Origin: Spirosoma fluviale
GTDB taxonomy: Bacteria > Bacteroidota > Bacteroidia > Cytophagales > Cyclobacteriaceae
DNA: 64,000 bases
Direction: 5' to 3'
NCBI GenBank assembly: GCA_945901615.1
Contig: CAMDLI010000005.1
Location: 1 to 64,000 of the forward strand
The notes beneath the pieces were generated by a model. It saw only the letters and a list, made by a program, of their open reading frames with translations, was not told the origin of the DNA and did not search any database. Below are positions 1 to 64,000 of this stretch, one piece after another. Each line of letters begins with the position of its first letter. Positions within the stretch are counted from its first letter, which is position 1. The position numbers and the translations under genes were made by a program.

Positions 1-476
1 GGGTTCTGAATATTTTTCAAAGCCATCGCACTGAGCCTTTCTAGAAAATCAACATAGGGTTGATTGATCAGAAGTGGAAGGTGCGCAAAGGCGTCGTGAA
101 ACATGTCAGGTTCTTCCAAATAGTCTAGCTGCTCCATTTTTCGAAGCCAGGTAGAAGACGGAAAACGCTTGTTGCTCAGCAAGCCGAAAAACAAGTCATC
201 GTCTATCAATCCTGGTACTACCTGGACTTGCCATCCTGTGGTCTGGCGGAGGATCTCGTTTAGCTCCTCAAAATTTGCAATACGGTCTGCAGTAAAATTT
301 ACCGCTTTCATGCCTTCCAAATAAGCTTTTGAAGCTGCTTTAGGAAGCTGAGGAACTTGCCGCTCAAAAAGAATTTTCCAAACTTGGAAATCCTCTTCCG
401 AATAAGCGGCATAATCCTGACGCATAACTTTTAATCTCGGGTCCGAAAAGACCCACTCTTTGGGTTTTTCAATCAT
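1..476 (-). CDS. phhA: Phenylalanine 4-monooxygenase (N-terminal part; gene runs off the window start)
   Basis: Manual translation of the minus strand from cat at 474-476: MIEKPKEWVFSDPRLKVMRQDYAAYSEEDFQVW...EEPDMFHDAFAHLPLLINQPYVDFL. FHDxFxH is the iron-binding motif of aromatic amino acid hydroxylases. Truncated by the window edge. Confidence 0.85.
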   Translation of the reverse strand, partial: MIEKPKEWVFSDPRLKVMRQDYAAYSEEDFQVWKILFERQVPQLPKAASKAYLEGMKAVNFTADRIANFEELNEILRQTTGWQVQVVPGLIDDDLFFGLLSNKRFPSSTWLRKMEQLDYLEEPDMFHDAFAHLPLLINQPYVDFLERLSAMALKNIQN

Positions 477-641
477 TGTATTTGGGTTTTATTCACTCGG
501 TACTTCTCACTGGATAAGAATGAAGGCGAAAGCCAATCTCCCTATTCAATTGTTTTAACTCTAGATAAGCTATGGCTGTTGCACAAATCCAAAACTTATT
601 TTTTCCTACCCTTTTTCCTTCAAAAAAGGATGAAAAAGCCA

Positions 642-731
642 GCGGACTATCTACTTATCGGAAACTAAGTTACGCAGGGATTTCAGGCGGACTATCTACT
701 TATCGGAAACTAAGTTACGCAGGGATTTCAG
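642..731. repeat. Two tandem copies of a 45-bp unit
   Basis: gcggactatctacttatcggaaactaagttacgcagggatttcag at 642-686 repeated exactly at 687-731; the unit contains a small stem ACTTA-tcggaaac-TAAGT. Confidence 0.95.
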
Positions 732-776
732 TCGGTAAAACCAAATTTCAAACCCAAGCGCTCTACTTGGAAAGAA

Positions 777-1550
777 CTAACCAATAACTCCTTGAATGAA
801 GGAATTGATGTCCCGATTCAGGTCAGTTGAATTAGTAATATTCTTGATAAATGCGGATCCAATGATCGCTCCTTGACTATAGTGCGAGGCGAGTTGGAAG
901 GTAGCTGCATCCGAGATTCCGAATCCAATCAACCTAGGATGGGTCAGATTCATATTCGCTACCCGCTCAAAGTACTGCTCCTGCTCTGGAGAAATCTCAG
1001 CCTTGGCTCCAGTAATTGCATGGGAGGATACCATGTAGATAAATCCATTGGAGTTTTCATCCACTTCTCGAATTCGCTTCTCGGAAGTTTGAGGAGAAAT
1101 TAGGAAGCTAATAAACAGCCCATACTCCTCAAAAAGGGACTTGTACTCCTCCAGATACTGGCTCATGGGTAGGTCTGGTAGAATCAGTCCATCAATGCCT
1201 ACCTCCTTGCATTTTTTGCAAAACTCCTCCTCCCCAAACTGGATGATTGGATTGAGATAACCCATGAGAATTACGGGAACATGAATTTTGGATCGGAAGC
1301 CCACCAATTGGCTGAAAAGGGTTTTGATACTCATTCCATTTTCCAAGGCTTGGGTATTGCTTTCTTGAATGGTCGGCCCGTCTGCAATCGGATCAGAATA
1401 CGGTATTCCGAGTTCAATGATATCCGCTCCAGCTGCTTGGATGGCTTCCATCACGGGTAGCGTATCCTCTAGGTTCGGGAAGCCTGCCGTCACATAGATG
1501 GATAGCACCCGCTCTTTTTTGGTTTGAAATAAATAGTCTATTCGATTCAT
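777..1550 (-). CDS. trpA: Tryptophan synthase alpha subunit
   Basis: ORF 777..1673; natural start is probably the internal Met at 1550 (MNRIDYLFQTKKERVLSIYVTAGFPNLEDT). Contains GIPYSDPIADGPTIQ typical of TrpA; last gene of the trp operon. Confidence 0.95.
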   Translation of the reverse strand: MNRIDYLFQTKKERVLSIYVTAGFPNLEDTLPVMEAIQAAGADIIELGIPYSDPIADGPTIQESNTQALENGMSIKTLFSQLVGFRSKIHVPVILMGYLNPIIQFGEEEFCKKCKEVGIDGLILPDLPMSQYLEEYKSLFEEYGLFISFLISPQTSEKRIREVDENSNGFIYMVSSHAITGAKAEISPEQEQYFERVANMNLTHPRLIGFGISDAATFQLASHYSQGAIIGSAFIKNITNSTDLNRDINSFIQGVIG

Positions 1551-1605
1551 AAGATCAATGCGTAGTTGAAAAGGGATGGGTAGCGATTCTTCAGAGCGCC
1601 TCCTT

Positions 1606-2808
1606 TTAATAATTTCCCCATTGGATGTAGGTTTCCAAATCCTTATCACCTCTTCCGGAAAGGTTGATGACAATAAGGTCGTTTGGATTAAATGAGATTT
1701 GATTCAGGGCATGGATGGCATGGGCCGTTTCGATGGCAGGAATAATCCCTTCTGTTCTGCTGAGTAAAATACCTGCTTTCATCGCATCCTCATCCTCTAC
1801 TCCAACAAACTCCGCCCGTCCAATTTCATGCAAATGGGCATGCACCGGACCTATCCCAGGGTAATCCAGGCCTGCAGAAATGGAATGTGGTTCAATCACT
1901 TGACCATCTTCAGTTTGCATCAACAAGGTTTTTGAACCATGTAAAATCCCCGGAGTACCCAACACGGAGGTGGCAGCAGATTTGCCGGAATGAATCCCAT
2001 GCCCCGCTGCCTCCACAGCAATCAATCGCACTGAAGACTCATTGTAATAATGGTAAAATGCTCCTGCCGCATTGGAACCCCCTCCTACACAAGCAATCAC
2101 GAGGTCTGGGTTTTCCCTGCCTTCTTTTGCCTTCAGCTGCCATTTGATCTCTTCCGAGATGACGGACTGAAATCGTGCCACCATCTCCGGATAGGGATGA
2201 GGGCCCACCACCGAACCGATGATGTAATGCGTGCCCACTGGATCCGCGATCCAAGCTCGCATAGCCTCGTTGGTAGCATCTTTTAGGGTCTTTGAACCCG
2301 AAATCGCAGAAACTACCTTGGCACCAAGAATTCGCATGCGCTCCACATTTGGGCGCTGACGCTTGATGTCCAGTTCACCCATGTAAATGGTACAATCCAT
2401 GCCCATCAAGGCACAGACGGTAGCAGTAGCAACCCCATGCTGTCCCGCTCCAGTCTCAGCGATGATGCGTTTTTTGCCTAGCTTCTTCGCTAGGATAATC
2501 TGCCCTACGGTATTGTTGACCTTGTGCGCTCCCGTATGACAGAGGTCTTCCCGCTTGAGGTATATCTTAGCTCCAAATGTTTCTGAAAGTCTAGCTGCAA
2601 GGTAGAGTGGCGTAGGTCGTCCCACAAAGTCCTTGAGCAAACTTTGAAACTCTTCTTGATAGGTCGGGCTTGCCACAATTGCTTCCCAGTTTTCTCGGAG
2701 CTCCTCCACATTCGGATACAACATCTCGGGGATGTAGGCACCTCCAAAACTTCCATAAAATCCTTTTTCGTCAACTTGTATCATCTTCTCGCTAGTTATC
2801 GTCTCCAA
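1606..2808 (-). CDS. trpB: Tryptophan synthase beta subunit
   Basis: 400 aa; [24 protein letters not shown] (PLP lysine), GGGSNAAG. Confidence 0.97.
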
Positions 2809-2818
2809 TTGGTAGACC

Positions 2819-3460
2819 TTATCTGTTCAACTTTTGTTTAAACTCCTTCAAATCAGGAATGTATTTTAGCCCTGGGGCAATTTCAAAACCAGAGTTGACA
2901 TCCACTCCCAGCAGCTGCGGAATATCCTTGCTCAACTCTAAAATTTCAGCTGCATGCTCCAACCGCAATCCTCCACTGAGGAAAAAACCTTTTTCAAAAG
3001 GATACCCTTTCAAGAGTCCCCAATCAAATGTTTTTCCTGACCCTCCCCTGCTGGCAGTAGCCGTATCAAATAGAAATCGATCTACATGGGGAACAAATTC
3101 TTCCATCAATTTCCAGTCTAGATTCTCCCCAACGCCAAAAACCTTCCAAATTTCTAAGTCGGTTTCGTCCTTCAGTTGCTTTGCCACCTCCATAGATTCC
3201 CCTCCATGCAGCTGCAGAGCCGAAAGGCCAAATAAGGTGGCTTTGCGACGTATTTCCGACTGGTCCTCCCCTACGAAAACGCCCACTTTTTTTAGTGGCA
3301 GGTCAATTAACCATTCGGCGCTTTCAGAAGGTGCCAGTCGAGGGGATTTGGAGTAGAAAATCAAGCCCATCCAATCTGGATTCACTTCTTGGGCCAATTG
3401 AAGACAATTGGCTTGATCCCGCATGCCGCAAACTTTAATTTCCATGCCCTGCTTATCCAC
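2819..3460 (-). CDS. trpF: Phosphoribosylanthranilate isomerase (start may be the internal Met at 3445)
   Basis: [17 protein letters not shown]..., [14 protein letters not shown]; located between trpC and trpB. Confidence 0.95.
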
Positions 3461-4271
3461 TTTGATCCCCCATCAATCGTCTAAACTCCAAGATAAAGTC
3501 CATTGCTGCCTGCTCCGGACTGGAGGTTTTCATGAAGTTTTCTCCAATCAAGAAGCCATCGAATCCAGCCTTTCGGAAAGACAACAAAGTAGCTGGATCC
3601 GAAATTCCACTTTCTGAAATTTTGACTACCTGGTTTGGAATACGATCCACCAGCTCTAGGGAAGTGTCCAAAGACACCTCAAAGGTCTTTAGGTTTCGGT
3701 TGTTGACACCGACCACATCGAGGGGCTCACAAAACGACTGTTCCAACTCCTCCAAATTATGCACTTCCATCAGCACCTCTAGTCCAAGACTTTGGGCAAA
3801 GGTGGCCAAGGAGTTGACTTTTGCAGGGGATAAAGCAGCGGCAATCAGTAAAATGCAATCGGCACCCATGGCTTTGGCTTCCAGGATTTGGTACTCATCC
3901 ACCACAAAGTCCTTTCTTAAGATCGGGATAGACACCTGTTTTCTAGCCAACTCAAGATCCGCTGTAGATCCTCCGAAGTAGTCCTGATCGGTTAGGACTG
4001 ATAGCGCGGAGGCACCTGCCTGCTCGTATCCCTTGCACACAACCTCCACAGAGGAGATGCCGTTGATTAACCCCTTGGAGGGAGATTTTCGCTTAAATTC
4101 AGTGATGATCCCCGACTTGGTTGGGTCGAGTAGAAATGATTTTAAGGAAAGTGGAGTTCTTGAAAAAGCGCTGCTTTTTTCCAAAACGACTACAGGTCGC
4201 TGCTGCTTTCTTGCTTCCACTTCCAGGTACTTATCGGCAATGATTTTTTCTAGCGTATTCATCAGGAGCAA
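3453..4271 (-). CDS. trpC: Indole-3-glycerol phosphate synthase
   Basis: ITEFKRKSPSKG, SVLTDQDYFGGS, LRKDFVVDEYQI, GVNNRNLKTF, SESGI motifs. Confidence 0.97.
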   Translation of the reverse strand: MLLMNTLEKIIADKYLEVEARKQQRPVVVLEKSSAFSRTPLSLKSFLLDPTKSGIITEFKRKSPSKGLINGISSVEVVCKGYEQAGASALSVLTDQDYFGGSTADLELARKQVSIPILRKDFVVDEYQILEAKAMGADCILLIAAALSPAKVNSLATFAQSLGLEVLMEVHNLEELEQSFCEPLDVVGVNNRNLKTFEVSLDTSLELVDRIPNQVVKISESGISDPATLLSFRKAGFDGFLIGENFMKTSSPEQAAMDFILEFRRLMGDQSG

Positions 4272-4272
4272 C

Positions 4273-5283
4273 TTAGTTAAAGGAAACTGAGGTTTGGGGT
4301 TGGATCAATCCAGTAAAGACCCGGAGGGCTTTGCCAGTCAGTAGGGTTTCTTTGGCCAAGTCAATTGCTTCTTCAAAGCCAAGCCCTTCACGAGCCGTTA
4401 CCAATGCAGCAGCGGCATTGGCAATCACTACTTGGTTTTGAGCAGAGGTACCTTTGCCTCGAAGCACTTCTTCAAAGATTTGGGCAGATTCGGCAATGGA
4501 GGTTCCTCCCAAAATGCTATCTGGAGAAAGTTGCTCCAAGCCAAGGCCTTGGGGGTGGTAGAGTTTCTCACCTGTGTTGGTGATCATTTTAAAGGGTCCA
4601 GTGAGCGATATCTCATCGTAACCATCTAGGGCATGTAAGATCGCAAATCGGCCCTCGGTCTCTTGATAGAGATAGCCATACAATCGAGCCAGTTCCAAGC
4701 TAAACACGCCCACCAGTTGCTTGCGGGGAAAACTTGGGTTGACCATGGGTCCGAGCATGTTGAAAAAGGTCTTTACTCCGAGTTCCTTTCGGATAGGAGC
4801 CACACTTTTCATGGCAGGGTGGAAAAGCGGGGCATGCAGAAAGCAGAGTCCCACTTGATCCAAACTGCGTCGCAGCTGGTCGGGATCTGCGCTAAACTCG
4901 TATCCAAAATGGGCCAGCAAGTTGGAGGAACCACAAATAGAGGACACGCCCGTATTGCCGTGTTTGGCCACTGCCTGTCCAGCTCCCGCAACGATAAAGG
5001 AGGAAAGCGTAGAGATATTGAAGGTGTCTTTGCCATCTCCACCCGTACCGCAGAGGTCCATGGCATCGTATTCGGAAAGGTCTACCGGTACGCAAAGTTC
5101 AAGCATCGCTTCCCGGAAGCCACGCAGTTCCTCCACCGTAATGCTGCGCATTAGGAATACGGTCATAAAGGCAGCCACCTGGCTGCTGGGGTAAGACCCT
5201 GTAGCCAAGTTTTTCAAGACTTCTTTCGCCTGCTGTTGAGAGAGCGTCTTGTGTGTAATGAGGTGATTTAATATGTCTTTCAT
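4273..5283 (-). CDS. trpD: Anthranilate phosphoribosyltransferase
   Basis: DLCGTGGDGKDTFNIST, KHGNTGVSSICGS; start assigned to Met at 5283 (MKDILNHLITHKTLS); longer ORF to 5316 available. Confidence 0.95.
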   Translation of the reverse strand: MKDILNHLITHKTLSQQQAKEVLKNLATGSYPSSQVAAFMTVFLMRSITVEELRGFREAMLELCVPVDLSEYDAMDLCGTGGDGKDTFNISTLSSFIVAGAGQAVAKHGNTGVSSICGSSNLLAHFGYEFSADPDQLRRSLDQVGLCFLHAPLFHPAMKSVAPIRKELGVKTFFNMLGPMVNPSFPRKQLVGVFSLELARLYGYLYQETEGRFAILHALDGYDEISLTGPFKMITNTGEKLYHPQGLGLEQLSPDSILGGTSIAESAQIFEEVLRGKGTSAQNQVVIANAAAALVTAREGLGFEEAIDLAKETLLTGKALRVFTGLIQPQTSVSFN

Positions 5284-5300
5284 CGTTGAATGGAGATCAT

Positions 5301-5867
5301 TTAGGATTGAAGCCAATTTTGGATCAACTGGGATCCGTGTTCCGTGAGGATACTTTCGGGGTGAAATTGAAGCCCTCTGAGGTCAAATTGCTTGTGGCGA
5401 ATTGCCATAATTTGTTGGTCAGGGGTACGGCCGATCACCTCCAATTCAGCGGGGAGATGCGCCTCATCTACTACCCAAGAATGGTAGCGGCCTACGGCAA
5501 ACTGGCTGGGTAGTCCGGCAAATAGTCGATCGGGAACTACCGTAAGCGTGTCTGCTACCCCATGCTGCACTTCTGCTAGGTTGTGGAGCTTTCCACCGAA
5601 GGCCTCGGCAATGGCCTGATGGCCCAAGCAAATTCCGAGTATGGATTTGGTTGCCTTGTAGCGTTGCAATAGGGCAGGCATCAGCCCTGCTTCCTCAGGA
5701 ATACCAGGTCCTGGAGAAAGGAGTATTTTATCGAATTGTTCCACCTCATCGAGGGCAAAGGCATCGTTTCGACGGATGTCCAATTGCTCCCCATAACCCA
5801 GTTGACGGATCAGGTACACCAGATTGTAGGTGAAGGAATCGTAATTATCTAGGACTAAGATTTTCAT
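5301..5867 (-). CDS. trpG: Anthranilate synthase component II (glutamine amidotransferase)
   Basis: LVLDNYDSFTYNLV, LSPGPGIPEEAG, GICLGHQAIAEAFGG, QFHPESILTEHG. Confidence 0.96.
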   Translation of the reverse strand: MKILVLDNYDSFTYNLVYLIRQLGYGEQLDIRRNDAFALDEVEQFDKILLSPGPGIPEEAGLMPALLQRYKATKSILGICLGHQAIAEAFGGKLHNLAEVQHGVADTLTVVPDRLFAGLPSQFAVGRYHSWVVDEAHLPAELEVIGRTPDQQIMAIRHKQFDLRGLQFHPESILTEHGSQLIQNWLQS

Positions 5868-5878
5868 GGACGCATCGC

Positions 5879-7288
5879 TTAAATCTGTTCGGCTGTCTTC
5901 AAGGCCACGCGCAAGGCTTCCAGTTTATTGGCTACTTCTTGCAATTCAGAGTGGATGTCACTTTTGGCAACTACGCCGGCACCGGCTTGAAACCGAAGCT
6001 GGTTATTTTCCGATACAAAGGAGCGGATGACAATGGCATGGTTGAAGTCCCCATTGAATCCCAGGTAACCGATCGCTCCTCCATAGAATTGACGGGGCAC
6101 TGTTTCCAGTTCGTCAATCAGTTCCATGGCTCGGTACTTTGGTGCGCCGGAAAGGGTTCCTGCCGGAAAGGTATCCGCAACTAATTGTAGGGGATTGGCT
6201 CCTTCGGGTAGCTGACCGGTTACTTTGGATACCAAATGGATCACGTGGGAGTAGTATTGCACTTCCTTGAAGACCTCCACTTCCACCCGATCGGAAGTAC
6301 GGGAGAGGTCATTTCGTGCCAAATCCACGAGCATCACGTGCTCTGCATTTTCCTTAGGATCGTCGTAAAGCTTGCGAGCAAGGGCTGCATCCTCCACATC
6401 GTTGCCGGTGCGGCGGAAAGTTCCCGCAATCGGAAATAGGGTTGCCTTTCGATTTTTAACCACAATTTGAGCTTCGGGGGAACTTCCAAAGACCTTGAAG
6501 GATCCGTAATCAAAATAGAACAGGTAGGGCGAGGGATTGACCGAGCGAAGTGCGCGATAGACGTTAAATTCGTCCCCTTTGAAGGCTGTGGTAAATCGCC
6601 GAGAGAGCACCAGCTGAAACACATCTCCACGCTGGCAATGCTTCTGGGCTTGGGCTAAGAGTTCCAAAAACTCTGCATCGCTGTAGTTGGACACTTCCTC
6701 CCCTACCTTTTTGAAGGAGTAGGCAGGAATGTTTTTGTTGTTGAGCAAGGTCTCGATTTCATCTAGGTAGGATGCCTGCTTAGTGCCTTCCACCAGATGT
6801 TCGAAGAGGTGCAGTTCGTTTTTGTAATGATCCACCACGATGATGTTTTGGTACATGGCATAGTGCATCATCGGCACATCAACGGAAGGGGAAGCTTTCA
6901 ATTTGATGTCCTCAAACCAGCCTACTGTATCGTACTGGGTGTAGCCAAAAAGCCCGTTTGTACTAAATTTAAAGGAGTCAGGAGGAGATTGAAAGGAATT
7001 TCCGAATCGTTGCAGGCAATCCATCAAGGGTTGTTCAGCGCTCACTTCGTAGGATTTCTCCTTTCCATCGGGCAATTTCTCCAGCACTGTACCTGCTGTA
7101 AATGAAAAAGAAGCGACTGGATTGAAGCAAATGTAGGAGTAGCTATTGTCTTGTCCTCGGTAGTCAGAGGATTCCAGCAAGATGGGATTGGCGAAGCGAT
7201 CACGAATCTGCAGGTATATGCTTACAGGTGTGATGATATCTGCGAGTCGCTTTCGGTACTGGGTATGGAGGCTGTAGGTCGTAGTCAT
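5879..7288 (-). CDS. trpE: Anthranilate synthase component I
   Basis: 469 aa chorismate-binding enzyme: LVDLARNDLSR, PAGTLSGAPKYRAMELIDE, YGGAIGYLGF. Confidence 0.96.
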   Translation of the reverse strand: MTTTYSLHTQYRKRLADIITPVSIYLQIRDRFANPILLESSDYRGQDNSYSYICFNPVASFSFTAGTVLEKLPDGKEKSYEVSAEQPLMDCLQRFGNSFQSPPDSFKFSTNGLFGYTQYDTVGWFEDIKLKASPSVDVPMMHYAMYQNIIVVDHYKNELHLFEHLVEGTKQASYLDEIETLLNNKNIPAYSFKKVGEEVSNYSDAEFLELLAQAQKHCQRGDVFQLVLSRRFTTAFKGDEFNVYRALRSVNPSPYLFYFDYGSFKVFGSSPEAQIVVKNRKATLFPIAGTFRRTGNDVEDAALARKLYDDPKENAEHVMLVDLARNDLSRTSDRVEVEVFKEVQYYSHVIHLVSKVTGQLPEGANPLQLVADTFPAGTLSGAPKYRAMELIDELETVPRQFYGGAIGYLGFNGDFNHAIVIRSFVSENNQLRFQAGAGVVAKSDIHSELQEVANKLEALRVALKTAEQI

Positions 7289-7305
7289 GGAAGAGAAAAG
7301 GGCAT

Positions 7306-7341
7306 AAAAAAAGGCTTACCGGGAAAACCAGTAAGCCTTTT
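7306..7341 (-). terminator. trp attenuator terminator hairpin
   Basis: Transcript strand: AAAAGGCUUACUGG-UUUUC-CCGGUAAGCCUUUU followed by a U run (14 paired positions including one U-G); ends about 17 nt before the trpE start codon. Confidence 0.92.
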
Positions 7342-7362
7342 GAGGTATGTATTGCGCAAAGT

Positions 7363-7440
7363 TTAGGCAACGGCTTTCTGAGCTTTCCCGAGGAAAGAAA
7401 TAGAATGCCACCACCAGTATTTGTTTGCGATTGTTTTCAT
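7363..7440 (-). CDS. trpL: trp operon leader peptide MKTIANKYWWWHSISFLGKAQKAVA
   Basis: Manual minus-strand translation of 7440..7363 gives a 25-aa ORF with three consecutive Trp codons, immediately upstream of the terminator hairpin and trpE. Too short for the ORF track. Confidence 0.92.
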   Translation of the reverse strand: MKTIANKYWWWHSISFLGKAQKAVA

Positions 7441-7450
7441 TAGCTTGGGA

Positions 7451-7479
7451 CAAATTTAGAAAGGCTTTGGAATAAGCAA
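7451..7479 (-). promoter_or_regulatory. Candidate Bacteroidota-type promoter of the trp operon
   Basis: Minus strand TTG-N18-TAAATTTG (matches TAnnTTTG -7 element; -33 TTG spacing 18 rather than the common 19). Confidence 0.6.
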
Positions 7480-7530
7480 TGCTTAGTCCCGGTTTTTTTG
7501 AATTATTTTTGATAAAAAACTGAATTCACC

Positions 7531-7758
7531 GTGGCAAAAGCAATTTCACAGTACTTCAAACGAATTTTTGACGACTACCAAGTTTTGGTGATGATCAACC
7601 CGCAGGATTTTTCTGGGGTAGAACTGATTGTACATCCCGATGGGAAAATCGAAAAAACAGCGATCGAAGGTGATGAAGAGATTTTTGAGGATCTTAAAGC
7701 CGATGAGTTCAAGCCCTGCAGTGCCTTGGAGTTTCAACTCCTGCTGGCAAAAGCCTAA
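7531..7758 (+). CDS. Conserved small hypothetical protein
   Basis: 75-aa acidic ORF, GTG start, protein-like composition; no family recognised. Confidence 0.65.
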   Translation: MAKAISQYFKRIFDDYQVLVMINPQDFSGVELIVHPDGKIEKTAIEGDEEIFEDLKADEFKPCSALEFQLLLAKA

Positions 7759-7822
7759 TCCTGTAATTACCAGCACCACTTCTTTTCACGCTTTTTTTCA
7801 CGCTGATCTTAGGAGAAAAAGT

Positions 7823-7919
7823 CCGCTGATTAATCTCTTTTGATCTGCAGTATTTTTCTGTGGTCCGCCGCGGAGGATAGGTAGAAAAAACACGCTGATT
7901 TAATTCGTTCGATCTGCGG
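7823..7919. repeat. Two imperfect copies of a 28-bp cgctgatt...gatctgc element
   Basis: ccgctgattaatctcttttgatctgcag (7823-7850) and acgctgatttaattcgttcgatctgcgg (7892-7919); partial further similarity at 7799-7808 (cacgctgatc). Confidence 0.75.
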
Positions 7920-7993
7920 GAAACGAATAGAAAATTTTCTTTATTTTCTGGGAGTCGGCTTTTTTTATTCTTCTTTTTGTTTACATTATAAAC

Positions 7994-8024
7994 ATTAAAA
8001 TGTTAACAATATTAACATTTTAAT
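7994..8024. promoter_or_regulatory. Perfect palindrome, candidate operator upstream of dnaE-like gene
   Basis: ATTAAAATGTTAA-caata-TTAACATTTTAAT: 13-bp perfect arms, 5-bp spacer, 108 bp upstream of the start codon at 8132. Confidence 0.7.
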
Positions 8025-8131
8025 TCTCTGATTCCTACCTGCACTTCAGGAAAGGGCTAACTCCATTAGTTCCATTTTACTTATCCCACATCATCCCGAG
8101 GAAAGTCTTCGGGAAAGATCTTGCCGACTCC

Positions 8132-11098
8132 ATGTTTCTCAATTGCCATACTCACTTCAGTTTCAAATACGGAACCCTATCCGTGGACAAGCTCGTTGCA
8201 GAGGCAAAAAACAAAAAGCTAGATGCATTAGCCCTCACGGACATCAACAGCAGTGCTGCCGTATTTCCCTTTATCCGAGCGGCACAAAAAGCAGGCATTC
8301 ATCCAGTAATTGGGATTGATTTTAGGAATGGCATTTCGCAGCAGTACATTGGCCTCGCACGAAATCAAGAGGGCATGTACGAACTCAACAAGCACCTCTC
8401 GGAGCACCTGATCCAGCAACGCCCTTTTGCAGACAAGGCCCCTCCCTTTGCAAATAGCTTTGTCGTCTACCCTTTTCCGAAGGAGTACTTCCCCTTGGCT
8501 GAGCATGAGTATGTCGGCATTCATCCCAGCCAACTCAACAAGCTGCATTCCTCGCCCTGGTACCGGAAACGAGAAAAATTGGTACTCCTGCAGCCGGTGA
8601 GTTTTTCCTCCAAATTGGAGTTTAATGCGCACAGGCTCCTGCGCAGCATGGATCTGAATACGCTGCTCAGCAAGCTTCCTGTGCAGGAACAGGCGGATCC
8701 CTCGGACCAGCTCTACGGCTATGCAGCGCTAATTGCCCGTTGCGAAAACCACAGCTACCTGCTCCTCAATGCGCAAAAGCTCCTGGAGCAGTGCCAGTTT
8801 TCCTTCTACTTTCAGGCGATCAAAAATAAGCGAGACCTACTCGGAAATGGCGGGGAGGATTTTGAATTTCTCCGCCAGGAAACCCTCCGAGGAGCTGAGC
8901 AGCGCTACCCACAGCTCTCCGCAGCCGTCAGCAAGCGCATTGAAAAGGAGCTGGAGCTGATCCAACAAAAGAGTTTTGTGTCTTATTTCCTGATCAATTA
9001 CGACATTATACGCTTTGCCCATCGGCGCAACTTCTACCATGTGGGTCGAGGCTCCGGAGCCAACTCCGTGGTGGCGTACTGCTTGGGAATCACCGACGTG
9101 GATCCCATGGAGCTGGACCTCTACTTTGAGCGCTTCATCAACCTCTACCGAGAAAATCCACCTGACTTTGACATTGACTTTAGCTGGACCGACCGAGACG
9201 AGGTATTTGACTACCTCTTCAAAAAATACAATGAGGGTCAAGAGGCCTATGTAGCATTACTCGGATCATATAGCACCTTTCAGTACAATTCCGTGATCCG
9301 GGAACTGGGTAAGGTCTTTGGCCTACCCAAGTCAGAGATTGAGTCCCTGCTGCAGCAGGCCGACAAGGCAGGCTATAGCCCCGATGGCTTGGGCAAGTTG
9401 ATCCTTCGCTATGCGCAGGTGCTGCATGACATGCCCTCCCACTTGACCATTCATGCCTGTGGACTGCTGCTGTCCCACAAGTCGATGCATTACTACACCG
9501 CCACCAGTTTACCTCCCAAGGGCTTCCCGGTGGCGCATATCGACATGCACGTGGCCGAAGACATCGGCTTACACAAGTTTGACCTGCTCAGCCAGCGGGG
9601 GCTAGGGCACATCAAGTCCAGCTTGGAGCTGATCCACCGCAACCAGGGAATTGAAGTGGATATCCGAGCAGTGGCGCAGTTTAAGCAAGATTCCAAGATC
9701 AAGGAACTTCTCCGAAGTGGACATACGATTGGCGCCTTTTACGTAGAATCTCCTGCCATGCGCATGCTGCTGGCCAAGCTTCAGGCCGACACCTACTTGG
9801 AGCTTGTGGCCGCCAGTTCCATCATCCGCCCTGGGGTGGCTCGATCGGGCATGATGCGGGAGTACATCTTGCGGCATCGAAACCCGGAGCGCAGGAAGCA
9901 GGCCCATCCTGTGCTGGCGGAGATCATGCCCGAGACCTACGGCATCATGGTGTACCAGGAGGATGTGATCAAGGTAGCACACCATTTTGCTGGGCTGAGC
10001 CTGGCTGAGGCGGATGTGCTGCGTAGGGGCATGAGTGGCAAATCACGCTCCAAGGACGAGTTTGAACGGGTGAAGGCTGCCTACTTTGACAACTGCAAGC
10101 GGCTGGGGAGGCAGGATGCCGAGGCGGCTGCGGTATGGATGCAGATTGAGAGTTTTGCAGGCTATTCCTTTGCCAAGGGGCACTCCGCTTCCTTTGCGGT
10201 GGAGAGCTACCAGAGTTTGTATCTGAAGGCCTACTTTCCTCTGGAGTTTATGGTGGGAGTGATCAACAATTTTGGAGGGTTTTACTCCACCGAGTTTTAC
10301 GTGCACGAGCTGCGCATGCAGGGGGCCACGATAGAAGCCCCCCACCTCAACGAGAGCGAGTACCTGACTCGAATCAATGGGACCACCGTTTACCTGGGCT
10401 GGATCCACCTGAAGCACCTTGAAAAACGAACCGTGGAGCGCATCTTGCAGGAGCGGCGTGCTCAGGGACCTTTTTTGGGGCTGGAGGATTTTGTGAGGAG
10501 GGTCTCCTGTGGACTGGAGCAGCTGCTGATTCTGATTCGAATTCAGGCATTCCGGTTTACGGGCAAACCCAAACAGCAACTCCTCTGGGAGGCCCACTTT
10601 CTCCACCACAAGCAGGTGGGAGCACGACCTACGCAGGAATTGTTTGTGCATTCGGCAGGAGGCAATTCTTGGGAGAGTTTGCCTCCTCAGGTGCCGGTAT
10701 TGGAGGAGTTGGATGTACGACAGGACATCTTAGATCAAATCGATATTTTGGAGTTTCCACTGGAGTCCCCCTTCCACTTGCTCCAAGATCCAGGCATCCA
10801 AGGGGTGAGGGCGAAGGAGTTACCGCAGCGGTTAGGAAAAATAGTACAGGTAATTGGCTACTTGGTCACCGTCAAGTACACCCGGACGATCAAGGGGGAG
10901 GTGATGAATTTTGGGACCTTTATCGATTCGGAAGGCCATTGGATCGATACGGTTCACTTCCCTCCTACGGTCAAACAGTATCCCTTCAAAGGTCGAGCGA
11001 TCTACTGCATCGAGGGGAAGGTAGTGGAAGAGTTTGGCTTCTACTCCCTCGAGGTGCATCGAATGGAACGGATGACCTATTGGAATGCGGAGGGGTAG
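8132..11098 (+). CDS. dnaE2: DNA polymerase III alpha subunit, short/error-prone type (DnaE2/ImuC-like)
   Basis: 988 aa; N-terminal PHP domain (NCHTHFSFKYGTLS), catalytic PPDFDIDFSW, GRGSGANSVVAYCLGI; shorter than replicative DnaE. DnaE2 versus other short DnaE is inference. Confidence 0.85.
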   Translation: MFLNCHTHFSFKYGTLSVDKLVAEAKNKKLDALALTDINSSAAVFPFIRAAQKAGIHPVIGIDFRNGISQQYIGLARNQEGMYELNKHLSEHLIQQRPFADKAPPFANSFVVYPFPKEYFPLAEHEYVGIHPSQLNKLHSSPWYRKREKLVLLQPVSFSSKLEFNAHRLLRSMDLNTLLSKLPVQEQADPSDQLYGYAALIARCENHSYLLLNAQKLLEQCQFSFYFQAIKNKRDLLGNGGEDFEFLRQETLRGAEQRYPQLSAAVSKRIEKELELIQQKSFVSYFLINYDIIRFAHRRNFYHVGRGSGANSVVAYCLGITDVDPMELDLYFERFINLYRENPPDFDIDFSWTDRDEVFDYLFKKYNEGQEAYVALLGSYSTFQYNSVIRELGKVFGLPKSEIESLLQQADKAGYSPDGLGKLILRYAQVLHDMPSHLTIHACGLLLSHKSMHYYTATSLPPKGFPVAHIDMHVAEDIGLHKFDLLSQRGLGHIKSSLELIHRNQGIEVDIRAVAQFKQDSKIKELLRSGHTIGAFYVESPAMRMLLAKLQADTYLELVAASSIIRPGVARSGMMREYILRHRNPERRKQAHPVLAEIMPETYGIMVYQEDVIKVAHHFAGLSLAEADVLRRGMSGKSRSKDEFERVKAAYFDNCKRLGRQDAEAAAVWMQIESFAGYSFAKGHSASFAVESYQSLYLKAYFPLEFMVGVINNFGGFYSTEFYVHELRMQGATIEAPHLNESEYLTRINGTTVYLGWIHLKHLEKRTVERILQERRAQGPFLGLEDFVRRVSCGLEQLLILIRIQAFRFTGKPKQQLLWEAHFLHHKQVGARPTQELFVHSAGGNSWESLPPQVPVLEELDVRQDILDQIDILEFPLESPFHLLQDPGIQGVRAKELPQRLGKIVQVIGYLVTVKYTRTIKGEVMNFGTFIDSEGHWIDTVHFPPTVKQYPFKGRAIYCIEGKVVEEFGFYSLEVHRMERMTYWNAEG

Positions 11099-11152
11099 CA
11101 ATCAATTTAAAAATGAGTTGCTATGTTGAGCGGAACCCAAGCTCCGAACATT

Positions 11153-11995
11153 CTAATTCTTTCCCTTGAGTTTTTTCTTTTCAGTCCCTTTATCAAGAGA
11201 TTTTACACTGCGCTCAAGTTTCTTAATATCTTCTTCAGCAGGCAATTGTTCGGGTTTTATTCCACTTTTTCCAAGAAGCCCTCGAACATCTTGATTATTT
11301 TTAATGTGCTCATCCTTAATTCTTGATTCACCATGCAGATCATACTGCTGTACATTGAAATTGGTGATTTCAGTTGCCAATTGTTTGGCAGTAATCGTAA
11401 TCGTAGGAAGGAAATCTGCCAAGGGTCTATTTTCTGGAATCCCTAACCTCTTTTTCATAGCACTGGTGGTGAACCCGCCAAATAATGCCCAATCCCCCTT
11501 GCTCCGAATGTTTGCAAAACCTGCATGATCTACCCCTCTTTCGTAGATATTTTTAGAAAGCTCTAATTCGGTTGCTGCCAATTTTTCACGAGCATGTAAT
11601 CGCTCATTCAGACGAATCCGTTCTTCCAGCAACTCTTGCTTTCTTGTTTGAATCGCAAAGTAGCTTTGTGCAAATGCGATTTCTTCTTTTTTTGGGTCGC
11701 CATTCTGAGCAATGAGATAGCAGGCATATCGAGTAAGTAGGATATCATCCTTTTTTCTCTCAGCTCCAGACCCGATTTTGACCATTTTGTTGACGTCAAC
11801 GAAATGGTCTGAAATGGTCTCTAAGGTGTTTTTGCAACTTTCCTTGGCTTTATCCACCGCATTCACAAAATTTCTCCAATCTGAATAACCAAGAAGTTCT
11901 TGGAGTTCTCTTGCCAACCAAAACTCGACTCCATCTTGTTCGTAGGCGGATTCTTCGAATGATTTATTCAGTTTACTAATCGTTTCCTTATTCAT
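11153..11995 (-). CDS. dinD: DNA damage-inducible protein D
   Basis: 280 aa; ELLGYSDWRNFVNAVDKAKESC, DILLTRYACYLIAQNGDPKKEEIAFAQSYFAIQTRKQE, RGVDHAGFANIRSKGDWALFGGFTT typical of DinD (BRO-N-like). Confidence 0.92.
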   Translation of the reverse strand: MNKETISKLNKSFEESAYEQDGVEFWLARELQELLGYSDWRNFVNAVDKAKESCKNTLETISDHFVDVNKMVKIGSGAERKKDDILLTRYACYLIAQNGDPKKEEIAFAQSYFAIQTRKQELLEERIRLNERLHAREKLAATELELSKNIYERGVDHAGFANIRSKGDWALFGGFTTSAMKKRLGIPENRPLADFLPTITITAKQLATEITNFNVQQYDLHGESRIKDEHIKNNQDVRGLLGKSGIKPEQLPAEEDIKKLERSVKSLDKGTEKKKLKGKN

Positions 11996-12411
11996 GCTGT
12001 TCGTTTAGTGTTTTAACTTATTCCACGATTCATTTCATCAACTTATCACTACTACATTCTTAAAACCAGCTTAATATTTACATGAATCGAGTATTTTCTC
12101 TGGTCTGCACAGGCTGCTCGAGATAGTTCAAATCTCCCACCTCACAGTTTGATAGGATGATGTAATGGCTATTGTATTTTCGAATTGATACCTCGATAAA
12201 AAAACCACACAAGCTAGGAGAAGGAGCAGATTAAAAAATCAGTCAAAAAAATCACCTTTAAGAAGACTTGCCCTTTCCTCTTAAAAAATGAGCTAAAAAA
12301 GTAGATGAAAAAATCACCCTTTTGTCGCCCCATCTCCTGCTTGGTAAGTGATGGAAAGATACCCTTAAATGGCTTCAATGGTGAGAAATGGGGAACATGG
12401 AAAGAATATTA

Positions 12412-12505
12412 TTTTAGTAAAAAATACCAAAAAATGGTTTTTAGGGAATCCTATTAGTAGATTTTACTAAAACAAAGTTGAAAAGACCCCTTTTTAGTAA
12501 AATCT
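12412..12505. repeat. TTTTAGTAAAA/TTTTACTAAAA repeats including a 14-bp perfect inverted repeat
   Basis: TTTTAGTAAAA at 12412-12422 and 12492-12502, TTTTACTAAAA at 12462-12472; AGATTTTACTAAAA (12459-12472) and TTTTAGTAAAATCT (12492-12505) are exact inverted copies with a 19-nt spacer. Confidence 0.85.
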
Positions 12506-12609
12506 GCAAAAAATAGTTTTAACCCAACAAAAAGGTGGGATCGGAATCCAGGCAAAAAATTCAGTTTCTACTCGTAAAATAAGAACATGATAATTCTCCC
12601 AGCTCAGGT

Positions 12610-13848
12610 TTATTTCAGGACAGGAAGCAGTACCTCTCCCTTGCCATCAATACCCTCCGGAATAGGAAGGCCCAAAATGCGGCATAGCAAGGGATAGATG
12701 TGGATGTTTTGAAAAGGCTCCAGCTTCAAGCCTTCCTTGATTTGGGGCCCTTTGGCATAAAAAATCCCCCACATATCGCGGTACGATGGGCTAAATCCAT
12801 GCTCCCCAAAGGTTTCCGTTTGGAAGCGGGCAGCATTAGTTTGGTAGCGCATCATGCCCGAAGCATCGGCTAAGTAGTAGCCCTCCTTGGGCAAGATCAG
12901 CAAATCTCCCTTACGCTGAGGGAAGGCGGCCAAATCACTGTAATTGGCGGTGGTAGTCAGGTCATCAACGGTGATGTGTTGATTTCTACCTAGAAGCAAT
13001 TTGATCACTTCCTTTTTCTTTTTAGGATCTTCCAAGTGAAGATGGGCCAAGGCCCCATTGTTAACCACGCGAGCAGAGATCCCTTCCTTCAATTGATCCA
13101 GCGATATCAAGTGATCTTTCTTGACAGGTGCCATACCATGGTCAGATACCAATACAACATGGATCGGGAGATCAAAGCTTTCCAGCCCTTCAAACAAGGC
13201 TCCAAGTTCATGGTCCAACCTACCCAGTGTTTTTTTCAACTCCAGGTCATTGTTGGGCCCATAGCGATGCCCCGTGTCGTCCATATCGGAGAAGTAGAGC
13301 GTAATTAATCGAGGCCTTTCCGCCTCAGGAAGCCTCAACCAGTCAAACACCTTTGCAATTCGAGTCAGGTTAGGTACTCCCCCATCGTAATCGTAATAAT
13401 AACTTGGGCGAACCTCCTGGATCGGCGCCTCTGTGCCTACAAAAAAGTAGCTCGCTGCCTTGATCCCCTGTTGCTCCGCAAGCACCCAGATAGGCGTGCC
13501 CCCATACCAATAGCCATCCTGTACAATATCCCGATTGCCCATGGTGTAGACTTGATTCTTTGCTGGCTCGTAAAAGGCATTGTCCACCAAGCCATGGTGC
13601 TCGGGAAGCATTCCTGTTGCGATGGTGTAGTGATTGGGAAAAGTTTTGGTTGGAAATGAAGGAATCAGGCCTTTGGCAGACGTTCCCTCTGCAATAAATC
13701 TACTTAAGTTTTCCGGCTGAAATCGCTCCACATAATCGTGCCGAAAGCCATCTAGGGAAATCAAGATAACGATGGGCTCCTTTTCCTGAGAAAAAGTCGA
13801 AGTCCAAACGGACAGCAGCAGAACCAAAATTAGAAAAGAGCGCTTCAT
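12610..13848 (-). CDS. Secreted ectonucleotide pyrophosphatase/phosphodiesterase (alkaline phosphatase superfamily)
   Basis: Signal peptide; ISLDGFRHDYVERF, FPTKTFPNHYTIATGMLPEHHGLVDN, YFSDMDDTGHRYGP, VVLVSDHGMAP. Confidence 0.93.
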   Translation of the reverse strand: MKRSFLILVLLLSVWTSTFSQEKEPIVILISLDGFRHDYVERFQPENLSRFIAEGTSAKGLIPSFPTKTFPNHYTIATGMLPEHHGLVDNAFYEPAKNQVYTMGNRDIVQDGYWYGGTPIWVLAEQQGIKAASYFFVGTEAPIQEVRPSYYYDYDGGVPNLTRIAKVFDWLRLPEAERPRLITLYFSDMDDTGHRYGPNNDLELKKTLGRLDHELGALFEGLESFDLPIHVVLVSDHGMAPVKKDHLISLDQLKEGISARVVNNGALAHLHLEDPKKKKEVIKLLLGRNQHITVDDLTTTANYSDLAAFPQRKGDLLILPKEGYYLADASGMMRYQTNAARFQTETFGEHGFSPSYRDMWGIFYAKGPQIKEGLKLEPFQNIHIYPLLCRILGLPIPEGIDGKGEVLLPVLK

Positions 13849-13916
13849 TTTTTTAGTTTAAAAATAGGAAGACTCAAGTTCACCTGCAAGATGTAGTCGT
13901 TAGGAGATGGGCTGCT

Positions 13917-14447
13917 TCAAAGCTCCACTCGCATCAACCAATCGGTTTGGATCTCGTCCCCAAAAGGAAAGGGATGGCTTCCAAAGGCCTTAAATCTATT
14001 TTTCTCGTAAAATCGAATGGCGCGGGCATTGTGTTCCCAGACACCTAGCCAGACGTAGGTCTTGCCTTTTTCTTTCGCAAATTCAATAGCTGCATCCAAA
14101 AGAAACTGCCCTACACCCTTACCCCACACTTCCTCCAAGGTATACAACCTAGCTACCTCGAGACTCTCCGGATCTTGAATATCGCTTTGAGCAGCAGCCA
14201 AGTTCACCTTGGTATAGCCTACCATCTTCCCCTCAAGAATGGCGAGCAGAAAGGTAGAAGCAGGATCTCTCCATTCTTTTTCTAATTGAACTGGAGTGAA
14301 GGCTTGGGAGAGATAGGCCTGTACATTCTCTGGTTTATTTCCTTCCGTAAATGCCTGCACAAAAGACGTTTGAGCGATTTCTAGCAATTCAGAAAGATCG
14401 CTAAACGCTGCCTTTCTTAAACTTACCACTGGTGTTAAAGGGCTCAT
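13917..14447 (-). CDS. GNAT family N-acetyltransferase
   Basis: EVARLYTLEEVWGKGVGQFLLDAAIEFAKEKG...LGVWEHNARAIRFYEKNRFKAFG; start taken at internal Met 14447, just after the upstream gene stop. Confidence 0.9.
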   Translation of the reverse strand: MSPLTPVVSLRKAAFSDLSELLEIAQTSFVQAFTEGNKPENVQAYLSQAFTPVQLEKEWRDPASTFLLAILEGKMVGYTKVNLAAAQSDIQDPESLEVARLYTLEEVWGKGVGQFLLDAAIEFAKEKGKTYVWLGVWEHNARAIRFYEKNRFKAFGSHPFPFGDEIQTDWLMRVEL

Positions 14448-14448
14448 A

Positions 14449-15054
14449 TCACAATTTTTTAAGGGCAACATCAATCTGCGAAATTGGGAATTCTCCCAGA
14501 ATAGCTCGGTAATTCCCCTTTGGACTGATCACGACGAAACTTCTGCAGGGATAGGGAAATGAAAAGAAGTGCTGGCTAAAGACTCCCTCAGGATCTGGAA
14601 TCCATTCCTGTATTCCCTCGTATTTTTCCAAGCCATGGGGCTGATGGTAGAGGTATACAGGTGCAGCGGCACCGTGCTTTTTGACATACTTGAGGACCGC
14701 GAGGTGATCGCTTTTGAGTGTCTTAGGGTCCGAGGTGCTGCGAGCAGAATTGCATTCGTCTTTGCCTGGATAAAAAATTACCACCAAAGGCTGTCCTGAC
14801 ATAAAGGCATCCATTTTTCCAAGCTTCTCATAGAATAGACGCGCATCGGTAAGCCCTACAGGCATTCGATGCACCAGCCTCATCTCTCCCGATTGCTTTC
14901 CGGGAACACCAAAATAGGGTCCGCTGAGGATCTTTTCCTCGTATTCAGGGTAAAGGATTCGTTTGCCACGCTCGTCAAAATAGCTTTGGCCAAGGAGTTT
15001 TTCTTGAAAACCAAGCAAAAACAGACTCCAGAATAGAATCGAAATTAGTTTCAT
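14449..15054 (-). CDS. Secreted hypothetical protein, possibly thioredoxin-fold related
   Basis: N-terminal signal-like MKLISILFWSLFLLGFQ; no confident family. ORF track extends to a TTG at 15063. Confidence 0.7.
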   Translation of the reverse strand: MKLISILFWSLFLLGFQEKLLGQSYFDERGKRILYPEYEEKILSGPYFGVPGKQSGEMRLVHRMPVGLTDARLFYEKLGKMDAFMSGQPLVVIFYPGKDECNSARSTSDPKTLKSDHLAVLKYVKKHGAAAPVYLYHQPHGLEKYEGIQEWIPDPEGVFSQHFFSFPYPCRSFVVISPKGNYRAILGEFPISQIDVALKKL

Positions 15055-15063
15055 TCGCTCCAA

Positions 15064-15942
15064 TCAGGTGGATGCTTTGCTCGCTGAGGCTACCTTATTA
15101 CCCCACAGGATCACCAATGCGGCTGTTCCAAACATGAGTAAGCTGTAAATGGCAGATGGAATGGACATCACTGAGTTTACCAAAAGTGTAGCCGCAATGG
15201 TAATGCCTAAGGTACCGTTCTGAATACCCGATTCGATGGCAATCGTCAATCCCTGACGGAAAGGTAGCCCTGTCCATTTGGCCATTGCAAAGCTTACCGC
15301 TAGCGTGCTCAAATTCAAAGCCAAAGCAGCAGGACCAGCTTCGATAAAGTACTGCACCAAATTATCCCTTTCTTTTAGAATCGCTGCAAGAACAATAATC
15401 ACGAAGAATACGGTGGAAATTTTTCGAAAAGGCTGATCCCATTTTTGTGCCAATGCAGGCGCTTTGGCAAGGGTAATCATCCCTAAAGTAACAGGGATAA
15501 GCGTAATGAATAGAACCGAAACGACCGTACCCACGACTTCCAATTGCTGTGCCTCCCCTCCCGGAATAAAATACCCAATCGAGTAATTGACCAAGAAAGG
15601 GATGGTAAATACGGTGATCACCGAAGAACATGCCGTAAGCGTGATGGAAAGTGCTGCATCTCCTTTGGCGAGGTGCGTAATCAAATTGGAGGTAGCACCA
15701 CCGGGGCAAACGGCCAAAATCATAAGTCCAACCGCCAATTCAGGAGGAAGCTGGAAAGCCTTCGCTATTCCAAAAGCAAGCATTGGCAAGAGAATTAACT
15801 GATTGAGCAGCCCAATTCCTACCGCTTTTGGATAAATTAAAATTCGCTTAAAATCTTCTACACGTAAACTAAGTCCCATGCCAAACATGATGACTGCGAG
15901 TGAAAAAGGCAAGAAAAGCTCGGTTAAAACACTGGATTGCAT
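15064..15942 (-). CDS. Bile acid:sodium symporter family transporter
   Basis: 292 aa multi-TM; LMILAVCPGGATSNLITHLAKGDAALSITLTACSS and ESGIQNGTLGI are hallmark BASS motifs. Confidence 0.93.
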   Translation of the reverse strand: MQSSVLTELFLPFSLAVIMFGMGLSLRVEDFKRILIYPKAVGIGLLNQLILLPMLAFGIAKAFQLPPELAVGLMILAVCPGGATSNLITHLAKGDAALSITLTACSSVITVFTIPFLVNYSIGYFIPGGEAQQLEVVGTVVSVLFITLIPVTLGMITLAKAPALAQKWDQPFRKISTVFFVIIVLAAILKERDNLVQYFIEAGPAALALNLSTLAVSFAMAKWTGLPFRQGLTIAIESGIQNGTLGITIAATLLVNSVMSIPSAIYSLLMFGTAALVILWGNKVASASKAST

Positions 15943-15980
15943 AAAATTTAGTTTGGGTGGTTCGTTTGGGTTGGACTAAG

Positions 15981-17117
15981 TTAAAACAAGCCGCTTGCAA
16001 CAGCAAATCCTATGTACGTTCCAATGGCATTCCCCAAACTTCCTACAAGAATGCCTGGAATCAGCAGATCGGGGCGTTGCAAACTTTCCGCTGAAGCTAA
16101 AGCAGTGGTAGTTCCACCAATATTCGCTTGCGAAGCCACGGCAATCATGTCCCAATCCATTTTGAAAAGGGCCCCAACACCAAATACCACCAAGCCATGA
16201 ACCAGTATTAGAATAGTCACAAACAGAATCAAGGTAAAGGCCAAGTCCCCTACCTCCACCAAAGCTCCCAAATCACACAGGGTGCCTACCACTGCCAAAA
16301 ATAAAAGAATTAAGAAGTAGCCTAAGGTATGTTTGCCGCGTAGCTGCTGCACCGCAGGAAATTGGGCTAGTACCAAAGCTAGGGAAGTAAGCACTAGGAT
16401 CTCGGGCACCTGCGGAAACCAAGTGACAACTGCTTTACTCACCGCCATCCCCAACAAGGCCAATGCGAGCAAGGAAGAAATGGAACTAATGGAGATAGAT
16501 TCCTGCGATAGGGATTTTTCACCACTTGCTGCAGTTTCATTTTTTTTCCGAGGAAAGAGTTTTTGTAAGTATTTGGGCAAGATCAAAGTAGCAATGATCC
16601 AAGGTGTACCCACCAAATTGTCCACTACGGTAGTTGCTGCAAACAAGGTTCCTGCTTCATTGACCTTGTAATGCAAAGCAATTGCGTTAAAGTTGATTGC
16701 CCCACCGATGTAGGTTCCAGTATACATGCCCGCCACTGCTGGAGCCAAAGGACCGATTGCTTCTGCTGGTTGAACGAGTACCCAGGCGGTGAGTACCCCG
16801 ATGACGGTAGCCAAAGAACCCAGCAAAAATAGGAGCAAAAGGGGAAGCCCCGCTTTTTTCAAGCTTTTGAGATCTACTTCGAGCAAGGTAATAAATATAC
16901 CCAAGGGAGCAATGTAGGTGAACACGCCATCGTAAATGGGATGCCCATCCATGGCACTTGGGATCAACCCAGTATTGGCCAGCACCGCGCAAATCAAAAT
17001 CGCAAAAATGGGAGTACCTACCGACTTGCCCCATGAAAATCGGGTGAGCCAATTTGCAAAAAACACTGCCAAACAAAGTGTGGCTGCTACAAATAGAAGA
17101 GAGGAAGGATTTGACAT
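15981..17117 (-). CDS. DUF819 family membrane protein
   Basis: 378 aa multi-TM; GMYTGTYIGGAINFNAIALHYKV, ANIGGTTTALASAESLQRPDLLIPGILVGSLGNAIGTYIGF. Confidence 0.9.
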   Translation of the reverse strand: MSNPSSLLFVAATLCLAVFFANWLTRFSWGKSVGTPIFAILICAVLANTGLIPSAMDGHPIYDGVFTYIAPLGIFITLLEVDLKSLKKAGLPLLLLFLLGSLATVIGVLTAWVLVQPAEAIGPLAPAVAGMYTGTYIGGAINFNAIALHYKVNEAGTLFAATTVVDNLVGTPWIIATLILPKYLQKLFPRKKNETAASGEKSLSQESISISSISSLLALALLGMAVSKAVVTWFPQVPEILVLTSLALVLAQFPAVQQLRGKHTLGYFLILLFLAVVGTLCDLGALVEVGDLAFTLILFVTILILVHGLVVFGVGALFKMDWDMIAVASQANIGGTTTALASAESLQRPDLLIPGILVGSLGNAIGTYIGFAVASGLF

Positions 17118-17180
17118 TCCGAAAAGTAGAAAAAAAATAATTAGTTCTAATGCCTAGATAATTTCATTTGTACAAAGCCC

Positions 17181-17206
17181 CCTGCCTTGCGGCAGGCAGG
17201 CCTGCC
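17181..17206. repeat. Overlapping GC-rich inverted repeats
   Basis: CCTGCC-ttgc-GGCAGG (17181-17196) overlapping perfect palindrome GGCAGGCCTGCC (17195-17206). Confidence 0.8.
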
Positions 17207-17425
17207 CCGCAGAATTACAGGGCGCCTTGTTTTTTTAATTCTCGCAAAGACGCAGAGACGCAAAGGAATAGAAAGGTCTTTCACTAATCTCTCACCTGCC
17301 TACTGTAGGCTGGAACTCAGCTCTCGCTTCTTGGCTCTTGCTTCTTGCCTCTCTCAATCTCGAACGCTGAACTCTGAATGTCGAAGTAGGGGATTTGTGA
17401 TGGGAGCAGAATGCAAGTCTTGATA

Positions 17426-18742
17426 CTAGATACTTGATACTAGCTTCTTATCTAAAAGTGTAGCTACTTGTCTGCTTCCGGTTTTTCTGGAATAGGCTTC
17501 CAAGGAACCTACGGATTGCTGAGTACCTACTGTCTCATACAGCTCCCGAAGTTTTGCTTGCATCCCTTTCAGATCTCCATGCCCCAGAACGATCCCAGCA
17601 CCTGCTTGACTAAGGATCTCCGAACTATCTCCTTGCGGATCGCCCAAAGCCAACACCGGAAGCCCAGTGGCAAGGTATTCGAAAAGTTTGCCTGGAATAT
17701 TCCCTTTGGCATTTTTGGTATCTGTCAAAATCAGAACTAATGCATCTGCCTTGGTATAAAAATCAAACACTTCCTGGTGTGAGACATAACCCGCAAAGTG
17801 GATGTGGCGCTGTAGCCAAGGATCAGCCTGTACCTGTTGCTGCACCTGCTCACTTACTTTTCCAACAAAAGTCCAAGAAACCTCCTCCCCTGCTGCTTCA
17901 AATTCTGCCTTAAGCGCCTGCATCAAAGGAAGTGGGTTGCGGATGGCGTCAATGATTCCTGTGTAAACCAATTGAAGCCGATCTGCCGCTTTAGGACGTG
18001 GGGCAAAATCTTGAGGAATGTCTGCCGGGTCGTAACCATTGGTAATCAGGTCAATTTTTCTTCCCGAGAGTTTCTCTAAATCACGCTGAAAGGTTGGGGA
18101 GATAGTTACCACCACATCGGCTTGCTGCAAGACCTTTCGCTCTAAGGCTTCGTGCCGTCTCCGAATAAAGGGCAACATCGGAAGAGTGTCTAGAAATTCC
18201 CACTGCGACCAAGGATCTCTGAAGTCGGCAAGCCAGGGAATGCCGTGTTTTTGTTTGAGTTGCTGCCCAATCAAGTGTAGGCTATGGGGAGGCCCTGTAG
18301 TGATGATCGCTTGAAATTGACCTTCTTTGAGAAGCTCGTTCAGGAATTGGACGGAGGGTTTCACCCAGAAAACGCGAGGATCAGGGACTAGGATGTTGGC
18401 CCGAAGCCAGATAGCCACTTTTTCCAGAAATCCCTTTTTTTGCTGTTCCAGGATACGGCCAGGATGGCTTTTCCCTTTCTTTTTCACTTTAGCAAACAAC
18501 TGGTAGGGCTCCCAAATCGGAAAGCGGATTACTTCTAGGTTGGGCGAAATTTCTTTGAGCAGGGTTTCGTCTTGGAGATCGAAATCGGGATTTTCAGGTG
18601 TAAAAATCACAGGCTCCCAACCTGCCTCAGGCAGGTACTTGGCAAACTTCAACCAGCGCTGAACTCCCGAACCTCCACTTGGAGGCCAATAGTAGGTAAT
18701 GATTAAAACGCGTTTTTGAATGGTTGTCACAGGAGTTGCCAC
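17426..18742 (-). CDS. Glycosyltransferase family 4 protein
   Basis: 438 aa; LIITYYWPPSGGSGVQRWLKFAKYLPEAGWEPVIFTP, ADFRDPWSQWEF, GNIPGKLFEYLATGLPVLALG. Confidence 0.92.
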   Translation of the reverse strand: MATPVTTIQKRVLIITYYWPPSGGSGVQRWLKFAKYLPEAGWEPVIFTPENPDFDLQDETLLKEISPNLEVIRFPIWEPYQLFAKVKKKGKSHPGRILEQQKKGFLEKVAIWLRANILVPDPRVFWVKPSVQFLNELLKEGQFQAIITTGPPHSLHLIGQQLKQKHGIPWLADFRDPWSQWEFLDTLPMLPFIRRRHEALERKVLQQADVVVTISPTFQRDLEKLSGRKIDLITNGYDPADIPQDFAPRPKAADRLQLVYTGIIDAIRNPLPLMQALKAEFEAAGEEVSWTFVGKVSEQVQQQVQADPWLQRHIHFAGYVSHQEVFDFYTKADALVLILTDTKNAKGNIPGKLFEYLATGLPVLALGDPQGDSSEILSQAGAGIVLGHGDLKGMQAKLRELYETVGTQQSVGSLEAYSRKTGSRQVATLLDKKLVSSI

Positions 18743-18770
18743 TACTTTGAGCGGTAAATGTACAAAAAAG

Positions 18771-18798
18771 AAAAAGGGGAAAGTTTCCTTCCCCCTTT
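18771..18798 (-). terminator. Rho-independent terminator downstream of isocitrate dehydrogenase
   Basis: + strand aaaaaggggaaagtttccttcccccttt, U-rich tail on the minus-strand transcript. Confidence 0.65.
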
Positions 18799-18818
18799 CA
18801 ACTTCTTGAAGTTCAAAA

Positions 18819-20273
18819 TTATTCTCCTTGTCCCAAGGAATATCCCTTCACCCCATCAAAGGTGTAGAGGTGCTCTGTCTTTATAAAATCAAGTCCTAGC
18901 TGATCGGCTTTTTGGAGAAGATCTATCACCTGGGCATGGCTGATCGTTTTTCCTTCTTCCACTTTGAAACGACATCTCCAGTGATCGGTGCAGAAGGTTT
19001 CCTTCATGCCATCAGGGAAAACCTTCACACCTCTGTTAGTAATGAGGCTCAGTTTCAATCCACCTGTATCGAGTGTGTTTAGGAGATTACCCAAGACATT
19101 GGGATCCCGTTGGTCTTGGTCCCAGTCTAGGAACATGTCTACGCCAATCAATTCCTTTTTTGCTTTTGGCTTTGGTCGGAGGGCAACATCCATTGGAACA
19201 GTGCTTTCTTTTCCGAAAATCGCGGGAGCCATTTGACTAGGTACCTGTCCCAAACGAGCAATGACTGCCTGAGCAAACTCCTGAGTTCCTACTTTCTTGG
19301 CGGATTGTCCTTCCTGGTAAATATCTCCGGTATGAATTCCATCTTCGAGGGTTTTCATCCAAGCGTTTGAAATCTTCTCCGCAATTTCAGGCTGGCCGAT
19401 GTGCACGAGCATCATAATGGCTCCATTTAACAGCCCGGAGGGGTTGGCGATGTCCTTGCCTGCAATGTCAGGTGCAGAACCATGAATCGCCTCAAACATG
19501 GCTACTTCAGCGCTCACGTTCGCAGAACCTCCCAAGCCAACAGATCCGGTCACTTGTGCTGCCACGTCGGAGATGATGTCTCCATAGAGGTTGAGCGTTA
19601 CGATCACGTCAAAAATCTCCGGGCGATCTGCAATTAAAGCTGTTCCGATGTCAATGATCTTGTGGTCCGTTTCTATTCCTGGATACTCCTTCGCGATTTC
19701 AAGAAAGGTTTTGTGAAACAAGCCATCTGCAAGCTTCATGATATTGTCCTTGGTCATGCAGGTTACCTTTTTGCGGCCATACTTCTTGGCGTACTCAAAG
19801 GCATAGCGAATGATTTTTTCAGATCCAGGCTGCGAAATCACCTTCAAACATTGGTACACCTCCTGGGTTTGGCGGTGCTCAATTCCCGCATAAAGATCCT
19901 CTTCATTTTCGCGGATAATCACCAAATCCGTTTTTGGAAAATGCGTTTTGATAAAAGGCGAATAGGCCTTGCAAGGACGAACATTGGCATACAATCCAAA
20001 GGACTTACGCGTAGTCACATTCAAAGACTTGAAGCCTCCACCTTGAGGTGTAGTGATGGGCGATTTCAAAAAAACCTTGTTGGCCCGAAGCGAATCAATC
20101 GCATTGGGTTCCATACCGGAACTAATCCCTTTGAGGTACACCTTTTCTCCAATTTCGATCACCTCGTACTCCAATTGGGCTCCTGCAGCATCAAGGATGG
20201 CCAGGGTCGCTTTCATGATTTCAGGGCCGATTCCGTCTCCGTAGGCTACGGTAATTTTAGTTTTGGAGTTCAT
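18819..20273 (-). CDS. icd: NADP-dependent isocitrate dehydrogenase
   Basis: 484 aa; VAYGDGIGPEIMKATLAILDAAG, IIRENEEDLYAGIEHRQT, GSVGLGGSANVS, EAIHGSAPDIAGKDIANPSGLL. Confidence 0.93.
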   Translation of the reverse strand: MNSKTKITVAYGDGIGPEIMKATLAILDAAGAQLEYEVIEIGEKVYLKGISSGMEPNAIDSLRANKVFLKSPITTPQGGGFKSLNVTTRKSFGLYANVRPCKAYSPFIKTHFPKTDLVIIRENEEDLYAGIEHRQTQEVYQCLKVISQPGSEKIIRYAFEYAKKYGRKKVTCMTKDNIMKLADGLFHKTFLEIAKEYPGIETDHKIIDIGTALIADRPEIFDVIVTLNLYGDIISDVAAQVTGSVGLGGSANVSAEVAMFEAIHGSAPDIAGKDIANPSGLLNGAIMMLVHIGQPEIAEKISNAWMKTLEDGIHTGDIYQEGQSAKKVGTQEFAQAVIARLGQVPSQMAPAIFGKESTVPMDVALRPKPKAKKELIGVDMFLDWDQDQRDPNVLGNLLNTLDTGGLKLSLITNRGVKVFPDGMKETFCTDHWRCRFKVEEGKTISHAQVIDLLQKADQLGLDFIKTEHLYTFDGVKGYSLGQGE

Positions 20274-20311
20274 GGGTAAGATATGGGTTTAAATTCTTCT
20301 CTTTCGTGCCG

Positions 20312-20319
20312 CAAAAGTA
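20312..20319 (-). promoter_or_regulatory. Candidate -7 element (TACTTTTG) upstream of isocitrate dehydrogenase
   Basis: Minus strand TACTTTTG matches TAnnTTTG; no clear TTG at the usual spacing. Confidence 0.4.
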
Positions 20320-20436
20320 CGAAAAAACGCCAGAACACGGGCTCTGAAATTCAAAAATTCTCGTTATGATAATAATAAAAAATAGTCGATTCCATGCCAT
20401 TTTGGCCATTATTAAGTTTTTTCTCCTGACTTGAAT

Positions 20437-20466
20437 TTGGTAGTGTTGGAGGGGGAGGTATATTTG
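20437..20466 (+). promoter_or_regulatory. Bacteroidota-type promoter for the enoyl-CoA hydratase gene
   Basis: TTG (20437-20439)-N19-TATATTTG (20459-20466), exact match to TTG-N19-TAnnTTTG. Confidence 0.75.
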
Positions 20467-20487
20467 TCTGAACTATGCCGCCTGACT

Positions 20488-21270
20488 ATGTCTGAATTTG
20501 TTACTATTCTCACCGAAGAACGACAAGGTATCCTTTACCTAACGATCAATCGAGAGGATAAACTCAACGCCATGAACCTCGCAACCTTAGCTGAGTTGAG
20601 GTCTGTTTTTGATCAAGTCATGGACAACAAGGCCATCAAGGCGGTGATTCTAACCGGCGCTGGAGAGAAGGCCTTTGTGGCCGGTGCAGACATCTCCGAA
20701 ATTGCCTCCCTCAATGAGGTCAATGCTCGCAAATTTGCGGAAAGCGGTCAAGAAATTTTTGCGATGATCGAAAACTGCCATAAGCCAGTAATCGCTGTTA
20801 CCAACGGCTACACCCTCGGTGGCGGCTGTGAATTGGCCATGGCATGTCACATGCGTATTGCAACTTCCAATGCAAAATTTGGCCAACCCGAAGTGAATCT
20901 TGGCATCATCCCAGGCTATGGCGGTACGCAGCGACTCACCCTTTTGGTAGGCCGAGGCAAAGCCAACGAGTTGATGATGACGGGCGATATGATTGGAGCC
21001 GAAGAAGCCAAAACCTTAGGACTGGTCAACCATGTGCTACCAACCAAGGAAGAAGCCATTGCTGCAGCAGAAGGGATTATCCAAAAAATCATGGGCAAAG
21101 CGCCCCTTGCAATTGGCATGGTAGTAGATTGTGTAAATGCTGTTTTCCTTGAGGAAAATGGCTACCAAACTGAAGCCAACTCTTTTGCGCGCTGCGTCAA
21201 ATCGGGAGACTACAAGGAAGGTACTTCGGCGTTTTTGGAGAAAAGAAAGCCTGTCTTCCGTGGAGAGTAA
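20488..21270 (+). CDS. Enoyl-CoA hydratase/isomerase family protein
   Basis: Start at Met 20488 (MSEFVTILTEERQGILYLTINREDKLNAMN); GAGEKAFVAGADISE, GGGCELAMACHMRIA, GIIPGYGGTQRLT. Confidence 0.94.
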   Translation: MSEFVTILTEERQGILYLTINREDKLNAMNLATLAELRSVFDQVMDNKAIKAVILTGAGEKAFVAGADISEIASLNEVNARKFAESGQEIFAMIENCHKPVIAVTNGYTLGGGCELAMACHMRIATSNAKFGQPEVNLGIIPGYGGTQRLTLLVGRGKANELMMTGDMIGAEEAKTLGLVNHVLPTKEEAIAAAEGIIQKIMGKAPLAIGMVVDCVNAVFLEENGYQTEANSFARCVKSGDYKEGTSAFLEKRKPVFRGE

Positions 21271-21285
21271 GTGATCCAGCAACCC

Positions 21286-22785
21286 ATGGGCACACTAAAA
21301 AAACTCGCCGGACAAACCGCCATCTATGGCCTAAGCAGCATTTTAGGACGCTCCATCAATTTTTTACTGATCATCGTCTATACTGGATACCTGAGTAAGG
21401 CGGATCTCGGCGCATTTACAGGCATCTACGCCTTGATCGGATTTTTAAATATTATTTTTACTTATGGGATGGAAACCGCCTTTTTTAGGTTTTCAACTGG
21501 AAAAAATCAGGATCCCACACGAGTATACCACAACACGCAATCCCTATTGGTCTTGTCCAGCCTCGTGTTGGGAACTGGAATTTACCTCGCAGGACCGCTA
21601 CTGGCGGAATGGATGAACTATCCAGGCCAAGCCTATTTGTTTCAGTGGACTGCAGTATTGCTCGTCTTCGATGCAGTTTTAGCAATCCCTTTTGCAAAAC
21701 TCCGACTAGAAAATAAAGCCAAAACCTTTGCAGGAGCCAAGTTGATCAACATTCTACTGAACGTCACCTTCAACCTACTTTTGCTGATTTGGATTCCTAG
21801 CTGGATTCAAACTGGAATTCTACCTGAAGGAATCTTGGGCTACCAATCTACTTGGGGCGTGGAATACATCCTTCTTGCCAACTTACTAGCCAATGGCTTG
21901 ATTATTCCTTTTGTGTGGTGGAAGGCTGGATTTTTTTCCTTCCGCCTCGAAAAAGAAGTGCTTCAGCCCATGTGGACTTACTCGCTGCCCTTGCTCTTTA
22001 TGGGATTGGCAGGTGTAACCAACGAACTTATATCACGACTATTGTTTGAGTATGTGCTGCCATTAAACTTTTACCCCGGATTGAGTAGCCGAGAGGCAGC
22101 AGGTATTTTTGGTGCGAATTTCAAGTTAGCCATCCTGATGAATTTGGTGATTCAGGCCTTTAAGTATGCAGCAGAACCCTTCTTCTTCAGAGAGTCCAAG
22201 GAAAAGGATTCTCCCAACATGTATGCAAAGGTAATGCATGTCTTCATCCTATTCTGCTCCCTACTCATGATCTTGATATCCGTGAACCTTCAATGGATCG
22301 GGCCATTATTCTTAAAAGGAGAGGTATATGAAATGGGATTTTCCATCGTCCCCATGCTGCTGCTAGGCTACCTGCTGTTGGGAATTTATTTCAATCTGTC
22401 CATCTGGTTTAAACTAACTGACAAAACGAGTTACAGCTTCTGGATTACCTTCTTGGGAGCGGTTGTCAGTGTGGCAGGAATTGCTTTCTCCGTACCGATC
22501 TTGGGTTTTATGGGAGCAGCCCTCAGCACGGTGGCTTGCTATCTGGTGATGGCAACCGTTTGCTACTTCTTTGGGCAAAAATATTACCCCATCCCCTATC
22601 AAACGCGTAGTGGCCTAGGCTATCTGGTACTCGCTTTTGCATTAAGCTATGGGGGATTTTATGTACAAACCCAGGACATCGCCTTGGATTTTTTGATTAA
22701 AAATTCAGGGGCCTTTATTTTTCTAGGGATAGTATTCCCTAGAGAACGAAAGTTCTTCAGGTCGCTTGTGGATAAGAAATCCTAG
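21286..22785 (+). CDS. Oligosaccharide flippase / polysaccharide biosynthesis protein (MATE/Wzx-like)
   Basis: About 500 aa multi-TM; LAGQTAIYGLSSILGRSINFLLIIVYTGYLSKADLGAFTGIY. GTG at 21271 is an alternative start. Confidence 0.9.
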   Translation: MGTLKKLAGQTAIYGLSSILGRSINFLLIIVYTGYLSKADLGAFTGIYALIGFLNIIFTYGMETAFFRFSTGKNQDPTRVYHNTQSLLVLSSLVLGTGIYLAGPLLAEWMNYPGQAYLFQWTAVLLVFDAVLAIPFAKLRLENKAKTFAGAKLINILLNVTFNLLLLIWIPSWIQTGILPEGILGYQSTWGVEYILLANLLANGLIIPFVWWKAGFFSFRLEKEVLQPMWTYSLPLLFMGLAGVTNELISRLLFEYVLPLNFYPGLSSREAAGIFGANFKLAILMNLVIQAFKYAAEPFFFRESKEKDSPNMYAKVMHVFILFCSLLMILISVNLQWIGPLFLKGEVYEMGFSIVPMLLLGYLLLGIYFNLSIWFKLTDKTSYSFWITFLGAVVSVAGIAFSVPILGFMGAALSTVACYLVMATVCYFFGQKYYPIPYQTRSGLGYLVLAFALSYGGFYVQTQDIALDFLIKNSGAFIFLGIVFPRERKFFRSLVDKKS

Positions 22786-22825
22786 GTTTCCCCAGCGAAC
22801 CGCTTCCTTTTCTTCAGCCAAATTG

Positions 22826-24601
22826 ATGAAAAGGCACTATGTTTGCAGCAGTCATTTGAAATTCCATTCTTCAGTGAGAGTTACTCCCATTTTTCTTCTG
22901 CTTTGCCTTGTTTTTTTAAGTCCCATCGCTGGATTTACTCAGAAGTCTTTGTCCAAAAAAGAGGTCAAGGCACAGGAATTAGCTGCAAATGCAAGCCGCT
23001 TTTTTATTGAAGGAGAAAAAGCCTTCGCCTTAGGAGATTTGGAAAAATCGTACCAATTCTTGGCGAAAGCACGAGAGTTTGCCCCTGAGGAACCTGCCAT
23101 CTCCTTCAAACTGGCAGAGGTACTATTAAAAAATAACCAAGCCGAAAAAGCACTTCCTTTCGCCTTGAAAGCAGCCGCTGGAGATCCAGCAAATTTATTC
23201 TATGCCTTGCTGGTAGCAGAAATTTACACCGGTTTGAATAAACCCTTGGAAGCTGCAGCCCTGTTGGAAAAGTTAACCGCGGGATCCACCAAAAACCAAC
23301 AGTACAACTTGGAGTTGGCATCCATTTACTTGAATGCCAATGAATTTGACAAAGCCCTCGTGGCATTGGATCGTGCTGAAGCCTACTATGGCGTCAGAGA
23401 AGCATTTACATTCCAGAAGCAACGCATTTACCTGCGGAAAGACCAGCTCGGAAAAGCGATTGAAGAGGGAGAAAAATTGATTTCTTCCTTCCCAGGCAAC
23501 CCAAATTACGTGCTCTCCCTGGTAGAGATTTTGTTCAACAATGCCAAGTTGGACCAAGCAATCCAGTTAGTACGGGCAGAAATCGTCAAATATCCAAATC
23601 AGCCAGAACTTCAGCTGGCAGCTTACAGCCTTTACCTAGAAAAGGGTCAAATCGCACAAGCCAATGCCTTTCTTTTGGAGGCTATCGCTAGTCCAGACTT
23701 AGCTCCATCTTCCAAAGCCGCTGCATTTCAAGGGGTAGCACAGGAGATGAAAACAGCGGAGCGCGAAAAGCTGCTCGACAAATTGGAACAGTTATTAAAT
23801 GAGTGGCATCCGGAAGATCCAACCGTTTTGGAGGCTATTGGAAATCGAAGGAAAGCCGAAAATAAGTTGGCAGAGGCGCTACTGCTTTATAAAAAGTCTC
23901 TTGCGTTTCAACCCAAAAACGAAAAGTTGTTGGAGGAGGTGATTGTCAACTCTTTTGACGCAGGCGGGAATTTTGAGGAGGTGGCACGATACTCCAGCAT
24001 CGCCATTGACGAGTTCCCAGAAAGTGCGGAATTTTGGTTTTATGAAGGAGTAATCCTATCGGGACAGAAGAAAGATTCGTTGGCAGTTCAGGCGCTTGAA
24101 ACTGCCCTTCGTTTGAACGCCGATAAAAATCCGCAGTTAGCGCAAGTAGCGTACAGCACTTTGGGCAATAGCCAGTACCAATTGGGTGATCAAGTGGCTG
24201 CATTCAAAAATTTTGAGAAGGCATTGGCACTCAGTCCAACTGACGAACAGGTCTTGAATAATTATGCTTATTTCTTGGCTCTCGCAAAGCAAGAATTGGA
24301 AAAGGCCTTGGACATGGCCCAGCGTGTGGTGAAAAAACATCCTAAAAATGCCACCTACTTGGACACCTTGGCCTGGGTTTTGTATCAAATGAAGCGGTAT
24401 TCGGAGGCGTCTTTGCACCTTAAAGTAGCACTAGAAGTCGAAAAAGAACCGAGTGGCGTCTTAATGGAGCACTACGGGGATGTTTTGTATCGATTAGGCA
24501 AGGTAGAAGAAGCTGTGGGATGGTGGAAAAAAGCAAAGGAAAGCCCCGAAGGTTCCGATTCACTTGCACAAAAAATTAAAGATCAACGAATCCATGACTA
24601 A
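22826..24601 (+). CDS. Tetratricopeptide repeat protein with signal peptide
   Basis: Many TPR-like repeats (e.g. AYSTLGNSQYQLGDQVAAFKNFEKALALSPTDEQVLNNYAYFLA); start assigned to Met 22826. Confidence 0.9.
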   Translation: MKRHYVCSSHLKFHSSVRVTPIFLLLCLVFLSPIAGFTQKSLSKKEVKAQELAANASRFFIEGEKAFALGDLEKSYQFLAKAREFAPEEPAISFKLAEVLLKNNQAEKALPFALKAAAGDPANLFYALLVAEIYTGLNKPLEAAALLEKLTAGSTKNQQYNLELASIYLNANEFDKALVALDRAEAYYGVREAFTFQKQRIYLRKDQLGKAIEEGEKLISSFPGNPNYVLSLVEILFNNAKLDQAIQLVRAEIVKYPNQPELQLAAYSLYLEKGQIAQANAFLLEAIASPDLAPSSKAAAFQGVAQEMKTAEREKLLDKLEQLLNEWHPEDPTVLEAIGNRRKAENKLAEALLLYKKSLAFQPKNEKLLEEVIVNSFDAGGNFEEVARYSSIAIDEFPESAEFWFYEGVILSGQKKDSLAVQALETALRLNADKNPQLAQVAYSTLGNSQYQLGDQVAAFKNFEKALALSPTDEQVLNNYAYFLALAKQELEKALDMAQRVVKKHPKNATYLDTLAWVLYQMKRYSEASLHLKVALEVEKEPSGVLMEHYGDVLYRLGKVEEAVGWWKKAKESPEGSDSLAQKIKDQRIHD

Positions 24602-25331
24602 GTTCCAAATCCTTGCGGCCCTAGTGCTTCTAGTTTTGAATTGGGGTTGTGCCAAAAAAACCACTCTTTTTGAGGGCAATCAGGCCATGGAGTCCTTTGT
24701 ACCGAGTACCACGCAATTTGGGTACTTGCAAGCCAAAGCAAAGATAGTTCTCGAAGAAGATTCAGGTAAAATCACCCGCGGTACGCTTCAGCTTCGTGCC
24801 AAAAAAGATAGTTTAATTTGGTTTTCCCTCTCTCCAGGCCTTGGTGTAGAAGCAATTAGAGGTTTGCTTAGCCAGGAAAAAATCCAAATTCAGGATCGCT
24901 TGGGCAAGGAAGATGTCAACATGACTTATCCAGAATTTGAGAAAAGGTTTGGAATCAAATTATCGCTGGAATTAGTTCAAAATATTCTTTGGGGGGACAT
25001 TCCCTATCCGGCTAGTTATGAAGATCGGTTGGTGCGCGTTGGAAAAAAGTTTGAGTTAACTCAAGTCCGAGATAAAGTTCGCTATTTTAGTAAGGTTGAT
25101 ACCCGTCACGGAAAGGTTACTGAATTAGCTAGTGCTGCTCTTTCAGGTGAAGGATCAATTCTAGCTAGTTTCCCAAAGTTTCAAAACATCCAATCTCAAG
25201 TTTTCCCTGCTGAAGCATTGGTAAAAGTGGCTTTAGCCGAGCCTTCGGGACCTCAAAATTTTAGGATTTACATCAACTGGACCACCTTAGCTCCACAGAC
25301 GAGTCCCTTAACCTTCCCTTTCCGATTTTAG
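24594..25331 (+). CDS. DUF4292 lipoprotein
   Basis: Lipobox LVLNWGCAKK; position between TPR protein and EnvC is typical of Bacteroidota; overlaps upstream stop. Confidence 0.85.
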   Translation: MTKFQILAALVLLVLNWGCAKKTTLFEGNQAMESFVPSTTQFGYLQAKAKIVLEEDSGKITRGTLQLRAKKDSLIWFSLSPGLGVEAIRGLLSQEKIQIQDRLGKEDVNMTYPEFEKRFGIKLSLELVQNILWGDIPYPASYEDRLVRVGKKFELTQVRDKVRYFSKVDTRHGKVTELASAALSGEGSILASFPKFQNIQSQVFPAEALVKVALAEPSGPQNFRIYINWTTLAPQTSPLTFPFRF

Positions 25332-25335
25332 TTTT

Positions 25336-26574
25336 ATGAAAAGATTGGCCTGTCTATTTTTCTGCTCCTGCCTAGTGCTGCTCAGCACCACTGCACTTGC
25401 CCAAACTAAAAAGTCGAGGGAGCAATTGGAGCGAGATAAAATTGAAATACAGACCCGATTAAAAGAGTTTGATGTAATTCTAAAGCAGACCACCGCTACC
25501 AAAAAAACATCGCTAGGCCAGCTAAATGCGATTACTAGCCAATTTCAAAGCCAAAATCGCTTGGTAAACACCTTGGATAGAGAAGTCAATTTACTTTCCA
25601 CAAACATCCTTGAAATTGAAAATGAAATTGCAAGTTTGGAGAAGCAGCTGATTGACTTGAAGGCAGAGTATGGACGAATGATTTACAATTCTTCCAAACT
25701 AAATCGAGGGCTTTCCATTGTAGCTTTTGTGTTTAGCTCCACAAACTTTAATCAGCTCTACATGCGTTTGAAATACCTACGGCAGTACACCGCAAGCAGA
25801 AAAAAGCAGGCTGAACAAATTGAAAAATTATCCGCAGAGCTAGCCAAACAACGCAGCCAACTAGATGAAAGAAAGTTGGATAAAGAAAAAGTGTTGGTGG
25901 AAGAAAAAACGGAAAAAGAAAAACTGGAGGCGATGCGCAAGGAGAAGCAAGGCATGGTCAACACCTTAACTAAAAAGGAAAAGGACATTCAAAAACAAAT
26001 TGCTGCTACTAAAAAACAACAGGAACAGCTGAATCGAATGATTAAATCGGCCATCGAAGCAGAAATTCGAGCTGCGGAATCTGCTTCAAAAAAAGAAAAT
26101 AGCACAAGCACTAAAAAAGCAGGAACCAGTATGCCTATGACTCCAGAGGCAGCTGCTCTTTCCAGCTCTTTTGCAGGAAATAAAGGAAAGCTTCCGTGGC
26201 CTGTAGAAACAGGAATCATCTCCCAAGGATATGGGACATTCCCTCACCCATCCTTAAAGGGTATAATGCTTGAAAACGATGGCATAGATATCCGTACTCA
26301 GCCCAACTCGAATGTTCGGGCAGTATTTGACGGGGTAGTCACTAAAATCACCAGCATCCCAGGATATGGCAATACCTTGATTGTCAAACATGGAGAGTAT
26401 TTCACGATGTATAGCCGACTGAAGTCTATTTCCGTGACTACCGGTCAAACCATTAAAGCGAAGGCTATCATCGGACAAGTAGCAACAAATTCGGAGGGAG
26501 AGGCTGTAGTTCATTTCCAAACTTGGAAAGGACTTCAAATTATGGACCCTGCAACCTGGATAATTGCCAAATAG
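25336..26574 (+). CDS. Murein hydrolase activator EnvC-like, M23 peptidase domain
   Basis: Signal peptide, long coiled-coil, C-terminal LytM-like LPWPVETGIISQGYG...NDGIDIRTQPNSNVRAVFDGVVTKI...NTLIVKHGEYFTMYSRL. Confidence 0.93.
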   Translation: MKRLACLFFCSCLVLLSTTALAQTKKSREQLERDKIEIQTRLKEFDVILKQTTATKKTSLGQLNAITSQFQSQNRLVNTLDREVNLLSTNILEIENEIASLEKQLIDLKAEYGRMIYNSSKLNRGLSIVAFVFSSTNFNQLYMRLKYLRQYTASRKKQAEQIEKLSAELAKQRSQLDERKLDKEKVLVEEKTEKEKLEAMRKEKQGMVNTLTKKEKDIQKQIAATKKQQEQLNRMIKSAIEAEIRAAESASKKENSTSTKKAGTSMPMTPEAAALSSSFAGNKGKLPWPVETGIISQGYGTFPHPSLKGIMLENDGIDIRTQPNSNVRAVFDGVVTKITSIPGYGNTLIVKHGEYFTMYSRLKSISVTTGQTIKAKAIIGQVATNSEGEAVVHFQTWKGLQIMDPATWIIAK

Positions 26575-26625
26575 GTTAAATTTTCTTACATTCATAAAAA
26601 ACATACGCAACTAAACTTGATCTAC

Positions 26626-26655
26626 TTGGGTAAGCGATCTATACTTGTATCTTTG
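26626..26655 (+). promoter_or_regulatory. Bacteroidota-type promoter upstream of tatA
   Basis: TTG (26626-26628)-N19-TATCTTTG (26648-26655), exact consensus match. Confidence 0.8.
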
Positions 26656-26682
26656 TAATTGTAACTTTAAACGCACAACATT

Positions 26683-26880
26683 ATGACTACTTTAGGTTTT
26701 CTTCAAAATATTGGTGGAGGTTCGTTAATCCTCATCATTCTTGTGATCCTCCTTTTGTTTGGTGCAAAAAGAATCCCTGAACTAGCACGTGGATTAGGCC
26801 GTGGAATTCGTGAATTCAAAGATGCCACCAAGGATATCCAAAACGACCTTGAAGAAGGTATGAAGGATAAGAAAAAGTAA
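26683..26880 (+). CDS. tatA: Sec-independent protein translocase TatA/TatE family
   Basis: 65 aa; single TM then FGAKRIPELARGLGRGIREFKDATKDI. Confidence 0.95.
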   Translation: MTTLGFLQNIGGGSLILIILVILLLFGAKRIPELARGLGRGIREFKDATKDIQNDLEEGMKDKKK

Positions 26881-26895
26881 TTCATCCCCATTCTT

Positions 26896-28326
26896 TTGGA
26901 AAAGTATCGTTCCTTCGACGAAATCCAGTTCGCCTTGAAGAAAGGCGAAAGCGATTGTCGATCGATTGTAAAGTATTACTTACACAATATTCAGACGAAG
27001 GCGCATCTCAACGCCTTCGTCGAAGTTTATGCCCAATCCGCTCTCGAGCAAGCAGCCCTAGTTGATGAGAAAATTGCTCAGGGTACTGCTGGAAAGCTGG
27101 CAGGAATGATTGTTGGCATCAAGGATGTACTCAATTACGAAGGACATCCCGCTACTGCTGGATCCAACATCCTTGAGGGCTACAACTCCCAATACACCGC
27201 TACTGCCGTTCAAAGGCTCATCGATGAAGATGCCATTATTATTGGCCGTCTGAATTGCGATGAATTTGGCATGGGCAGCTCGAATGAGCATTCTGCCTAT
27301 GGGAAAGTGTACCAAGAGCTAGACCCCACACGCGTACCTGGAGGATCGTCTGGAGGGTCGGCCGTAGCCGTTCAAGCCAACTTATGTACTGTAAGCTTGG
27401 GATCAGACACCGGAGGATCGGTTCGTCAGCCTGCTGCATTTACCGGAGTGGTTGGGATGAAGCCCAGCTATTCTCGAGTATCCCGCTGGGGACTGATCGC
27501 ATACGCCTCTTCCTTTGACACCATCGGTGTTTTTTCAGCTACTGTTAAAGACAATGCCTTAGTTCTTGAGGTCATCGCAGGCTATGATGAGAAAGACAGC
27601 ACTTCTTCAAAGGAGGAGGTCAAGTCCTACAGCAAGCTTGATTCCCCAAAGCGATCCCTAAAAATTGCTGTTTTGAAAGAGGCATTGCATGCTTCGGCTT
27701 TACAACCTGAAATCAAGCGTAATACCTTGGAGGTAATCGAAAAGCTAAAAACCGAGGGACACGAAGTTCAAGAAGTTGACTTCCCTCAATTGAAATATGT
27801 GCTTCCTACCTACTATATCTTGACTACTGCAGAGGCGAGTGCAAATTTAGCTCGATTTGATGGAGTGAAATATGGCTACCGAACTCCTGAAGCACAAAAT
27901 TTGGAGCAGCTTTACAAGAATAGCCGAAGCGAAGGTTTTGGTGAGGAGGTCAAACGAAGGATTATGCTTGGAACATTCGTGCTTTCAGCTAGCTACTACG
28001 ACGCCTACTTCACTAAGGCTCAAAAGGTTCGACGAATAATCCGAGACCTTACTGCCAATTTATTAACAGATTTTGACTACCTTTTACTCCCTACAACCCC
28101 AACCACAGCATTTAAATTTGGGGAACATGGGGGTGATCCTGTTGCGATGTACTTGGAGGACTTGTTTACAGTTCAGGCTTCTGTCTCGGGAGTTCCAGCC
28201 TTATCTATTCCTAATGGGAAAGATGATTCAGGAATGCCCATAGGACTTCAGGTGATCGCAAACTCCTTTAAAGAAGCAGAATTGTATGCCTTTGGTCACT
28301 ATTTGAGTACCTTGACATTAAATTAG
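26896..28326 (+). CDS. gatA: Amidase / Asp-tRNA(Asn)/Glu-tRNA(Gln) amidotransferase subunit A
   Basis: 476 aa; GIKDVLNYEGHPATAGSNIL, PGGSSGGSAVAVQANLCTVSLGSDTGGSVRQPAAFTGVVGMKPSYSRVSRWGLIAYASSFDTIG; TTG start. Confidence 0.94.
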   Translation: MEKYRSFDEIQFALKKGESDCRSIVKYYLHNIQTKAHLNAFVEVYAQSALEQAALVDEKIAQGTAGKLAGMIVGIKDVLNYEGHPATAGSNILEGYNSQYTATAVQRLIDEDAIIIGRLNCDEFGMGSSNEHSAYGKVYQELDPTRVPGGSSGGSAVAVQANLCTVSLGSDTGGSVRQPAAFTGVVGMKPSYSRVSRWGLIAYASSFDTIGVFSATVKDNALVLEVIAGYDEKDSTSSKEEVKSYSKLDSPKRSLKIAVLKEALHASALQPEIKRNTLEVIEKLKTEGHEVQEVDFPQLKYVLPTYYILTTAEASANLARFDGVKYGYRTPEAQNLEQLYKNSRSEGFGEEVKRRIMLGTFVLSASYYDAYFTKAQKVRRIIRDLTANLLTDFDYLLLPTTPTTAFKFGEHGGDPVAMYLEDLFTVQASVSGVPALSIPNGKDDSGMPIGLQVIANSFKEAELYAFGHYLSTLTLN

Positions 28327-28329
28327 CAC

Positions 28330-29727
28330 GTGATGAAGCACATTATTTTAAGAATATTTCTAGCGACTGTCGCTAGTTTCTTTTTTTTAAATACTCAGGC
28401 ATTTTCTCAAGAAAGCAGAACCTCGAATTCAGGACAGCTAGAGGTTGTACTACCGAACTATCATTACGAGTATATTCCTGATTTCACCTACGAAGAAGTA
28501 GCCGAGCGAATCGAGAAGATGGAGTCAGAGATGGATTTTGAATTAAACGACCGCGTTTTTTCTTTTATTCAATACTTCACTGTACGAAATCGTGAGTACA
28601 TGAAAATGGTCTTGGCACGGAAAGAGCAGTATTTTCCGATGTATGAAGAAACCATGAAAGACTATGGCATGCCAGTAGAAATTCAACACCTATCCATTAT
28701 TGAATCAGGCTTAGACCCAAAAATTAAGTCGCATATGGGTGCCATGGGACTATGGCAATTTATGCCTGCTACTGGACGAGAGTATGGCATGGAGGTAAAT
28801 CCGGATATCGATGACCGCATGGATCCAGAAAAATCCACTAAAGCTGCGGCAAAATACCTCAAAGCACTTTATAAAATGTTTGGCAATTGGGAAGTAGCCC
28901 TTGCTGCCTACAACTGTGGCCCTGGCAATGTTCGAAAAGCAATTCGGAATTCTGGAGGCAAAAATACGTTTTGGGGAATTTATGATTACCTGCCCAAAGA
29001 AACGCGCAGTTATGTTCCTCAATTTCAAGCAATGCTTTACATCCTCAATCACCTAGAGGAGCACAACTTGCACTTGGAAGAGCCAAGCTATCCGATGGAG
29101 TATGAACAGCTGAATTTTGATAAAACCTTTCAGCTCAAAACTTTGGCCTCACTTACAGAAGTTTGTTTGAAAGATTTAGAGAAACTAAACCCTTCCATAA
29201 AACAAGGGAGGATCCCAGAATCTCATCGTTCGATGTCCATCCGAATTCCAAAATCTAAAGCATTTTTTATCAAGGAAAACTTGGCCTGGATAAGTGACTC
29301 CTTATCGAAAGCAGCTCCAATCCTAGTGGCTTCCACCAGCCAGGTAGAAACAGCCACTAAAGGGAGCAGTCCACAGCAGACCACTTCAAGAATTGCCTAC
29401 AAAGTAAAGTCTGGCGATGCCATTGGCACAATTGCTAGTCGACATGGAGTGACCCTAACTCAAATTAAGCAATGGAATAATCTTAGCTCAAACTTGATCA
29501 AAGAAGGGCAGATTCTTATCATTCACTCCAATTCCAACCGTTCCAGTTCAACAACAATTGCGCTGAATTCAGACAATCCTACCTCCTCTAAAACCTACAC
29601 CGTCCGACCAGGAGATTCGTTATGGATGATATCACAAAAGCACTCGCTCAGTATTGAACAAATCAAGCGGTTGAACAACTTGAATACAACCCAAATCAAG
29701 CCAGGTCAGCGTTTAATTGTAGGTTGA
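28330..29727 (+). CDS. Membrane-bound lytic murein transglycosylase with two LysM domains (MltD-like)
   Basis: HLSIIESGLDPKIKSHMGAMGLWQFMPATGREYGM (SLT), C-terminal YKVKSGDAIGTIASRHGV and YTVRPGDSLWMISQKHSL (LysM). Confidence 0.94.
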   Translation: MMKHIILRIFLATVASFFFLNTQAFSQESRTSNSGQLEVVLPNYHYEYIPDFTYEEVAERIEKMESEMDFELNDRVFSFIQYFTVRNREYMKMVLARKEQYFPMYEETMKDYGMPVEIQHLSIIESGLDPKIKSHMGAMGLWQFMPATGREYGMEVNPDIDDRMDPEKSTKAAAKYLKALYKMFGNWEVALAAYNCGPGNVRKAIRNSGGKNTFWGIYDYLPKETRSYVPQFQAMLYILNHLEEHNLHLEEPSYPMEYEQLNFDKTFQLKTLASLTEVCLKDLEKLNPSIKQGRIPESHRSMSIRIPKSKAFFIKENLAWISDSLSKAAPILVASTSQVETATKGSSPQQTTSRIAYKVKSGDAIGTIASRHGVTLTQIKQWNNLSSNLIKEGQILIIHSNSNRSSSTTIALNSDNPTSSKTYTVRPGDSLWMISQKHSLSIEQIKRLNNLNTTQIKPGQRLIVG

Positions 29728-29806
29728 ATAGTGCCTATTTTGAATAACCTAGAGATAACCTAACTTATATTCCCTTTTTACACTTCCTTTAGAAACTAGA
29801 CTTCCT

Positions 29807-30898
29807 ATGAAAGCAATATACCTGAGCCTCCTTTCCTTGTGTTGCCTCTTTTTATTCTCCTGCGAAGAAGGTACTGGATCTAGCAGCTCCAAACCTAAGG
29901 CAAGAGGTTCAATAGGTGAAATAGTTTTAGCCATCGATTCGACCAAATGGGCAGGACCTGTTGGAGATGAGCTACGCGCAATTTTTGAAGCAGACCTACC
30001 GGGAATGATTCGCTCTGAAGCGCTATTCAAAGTGCATCGTGTCGATCCACGAGCCATGACACGGATGCTGAAAATGTACACCAACCTGGTATATGTCACT
30101 ACCTTCGACGACAAGCGAGGAGGAAGCCAAGCGGTCAATGCCCAATTTACACCTGAATCAAAAGCCAAAGCTGCTGCAGACCCAAGCATCTATTCGCTAC
30201 GGATGGTAGATGAGTTTGCACAGGGCCAAGAAGTACTCTACCTATTTGGAAACACTGAAAAAGAGCTAATTGCAAACCTTCGCAAGCACAAGGATCAGCT
30301 TCAAAATCTTTTCGAAGTCCGAGAAAGAGATCGATTAGCGAAGGCCCTATTGGCACGCAAAAACGCAACTGCGCAAAGTGATGCGCGGAAAAACCTAGGC
30401 ATAGAAATCATGCCTCCTGTTTCTTACCAGATTGCAAAATCTGTCCCAGAGTTCCTTTGGTTGAGACAACCTACGCCTAACCAAAATCGCCCAGACATCA
30501 GCGTCTATTTCCATGTCGAGGACTATAAAAACGAAGAACAAACCTTTCCGGAGAACATCCTTCAGTTGCGAGATTCAATAGCTAAGATCCATATTTTTGC
30601 AGACCCAGAGGATCCAAATTCCTTTATGACAAGTGAAAAACAAATCCCACCCGTTTTCCGAAACATGGTGATTAATGATAATTTTACTGTTGAAATACGG
30701 GGCACTTGGAAGACCAACGACCTCAGCATGGGAGGTACATACCTAGGCTATTTGATGATTGATGAGAAGAAAGGGAAATTGTACTACATGGAAGGCTTTG
30801 TATACTTTCCGAACGAACTCCACGCAGATGCATTGCGAGAGATTCAAACCGTTCTCCTGAATACCAACGTGAGTTGGAATGAAAAAACAGGATTATAA
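29807..30898 (+). CDS. DUF4837 family lipoprotein
   Basis: Lipobox LFLFSCEEG; IVLAIDSTKWAGPVGDELRAIFEADLPGM..., conserved Bacteroidota neighbourhood. Confidence 0.85.
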   Translation: MKAIYLSLLSLCCLFLFSCEEGTGSSSSKPKARGSIGEIVLAIDSTKWAGPVGDELRAIFEADLPGMIRSEALFKVHRVDPRAMTRMLKMYTNLVYVTTFDDKRGGSQAVNAQFTPESKAKAAADPSIYSLRMVDEFAQGQEVLYLFGNTEKELIANLRKHKDQLQNLFEVRERDRLAKALLARKNATAQSDARKNLGIEIMPPVSYQIAKSVPEFLWLRQPTPNQNRPDISVYFHVEDYKNEEQTFPENILQLRDSIAKIHIFADPEDPNSFMTSEKQIPPVFRNMVINDNFTVEIRGTWKTNDLSMGGTYLGYLMIDEKKGKLYYMEGFVYFPNELHADALREIQTVLLNTNVSWNEKTGL

Positions 30899-30920
30899 AC
30901 CCAGCTTATACCACCCATTT

Positions 30921-33200
30921 ATGGCGATTAAAATCAGAAAAGAAGACGCATTAAACTACCATAGCCAGGGCTCTCCCGGAAAGATCCAAGTGATTCCTTC
31001 CAAGCCTGTTTCCAGCCAATTGGATCTTGCGCTAGCCTATTCCCCTGGAGTAGCTGAACCTTGCAAGGAAATTGCTGCCGACGTAGAAAATGTGTACAAA
31101 TACACCGCCAAAGGCAATTTGGTGGCAGTCATTTCAAATGGTACCGCAGTACTCGGATTGGGAGACATTGGTCCAGAAGCTTCGAAACCCGTGATGGAAG
31201 GAAAGGGAGTCCTTTTCAAGAAATTTGCCGGCATCGATGTCTTTGACTTGGAAATAGATGAGAAAGACCCAAAGAAACTAATTCAAATTATCAAATCTCT
31301 AGAGCCCACTTTTGGAGGCATCAATCTAGAGGATATTAAAGCTCCCGAATGCTTTGAGATTGAGCAGACGCTCAAGCGAGAGATGAAGATCCCAGTCATG
31401 CACGATGACCAGCACGGGACAGCCATCATCACTGGAGCAGCCTTGCTCAATGCCCTTGAGCTGGTTGAAAAAAAGATAGAAGACATCCGCATTGTGGTTA
31501 GTGGTGCTGGTGCAGCTGCCATATCCTGCCTTCGGTTTTATTTAACTTTAGGCGTCAAAAAAGAGCATATTGTAGTCTGCGATAAGGATGGAGTGCTACG
31601 TGCTGATCGCCCAGGCTTGGCTGGAGAGCACATCGAGTTTGCTACTACTCAAAACTTCCATACCATCTCCGAGGCCATGCCAGGCGCAGATGTATTTCTT
31701 GGGCTTTCTGCAGGCAATATCATCGCACCGGAATTGATCCAATCCATGGCAGCAAACCCAATTGTGTTTGCACTTGCCAACCCAGATCCTGAAATCGCCT
31801 ATGAAACTGCCATTGCAGCACGCGAAGATGTGGTCATGGCTACTGGGAGATCAGATCATCCTAACCAAGTGAATAATGTCTTGGGATTCCCCTACATTTT
31901 TAGAGGCGCCTTGGATGTGCGCGCTACCACAATTAACGAAGAGATGAAGCTTGCCGCAGCAAAAGCAATTGCCAAGCTTGCCAAAGAACCCGTTCCAGAA
32001 ATTGTCACCAAAGCCTATGGAGAGAGCAATCTAAGTTTTGGGAGATTTTATTTGATTCCCAAACCAGTAGATCCACGCCTCATCACTACCATCGCTCCGG
32101 CTGTGGCCAAGGCAGCCATTGAATCTGGAGTAGCAAAAAAAATCATTACCGACTGGGACGCCTACGAAGTGGAGCTCCAGAAACGAATTGGCATTGACGA
32201 GCGCTTGATGTCTATTGTCATCGGAAGAGCCAAAAAAGATCCGAAACGAGTGGTTTTCGGAGAGGCGGATAACCTCAAAATCTTGAAAGCAGCGCAGTTG
32301 ATTCGAGATGAAAAAATCGCGATCCCTATCCTTTTAGGCAATCGGGAACGAATTTTGGAATTAATCGAAGAGAATTCGCTTGACCTTGAAGGTGTCAGCA
32401 TCATTGACCCCATGGAAGAGCGGAAAATGAATGAGAAGTTTGGGAAAATCCTGGCCCAAAAGAGACAGCGTAAAGGCATGACCCTAGCCGGTGCGAACAG
32501 ATTGGTGAAGGAGCGTAATTATTTCGGTGCCTTAATGGTCGAAACTGGGGAAGCAGACTGCTTTATTTCTGGCCTCACCCGCGATTACCCAAAAACCATC
32601 CTTCCTTCCCTACAAACCATTGGCGTGAAAAAAGGAGTCAATCGAGTAGCAGGCATGTATATCTTGAACACGCCACGAGGTCCTTATTTCTTTGCAGACG
32701 CAACAGTCAATCTCAATCCCACCGCTGAAGAACTCGTGGATATCATTGGACTCACCGCTACAGCAGTGAAGTTTTTTAATATGGTGCCACGAATTGCACT
32801 CCTCTCCTATTCCAATTTTGGGTCTGCCCAGGGAGATATCCCCTCGAAAATGGCCAAAGCTACTGCCTTGGCTAAAGAAAAATACCCAGACTTGATTATC
32901 GAAGGGGAAATGCAGGCCAATGTGGCCCTGAACCAAGACATTCAAAAGGAATTCTATCCATTCTCCGACCTATCCCAAAAAGGGAAGGAAGTCAATACCC
33001 TCATTTTCCCTGATTTAGCTTCTTCAAACATTGCTTACAAGCTTTTGGCTGAACTTGGAAACGCAGAAGCAATCGGTCCTATCCTATTGGGAATGAATAA
33101 ACCAGTTCATATTCTGCAACTGGGAAGCTCCATCCGCGAAATCGTCAATATGGTAGCCATCGCCGTAGTGGATGCCCAATCCAGCAAAGAAAACTTATGA
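30921..33200 (+). CDS. maeB: NADP-dependent malic enzyme fused to phosphotransacetylase-like domain
   Basis: Start Met 30921; [61 protein letters not shown]-terminal PTA-like region. Confidence 0.95.
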
Positions 33201-33793
33201 TAGATTACCTCAATGGAAAATTAGTTCACAAAGACCCAACCTACGTACTTATCGATGTAGGGGGAATTGGCTACCATGTCAAAATATCCCTACAAACTTA
33301 CACTGCCATCAAGGATCAGGAGCAATTGCGTCTCCTCACCTACCTGCACATCAAGGAAGATGCCCATACCCTCTATGGATTCAAGGAAGAACAAGAGAAA
33401 CGACTCTTTCTTCTGCTCACCTCCATCAATGGCGTAGGCCCCAGCACTGGACTCATGATCCTATCTTCCTTGACAAGCTCTGAAATCGAACAAGCTATTC
33501 TTTCAGGTGATGTAGCTACTATTCAAGCAGTTAAAGGAATTGGAACCAAAACCGCCCAGCGAATCATCTTGGAACTGAAAGACAAGGTTGGCAAATCTGG
33601 AAGTGGAGAAATTACCGCTCCTTTAGGATTTCTAAATGGAGGCAATAAAATCAGAGAAGAAGCGTTACAAGCTCTAGTCACTTTAGGTTTTCCAAAAGCT
33701 GTGGCAGAGAAAAATATTGCCCTGGTACTCAAAAAGAGTAGTGGAACTATCTCCCTAGAAGAGCTCATTAAGGCATCATTAAAAACTTCTTAA
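33197..33793 (+). CDS. ruvA: Holliday junction branch migration protein RuvA
   Basis: [67 protein letters not shown]. Confidence 0.96.
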   Translation: MIDYLNGKLVHKDPTYVLIDVGGIGYHVKISLQTYTAIKDQEQLRLLTYLHIKEDAHTLYGFKEEQEKRLFLLLTSINGVGPSTGLMILSSLTSSEIEQAILSGDVATIQAVKGIGTKTAQRIILELKDKVGKSGSGEITAPLGFLNGGNKIREEALQALVTLGFPKAVAEKNIALVLKKSSGTISLEELIKASLKTS

Positions 33794-33804
33794 TTTCCAC
33801 TGAA

Positions 33805-36800
33805 TTGAAGGTTCAGGACTTACGTATCTTTTTGACAAATCCAATTGGGGGGATCACCATCCTCCTTGGATTGCTCCTTGCCTTCCTTCCCATCAGCACC
33901 CTTCAAGCCCAACAGACAGCTAATCCCAAGTCACGGATTGATTCCTTAAATGAGCGGAGATTGGCTCCCTCCTTTTTGCTTTGGCAAACACGGAGAACCG
34001 CCCCACTCTACCCCTACCGAAATCCTTTTTTAACACAGAAATCTCCTTTTTTTCCTAGTTCCCCAGTAAATAGAGACGTTCAGGTCTTGATGGACTCTAC
34101 CCTGAAATACCAGGTTGTGGACCAATTGGATAGCACCCGACTAGGCAACCAGCAGGAATATGAGTTTGATAAATTCGCGCAACTGCAAGAATTTCAGGTC
34201 AGGCAAGACTACTGGAAAACTCGCTCTCGAGGAATAGATGGCGAAAGCGCCGTAGAAGGCCGAAGGCTCATACCTCCCATTACCATGAGCCCTACCTTCG
34301 ATCGCATCTTTGGCGGTGATTCGATTAATATCATTCCCACTGGCTATGTCAACCTTGATTTTGGAGCCATATTCCGAAGGATTGACAACCCCACGATTCC
34401 TATCCGCCAGCAAAAAAATGGGAATTTCAATTTTCAACAGCAAATCCAAATGGCTGTCAATGGAAATCTAGGGCAGAAATTGAAGATTGGGGCCAATTTT
34501 GACTCCAACAACTCCTTCGATTTTCAAAATCAACTCAAATTAGAATACGATGGATTTGATGAAGACATCATTCAATCCATTGAACTCGGAAATGTGAGTT
34601 TACCCATCCAAAATCGCCTCATACAAGGCGCCCAAAATCTCTTTGGCGTCAAAACAGAGATGAAATTTGGCAAGCTCAATGTCACTGCCGTAGCCTCCAC
34701 ACAACGGGGAAGACGGGACAACTTGGTCATTGATGCAAATGGGCAAGGCCGAGCATTTGACATCCAAGGTTCCAAATACGACGAAAACCGTCACTTCTTT
34801 CTCAGTCACTTCTTTCGGGAAAATTACGAACGCTGGCTCAAAGGGCTTCCTCAGGTGACCTCAGGCGTTAATATCACTCGTGTAGAAGTGTACGTAATGA
34901 ACCGGGCAACGAATACCGAAACCCTCCGGAACTTTGCTGCATTTATGGACCTTGGTGAAGGAAAAGTACTGCTCAACTCAAAAAATCCTGCCATTGGACC
35001 AGGAACTGCTACTAGCCCTGCCAGCAATGGAGCCAACCGACTGTATGCAAGTATCAGTGGCAGTCCTGTATATAGGCCCTTTGATTCTGGGGCTCGTGCC
35101 CTGGAGGGTGACCTAGGAATTAAAAAAGGGGTAGACTTTGAACAGATCAATGGAGCACGAAAGCTAGACCAAACCGAATTCTTTTTTAATGGACAGCTGG
35201 GATTCATTTCCCTCTTTCGAAGGTTGCAAAATGACGAGGTAATTGCAGTTTCCTACGAGTACACCTACAATGGGCAAGTATTTAAAGTGGGTGAACTCAC
35301 TGAAGACTACCAATCCCGTGGAGAAGATGAGTTGATTTTCTTAAAACTCCTCCGACCTGCACGAATCAACACCCGGGTACCTACTTGGGATTTGATGATG
35401 AAAAACATCTACAGCCTGAATGCAAGCCAAGTCGCACGAGATGGATTTCAATTGCAAGTGATCTACCGAGACGACCGTACTGGACTAGACAATCCCTCGC
35501 TACTTGAAGGTGCCAAGGTTAAGGACATCCCTTTGATTCGCCTGACAGGCTTGGACAACTTAAACCCCCAAAACGATCCTGCCCCGGATGGGAACTTTGA
35601 TTTTGTGGAAGGGATTACGATGCTCTCCGATCGGGGGCTACTCATCTTTCCAGTTCTGGAACCTTTTGGATCGAACCTTGCACGGAAATTCAACCCTGAT
35701 GAACGCGTACTTCAAGAAAAATACGTCTATGACACGCTCTACCAAACTACGCAAGCAGATGCTGAGCTAGTCACCCGACTCAACAAATTTTTCATCAAAG
35801 GAAGGCTTACGGCTGGTTCAGCCAGCGAAATCCAACTTCCTGGCTTAAATATCTCACCAGGATCTGTGACGGTGCAAGCTGGAAATATTCCGCTCACTGA
35901 AGGAGTAGACTTCACTATTGATTACAACATTGGCCGGCTTGTAATCATCAACGACGCCATACTCCAATCTGGCAAGCAAATCAATGTCAGCTTTGAGAAA
36001 GCAGACCTAGTTTCGTTTCAAACCAGAAGTTTACTCGGCACGCGACTGGATTACATCGCCAACAAAAAATTGACCCTTGGAGGCACCTTCCTATTCCTTA
36101 ACGAGCGTCCCAATGTATCCCGTATCGCCACAGGAAATGAAACACTCCGAAATAGCTTGTGGGGATTAGATGTCAACTACAACAGTGAATCTCGTTTTCT
36201 AACCAAGTTGGCCGATGCGCTACCTTTCACCGATACCAAGGAAAAATCACTCGTACAGTTCAATGCCGAGTTTGCCCACCTCATCCCAGGAACTTCCAAT
36301 ACCGTAAATGGAGATGCAGCTTCCTACATTGATGACTTTGAAGCTGCCGTCACCCCTTTCTATTTGGGAGCTCAAGCAAATCAAAATTGGAAGTTGGCCT
36401 CCACTCCAAAAACTGAGGACAACCGATTTGATCTGAGCAACCAAACTGAGGACAATCTAGGAAGTGGCTACCGCCGCGCACGTTTGGCCTGGTATAACAT
36501 TGATAATATTTTTTACCGAGATGGGGGACCAGGCGTGCCCAGCAACATCACTGCTCAAGATCGTAGAAACCACTATGTGAGGCGGGTGATCCCTCAGGAG
36601 ATTTTCAAGAATCAGGACCGGGAGGTGATTCTTGTTCCACAACCGCTATTTGAACTGGCCTTTTTCCCACAGGAGCGAGGCATGTACAATTATAACCCGG
36701 GGCTAACTGCAGCAGGATTATTGCCTAATCCAAGGCAGAATTACGGAGGGGTGACCCGAGCGATCACTACCGAAGTAGATTTTGACCGAACCAATATTGA

Positions 36801-39800
36801 ATATGTGGAATTTTGGATGATGGACCCCTTTCTGCCTGGGGAAAATGGAAAAGTGCTGGATGGAATTTTCAATCAGAACAACACTACAGGAGGAAAGCTA
36901 TTCTTAAACCTTGGAGACATTTCTGAAGATGTCATCAAAGATGGAAGCCATGCATTTGAAAATGGCCTACCTGCAGATGGAAATCCTGCAGAAACGGCTG
37001 CCAACGAATGGGGTAGAATAACGCGTCAGCAGTTTTTGCTACCTGCATTTGACAACTCGGCCACTGCTCGGGCCAATCAAGATGTAGGCTTTGATGGACT
37101 CAAAAATGAAGACGAAGCCAGCTACTTCAAAGGACGATTTTTGGATCGACTCAGCATCTCTCCTGCTGCGAAAAATGCACTGACGCAGGATGTTTCTGCC
37201 GATGGATTTCAATACTACCTGGATTCGAAATTTGATCAAGCCAACACCAAAATTCTGGAGCGCTACAAAAAAATCAATGGAAATGAGGGAAATACCCCTA
37301 TTTCCGCAGACCAAAATCTGCCATACACCCCATCGGGAACGAATGTGCCCGACAACGAAGACCTGAATACCGATAATACCATCAACGAGCTCGAAAATTA
37401 CTACGAGTACGAAATCGATCTTCGTCCCGGACAACTTAAAGTAGGCAACAACTACATCGTGGATCAAGTGACCCATACCGAAGGTGGAGAAAAAGTCAAC
37501 TGGTACTTGTTCCGTATTCCAGTGCGCCAGCCAGATCGAGTTCAAGGCGATATCTCTGGATTCAAATCCATCCGATGGATGCGGACTTACCTCACAGACT
37601 TTCAGCAGCCGGTGGTGCTACGAATGGCCGAATTTAGAATGGTGGGTAGCCAATGGAGAGCCTTCCAGGAGTCGCTCTTTGAACGCGGATTTTTTGAGTT
37701 GCCCGAGCCTGACAACTCCAACCTGACAGTAGATGTGGTAAACATCGAGCAAAATGCACAGGGTAGCGCGACTTCAAGCCCTTACGTATTGCCTCCAGGA
37801 ATTCAACGGGATCGAGACAATACCTCCGTAATTGAGCGTAGACTCAATGAACAATCCCTTCGTCTGTGTGTGGAAGATTTGGCCCCCAAAGATGCCAGAG
37901 CCGTATTCAAAAATATCAACATTGACTTGGTTCAGTACGAGCGAATCAAGTTGTTTTTCCATGCGAATAGTGAAGATGCACGGGATGGAGAAGTATCCGC
38001 TTTCTTGAGATTGGGAACAGACTACACCGACAACTACTACGAGATTGAGGTTCCCTTAAAAATATCTTCTTTGGGAAGCAATGACCCACGAATCGTATGG
38101 CCTGAGGCGAACGAAATCGATATTGCCATTCAGGAAATTGTGGGTCTCAAGGCAGAGCGGGACAATACCCAGTCTCCATTGACCCTTCCATTCAGTAAGA
38201 TGATTCGTCAATACAAAGTAACGGTGATGGGTAGACCGGAGCTCAACCAGGTTCAAGGGATGATGATCGGTGTCCGAAATCCAGGCAAAGGTATCGGTTC
38301 CTCCAAGAGCATTTGTCTCTGGGCCAATGAACTCCGGGTGACTGGATTTACCAAAACGAATGGCTGGGCAGCCAATGCCTACCTGAACACCAAGATTGCC
38401 GATGTAGCCGTAGTATCCGCTTCCATTCGCCACAATTCAATCGGGTTTGGGGGCTTGGAAACCAAACTTTCACAACGTAGCCGACAAGCGACCACCAATT
38501 ACGACATCTCCACCAATGTGGAAGTAGACAAGCTTCTTCCCAAGGGGCTAGGAGTAAGTATTCCGCTTTATTTTTCAGTTGAAAACTCATCTACCAGACC
38601 TGAATACGATCCGCTCAACCCGGACGTACCCTTTGAAGTAGCTTTAGAAAAGTTTGCAAACACCGCTGACAAAGACGCCTATCGAGACATCGCTTTGGAT
38701 CAATTGTCTCGAAAGAATATCAGTTTGAATAACGTGCGAAAACTGAAGAAAAATCAGGAAGCACCGAGCCGCATTTATGATCTATCGAATTTGGCTTTTT
38801 CCTATGCCACGGGTACGGTTACACAAACCAATGCACAACTGCAGAACTACAACTTCAAAACAAACAAAGGAAATGTGACCTACAGCTACCAACCGAAGGA
38901 GCTAAAGATCGCACCTTTTGAAAAGTCTGAGGGCATGAAGAACCCCTACCTCAAACTCATCAAGGACATTAACCTCAACCTATCGCCTACGCTGCTGTTG
39001 GCGCGAATGGACGTCGATCGAAGATTTACAAGGTCTCAATACCGGAATGACCAACTTAGCACTTCAGGAGTTGATCCCTTATTTCAGAAGTCCTTCTTCA
39101 TGAATCGCTCTTTCAATATCAATTGGGATCTGTCTTCCAGTTTGCGAGCCGAACTCGCCGCCAGTGCAGCAGCAGTCGTGGATGAGCCCGAGGGCGATCT
39201 TGACACACAGGCAAAGATTGATTCTGTCAAAGCCAACTTCCTTCGCTTTGGCCGTGCAACCAATTACAATCATTCAGCCACAGTCAATTACACCTTACCT
39301 TTTGCCAAACTTCCGATCACCGACTGGATTCAAACAGACTACAGACACCTGAGCACCTACACCTGGCAAACAGGTGCCATCGGGCAACGGGATACCTTGG
39401 GTAACGTGATCCAAAATACTAGAGAACAAACCTTATCGGGCAAGTTGGATTTGATCAAGCTGTACAACAAAAGCAAGTCACTCGCTGCGATCAACGCTCC
39501 CAGTCGACCAAGCATCCCTGGTAGAGCAAGTACAAATGCCAGCGATACGATCGGTACACCTTTGACGCGACGCATCCTCAAGTTGGCCATGATGCTGAAG
39601 GAAATTACCTTCAACTATGGCATCATAGAGGGAACATTCCTACCTGGATACATGCCCAATACAGGGCTATTGGGTATGGATCGAGCCTGGGAAAACCCTG
39701 GATGGGCCTTTGTTTTTGGAAGCCAAAACCCAATCCTCCGCTACCAGCTCGGGCAAAATGGAAACATGGCTCCTAGCCCTGAATTGACTCAGAGTTTTCG

Positions 39801-40929
39801 ACAAAATAAAGCCATAAACCTCTCCATAAAGGGCTTAGCAGAACCTATTCGTGACTTTAGAATAACCTTAGAGGCCAACAAACGAGAAATTGGAGACTAC
39901 AGTGAAATCTTTAGAAATAGTGTCGCCAGTCCGGGTACCTTCGAATCACTGAGTCCAAGTCGCATGGGATCTTACAGCATCTCCACCGTCCTAATTGGAA
40001 CCACATTTGCAAAAAATAACGACCAAAACGAATCTGCTTTATTTACCGACTTTGAGAATTTCAGGGCCATCTTCAAACAACGCCTAGATCAACAAACTAC
40101 TGCAGCTGGAGAATTCCCGATTAATGGACAGGATGTCTTGATTCCTTCCTTCTTGGCGGCCTATCGAGGCCAAGACCCTTCTACTGCGAATCTGAATCCA
40201 TTCCCAAAAACACCTTTGCCTAACTGGCGCGTGGATTACCGAGGGCTATCTCGATTGAAGGGACTTAGCGATCTTTTCAGCAGCATCAACCTGACCCATG
40301 CCTACAGCTCGACCTACGATGTGAGCAACTTCTCCAATTCCCTTCAATACCAAAAAGGCTTGGAGCTATTTAACACACTGCAACAGATTCAACGTCCAAA
40401 CCTCACCAATCTAGAAGGACAATTCATCCCAATCTACATTTTGAATCAGGTCGTGTTGACCGAACGATTTGCTCCACTTATTGGTGTGGATGTCTTGACC
40501 AAGCAGCGCATGAATATTGCTATAAACTACAATAGAGAGCGCAATTTGGGCTTGAATTTCTCCAATTCCCAAATCACCGAGCAGTCCAGCAGTGATTTTG
40601 GATTGACACTCTCCTACACCAAGGCGGGAGTGAAAATTCCATTTAAAATAAGTGGACAGCAGAAGATTTTAAAGAACGACCTCCAAATGCGTCTGGACAC
40701 CAAGGTGGGCAACACCCAACAGGTGCAACGGAAAATAGAAGAAAAAGCGACGGTCACGAATGGAAATTTCAACTTCCAATTTAGACCCACGCTTAGTTAT
40801 GTAATCAATCGAAGCTTGAATCTGACGCTATACTTTGAGCGAACAGTAAATGATCCACGCGTAACTACCGCCTACAGAAGATCAAATACTGCTTTTGGAG
40901 GGCAATTGAGATTTAATTTATCCCAATAG
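33805..40929 (+). CDS. sprA: Type IX secretion / gliding motility outer-membrane translocon protein SprA
   Basis: 2374 aa; signal-like N-terminus, [51 protein letters not shown], located after ruvA; TTG start. Confidence 0.95.
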
Positions 40930-40981
40930 ATTTCAATCTCTCCCGAATACTTTTAATTTTGAGAGAATTAAAAAAATCATC

Positions 40982-41359
40982 ATGAATTTTCCAGTAGAAC
41001 TTAAGTACACCAAAGACCACGAGTGGGTCAAAATCGACGGAGATATTGCCACCATTGGCGTCACTGACTTTGCTCAAAAAGAGTTGGGTGACATCGTATA
41101 TGTGGAAGTAGAAACCATTGGAGAAACTATTGAAGCAGGAGAAGTATTTGGGACTGTAGAAGCGGTAAAAACTGTTTCTGACCTATTCATGCCAGTTACC
41201 GGAGAAATTCTTGAATTCAATGATGAATTGGAATCCTCTCCAGAGCTTGTCAACGACGCTCCCTACACCGAAGGTTGGATGGTGAAGGTCAAAATTACTG
41301 GAGCTCTTCCAGCAGATCTTTTGGATGCAGCATCCTACAAAGATCTTATTGGAGAATAA
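40982..41359 (+). CDS. gcvH: Glycine cleavage system H protein
   Basis: [57 protein letters not shown] (lipoyl-lysine). Confidence 0.97.
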
Positions 41360-41365
41360 ATCAGC

Positions 41366-41740
41366 ATGAGTCGGAAAGTCTGGTATGGAGCCTGGTTGAG
41401 CACTTGTTGCCTTGCTATGCTTATGCCAGGAACTGCCTTACCTGATGTATCAGTAGTTAGCTTTCAAGATAAAATTATCCATTACATTGTCTTTTTTGTA
41501 CTCGCTTACCTAGGAACAGGGGTTGGCATCCACAAGAAAGTTGGCGATTGGAGAAAAAACCGGCTTTGGTTGAACTTCATGCTGTTGGCTTTCATTCCAA
41601 GCATTAGTTTAGAAACCGCTCAACACCTAATCCCTAATCGGAGCTTTGATTTAAATGATCTAACTATCAATGTGTTAGGTATTATTTCGGGATTATTTGG
41701 ATATTTATATCGTCCTTCTTGTAAATTCATTTTGGATTAA
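41366..41740 (+). CDS. VanZ family protein
   Basis: 124 aa membrane protein; DKIIHYIVFFVLAYLG...ETAQHLIPNRSFDLNDLTINVLGIISG. Confidence 0.88.
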   Translation: MSRKVWYGAWLSTCCLAMLMPGTALPDVSVVSFQDKIIHYIVFFVLAYLGTGVGIHKKVGDWRKNRLWLNFMLLAFIPSISLETAQHLIPNRSFDLNDLTINVLGIISGLFGYLYRPSCKFILD

Positions 41741-41808
41741 TCTCCAATAATTCTTACACTTGCTATAGAAAATAAAACCGATTAACCTTTACATAAACAA
41801 AATTCATC

Positions 41809-42492
41809 ATGGAAGTAAAAAAGACTCCTAAAGCTGACTTGAACAAAAGTGTGGGTATGTTTACCAACTTGGGTCTTGCAGTAGCAGTTGGTCTCACTTT
41901 GGCTGCCTTCGAATACAAGTCTTACGATGATAGCGCCCTAAAAGATTTAGGTGAAAGTGCAGATAATTTCGAAGACATTATAGATGTACCCATCACCCAG
42001 CAGCCACCACCACCACCGCCACCACCACCAATGGAACAGCCTGTGATCCAAGAGATTCCTGATGAGGTGAAAATCGAAGAAAAAATCGATGTAAACTTTG
42101 ACGTAGACGTGAAAGAAACCACGGTGATCAAAGAAGTGGCCATCAAAGAAGTGGTAATCGAAGAAGAAAAAGCCGATGTCATCTTTGACGTAGTAGAAAC
42201 TCAGCCTAACCCTCCTGGAGGAATGTCTGGCTGGAATAAATATCTTGCTGATAACCTCAAATACCCAACTCAAGCTAGAAGAATGGGTGTTGAAGGTACA
42301 GTAATTGTTGTATTCGTTATCAACACCGATGGATCCATTCAAGACGTTGAAGTTTTGAGAGGTATCGGCGGAGGTTGCGACGAAGAAGCAGTGAAAATTG
42401 TAAAAGCAGCTCCTAAGTGGGATCCCGGAAAGCAAAGAGGTAAGCCAGTTCGTACGCGAATGAGACTACCGATCCGATTCAAACTTGGATAA
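41809..42492 (+). CDS. tonB: Energy transducer TonB
   Basis: N-terminal TM, Pro9 linker, C-terminal YPTQARRMGVEGTVIVVFVINTDGSIQDVEVLRGIGGGCDEEAVKIVKAAPKWDPGKQRGKPV. Confidence 0.94.
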   Translation: MEVKKTPKADLNKSVGMFTNLGLAVAVGLTLAAFEYKSYDDSALKDLGESADNFEDIIDVPITQQPPPPPPPPPMEQPVIQEIPDEVKIEEKIDVNFDVDVKETTVIKEVAIKEVVIEEEKADVIFDVVETQPNPPGGMSGWNKYLADNLKYPTQARRMGVEGTVIVVFVINTDGSIQDVEVLRGIGGGCDEEAVKIVKAAPKWDPGKQRGKPVRTRMRLPIRFKLG

Positions 42493-42493
42493 T

Positions 42494-42527
42494 AAAAAAG
42501 ACCCGATACCAATCGGGTCTTTTTTTT
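42494..42527 (+). terminator. Rho-independent terminator downstream of tonB
   Basis: aaaaaagacccgataccaatcgggtctttttttt. Confidence 0.92.
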
Positions 42528-42574
42528 GCTCAATCAGCCGAACGCCTTGGCAGAAGCTCAAAAAAATGTGAATC

Positions 42575-42608
42575 AAAAAAGGCCCCGCAAATGTGCGGGG
42601 CCTTTTTT
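42575..42608. terminator. Rho-independent terminator, likely bidirectional
   Basis: aaaaaaggccccgcaaatgtgcggggcctttttt. Confidence 0.9.
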
Positions 42609-42663
42609 ATAGTATTCTAGTTAGCCCATCAACGGATGAGATTAAGGCTTGCCGTTCAAGTAA

Positions 42664-42707
42664 GTCCGCCGTGGACCGTGGACTGTCTGTCCGTTGACTT
42701 GTTGACC
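42664..42707. repeat. Repetitive block ending at the yicC stop codon
   Basis: gtccgccgtggaccgtggactgtctgtccgttgacttgttgacc: internal repeats ccgtgga/ccgtgga, ctgtctgtc, ttgacttgttgac. Confidence 0.6.
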
Positions 42708-43586
42708 TTACAGCACATTCAACGATTGCTCCTTGATTTTTTCCAGTTCATCCTTCATTTGGATGACTAACTTTTGAATCCCCGCATCATTGGCCTTTGA
42801 GCCAATGGTATTGATCTCTCGGCCAATTTCCTGGCTGATAAATCCAAGCTTCTTCCCTTGGCTCACTTCAGTGTCCATACACTTCATGAAGTAGTCAAGA
42901 TGGGTATCCAAGCGAACTAGCTCTTCATTGATGTCTATTTTCTCGAAGTAGTAAATCAGTTCTTGCTCGAAGCGATTCGCATCAAAGGCATGTTCATCCA
43001 TCCACTGAGAAAAATGCCCCCGGATCCGAGATTGGATTTTCTCTTTACGATTCGGTTCCTCCGCTTTGATGGCCTGCCATCCCTGTCGGATAAGGTCAAT
43101 GTTTTCCTTCAATTTGACAAAAAGCGAAGCTCCTTCGTCTACCCGAAAGGATTCACAGCGAATCAAAGCTTCTTCTAGGGCCACCTTTACCTGAGCCCAA
43201 TCCTCGCTATCCTCCCGATCCATGGTCGTGCTCACCATCACTTGAGGCGCCTGCAGCGCTAGTTTAAACAAATCAGTACCCTTTTCCCCTACAGAAGCAG
43301 CAAGGCGCTCAAAAGTAGCGTAGTAGGTTTTAAACAAGTCCTCATTGAGTTGAACGGGCAAGCTTTGATTGCCCTTCACCAAAAAATCAATAGAAATACT
43401 GACTTTGCCGCGGTCTAATATGGCCTGAGCCCGATTTCTGATTTCAGACTCTTTGTCCGCAAATTGTCTTGGACTGCGAATGGAAAGGTCAAGCATTTTT
43501 GAGTTGAGCGTACGGACTTCTACTTGAATGGCCAGGTGCTCGTTCTCAAATCCGGCTACGCCATAGCCAGTCATGGATTTGATCAT
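42708..43586 (-). CDS. yicC: YicC family protein (endoribonuclease YicC-like)
   Basis: MIKSMTGYGVA..., VRTLNSKMLDLSIRSPR, EELVRLDTHLDYF, GKKLGFISQEIGREINTIGSKANDAGIQKLVIQMKDELEKIKEQSLNVL. Confidence 0.95.
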   Translation of the reverse strand: MIKSMTGYGVAGFENEHLAIQVEVRTLNSKMLDLSIRSPRQFADKESEIRNRAQAILDRGKVSISIDFLVKGNQSLPVQLNEDLFKTYYATFERLAASVGEKGTDLFKLALQAPQVMVSTTMDREDSEDWAQVKVALEEALIRCESFRVDEGASLFVKLKENIDLIRQGWQAIKAEEPNRKEKIQSRIRGHFSQWMDEHAFDANRFEQELIYYFEKIDINEELVRLDTHLDYFMKCMDTEVSQGKKLGFISQEIGREINTIGSKANDAGIQKLVIQMKDELEKIKEQSLNVL

Positions 43587-43598
43587 ACGAATTAAGCT

Positions 43599-46500
43599 TT
43601 AGAAATTATACCCCAAAGTAAAGTAAAATTTCAAGTCTTCGGTTTTATAATTTCTCACAGGCCTAGCTACATCAAATTTGACGTAGTAATTCATTAGCAC
43701 GGTGCGTAGGCCAGCCCCGTAGCTTTGAAGCCATGGATTATTAAAGTTGTTCAAGACAATCACAAAAGGCGATCCTGTAGTATTGATTACTTCCGTATTT
43801 TGATCATTAACCTTTTCCCATGGTGCTGCATCATTCCATGCAGATCCAATATCATAAAAACCAACCAACTGGAAATTCTTTACAAAATTGGAGGTGATGG
43901 TCCCTCGAGTTAAATAGGAAAACAGAGGCAGTCTCAATTCAGTGGAAAAAGTTAGTGCATTTCTACCTCGGATCTCATCGTAATCAAAACCCCGAAGGTC
44001 AACAAAATCAGCAAAAAGTAAGTTGGAGTTTTCAAGCCCATATGGATTTCTAACTGGTGATGGCTCAGGCCGATTGGCGGGAGGATTGTAGAAACTATTA
44101 AACATCCAATTGTCCATCCCTCCCACTAAGTAGGTTTGTGGGTTGGAACCCATAAATGAGCCGAAATAAAATTTGGAAGCAAGGACAATATTCTTGTGGA
44201 TTTTCTGGTAGTTCCTCAGGTCCACATATAAGTTGCTAAAGGAACGATCCCCGTAATTCAGTCCTTGGTAGTGCTGAAAACCTACCTTGCCTTTAGTACC
44301 CGTGAATGCATAGAGTCCCATGGGTTCGGTACGATCATACACGAACTCCATTTTTGCTCCCGCATAGGAAACCTGCAATTCATTTAACTCTGGTATTTTG
44401 CTTAAGATTAATGAGTCCTCATACAGGTTGAAGTACTGCGTTTTGGCTATAAATGGTGCGGCATACACGCGGGAATGAATGGTAAGCGGATAGGATACTC
44501 CTGTCTCCACTTTGGTAAGCACATATTTCTGAAAACTGAAGTCTCCGTCTGTTACCCGAAGGGTTTTTCGATCATATCTGCCTCTGAAGTCAAGTCGGGA
44601 TTTTAGGTATTCGTATTCAAACCAAATGTCCCCACCCGAATCAAAGTCCAAGGAAGTCATAATTCCTCCCATAAAGAGGTGATTATCCAACACATCGGTC
44701 ATCTTGCCTTGAAGACTAATACCAAAGCCGCGAAGTGGATCTACCACAAAGCGGGAATTGATGTGGTTCGTAAAGAATTGAGTTTCCATTGGGCGAGGCC
44801 CAGTAACCATATTCTTCAAGTTTTGCTTTCGGAATGTTTCCAACAAATTACTTTTCCCTACTTCTGCATTACTGGCTACAGCCCCTGTTGAAGTTGGCGT
44901 TTTAGTAGGGATTGAATCAAAGATGTAGTTTTCTGTATTCACTCCTCTCCTAGTTTCAAATCGCAAACGATCGGTGGTCAAGGAAGATGTTTTTTTAGAA
45001 ATCGTGTCCAAGGAAGTAATGGGAGCCACAAGTTCTGGGCCTGCTAACTTTTCCTGCTTGGCTCGAGTAGCCTGCTGCGTTTTGGCCTCAAGGATCCTTC
45101 GGGCAGCAAGGCGTTCGTTTAATTCTTTTGCTTGAGCCAATTGAAGCCTTGGTGTACTTGGTGTAAATTGATCAACTCCCGTGTAGGTATCCACATACAG
45201 CTCGGACTCTTTCCCATTACGGACAGCATAGGCTAGCTTATTCATTCTGGAATTCACATCAAACACCTCTATACTTGTATCAAAGGAGGAAATTTGGGTT
45301 GAAACTTGATTTCCAATGTTATGCTTTACCAGGTTAGAGATCCCACTCAGGTCACTCAAAAAAACCAAGTTGTTGGAATTGACCTTTCTGGGAAATGTAT
45401 TCTTGCTATTCGCATTGGTCAACTTGGTATACACCGTGGTATCCTTCAGTACTTGAACTCGATACAAATTGTATTGGGCTGGGAAATTAGCCAATACAGG
45501 AGCTTTTTGTAGGACCGAATCTGGCAATTCTGTAAAGTTGCTCGAATACACAATCGTCGAATCATTCAAGAAAACAGGGGTCAGCTCATCAAAAATATTG
45601 TCAGTGAGGCGTTTGCCCTGCCCTCTTAAATTTAGGGTGTAGAGATCTGTCTTTCCATTTGAAATAGCAGAAAGAACCATGTTCTTCCCCGACTCATTAA
45701 AATCAAAACTAAGGATCTGAGTAATGTTGCGCAGAAATACCTTATCTCGAGAAGAACCATCCAAGGATCGTTGCCTCAAAGTTGTCAACCCACGCTTGAA
45801 TGTAGCGATCGCTAAAGTTGCTGAATCCCTCCACGCAATGACAGGCGCATGCAAGTTCGGTGGCAGTTCCTCATGCTTCGATCCACCCTGATAGATTCGC
45901 AGTTGAGTCCCTGAAGAGAGATCCCGAACCCAAACCGTTGCTTTACCCGCATTGTTGAGCACGTAGGCTAGGTGGAGGCCATCTGGACTAAACTTCACAT
46001 CTGTAATCGCTCCATCTACACGAGAGGAAGTTGCGGCAATCGCTTTTTTGGAATCTAAGGTTTTGAAATTACTGTAAACCGGCTCATTGACTTTTAAATA
46101 GAATTGCTGCCAATCGGTAAGAAATGATTTGATATTGATACCAATCGTATTTGCAATGCTGTTTTCTTCACTTCTATTGATTCGAGAAAGATTGAGGATA
46201 CTGGAAACATACCTCCTCCCATATTTTTCTGAGATGTAGTTCCAAATGGATTGCCCTACAAGTCCTGCCTCTAAATCAGTAAGCGTATGTAACTTTGGAT
46301 TGGTGGTATTCTTTAAATAGCGCCGGATGTAATCGTCCATTTCGCGGCTCCAGCCTTTGGCTAGGTAATTTGCTATCCCGTCGACATACCAATCTGGAAA
46401 ATTGGTAATCAAGTTGGCTTGAAAGGCATCCGCAACAGAGGCTCCATACAGCATCTCTCGTACAATGACCTTGGAGGTGGCAAACAACAAGTCTTCTTTG

Positions 46501-46910
46501 AATAAATCCATCCGCCCCTTGTAGGCTACCTCTGCGACAAGACGCGTAAATTTGGTTTGTCCCTCTTCGGTATATTGCTCCGCATTGAGGTCCAAATTAC
46601 TTTGAAGTCGTTCTTCTGGGGAATTGTAAAGGTAAATTCTGGGCTTGGTGTAGGCTACATACCCAATGTTTTGAGTCAACTTATTGAATTCAGACTCTAA
46701 AAACTCAATGGCCATCTTGGCATTTACGCCACCTTTGTCGTAATAATAGACTTCAAAATTGGCTGAAGTATAGAAATACCATTTGAACTCCTTGTGCTGA
46801 ACACGGTTTTTGCCAAAGCGCTCCTGGTCAAATTGAGCCCATGCTTCTGTCCCGCAGCCAAGAAAGAGGATTAAAAGAAGGTATCGAAATACACGCATTC
46901 GCATTTCCAA
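43599..46910 (-). CDS. Large secreted protein: peptidase MA-like N-terminus, PD40/TolB-like beta-propeller, C-terminal outer-membrane beta-barrel
   Basis: 1103 aa; signal peptide, NFEVYYYDKGG...FPDWYVDGIANYLAKGWS, DVKFSPDGLHLAYVLNNAGKATVWVRDL repeats, C-terminal barrel-like YYVKFDVARPVRNYKTEDLKFYFTLGYNF. Confidence 0.8.
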   Translation of the reverse strand: MEMRMRVFRYLLLILFLGCGTEAWAQFDQERFGKNRVQHKEFKWYFYTSANFEVYYYDKGGVNAKMAIEFLESEFNKLTQNIGYVAYTKPRIYLYNSPEERLQSNLDLNAEQYTEEGQTKFTRLVAEVAYKGRMDLFKEDLLFATSKVIVREMLYGASVADAFQANLITNFPDWYVDGIANYLAKGWSREMDDYIRRYLKNTTNPKLHTLTDLEAGLVGQSIWNYISEKYGRRYVSSILNLSRINRSEENSIANTIGINIKSFLTDWQQFYLKVNEPVYSNFKTLDSKKAIAATSSRVDGAITDVKFSPDGLHLAYVLNNAGKATVWVRDLSSGTQLRIYQGGSKHEELPPNLHAPVIAWRDSATLAIATFKRGLTTLRQRSLDGSSRDKVFLRNITQILSFDFNESGKNMVLSAISNGKTDLYTLNLRGQGKRLTDNIFDELTPVFLNDSTIVYSSNFTELPDSVLQKAPVLANFPAQYNLYRVQVLKDTTVYTKLTNANSKNTFPRKVNSNNLVFLSDLSGISNLVKHNIGNQVSTQISSFDTSIEVFDVNSRMNKLAYAVRNGKESELYVDTYTGVDQFTPSTPRLQLAQAKELNERLAARRILEAKTQQATRAKQEKLAGPELVAPITSLDTISKKTSSLTTDRLRFETRRGVNTENYIFDSIPTKTPTSTGAVASNAEVGKSNLLETFRKQNLKNMVTGPRPMETQFFTNHINSRFVVDPLRGFGISLQGKMTDVLDNHLFMGGIMTSLDFDSGGDIWFEYEYLKSRLDFRGRYDRKTLRVTDGDFSFQKYVLTKVETGVSYPLTIHSRVYAAPFIAKTQYFNLYEDSLILSKIPELNELQVSYAGAKMEFVYDRTEPMGLYAFTGTKGKVGFQHYQGLNYGDRSFSNLYVDLRNYQKIHKNIVLASKFYFGSFMGSNPQTYLVGGMDNWMFNSFYNPPANRPEPSPVRNPYGLENSNLLFADFVDLRGFDYDEIRGRNALTFSTELRLPLFSYLTRGTITSNFVKNFQLVGFYDIGSAWNDAAPWEKVNDQNTEVINTTGSPFVIVLNNFNNPWLQSYGAGLRTVLMNYYVKFDVARPVRNYKTEDLKFYFTLGYNF

Positions 46911-46925
46911 CGATAGAGTTAGGTT

Positions 46926-47975
46926 TTAAATATAGGTAAAATACCGAGAGATCGAAACTTCCTCCGGTAGTGGATGCCCTTCCAAAAGAAAATCCCGCAT
47001 TACTGCACTAAAATAAGGAACCAAAGACACACCCTTAGCACCAAATCCATTGAAGATGTAAACGCTTTGTGCTTCAGGATGTTTCCCTAAAAATGGTTTT
47101 CTATCTTTTGTTGCAGGACGAATCCCCACTTTGTGTCCACAAATCTCTTGAACCGGCACACGAACCACCTCGGTCAACTTTTCCAACAACTCCTTTTTTG
47201 CTGTTTCTGTTGGCCCTACCTCTAGATCATGCCAGGTATAGGTGGACCCTACCCTAAAATTCCCATTGGCCAAAGGCACGCGAAAAACACCTCGATTGAC
47301 AATAAAGGGGGGCGAAAAATTCTGCTTCAATTCTAAGATCTCCCCTTTGACTGGAGCAAAAGGTAAAAATGAAAAAAATCGGGACTCCATCGCACCCAAT
47401 CCATTGCAATAAATCAATGCCTTTGCCTTGTGGTCTCCATACCTCCAGCCTGCCTCCCCTTCCTGCTGCAACTTTTCTTCCTGATACGTTTCCTGAATTA
47501 ATCTATCTCCAAAATAGGCAACCATACCCTCCAAAAAAGTAGGAAGGTCTAGCCACCCAGAAAGCTGAAGCTTCACCCCTCCAAAAGGATCTTTGAGGTT
47601 TTCATGCTGGCTCTCCACCTCAATTTTTTGAACAAAAGGCTGTAACGCAGGATCGCTCGAATGACCCATCCATTCATTTTGCTCTTCGATAGATAGAAAA
47701 GGCCGATAAATGGTTTGTTGGGTCAGGAATTTTCTTCCAGTCACCTCTTCTAGCTCCTGGTAAAAAGGCACTATTTCAGGAAATAAGAGTTCCCCCTTCC
47801 AAGTTTTGACCATTTTCCTTCCTGTTACAGGATTGAATAAACCGGCCGCCACCTGACTGCTTCGATTCGCTGCCGGCTGATCTAGCAGCACCACTTTTTT
47901 ACCTTCCTTGATTAATCGATAGGCTAAGGCAGAGCCTGCCAATCCTTGTCCAATGATTAAAAAATCAATTTCCAT
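46926..47975 (-). CDS. FAD-dependent oxidoreductase (DAO family)
   Basis: MEIDFLIIGQGLAGSALAYRLIKEGKKVVLLD (GxGxxG Rossmann), VGIRPATKDRKPFLGKHPE, FNGFGAKGVSLVPYFS. Confidence 0.9.
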   Translation of the reverse strand: MEIDFLIIGQGLAGSALAYRLIKEGKKVVLLDQPAANRSSQVAAGLFNPVTGRKMVKTWKGELLFPEIVPFYQELEEVTGRKFLTQQTIYRPFLSIEEQNEWMGHSSDPALQPFVQKIEVESQHENLKDPFGGVKLQLSGWLDLPTFLEGMVAYFGDRLIQETYQEEKLQQEGEAGWRYGDHKAKALIYCNGLGAMESRFFSFLPFAPVKGEILELKQNFSPPFIVNRGVFRVPLANGNFRVGSTYTWHDLEVGPTETAKKELLEKLTEVVRVPVQEICGHKVGIRPATKDRKPFLGKHPEAQSVYIFNGFGAKGVSLVPYFSAVMRDFLLEGHPLPEEVSISRYFTYI

Positions 47976-48030
47976 GTCCTAAATTAAGCCCATAATTCTT
48001 TACTTTGCTTTAATCTCTTCGACTTTTCAC

Positions 48031-48684
48031 ATGCTTCACATCAAGTGCTTCACCTTCAACGCTTTTCAAGAGAATACTTACCTGCTTTACGATGAGGAGG
48101 GCACAGCCACACTTATTGATCCAGGATGCTACACCGAAGAAGAAAAAAGGGAGTTGGAAGCATTTATCGTTGAAGAAGGACTGCAAGTCACACAACTGTT
48201 AAATACTCACTGCCACATCGACCATGTGCTAGGCAATGCCTGGGCCATAGACCGATTTCAAGTCACCTTACAGATTCATGCCTTGGAAGTTCCGGTTCTG
48301 AAATCAGTGGAAGTATACGCCCCCAACTATGGCTTTAGAGACTATGTGCCCTCTACGGCAAGCTCCTTTCTAACAGAAGGTCAAGAAATTCAAGTTGGCA
48401 AAGAAATAGTACGCTGTATTTTTGTTCCAGGACATGCGCCAGGTCACTTGGTGTTCTACCATGAAGCGAGCAAGCGATGCATTGCAGGTGATGCGCTCTT
48501 CAGAGGAAGCATTGGCCGCACTGACTTACCAGGTGGGAATCATGCCCTGCTCCTAGAAAAAATCAAATCCCAGCTATTTGTACTCCCGGAAGAAACACTG
48601 ATTTTCCCTGGCCATGGCCCAGAAACAAGCATTGGTTTTGAGAAAAAAAACAACCCCTTTGTAGGTCTAAAAGCATACTCGTGA
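48031..48684 (+). CDS. MBL-fold metallo-hydrolase (glyoxalase II-like)
   Basis: LLNTHCHIDHVLGNAWA, VPGHAPGHLVFYHEASKRCIAGDALFRGSIGRTDLPGG, FPGHGPETSIGFEKKNNPF. Confidence 0.95.
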   Translation: MLHIKCFTFNAFQENTYLLYDEEGTATLIDPGCYTEEEKRELEAFIVEEGLQVTQLLNTHCHIDHVLGNAWAIDRFQVTLQIHALEVPVLKSVEVYAPNYGFRDYVPSTASSFLTEGQEIQVGKEIVRCIFVPGHAPGHLVFYHEASKRCIAGDALFRGSIGRTDLPGGNHALLLEKIKSQLFVLPEETLIFPGHGPETSIGFEKKNNPFVGLKAYS

Positions 48685-49373
48685 ACCTAAAAGCACAGCT
48701 CCCCAACTTCATCACGCTCCTGAATCTCCTTTCTGGTGTCTTGGGAATCCTGTGGGTTCTTGAAGGCCAGCCGCTCTATGGGGCCTATTTTGTGATTTTA
48801 TCAGCAACATTCGACTTTTTTGATGGTTTTGCAGCCCGATTGTTAAAGGTTCAAAGTGACATGGGAAAAGAGTTGGACTCCTTGGCGGATGTGGTATCCT
48901 TTGGGGTACTTCCAGGAATACTCCTGTATTCCCTTACCAAGAGCCAAACGGAGGCTAGCTTCCTTCCCTATTGCACGCTCATCATCCCCATGCTGTCTGC
49001 CTATAGACTCGCAAAATTCAATCTGGACACTCGGCAAAGTGATCGCTTCATTGGGCTCCCTACACCTGCCAATGCACTGTTGCTTACCACAATCCCTTAC
49101 CTAGCAGCCCGATGGCCTGAGTTGAGCCCCTGGCTAAGTAGTCCCATTGCTTTGGTAGTGATTGCTTGGCTGACTAGTTTACTCTTGGTTGCTGAACTAC
49201 CCCTGATTGCTTTAAAATTTAAAAACAGCAGTTTCACAGACAATTCCTACCGGTATGCCTTGCTCGTGATTGGGGCAGTTTGCCTGGTTTGGCTACAGCT
49301 AGCGGGCATCCCATTGGTGATTCTTGCCTACCTCCTACTTTCGGGGATGGAAAACATGTTGCGTAAAAAATGA
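48681..49373 (+). CDS. pssA: CDP-diacylglycerol--serine O-phosphatidyltransferase
   Basis: LPNFITLLNLLSGVLGI, DFFDGFAARLLKVQSDMGKELDSLADVVSFG (CDP-alcohol phosphotransferase motif DGxxAR..G..LDSxAD). Confidence 0.95.
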   Translation: MNLKAQLPNFITLLNLLSGVLGILWVLEGQPLYGAYFVILSATFDFFDGFAARLLKVQSDMGKELDSLADVVSFGVLPGILLYSLTKSQTEASFLPYCTLIIPMLSAYRLAKFNLDTRQSDRFIGLPTPANALLLTTIPYLAARWPELSPWLSSPIALVVIAWLTSLLLVAELPLIALKFKNSSFTDNSYRYALLVIGAVCLVWLQLAGIPLVILAYLLLSGMENMLRKK

Positions 49374-52300
49374 GCAAGCAAAGCTGTGCCCTATTCCTTT
49401 TTTTGGGACTGTTTTGCCACACCACCTTCTCCCAATCCTATCGCTTCACAGCAGGCGTTACGGAACCTGGGGTATACAAACTAAGCGCTGATCAAGCTCG
49501 GAAATTGGGTTTTGAAAGTTTGGAGGAAGTTGCCCTCTATGGATATCCGGGCATGTTGCCTCAAGTGCTGGATTCAGCACAACTGCAGCCACAGGAAATT
49601 CCTACCTGGCTCTTTGAAAATCAACTCTTTTTTTATTTGGCAGGACCCCATAGTTCTGAGTTCACCAAGGATGGCGAACTAAGCTATTCCCATCACCTCT
49701 ACACCGATACCCTCCGCTATGTGCTGGGCAAAAAATCAGGCCCAAGAAGGATGGAAGCAAAAAGCGGTACAGCCACCACTGCCAGCACCCTTACCATCTG
49801 GTACCAGCTCCTCGCAGTAAAAGAAGAAAAAATCAACCTGCTCAACTCGGGGAGATCCTGGTATTCACTTCCGATTCGCCAAGGCCAAAGTTTAACGATC
49901 AATTTTGGAAAAAATGCAGGCACTGCTGCTCCCTGGCTCCTTCACGCTCGATTGATGAGCCAATCCTATAGTCCATCTTCCATCCGAGTGTGGACCGATG
50001 CCGAACAATTGGAAGAGGTTATTTTTTCTCCGATCTCCAACAGCACCTATGCCATCAAGGGCGATGAGGTTCGTATCCATAAAACATTTAATCCAAAGGG
50101 AGACCGCCTAGACCAACTCCGATTTAGCTTTCAAGGAGTAGGGTCTGGACATTTGGATGCTGCCTTAGTCGGCATCCCATTTACCAATTCAACCTTAAAA
50201 GAAGGGTTGTTTTTTGGAAAAAAAGAAAATCCAATCGCACTAGAGACAGGTCTTCAAACTTGGGAGATTAGCGATTTTTACCAGCCTATTCGCTACAGCC
50301 AAGGGAAATCTGCTCTTGGGAAAAAGTGGGTCCTTTTTTTACCTAAAAACGCAAAGGAGCTGGGGAACTTCAAAGCCATTACTCCCAAAAGCACAAAACC
50401 CAATTCACCAAAATTAATGGTGATCACTGTTCCACAATTGAAGCAAGTGGCTCAACAATTCCAGGAGTTCAAAGCCAGCCAAGGAATCCCAACCCAGGTG
50501 GTGTTCACTTCAGAAATCTACGATTGGATGGGCTATGGCAACCCTGATGTCAGCGCCATTCGAAATTACATTGCCCAGGAATACCACCAAGGCAAACAGC
50601 TAGCTAATGTATTGTTCCTAGGAAAAGGCACCTTTGACTACAAAAAGAAGTTGGGAGGCCGCCCCAACTTAGTTCCGATCTACACCAGCAGGTCTAGCTT
50701 AGATCCCTTGACTACCTACAGTTCGGATGATTACTTCGGTATTTTGGACTGGGGATCTGGAGAATGGGAAGAAAGTAAATCTGGAGATGCGCTCTTACGA
50801 ATTGGCGTCGGCCGCGTACCTGCGATCACCTTTGCGGAAGCTAAAAGTTGGCTAGAAAAAAGTAGCAACTATGAAAAACAGGGGGATGCCTTCCCGAGCA
50901 GTACCATCACCTTCTTGGCAGACGATGGAGACAATGGAGTTCACATGCGCGACTCAGAAGTTCATGCTGCCTATCTCGAAAAAAATCTTCCCTTTTACCG
51001 CAGCCAAAAACTTTACCTCGATCGGTTTGAACAAACAAAAACTGGAGGAAGGCAAGAATCTCCTGCTGCAAAAAAAGCAATCCTTGAAAGCCTCAACTCG
51101 GGCACCCTTTTGCTCAATTATGTAGGTCATGGAAATGAAACCACCCTCACTGCCGAAGAGATTTTTAAGGTTCAGGACCTAGAAAATTGGCCAAATCAAG
51201 CCCAACTTCCACTTTGGTTTACCGCTACCTGCGAATTTGGACGACACGATAGCCCCTTCGTGCGGTCGGCAGCAGAGGAGTTGCTCTTTGCCACTTCAAA
51301 AGGTGCCATAGGCCTCCTCGCAACGGGAAGACCCGTCTTTAGCTCTGTCAACTTCACGATCAATGAAGCCTTTATTCAGTCCCTAGCAGCTGCAGGGAAG
51401 TTGGGAGCTGTGGATTTGGGATCTCTGTATCGACAAACAAAAAATAAAAGTTTGAATGGCTCCTACAATCGGAATTTTTCGCTGATGGGAGATCCAAGCC
51501 TGCGATTGGCGCTTCCAGAAGCTAGCATTCGCATTGAAAAATTAGTTGCGCTCACCAATCAAACTGCAGTGGACACTTTGTCCAACTTGACTCCAATGAA
51601 GCTTACAGCAGTGGTGGTCGATCCACTCACACAAGCTTTTCTATCCAACATTCAAGGAAGTTTCAGGCTAGAGATTTGGGGTCAAGCCAGTCCATCCAAA
51701 ACCCTTGGAGATGAAAATTCTTCTTTTGAGTTTTCAGAGGAAAGTCAACGGCTATTCTCAGGAGAGGGAACTGTTCGGAATGGAAAAATAGAAAGCAATT
51801 TTATCCTCCCCGAAGGACTTGGAAGCAGCCCTGAAAAAATACAGCTACGGATTCAAGTTTGGGACAAGGAGAAAAAGATTCAAGCTGCTGGTGTGCTATC
51901 CTTACCCCTTAAAAACCAAAAAAAGGGAGATGTAGATCAAAATGGACCCCAAATAACTGCTGAAATAGATGGAAAAGGGATAGCAAACACCCCTCCAATC
52001 TCCAGCACTCAAATTAAAGTATTACTTACGTTCCGGGATCCAAGTGGCCTCAATAGTTCAGCGCTACTTCCAGATAAACTAATGCACCTACGAATAAACC
52101 AGGGCCCTCCACAGCAGATTTATCAGGCATACCGGGCACTTGAGGGAAATTTTGAAAAAGGCACAGCCCAAGTTTTACTGACTGGATTGAAGGAAGGAAA
52201 AAATACAGTAGAAGTACTCGCTTGGGATAATTTTGGAAATAAAGGGATTTATTCTTTCTCCCTTGAAGTGCAAAACAGCACGCAATTGCAGGTGATTTCA

Positions 52301-52594
52301 CATCAAATCTACCCCAATCCAAGCCATACAACTGCTTCCATTCGCTTTCAACATAATCGACCTCAGGAAACTCTGCAGGCAACATGGACTGTTTATTCTA
52401 CGCAAGGGCAAGTACTATTTTCGGAGAAAAGACGTTTTGTAAATGCGGATGAAAAAATCGAAGACTGGATATGGATTTTTTTCCAAAGCAAAACGAAATA
52501 TCCAGCGAAAGGAACTTATATTTACAACTTAACATTGCAGTCGGAATCTTCACAGGAAGTGGATTCGGTAAGCGGAAAACTGGTGATTCAATGA
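49370..52594 (+). CDS. porU: Type IX secretion system sortase PorU (C25 gingipain-like)
   Basis: 1074 aa; PTQVVFTSEIYDWMGYGNPDVSAIRNYIAQEY, VLFLGKGTFDYK, LLNYVGHGNETTLTAEEI, WFTATCEFGRHD; C-terminal CTD-like domain (YPNPSHTTASIRF...GTYIYNLTL). Confidence 0.94.
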   Translation: MSKQSCALFLFLGLFCHTTFSQSYRFTAGVTEPGVYKLSADQARKLGFESLEEVALYGYPGMLPQVLDSAQLQPQEIPTWLFENQLFFYLAGPHSSEFTKDGELSYSHHLYTDTLRYVLGKKSGPRRMEAKSGTATTASTLTIWYQLLAVKEEKINLLNSGRSWYSLPIRQGQSLTINFGKNAGTAAPWLLHARLMSQSYSPSSIRVWTDAEQLEEVIFSPISNSTYAIKGDEVRIHKTFNPKGDRLDQLRFSFQGVGSGHLDAALVGIPFTNSTLKEGLFFGKKENPIALETGLQTWEISDFYQPIRYSQGKSALGKKWVLFLPKNAKELGNFKAITPKSTKPNSPKLMVITVPQLKQVAQQFQEFKASQGIPTQVVFTSEIYDWMGYGNPDVSAIRNYIAQEYHQGKQLANVLFLGKGTFDYKKKLGGRPNLVPIYTSRSSLDPLTTYSSDDYFGILDWGSGEWEESKSGDALLRIGVGRVPAITFAEAKSWLEKSSNYEKQGDAFPSSTITFLADDGDNGVHMRDSEVHAAYLEKNLPFYRSQKLYLDRFEQTKTGGRQESPAAKKAILESLNSGTLLLNYVGHGNETTLTAEEIFKVQDLENWPNQAQLPLWFTATCEFGRHDSPFVRSAAEELLFATSKGAIGLLATGRPVFSSVNFTINEAFIQSLAAAGKLGAVDLGSLYRQTKNKSLNGSYNRNFSLMGDPSLRLALPEASIRIEKLVALTNQTAVDTLSNLTPMKLTAVVVDPLTQAFLSNIQGSFRLEIWGQASPSKTLGDENSSFEFSEESQRLFSGEGTVRNGKIESNFILPEGLGSSPEKIQLRIQVWDKEKKIQAAGVLSLPLKNQKKGDVDQNGPQITAEIDGKGIANTPPISSTQIKVLLTFRDPSGLNSSALLPDKLMHLRINQGPPQQIYQAYRALEGNFEKGTAQVLLTGLKEGKNTVEVLAWDNFGNKGIYSFSLEVQNSTQLQVISHQIYPNPSHTTASIRFQHNRPQETLQATWTVYSTQGQVLFSEKRRFVNADEKIEDWIWIFFQSKTKYPAKGTYIYNLTLQSESSQEVDSVSGKLVIQ

Positions 52595-53817
52595 ACAAAA
52601 AGGCCATTTTAAGAAAGCAAAATATTTTCACGCTAGTTTTTGTACTTGCAGGACTTACCTCCTTTGCGCAAAACAGTGTGATCATCTCAGGTCAAGATCC
52701 TAGCCGGAGAGTGATCACGACAGCAGTTCCTTTTTTAAATTTTGCTCCAGACTCCCGCCATTCGGCCATGGGTGATGTAGGTGTAGCAACCTCCCCAGAT
52801 GCAAATTCGACTTATTGGAATGCAGGAAAGCTTGCCTTTATCAAGGATGACTACGGCTTTTCGCTTTCCTATTCTCCATGGCTAGGAAAACTGGTCAATG
52901 ACATGTCCTTGAGCTACCTTTCAGGCTACAAAAGAATAGATGAAAATTCTGCTTTTGGATTGGATCTTCGCTACTTCAACATGGGAGATATCTCCCTCAC
53001 AGATGGAAGAGGCAATCCTATCGGAGAGTTTAATCCTCGTGATATCGCTATTGGAGGTACTTATTCTAGAAGATTATCCGCAAACCTAGGCTTAGGTATT
53101 TCAGCACGATTTATCCATTCCAACCTTTCTGGCAACATGTCTGCTTCTGGAGGAACAGAGTCTAGACCTGGGATAAGCGTAGGCACAGACATTGGACTCT
53201 ACCATCAGAAACCAATTCTCGTTGGACAGAAAGAGGGCGTTTGGTCTTGGGGAGTTACCCTAACGAACATTGGTCCAAAGATTACCTACAACAGTGCAGA
53301 AGATTTGGATTACATCCCAACAACCTTCCGAGTGGGTACGGCTTACATGATTAATTTAAATTCAACCAGCTCCTTGACTTTCGCTTTGGATGCCAACAAG
53401 TTGATGGTTCCCACCCCACCTACCTACAAAACGAATTCGGACGGAACTCTAGCCACAGACGCAAGTGGCAATTTGATAATTGATGCAGGAAAAGATCCCA
53501 ATAGACCGCTAATTTCTGGAATGTTTGGCTCCTTCAACGATGCTCCTGGAGGTTTCCAAGAAGAGTTGAGCGAATTAACCCTTTCCTTTGGAATGGAGTA
53601 TTTGTATGCGAACAAGTTTGCTCTTCGCACAGGCTATTTTTATGAGGACGACAGCAAAGGTGGCCGTAGGTATTTCACGATGGGTGCTGGCTTCACCATG
53701 AAGCGTCTTGGTTTAGACTTCTCTTATCTAGTTCCACAGGTTCAAAACCATCCACTCGCAGAAACCCTCCGGTTTTCGCTCCGCTATTCAATCGCTTCCA
53801 TTGCTACTGCAGATTAA
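52591..53817 (+). CDS. porV: Type IX secretion system outer-membrane protein PorV
   Basis: Start Met 52591; TTAVPFLNFAPDSRHSAMGDVGVATSPDANSTYWNAGKLAF, directly after porU. Confidence 0.95.
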   Translation: MNKKAILRKQNIFTLVFVLAGLTSFAQNSVIISGQDPSRRVITTAVPFLNFAPDSRHSAMGDVGVATSPDANSTYWNAGKLAFIKDDYGFSLSYSPWLGKLVNDMSLSYLSGYKRIDENSAFGLDLRYFNMGDISLTDGRGNPIGEFNPRDIAIGGTYSRRLSANLGLGISARFIHSNLSGNMSASGGTESRPGISVGTDIGLYHQKPILVGQKEGVWSWGVTLTNIGPKITYNSAEDLDYIPTTFRVGTAYMINLNSTSSLTFALDANKLMVPTPPTYKTNSDGTLATDASGNLIIDAGKDPNRPLISGMFGSFNDAPGGFQEELSELTLSFGMEYLYANKFALRTGYFYEDDSKGGRRYFTMGAGFTMKRLGLDFSYLVPQVQNHPLAETLRFSLRYSIASIATAD

Positions 53818-55088
53818 TGGCTTTAGATCGCTCGAAAGCGCCTCAATTTTCTCTTCCTACTGAATTCGCATTGCCTGCTCCCCAGCAATTTCAGCTGGCT
53901 GGTGGAAGTAAGGTGTTTTATTTTTCCACACCAGGTATAGATGCGGTCAAACTAGAAGTAATTTGCAATAGCTCCCGTTCAATTCTACCAAATAGCCATG
54001 CGCTGATTCCCTCTTTTACGCTGCAGATGCTTCAAGAAGGCACGAGCAAATTTACCGCGCAGCAGCTGGCAGAACTCTTTGATTTCCATGGAGCGGAAGT
54101 GTATCCTACCTTAAGCTATACCCAGGAAGGATTGAGTTTGTTGTGCATCAAAAAACACCTGTTTACCCTACTGCCCACATTCATCTCACTTTTTACAGAG
54201 GCAACATTTCCAGAAGAGAACCTGGCGAAAAGAAAGTCACAACGGGCACTTAGCCTCAAAATGGACCAAGAAAAGCCGAGTTCTAGAGCAGGCCAGCTTT
54301 TCAAAAAGGGATTATTTGGGCCAAGCCATCCTTTCGGTCAAGAAATTACGGAAGCACATATCTCGGAAATTACACCGGCACTTCTTCAAGCCTATTACCA
54401 GGATCACCTGTGGAAAGATTGCAGTTTGTTTCTTTCTGGAGACTTTACTCCGCATGAATTAGAGCAGCTTCTGGACACTTTAAACCAACTTCCACTCAAG
54501 CAGGGAGCAAAAAAACAAGGTTTACCGGCGCCAGTAGCTACTGCCTTGCTCCTAGAAGATCGCGCAGATGCGGTGCAGAGCAGTATCCGACTTGGTGCTT
54601 GGTCTATCCCAAAGCATCACGAAGATTTCCCTGCCTTGGCCGTATTCAATACGCTATTGGGTGGTTATTTTGGCTCACGCCTCGTAAAAAATATTCGTGA
54701 AGACAAGGGACATACCTATGGCATTCATTCTTCCTTGGTTGAATTAGACGAATATGCCTATTGGGTGATTGCTGCAGATGTAAAGAAAGCGAACCAGGAA
54801 GAAGTCTTTGAAGAGATTGAAAAGGAAATTCAAATTCTCCGTACACAACTGGCTAGTCCAGAGGAGATTGAGATTTTGAAAAATTACCTAATTGGCCAAT
54901 TGTTTACCAAATTCAGCTCTCCCTTTGACCTAATCGATCAATTTAAAGGTGTATACTATGCAGGACTGGATTTTAGCTTCTATGAAAAGCGGTTTGACTA
55001 CCTGAAAAAATTCACTGCAGCGGACCTGTTGTCTATCGGCAACCGCTATTTTTCAAGTCCTGACCGCGTGCAAGTTCGCGTAGGCTAA
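53817..55088 (+). CDS. M16 family (insulinase-like) protein lacking the HXXEH motif
   Basis: 423 aa; AVFNTLLGGYFGSRLVKNIREDKGHTYGIHSSL (M16 second-domain motif); N-terminal half shows no HXXEH. Confidence 0.88.
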   Translation: MALDRSKAPQFSLPTEFALPAPQQFQLAGGSKVFYFSTPGIDAVKLEVICNSSRSILPNSHALIPSFTLQMLQEGTSKFTAQQLAELFDFHGAEVYPTLSYTQEGLSLLCIKKHLFTLLPTFISLFTEATFPEENLAKRKSQRALSLKMDQEKPSSRAGQLFKKGLFGPSHPFGQEITEAHISEITPALLQAYYQDHLWKDCSLFLSGDFTPHELEQLLDTLNQLPLKQGAKKQGLPAPVATALLLEDRADAVQSSIRLGAWSIPKHHEDFPALAVFNTLLGGYFGSRLVKNIREDKGHTYGIHSSLVELDEYAYWVIAADVKKANQEEVFEEIEKEIQILRTQLASPEEIEILKNYLIGQLFTKFSSPFDLIDQFKGVYYAGLDFSFYEKRFDYLKKFTAADLLSIGNRYFSSPDRVQVRVG

Positions 55089-55110
55089 AGGGGCCTAGTT
55101 AGCCTTTAAA

Positions 55111-55710
55111 TTACCCCAAAAGGTCTTTCAAATATCCTTCAGCTTTCAAGTGTTGAAAAATCTCTACACAGGCCCATGCATCCGTAGCCGCGTAGCGAAG
55201 CTGCTTTTCGGTGAGCTTATCGGCCTCCCAATTGGATACTTGCTCAGCCTTAGAAATACGAATCTTCAAGACCATTCCACAGAGGTTTCGTACCCCTACA
55301 TTGTGAAAGCCTACTTTTTTTAACTCATCATTCAAATCAAAAAAGGACTGCGGGTAAAAGGAATCGCTTAGCTTTTTGAGAGCCTTGAGGTCATCGAGTA
55401 CGGCCGCACCTACTTTAAGCACATTTTCTTTTTCCAATAAGCTCCTTAAGGGAGGTGGAAAGCCAATTTGATTGAGTCGGAACACAAATGCTTGATTGGC
55501 AGTGGAAAGTTGGAGCAGGGACACATGATTGAACTCCCCCTTCCGAAAAGAAGGCTTTGTCTCTGTATCAAATCCAATTAAGGGCTGATTTTCTAAAAAA
55601 TCTACCGCATCCTCCACTTGATCTAGCTTATCGATCAGGTAGATAGGGCCTTCAAACTGACCCAAGGGCAACTCGCTAATTTCTTCTTTACTTATACTAA
55701 ATGGGATCAT
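55111..55710 (-). CDS. 3'-5' exonuclease domain protein (RNase D-like)
   Basis: PLIGFDTETKPSFRKGEFNHVSLLQLSTANQAFVFRL, LTEKQLRYAATDAWACVEIFQHL. Confidence 0.93.
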   Translation of the reverse strand: MIPFSISKEEISELPLGQFEGPIYLIDKLDQVEDAVDFLENQPLIGFDTETKPSFRKGEFNHVSLLQLSTANQAFVFRLNQIGFPPPLRSLLEKENVLKVGAAVLDDLKALKKLSDSFYPQSFFDLNDELKKVGFHNVGVRNLCGMVLKIRISKAEQVSNWEADKLTEKQLRYAATDAWACVEIFQHLKAEGYLKDLLG

Positions 55711-57164
55711 ACCAACTCTTCTTCCTTGTCGTAATAGTTGATTCCAATATTAAGATACCCATACAAGATGGTCATGATGGGACTGATGATGTTAAAAAAG
55801 CAATAGGGAGCATACACGAGGGTGGCCACACCTAGAACTGATGCTTGGGTGGCTCCGCAGGTATTCCAAGGCACCAATACAGAAGTCACTGTAGCAGAAT
55901 CCTCTAAGGTTCGGGAAAGATTTTCCGGTTTCAGCCCTCTTTTTTTGTACACATCAGCAAACATCCTTCCGGGTACCAAAATAGCCAAATACTGATCTGA
56001 GGTGGTGATATTAAAGAAAACACAGGTAGCCGCTGTTGTAGCGATCAGTGATCCAACGCGGTGTACTTTTCTGATGATGGCCTCAGCCAATACCTTGAGC
56101 ATGCCACTTTCTTCCATGATCCCCCCAAACACCATGGCGCACACAATTAGCCAAATGGTATTGAGCATCCCTGCCATCCCTTTGGTAATCAATAATTCAT
56201 TGACTAGGGCATTATCAGTCACAATGCTAATTTTTCCATACATGGCCATCATCACCCCCTTAAATCCTAAATACGCGAATGAGCCCTCCTCACCTACCAC
56301 GCGTGCAATAATCTGGGGCTGAAAAATCAAGGCAAATACCCCTCCCAACAAGGCTCCAACCAACAAGGCAGGTAAGGCAGGCACTTTTTTAATAATCATA
56401 AAAATGACGACTGCCGGAACAAGAAATAACCAAGGAGTAAGGGTAAACGTACTTGAAATGATGGTGGAAATAGTTTTCACATCTTCCACATTGCCTTCAG
56501 TCTGGTAGTTGAGCCCTATCACAAAAAATAAAATGAGCGTGATCAACATGGTAGGAATGGTCGTCTTGGCCATGTGTCGGATGTGGGTAAATAAATCCGT
56601 ACCCGCCATCGCAGGAGCAAGGTTAGTGGTATCGGATAACGGAGACATTTTGTCCCCAAAATACGCTCCCGAGATGATGGCTCCAGCAATGATTCCTTCC
56701 TCAAATCCCAATGCTTTTCCTATTCCCAACAAGGCTACCCCAACGGTCGCTACAGTGGTCCAGCTGCTGCCAGTAGCTGTAGATACGATGGCACTGATAA
56801 AACATGCTGCAAACAAAAACAAGGTTGGACTAAGCACTAGCAAACCATAGTAAATCATGGCAGGCACAATGCCACTAAGTAGCCAGGTTCCTGCCAAGGC
56901 TCCAATCAAAAACAAAATGAGGATACTGCTCATCGCTGAGCTGATACTTTTAACGACACCTTCTTGAAGTGCATCCCAGGTGTAGCCCAATCTGAAAACA
57001 GCGATAGAACCTGCCACCGTGGCCGATAAAATCAATACAATTTGATTGGAACCTGAAAGCCCATCGGTTCCAAATATTTTAATCGTCAGAACAAGGAGGA
57101 TAATTAAAACAACCAGAGGGATAAGTGCTTCGAGCACCTTCGGGACTTTTGGTATTTTATTCAT
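55707..57164 (-). CDS. nhaC: Na+/H+ antiporter NhaC family
   Basis: 485 aa multi-TM; STATGSSWTTVATVGVALLGIGKALG, GAYFGDKMSPLSDTTNLAPAMAGTDLFTHIRHM, SATVTSVLVPWNTCGA. Confidence 0.94.
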   Translation of the reverse strand: MNKIPKVPKVLEALIPLVVLIILLVLTIKIFGTDGLSGSNQIVLILSATVAGSIAVFRLGYTWDALQEGVVKSISSAMSSILILFLIGALAGTWLLSGIVPAMIYYGLLVLSPTLFLFAACFISAIVSTATGSSWTTVATVGVALLGIGKALGFEEGIIAGAIISGAYFGDKMSPLSDTTNLAPAMAGTDLFTHIRHMAKTTIPTMLITLILFFVIGLNYQTEGNVEDVKTISTIISSTFTLTPWLFLVPAVVIFMIIKKVPALPALLVGALLGGVFALIFQPQIIARVVGEEGSFAYLGFKGVMMAMYGKISIVTDNALVNELLITKGMAGMLNTIWLIVCAMVFGGIMEESGMLKVLAEAIIRKVHRVGSLIATTAATCVFFNITTSDQYLAILVPGRMFADVYKKRGLKPENLSRTLEDSATVTSVLVPWNTCGATQASVLGVATLVYAPYCFFNIISPIMTILYGYLNIGINYYDKEEELV

Positions 57165-57215
57165 TCGATTGAAGTCGAGAGTTTACAAGCCATGAAGCTA
57201 AAGAAAAAAAATTAA

Positions 57216-58343
57216 TTACAGGTCTGAAAGTAGTTCAGATACCTCCTTACCCACCTGCCAACCAATGGCTACGCCCATGCCGCCCAGTCGAACTGCTACG
57301 GCTGTTTTCTTTCCAATCTGTTGGATGATGGGTGATTTTTTTGCTCCAAAAGCCATGATCCCAGTCCACTCCATTTCCCATTCCACAGGCCTTCCAGGAA
57401 AAATTACTTCTTGAGCCAAACGATTCAAATGCTCTTTGATCACAGGATTTACACCAAAATCGGTGGTTTTCTCCTTTTCGAAATCTTTGTTTCGAGCTCC
57501 TCCCAGAAGAAGTCGTCCCTCTACCTCTCGAAAATAGACGTACCCCCGATCCAGATGAAAGGCTCCTTTCCAAGGAATCCCTCCGTCAATTGGCTTACTT
57601 AAAAGAATCAATCCTCTACCCGGCTCTAAGGGTGAGGAAGGCCATAATTTTTGAGTAAATGCATTGGTACAAATAGCTACGCGCTCCCCAAAAAATTCCA
57701 AAGCCTCCTTTTTATCTTTTTTTTCTGCCAATACCCTACCCTCTTCATGGTCCACTTCTACCACAGACAATCCTGTCAGGATTCGTACTCCAAGGCTAGA
57801 GGCTTTGGTCCAAAGTGCATTCAAATAAGCGCCAGGATCCAACTCCCCCTCAAAACGATTTTTGACTACCGCCTTCACCGTTTCGGAGAATCCAAATTTT
57901 TGAGGGTCTTTTATGAGAGAAAAAACCTCTTTACTAAATAATTTCCGGAGGAGGTGATTGATATCGGATAGCTGCTCCAATGCATCCAACTGTTCGGTAC
58001 CTATTAGTTCATAGCCATTACGGTGTTGGTAGCGCAGTGCTTGGTCTCCAAATTCTTTCCGAATCTGTTTTAAACCGGAATATCTTTTCTCAACCAAGTG
58101 GAGCACCTCATCAGGAGTCATGGTCCAAAAATCATCTAGAATTTCTGTCAAACTGCCAAAACAGGCAAATCCTGCATTTTTGGTGCTTGCTCCAGAAGGA
58201 AAAACTCCTCGGTCTACCACAAGCACCTTTGCTTTTTTATGCTTCTTTTTAAAATGAATTGCAGCTGATAAACCCGTAAAACCGGCTCCAACTACGATTA
58301 AATCGTAGTGCAAAAAATTTTTTTGCTCCCAAAAACTCAACAT
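57216..58343 (-). CDS. FAD-dependent oxidoreductase (DAO/DadA-like)
   Basis: YDLIVVGAGFTGLSAAIHFKKKHKKAKVLVVDRGVFPSGASTKNAGFACFG; start assigned to Met 58343. The longer ORF to 58421 would overlap the divergent gene start. Confidence 0.9.
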   Translation of the reverse strand: MLSFWEQKNFLHYDLIVVGAGFTGLSAAIHFKKKHKKAKVLVVDRGVFPSGASTKNAGFACFGSLTEILDDFWTMTPDEVLHLVEKRYSGLKQIRKEFGDQALRYQHRNGYELIGTEQLDALEQLSDINHLLRKLFSKEVFSLIKDPQKFGFSETVKAVVKNRFEGELDPGAYLNALWTKASSLGVRILTGLSVVEVDHEEGRVLAEKKDKKEALEFFGERVAICTNAFTQKLWPSSPLEPGRGLILLSKPIDGGIPWKGAFHLDRGYVYFREVEGRLLLGGARNKDFEKEKTTDFGVNPVIKEHLNRLAQEVIFPGRPVEWEMEWTGIMAFGAKKSPIIQQIGKKTAVAVRLGGMGVAIGWQVGKEVSELLSDL

Positions 58344-58419
58344 AGGTAAAGAGAATTTACTTTTTAAACTTGGTTGGTTAACTTGTGACTCCAAGAACCG
58401 CATTTTAACCCAATAATCC

Positions 58420-58899
58420 ATGAGAAAAATTGATTCACTACTGCTAGAATATGGCGAAAGCCATCAGAATAAAACCAATAAATTAATTCACTGGTTTTGT
58501 GTTCCTGCAATCTTCTTTAGTGTGGTAGGGCTGGTATTTAGCATTCCTACTGGGTTTTTAGCAGACCTGCTTCCATTTTTAGGGGATTATGCCAACTGGG
58601 CAACGCTTACCCTTTTCTTAATGCTGATCTATTACATTTCGCTATCCCCTGCGCTAACGCTGGGCATGTTACTTTTTTCTGCCTTCTGTTTGTTTTTATC
58701 CAATTACCTAGCGATTAATTTCCCGGGTATGTTGGCATACATTAGCATTGCTGTATTTGTATTGGCTTGGATCGTTCAGTTCTATGGACACAAGATTGAA
58801 GGCAAAAAACCATCCTTTTTAAAAGACGTCCAGTTTTTGATGATCGGCCCTGCTTGGCTGATGCATTTTATCTACAAGAAAATAGGGATCAGTTACTAA
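58420..58899 (+). CDS. Mpo1-like / DUF962 family membrane protein
   Basis: LLEYGESHQNKTNKLIHWFCVPAIFFSVVGLVFSIP, WIVQFYGHKIEGKKPSFLKDVQFLMIGPAWLMHFIYKK. Confidence 0.92.
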   Translation: MRKIDSLLLEYGESHQNKTNKLIHWFCVPAIFFSVVGLVFSIPTGFLADLLPFLGDYANWATLTLFLMLIYYISLSPALTLGMLLFSAFCLFLSNYLAINFPGMLAYISIAVFVLAWIVQFYGHKIEGKKPSFLKDVQFLMIGPAWLMHFIYKKIGISY

Positions 58900-58921
58900 T
58901 TTTAGATCGTCCAGAGGCTTC

Positions 58922-61210
58922 TCATTTCTCAAAAATCTCCCTTGCTCGAGCCAACGCGGCTTGGTTGGACTGGGTTTGGAAAGTGACCACAATGGAGCGC
59001 TTTTCCTTTGCCGTCAGCCTCCAGTTGAGCGAAGCACGCTGCATACTGCCCGAAATTTCAGAAGCCTGCACTGCAGAGAGTTTCCCGGGAGCATATTCAA
59101 ATTCAATTTTTTCGATGCCAAAGGGCATGGATTCAGACATGTAATTGAACAGCACTTCGTTGTGGATAGTTTGCACCATGTCCCAGTTGACATAGATGTT
59201 TTTAAGGGGGGTAATGATTTTTTCCAAGATTTTGGAGGAGGCTGAATTAGCGATTTCAGGGGATTTTTCCGAATCACGAATGGTGATCAGCACAACTCCT
59301 GAAGTATTCGCTCCAATCCATTCTTTAAAGACATAGCCAAATCGAAGCGCATCTTGAATCCCGAAGTTATCCGATAAACCAGTATCCATTGTTTTCATTT
59401 TTGGATTGGAAGGAAGCTCCACATTCGGTGTAATAAATGGAAACGTTGCGCTCATTCGCAAGGCAGTCAGAAAGCGTAGATTACCAGGATCCTGCTGAGC
59501 AAAGAACCGCATGAAGTCAATGGACTGCTTTTTCTCTTGTGGCAAGGGGCTATCAAGGGCACTGCTTCCGAAAAATGTGAAGGAATGAGGAGACACGACC
59601 AATTTTCTACCGTCGTTGACTACCAAGGTGGTCAAGGGCATTAAAGGAATCTTTGCCATTGCCTCTGGTTCTTTGTAGTCTGCCAAGGACTTATCCATTA
59701 TTCCTTTTGTGTTTTTGTTGAGCTGCTCCTCAAAAGCAAATCCCCGATCCTTGGAATAGACTCTCCCTTTGTATTCCAATTTTTGGGTTTGAAACAAGAG
59801 ATCATTGACTAAAAGGCTAAATAAGATAGGATTCAGGTTATCCGCAGCCAATTGATTTAGGTATTCCGAATTACCAAGGTCTAGCTTGGGCTCAGTCTGA
59901 GATCTCAAATAAAGTTCACGAAAGAACGCCTCCCCTAAAACGCCCCCAGAGGCACCAGTATAGAGAAATGAATGTTGCGTAAGTTTCCCAGAAGTAGTCG
60001 TATGCAGTTCCTGAAGTACCTTCAAGGTCCATAAGGCCGCCCGCTGTCCACCCCCACTGGCCGCCACAAGCACCAACTTGGGCTTGCTATCTTCCGGAAA
60101 CTTGGCACGCCAGCGATCCAAAATCTGTAGCACCTGCTGCTTGTCTTTCTGCAGGGTATCGGGGTGTGTCAAGTCATCCAATCTAGAAAGGTTGTAGGTC
60201 GCAGGAGCAATGGAATAATCCATTCCATACGCTTGATGCGACTTATTTAACCAAGAAAAGGAGGAGATAAAATTTGCACCTAATGCAAGGATCAGGACCA
60301 CCACTGCTGCCCATGATCGGAGCCAAAAGATCAAGGCGCCAATCGCCATCAAGAAAATGGCGAGCAAGAGCAGAGCACTCATTGCCGCTGGGAATTGCAG
60401 CGGCTCCTGTTCGTTAAAAACTCCCAAAAATAGAATTACCGAAACCAGGAAAACTTGAATCAAAAAAAGGTTCCAGTGATTTTGATGGAAAACTCTCAGC
60501 AACTTTGCCTTTTCAAAACGAGAAATATCTGGCCTTACTTGCTCCCATTTTAGCCGTAGGTTTAAGAATACACGAACCGATGGACCCTCCAAATTAAAGG
60601 GATCAGCCTCTCCTACCTTCAACCGAGTACTTCTGCTCACCCTTCGGAGCCGCTTGTCGATGGTTTCAGAAAAGAGCATAAAAAAGCCCTTGTTGGTCAA
60701 GCTCAAATAGCCAAAAAGTAGGCCATAGGCCAAGATGCTTCCCAAAGAAAACCCTAGATACAGACGGAAAACCTCCCAGTTGGATCCAAGGTCATTGTCC
60801 AACTGAAATAGCACAAACTCAACCGTATAAATCAGGTAAAAAATAAGGGGGACGAGGGAATTATTGAAGCAAAAGTGAATAAAGGGGCGATGCACTACGG
60901 CAAGAAATGAAAATCGCCAACCATCCATGATGTAGGTGGTCATGTGGAAGGTCATGGTAAATACTGCCAAGCCCAAGCCCATCAAAAAAAAACTCAACCA
61001 AGAGACCTCATTCAGGTATTCGGGATCTAGAAATAAATAGGGAATACCCAGGACTACCCCAAACTGCTGCAGCACAAACCCAAACAAAACTAACCAAATC
61101 AACAGCAAGGAAAGGTTCTTCTTGAGGTGAAGAATAAAAAGTTGTATAGGGAAACTACGGACAAAATTCTGCCACATGGTCAGTTGGTTTAAGGAATTCT
61201 TGCAACCCAT
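58922..61210 (-). CDS. Patatin-like phospholipase with N-terminal multi-TM region
   Basis: 762 aa; VLVAASGGGQRAALWTLKVL, YTGASGGVLGEAFF (GXSXG), MDTGLSDNFGIQDALRFG. Confidence 0.88.
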   Translation of the reverse strand: MGCKNSLNQLTMWQNFVRSFPIQLFILHLKKNLSLLLIWLVLFGFVLQQFGVVLGIPYLFLDPEYLNEVSWLSFFLMGLGLAVFTMTFHMTTYIMDGWRFSFLAVVHRPFIHFCFNNSLVPLIFYLIYTVEFVLFQLDNDLGSNWEVFRLYLGFSLGSILAYGLLFGYLSLTNKGFFMLFSETIDKRLRRVSRSTRLKVGEADPFNLEGPSVRVFLNLRLKWEQVRPDISRFEKAKLLRVFHQNHWNLFLIQVFLVSVILFLGVFNEQEPLQFPAAMSALLLLAIFLMAIGALIFWLRSWAAVVVLILALGANFISSFSWLNKSHQAYGMDYSIAPATYNLSRLDDLTHPDTLQKDKQQVLQILDRWRAKFPEDSKPKLVLVAASGGGQRAALWTLKVLQELHTTTSGKLTQHSFLYTGASGGVLGEAFFRELYLRSQTEPKLDLGNSEYLNQLAADNLNPILFSLLVNDLLFQTQKLEYKGRVYSKDRGFAFEEQLNKNTKGIMDKSLADYKEPEAMAKIPLMPLTTLVVNDGRKLVVSPHSFTFFGSSALDSPLPQEKKQSIDFMRFFAQQDPGNLRFLTALRMSATFPFITPNVELPSNPKMKTMDTGLSDNFGIQDALRFGYVFKEWIGANTSGVVLITIRDSEKSPEIANSASSKILEKIITPLKNIYVNWDMVQTIHNEVLFNYMSESMPFGIEKIEFEYAPGKLSAVQASEISGSMQRASLNWRLTAKEKRSIVVTFQTQSNQAALARAREIFEK

Positions 61211-61464
61211 ATGCTATTCAATCCTTGGTGGCAAGAAATGAATCAAGTCTCCAAAGATTGTGGTGAGCAGGCTTTTCAAAGGATCAACTTAACTCTTTTT
61301 TTGGTGCATCACTACCTACCGATATCGAATCCTTGTTTTAATCGAATCAAGACGATGATTTTTACTAGAGAGTTCTCTTTCTGGGACACGCTAAAATATT
61401 TCTCTAAGTTTCCACAGCACTTTGGAAGAGATAAGGTAGATTCGAACCTTTAAACTAGCAAGAA

Positions 61465-61956
61465 ATGAGAATTTGGTTTTTATGTAAAGTAAAGTATGCG
61501 AAAGAAACTGAGGAGGGTCTTTTGAAAAGTATTTCTGAGCAATATCTGGTGGATGCGGTGTCTTTTACCGAGGCAGAAGCGATCCTTTATGACCGATTGG
61601 GATCACAGATTCGTGGGGATTTTCAAGTGAGTGGAATCAGCAAGAGCAACATCGTGGATGTGTTTTTTTACGATGATGCAGACATCTGGTACAAATGCAA
61701 GGTGACCTACTTGATCGCAGATGGAGACAATGGAAAGGAAAAAAAGGTAACCCAATACATGATTGTAACAGCGGAAGATGTAAAGCAAGCCTACGATCGA
61801 ATCCAAGAAAGTCTAAACAACATGCTCGTGAGCTTCCGGGTACCTGACATTACAGAAAGCTCCATTCTGGAAGTTTTTCCTTTTGAAAAATCCGAAGTGA
61901 GCCCAGACTTACCTCCAGGAAATTTCAAGCCTGTCAACCAGGAGTTGGAGGATTAA
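61465..61956 (+). CDS. DUF4494 domain-containing protein
   Basis: WFLCKVKYAKETEEGLLKSISEQYLVDAVSFTEAEAILYDRLG, KYKCKVTYL-like; typical Bacteroidota DUF4494. Confidence 0.88.
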   Translation: MRIWFLCKVKYAKETEEGLLKSISEQYLVDAVSFTEAEAILYDRLGSQIRGDFQVSGISKSNIVDVFFYDDADIWYKCKVTYLIADGDNGKEKKVTQYMIVTAEDVKQAYDRIQESLNNMLVSFRVPDITESSILEVFPFEKSEVSPDLPPGNFKPVNQELED

Positions 61957-61996
61957 AAAAAATCGACCCGCAGTGTGCTGCGGGTCGATTTTTTTT
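61955..61996. terminator. Bidirectional Rho-independent terminator
   Basis: aaaaaaaatcgacccgcagtgtgctgcgggtcgatttttttt between convergent genes. Confidence 0.93.
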
Positions 61997-62606
61997 AGCT
62001 CAGCTCAGCAAAGCCTTGCTTGGCAACGACAAAAGCTATCAAGTCATCCACTGGGACTGCCGCCCGCTGCGCAGCATCATCAATATCTTCACGGCTTACT
62101 TGAGCAGCGAAGGTTTTGTCTTTAAGTCTTTTTTTGACGCCCTTCACCTCCATCCCGGCGTACCCTTCAGGACGCATCAAGGAGTAGGCATGTACCAACC
62201 CGCTCAGTTCGTCAAAGGCATAGAGCATTTTATCCATCGCCGTGCGTGGCTCCACCCCAAAATAACGGGGACCATGACAGGCTATCGCCCGAATGATTTC
62301 AGGATCTATGGATCTTGCCTCGAGCTCTTCAATAATCTTTCGACAATGCTGCTCCGGCCATTGGTCCCAATCGGCATCGTGAAGTAATCCTGCCAAGTGC
62401 CACTTGTGGGCTTCAGAAGCAGCCATTCCCTCTTGCAAGGCATACTCCTTCATGAGATGCCCCACTTGCTTCATGTGCACTTTCAAGCGCTCATTCAGTA
62501 CCCATTCATTTAAAAGGGCATGGGCTTCCTCCAAAGTAAGGACCTTGTCTTTGTTGATTGGATCTCCAAACTCCTGACGGTTCAGATTCAAGGATGGGGT
62601 TTGCAT
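61995..62606 (-). CDS. HD domain-containing protein
   Basis: KHMKQVGHLMKEYALQEGMAASEAHKWHLAGLLHDADWDQWPEQH, AFDELSGLVHAYSLMRPEG. Confidence 0.92.
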   Translation of the reverse strand: MQTPSLNLNRQEFGDPINKDKVLTLEEAHALLNEWVLNERLKVHMKQVGHLMKEYALQEGMAASEAHKWHLAGLLHDADWDQWPEQHCRKIIEELEARSIDPEIIRAIACHGPRYFGVEPRTAMDKMLYAFDELSGLVHAYSLMRPEGYAGMEVKGVKKRLKDKTFAAQVSREDIDDAAQRAAVPVDDLIAFVVAKQGFAELS

Positions 62607-62730
62607 TTCTTTATTTGGCGAGACTTTTTTTAATTACTGTTGTATCAATCGGATGGTATTCGGAAGCTGGAACATTAGGCTCCTCTAATTTTCCATTTTG
62701 CTTTGACATAGCCCCAAATCACTTTGGGGC

Positions 62731-63603
62731 TTAGGGCTTTTTTCCGCGAGATGCCTCCATCATGTCCCACATTTCTTGGGGTATCATCTCCAAATTATTA
62801 AACTCTCCTGCACCTTTCAGCCATTCTCCTCCATCAATCGTGATTACATCCCCATTGACATATGCAGAAAAATCAGAGATCAGGTAGGCTGCCAAGTTGG
62901 CCAATTCTTGGTGCACTCCCACTCTTCCAACAGGCACCTTCTTTGCAGGATCAAATTTCTTAACCAAATCACCTGGGAGTAGTCTACTCCATGCGCCTTC
63001 GGTAGGGAAAGGTCCGGGTGCGATGGCATTGGATCGGATTCCGTACTTGGCCCATTCCACAGCCAGCGAACGCGTAAGTGCCAAAACACCTGCCTTTGCA
63101 GCCGCGGAGGGAACTACATACCCTGACCCTGTCCAGGCATAAGTGGTTACAATATTTAAAAATACTCCAGGCTGCTTTTCTGCAATCCAATGCTTGCCCG
63201 CAGTCAGCGTAACCTGCGAGGTCCCCTTGAGTACAATATCTAGAACCGTATTGAAAGCGTTGGCAGAAAGTCGCTCGGTAGGACTGATGAAATTGCCCGC
63301 CGCATTATTCAATACCCCATGAATTTGCCCAAATTCAGCGATGCACCTGGCCCACATGGCTTCCACTTGATCAATCTCTCTTACATCACAAACGACAGGA
63401 ATCACCTTGCCTCCAGATTTGGCCATCATCTCTTTGGCTGTTTCTTCCAGTACCTCCAGCTTTCGAGAGGTAATCACTAGGTTGGCCCCCAACTCCAAGA
63501 AATACTCCCCCATGGCCCGGCCTAAGCCCGTACCGCCACCCGTAATCAAGATATTTTTTCCTTTCAACGATCCTTCTCGGAGCATTCCTTCGGTATAGTT
63601 CAT
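62731..63603 (-). CDS. SDR family oxidoreductase (2,4-dienoyl-CoA reductase-like)
   Basis: LKGKNILITGGGTGLGRAMGEYFLELGANLVITSR, LNNAAGNFISPTERLSANAF, VNGDVITIDGGEWL; start at Met 63603 or 63627. Confidence 0.93.
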   Translation of the reverse strand: MNYTEGMLREGSLKGKNILITGGGTGLGRAMGEYFLELGANLVITSRKLEVLEETAKEMMAKSGGKVIPVVCDVREIDQVEAMWARCIAEFGQIHGVLNNAAGNFISPTERLSANAFNTVLDIVLKGTSQVTLTAGKHWIAEKQPGVFLNIVTTYAWTGSGYVVPSAAAKAGVLALTRSLAVEWAKYGIRSNAIAPGPFPTEGAWSRLLPGDLVKKFDPAKKVPVGRVGVHQELANLAAYLISDFSAYVNGDVITIDGGEWLKGAGEFNNLEMIPQEMWDMMEASRGKKP

Positions 63604-63654
63604 AGTCTTTAACTTATTTTTTTTCAATATACCATCCCTTGAGAAGATTTGAAA

Positions 63655-63686
63655 AGAAAAAGGAGCTCATATTGAGCTCCTTTTTG
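63655..63686. terminator. Rho-independent terminator
   Basis: gaaaaaggagctcatattgagctcctttttg. Confidence 0.88.
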
Positions 63687-63720
63687 AAATTTACTAAGAA
63701 GGGAAATTCCCTGCAGGTTC

Positions 63721-64000
<280 letters not shown>

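Follow-up and report, generated by a model that had tools for sequence, protein, structure and literature searches.

A probable tryptophan attenuator of the Bacteroid-trp kind ahead of trpE in an Algoriphagus-like Cyclobacteriaceae genome

The stretch of DNA analysed here, 64,000 nucleotides long and called the window below, very probably carries a ribosome-mediated tryptophan transcription attenuator of the Bacteroid-trp kind. The candidate element lies on the minus strand 17 nt before trpE (5879–7288, minus strand, ATG at 7288), the first gene of the operon it would control, and trpE is followed on the same strand by tightly packed trpG, trpD, trpC, trpF, trpB and trpA (777–5867). The downstream genes match the trpE, trpG, trpD, trpC, trpF, trpB and trpA models, and the operon, trpEGDCFBA, is complete. 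The host is an aquatic bacterium, an Algoriphagus-like Cyclobacteriaceae MAG that is closest to other MAGs of the Cyclobacteriaceae and to species of Algoriphagus. Such attenuators are already described for the phylum as the family Bacteroid-trp (Rfam RF01692; Weinberg et al. 2010, PMC2864571, table entry), which has also been discussed for Flavobacterium psychrophilum (PMC6414381), and the novelty of the finding is low. What we observe directly is the sequence, its alternative structures, and the conservation and co-variation of these structures. The original prediction had read the region as a ribosome-mediated Trp attenuator, and this reading is supported by Trp codons in all related loci, covariation in the terminator, co-evolution of the two antiterminator strands and the trp operon downstream.

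The leader peptide ORF, MKTIANKYWWWHSISFLGKAQKAVA, was proposed at 7440–7363 on the minus strand with three adjacent UGG codons, and both the coordinates and the sequence are exact. The putative sensor, the three adjacent Trp codons UGGUGGUGG (7408–7416, minus strand), is nearly invariant in the alignment. We gathered 80 related trpE loci by similarity (81 loci are counted for the promoter and the Trp-codon hairpin below), and all 80 have two or three adjacent Trp codons in a short leader ORF, with the UGG run 124–250 nt before the matched trpE start. Of 80 trpE upstream regions sampled across the order, from 18 families, 55 have a Trp-run leader with a terminator after it, compared with 0/80 on the opposite strand and 0/80 after shuffling. 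Across the order the Trp run is the sole conserved part of the leader peptide, while its length and the rest of its sequence vary freely. This pattern fits codon-based and not peptide-based sensing.

Segment 1, the 5′ arm of the hairpin 1:2 (7407–7415, minus strand), lies over the Trp codons, and its partner is the 3′ arm GCCGUUGCC (7366–7374, minus strand). The pause-type hairpin of the original prediction, formed by 7415–7407 and 7374–7366 over nine positions of which four are G-U, is confirmed by the pairing (9/9 positions) and by the unforced minimum-energy fold, where it appears with a mean pair probability of 0.96. Of 81 species, 43 have a 3′ arm that is complementary at all nine positions, compared with 1.75% of shuffles, and 94% of the cells of the helix are paired in register, compared with 29–70% when the register is slid. 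Variation in this arm is mostly C/U opposite G and A/G opposite U, and pairing is preserved at most positions. Two-sided change is impossible in this helix because its 5′ arm consists of the Trp codons themselves, and our first partner-swap test of 1:2 carries no information, segment 1 being invariant. The variation that argues for the predicted hairpin is one-sided and pairing-preserving. In Cyclobacterium, Lunatimonas, Nitritalea and one Cecembia, the ORF ends upstream of the 3′ arm and the ATTGCC/ATTGTC core of the arm is still present. The constraint there must therefore be on RNA and not on peptide. These observations bear on whether the leader could be a TnaC-like Trp-sensing arrest peptide, in which the nascent chain would stall the ribosome instead of codon starvation. 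A Trp-containing leader does stand before a Trp-related operon, and its C-terminal sequence looks conserved among Algoriphagus, but RNA pairing accounts for most of this conservation, given that the core of the arm outlives the ORF, and nothing but the WW(W) run is held in length or sequence across the order. Induction by excess Trp would also be senseless for a biosynthetic operon, and we regard an arrest peptide as very unlikely.

The intrinsic terminator (7306–7341, minus strand) has a 14-bp stem (7341–7309), a 5-nt loop (UUUUC) and a U run to 7306, which leaves 17 nt to the trpE ATG, as had been predicted to within the approximation given. Two-sided, pairing-preserving change is seen in 7 of its 14 pairs, a count as high being reached in 0 of 500 shuffles. 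A consensus fold of the whole alignment recovers the terminator and only three pairs of the 1:2 hairpin. A terminator scan missed the 7341–7309 terminator, the probable reason being that four of the U's belong to the stem. Most leaders also have an ATA-containing motif (ACATA, GATAT) a few bases before the terminator, at 7343–7350 in the window, which is possibly a pause or spacer element.

The antiterminator pairs segment 2 (7372–7391, minus strand) with segment 3 (7319–7337, minus strand), the latter comprising the terminator 5′ arm, the loop and the start of the 3′ arm. Pairing, folding and duplex tests all bear on these two segments. Proposed as about 17 bp between 7390–7372 and 7337–7320 with one bulge and one mismatch, the antiterminator is present, and a further U-G pair (7391:7319) brings it to 18 bp; the mismatch is A-A and the bulged base a U. 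None of 100 dinucleotide shuffles gives a duplex as good as 2:3 in the window, and across leaders the 2:3 duplexes have a mean of –21.1 kcal/mol, compared with –12.3 kcal/mol when segment 2 is shuffled. The pair changes wholesale between lineages, being GGGAAA/UUUCCC in the window and GUGAAC/GUUCAC in many others. A fixed-column covariation count for 2:3 gave no significant excess over shuffled pairing, the register drifting between genera. Because of this shift we replaced it with register-free tests that compare duplexes of cognate and swapped partners. Permutations as good as the cognate pairing numbered 0 of 20,000 for 12 divergent loci and 0 of 10,000 for 60 leaders of the order, phylogeny not being corrected for in either test. 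The register-free comparison thus supports co-variation of segment 2 with the terminator 5′ arm and loop. The mutually exclusive antiterminator and terminator of the original prediction are accordingly found with evolutionary support, the fixed-register count for 2:3 remaining non-significant. Of the conservation that it had proposed to look for in relatives, namely a UGG run and compensatory change in three helices, the UGG run and the changes in the terminator and, free of register, in the antiterminator are seen, and those in 1:2 are one-sided only.

The terminator is by itself the most strongly supported helix, which would fit a terminator that is constitutive or belongs to an upstream gene, with the Trp-rich ORF incidental. 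The nearest clear gene upstream, however, is a divergent GTG ORF (7531–7758, plus strand), so that the terminator serves nothing else; segment 2 co-varies with it; and the Trp-run ORF recurs in relatives and across the order at the frequencies given above and in none of the 80 regions of either control. A plain terminator is therefore an extremely improbable account of the hairpin. We return to the reading of the element as a Trp attenuator.

The leader folds better than its shuffles (z = –3.2); a single one of the 200 did equally well. In the unconstrained full leader the 1:2 hairpin and the terminator have probabilities of 0.96 and 0.97, while in an RNA that ends at segment 3, before segment 4 exists, the antiterminator reaches 0.95. 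When a ribosome is parked at the stop codon of this shorter RNA, the antiterminator falls to 0.50. We infer the following for the start site, the places that the ribosome occupies, termination and the tryptophan response. A ribosome would load at the leader AUG, very near the 5′ end of the nascent RNA. When charged tRNA-Trp is scarce, it would stall on the UGG run (7416–7408) and cover segment 1, leaving segment 2 (7391–7372) free for segment 3 (7337–7319); the terminator would be pre-empted and trpEGDCFBA transcribed. When tRNA-Trp is charged, the ribosome would reach the stop codon (7365–7363). Since this codon lies downstream of segment 2, a non-starved ribosome would translate through the segment and mask its 3′ half. 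After ribosome release, segment 2 would refold onto the Trp codons and segment 3 would pair with segment 4, with transcription stopping at 7306. For the full-length RNA with a stalled ribosome, the equilibrium gives 0.82–0.87 to the terminator and 0.11–0.16 to the antiterminator. Antitermination would therefore have to be decided kinetically, during transcription, as the decision in classical attenuation is held to be. In untranslated RNA up to 7319, pairing 2:3 also beats 1:2, which implies that shut-off without translation may be weak.

In the trpL leader of E. coli, adjacent Trp codons lie in hairpin 1:2, pairings 2:3 and 3:4 compete, and a U-run terminator precedes trpE. The window shares all of these features. 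It differs from trpL in that the stop codon of its leader is downstream of segment 2 and not between segments 1 and 2, and in having a Bacteroidota-type promoter and a predicted 5′ UTR of 6 nt. The likeness to classical enterobacterial attenuation that had been drawn thus holds for the mechanism and fails for the family: an Rfam scan of the region gave no match to the enterobacterial Trp_leader (RF00513) at E up to 10. Weak STnc180 and RsaE matches in the scan were taken as chance. T-box elements, TRAP and small-molecule riboswitches are other known ways of attenuating trp operons, and one of these sensors might act on the same terminator with the ORF secondary. We consider this extremely improbable: up to E = 10 the scan gave neither a T-box nor any riboswitch family, and the segments in competition with the terminator sit within and just after the Trp ORF.

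For the attenuator itself the comparison is with RF01692. The window scores 26.4 bits (E = 7.6) and falls short of the gathering cut-off of 49 bits, although the model aligns end to end over the leader with the AUG and Trp codons in register. Of 293 genomes from the order, only 7 exceed the cut-off, and before trpE in this one order the loci above it (L003–L009) grade into the window. As in RF01692, the element stands directly upstream of trp genes in Bacteroidota, has its short ORF with adjacent Trp codons near the 5′ end and at the AUG and hairpin positions of the model, and has the 1:2 pairing and a terminator. The difference lies in segments 2/3, which are GGGAAA..CAG.AAGCC/GGCUU.CUGG.UUUCCC in the window and GUGAAC.../...GUUCAC in many relatives. 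By the rule of Rfam the window is not a member of RF01692; judged by position, parts and graded similarity, it is best described as a diverged homologue. It also has the ORF that a leader-peptide attenuator needs, with codons for the amino acid under control. A transcriptomic study of F. psychrophilum, from the same phylum, ascribes structured 5′ leaders of amino-acid operons to leader-peptide attenuation (PMC9723704); that study has expression data, and the evidence for the window, from another lineage of the phylum, is of sequence.

A point missed in the original prediction, which had the transcript begin at 7479, is that 7479–7451 is a predicted promoter, from which transcription would start near 7446, about 33 nt later. 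A sigma-70 promoter scan addresses the wrong promoter type for this phylum, in which the sigma-A consensus is TTTG/TAnnTTTG (PMC6847099). The predicted sigma-A(Bfr) promoter consists of a –33-type TTG (7477–7479, minus strand) 18 nt before a –7 element, TAAATTTG (7451–7458, minus strand), that matches TAnnTTTG. In F. johnsoniae the last G of the –7 element is at –5 (PMC6847099). This G is at 7451 in the window, which predicts a start near 7446, some 6 nt before the leader AUG, and hence a 5′ UTR of 6 nt (7441–7446, minus strand). In 79 of 81 loci a TAnnTTTG precedes the leader ATG by 8–18 nt; predicted 5′ UTRs there are 4–14 nt and most often 6, and TTG or TTTG is found at exactly the spacing of the window in most of the 81. 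Beyond close relatives, in the order-wide sample, the promoter spacing is more variable and the exact element is often not found. Leaders as short as predicted here are uncommon in the Bacteroidota data cited: 5′ UTRs under 10 nt make up about 3.7% in B. thetaiotaomicron (PMC7366714), leaderless transcripts 5.5% in F. psychrophilum (PMC9723704) and 5′ UTRs of 10 nt or less 13% in F. johnsoniae (PMC6847099). We give even odds to the proposal that in Cyclobacteriaceae the promoter and the leader ORF are fused and the peptide would consequently be made from a near-leaderless RNA in a phylum without Shine-Dalgarno initiation, and that initiation at the 5′ end would set the ribosome-polymerase timing for the switch. 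The GTG-start ORF that diverges from the promoter region (7531–7758, plus strand) encodes 75 aa.

We built a covariance model (R1) on 41 leaders; it has strong matches in about 29 of 99 genomes of the family, usually one per genome. The weaker matches that we inspected are mostly divergent leaders before trpE; two (L111, L118) have no trpE beside them and were rejected as false positives. In families f4, f20 and f22 of the order-wide sample, a Trp-run leader was detected in only 1/8, 1/6 and 3/7 trpE upstream regions, which suggests that the leader was lost or that trp is controlled in a different way there. Two complete Trp leader and terminator units stand in series before trpE in four genera of the family (L104 in G322, L105 in G352, L106 in G278 and L115 in G336). 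One genus, from another family of the order, has a tRNA-Trp(CCA) gene between the attenuator terminator and trpE (L011:1521–1765 in G024, L012 in G040 and L117:1847–1449 in G111). These genomes have a second tRNA-Trp elsewhere, about 74% identical, so the one behind the attenuator may be a dedicated tRNA-Trp that is likewise under its control. In the papers searched there was no precedent, for a trp leader, of tandem Trp attenuators or of a tRNA-Trp gene within the trp operon. The nearest precedent among them is the tandem attenuators of Salmonella mgtCBR (PMC3641672).

These results indicate that Trp attenuation is almost universal among Algoriphagus and related bacteria and that it is common across the order, where the public model finds few of the leaders. 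The useful additions are the gap in RF01692 coverage, the evidence from co-variation, the layout of the promoter, and the variants with tandem units or tRNA-Trp. With its AUG almost at the predicted 5′ end, the leader would offer a clean system for transcription-translation coupling without Shine-Dalgarno initiation, and the tandem-attenuator and tRNA-Trp loci may serve as natural experiments on the dynamic range of the switch and on feedback.
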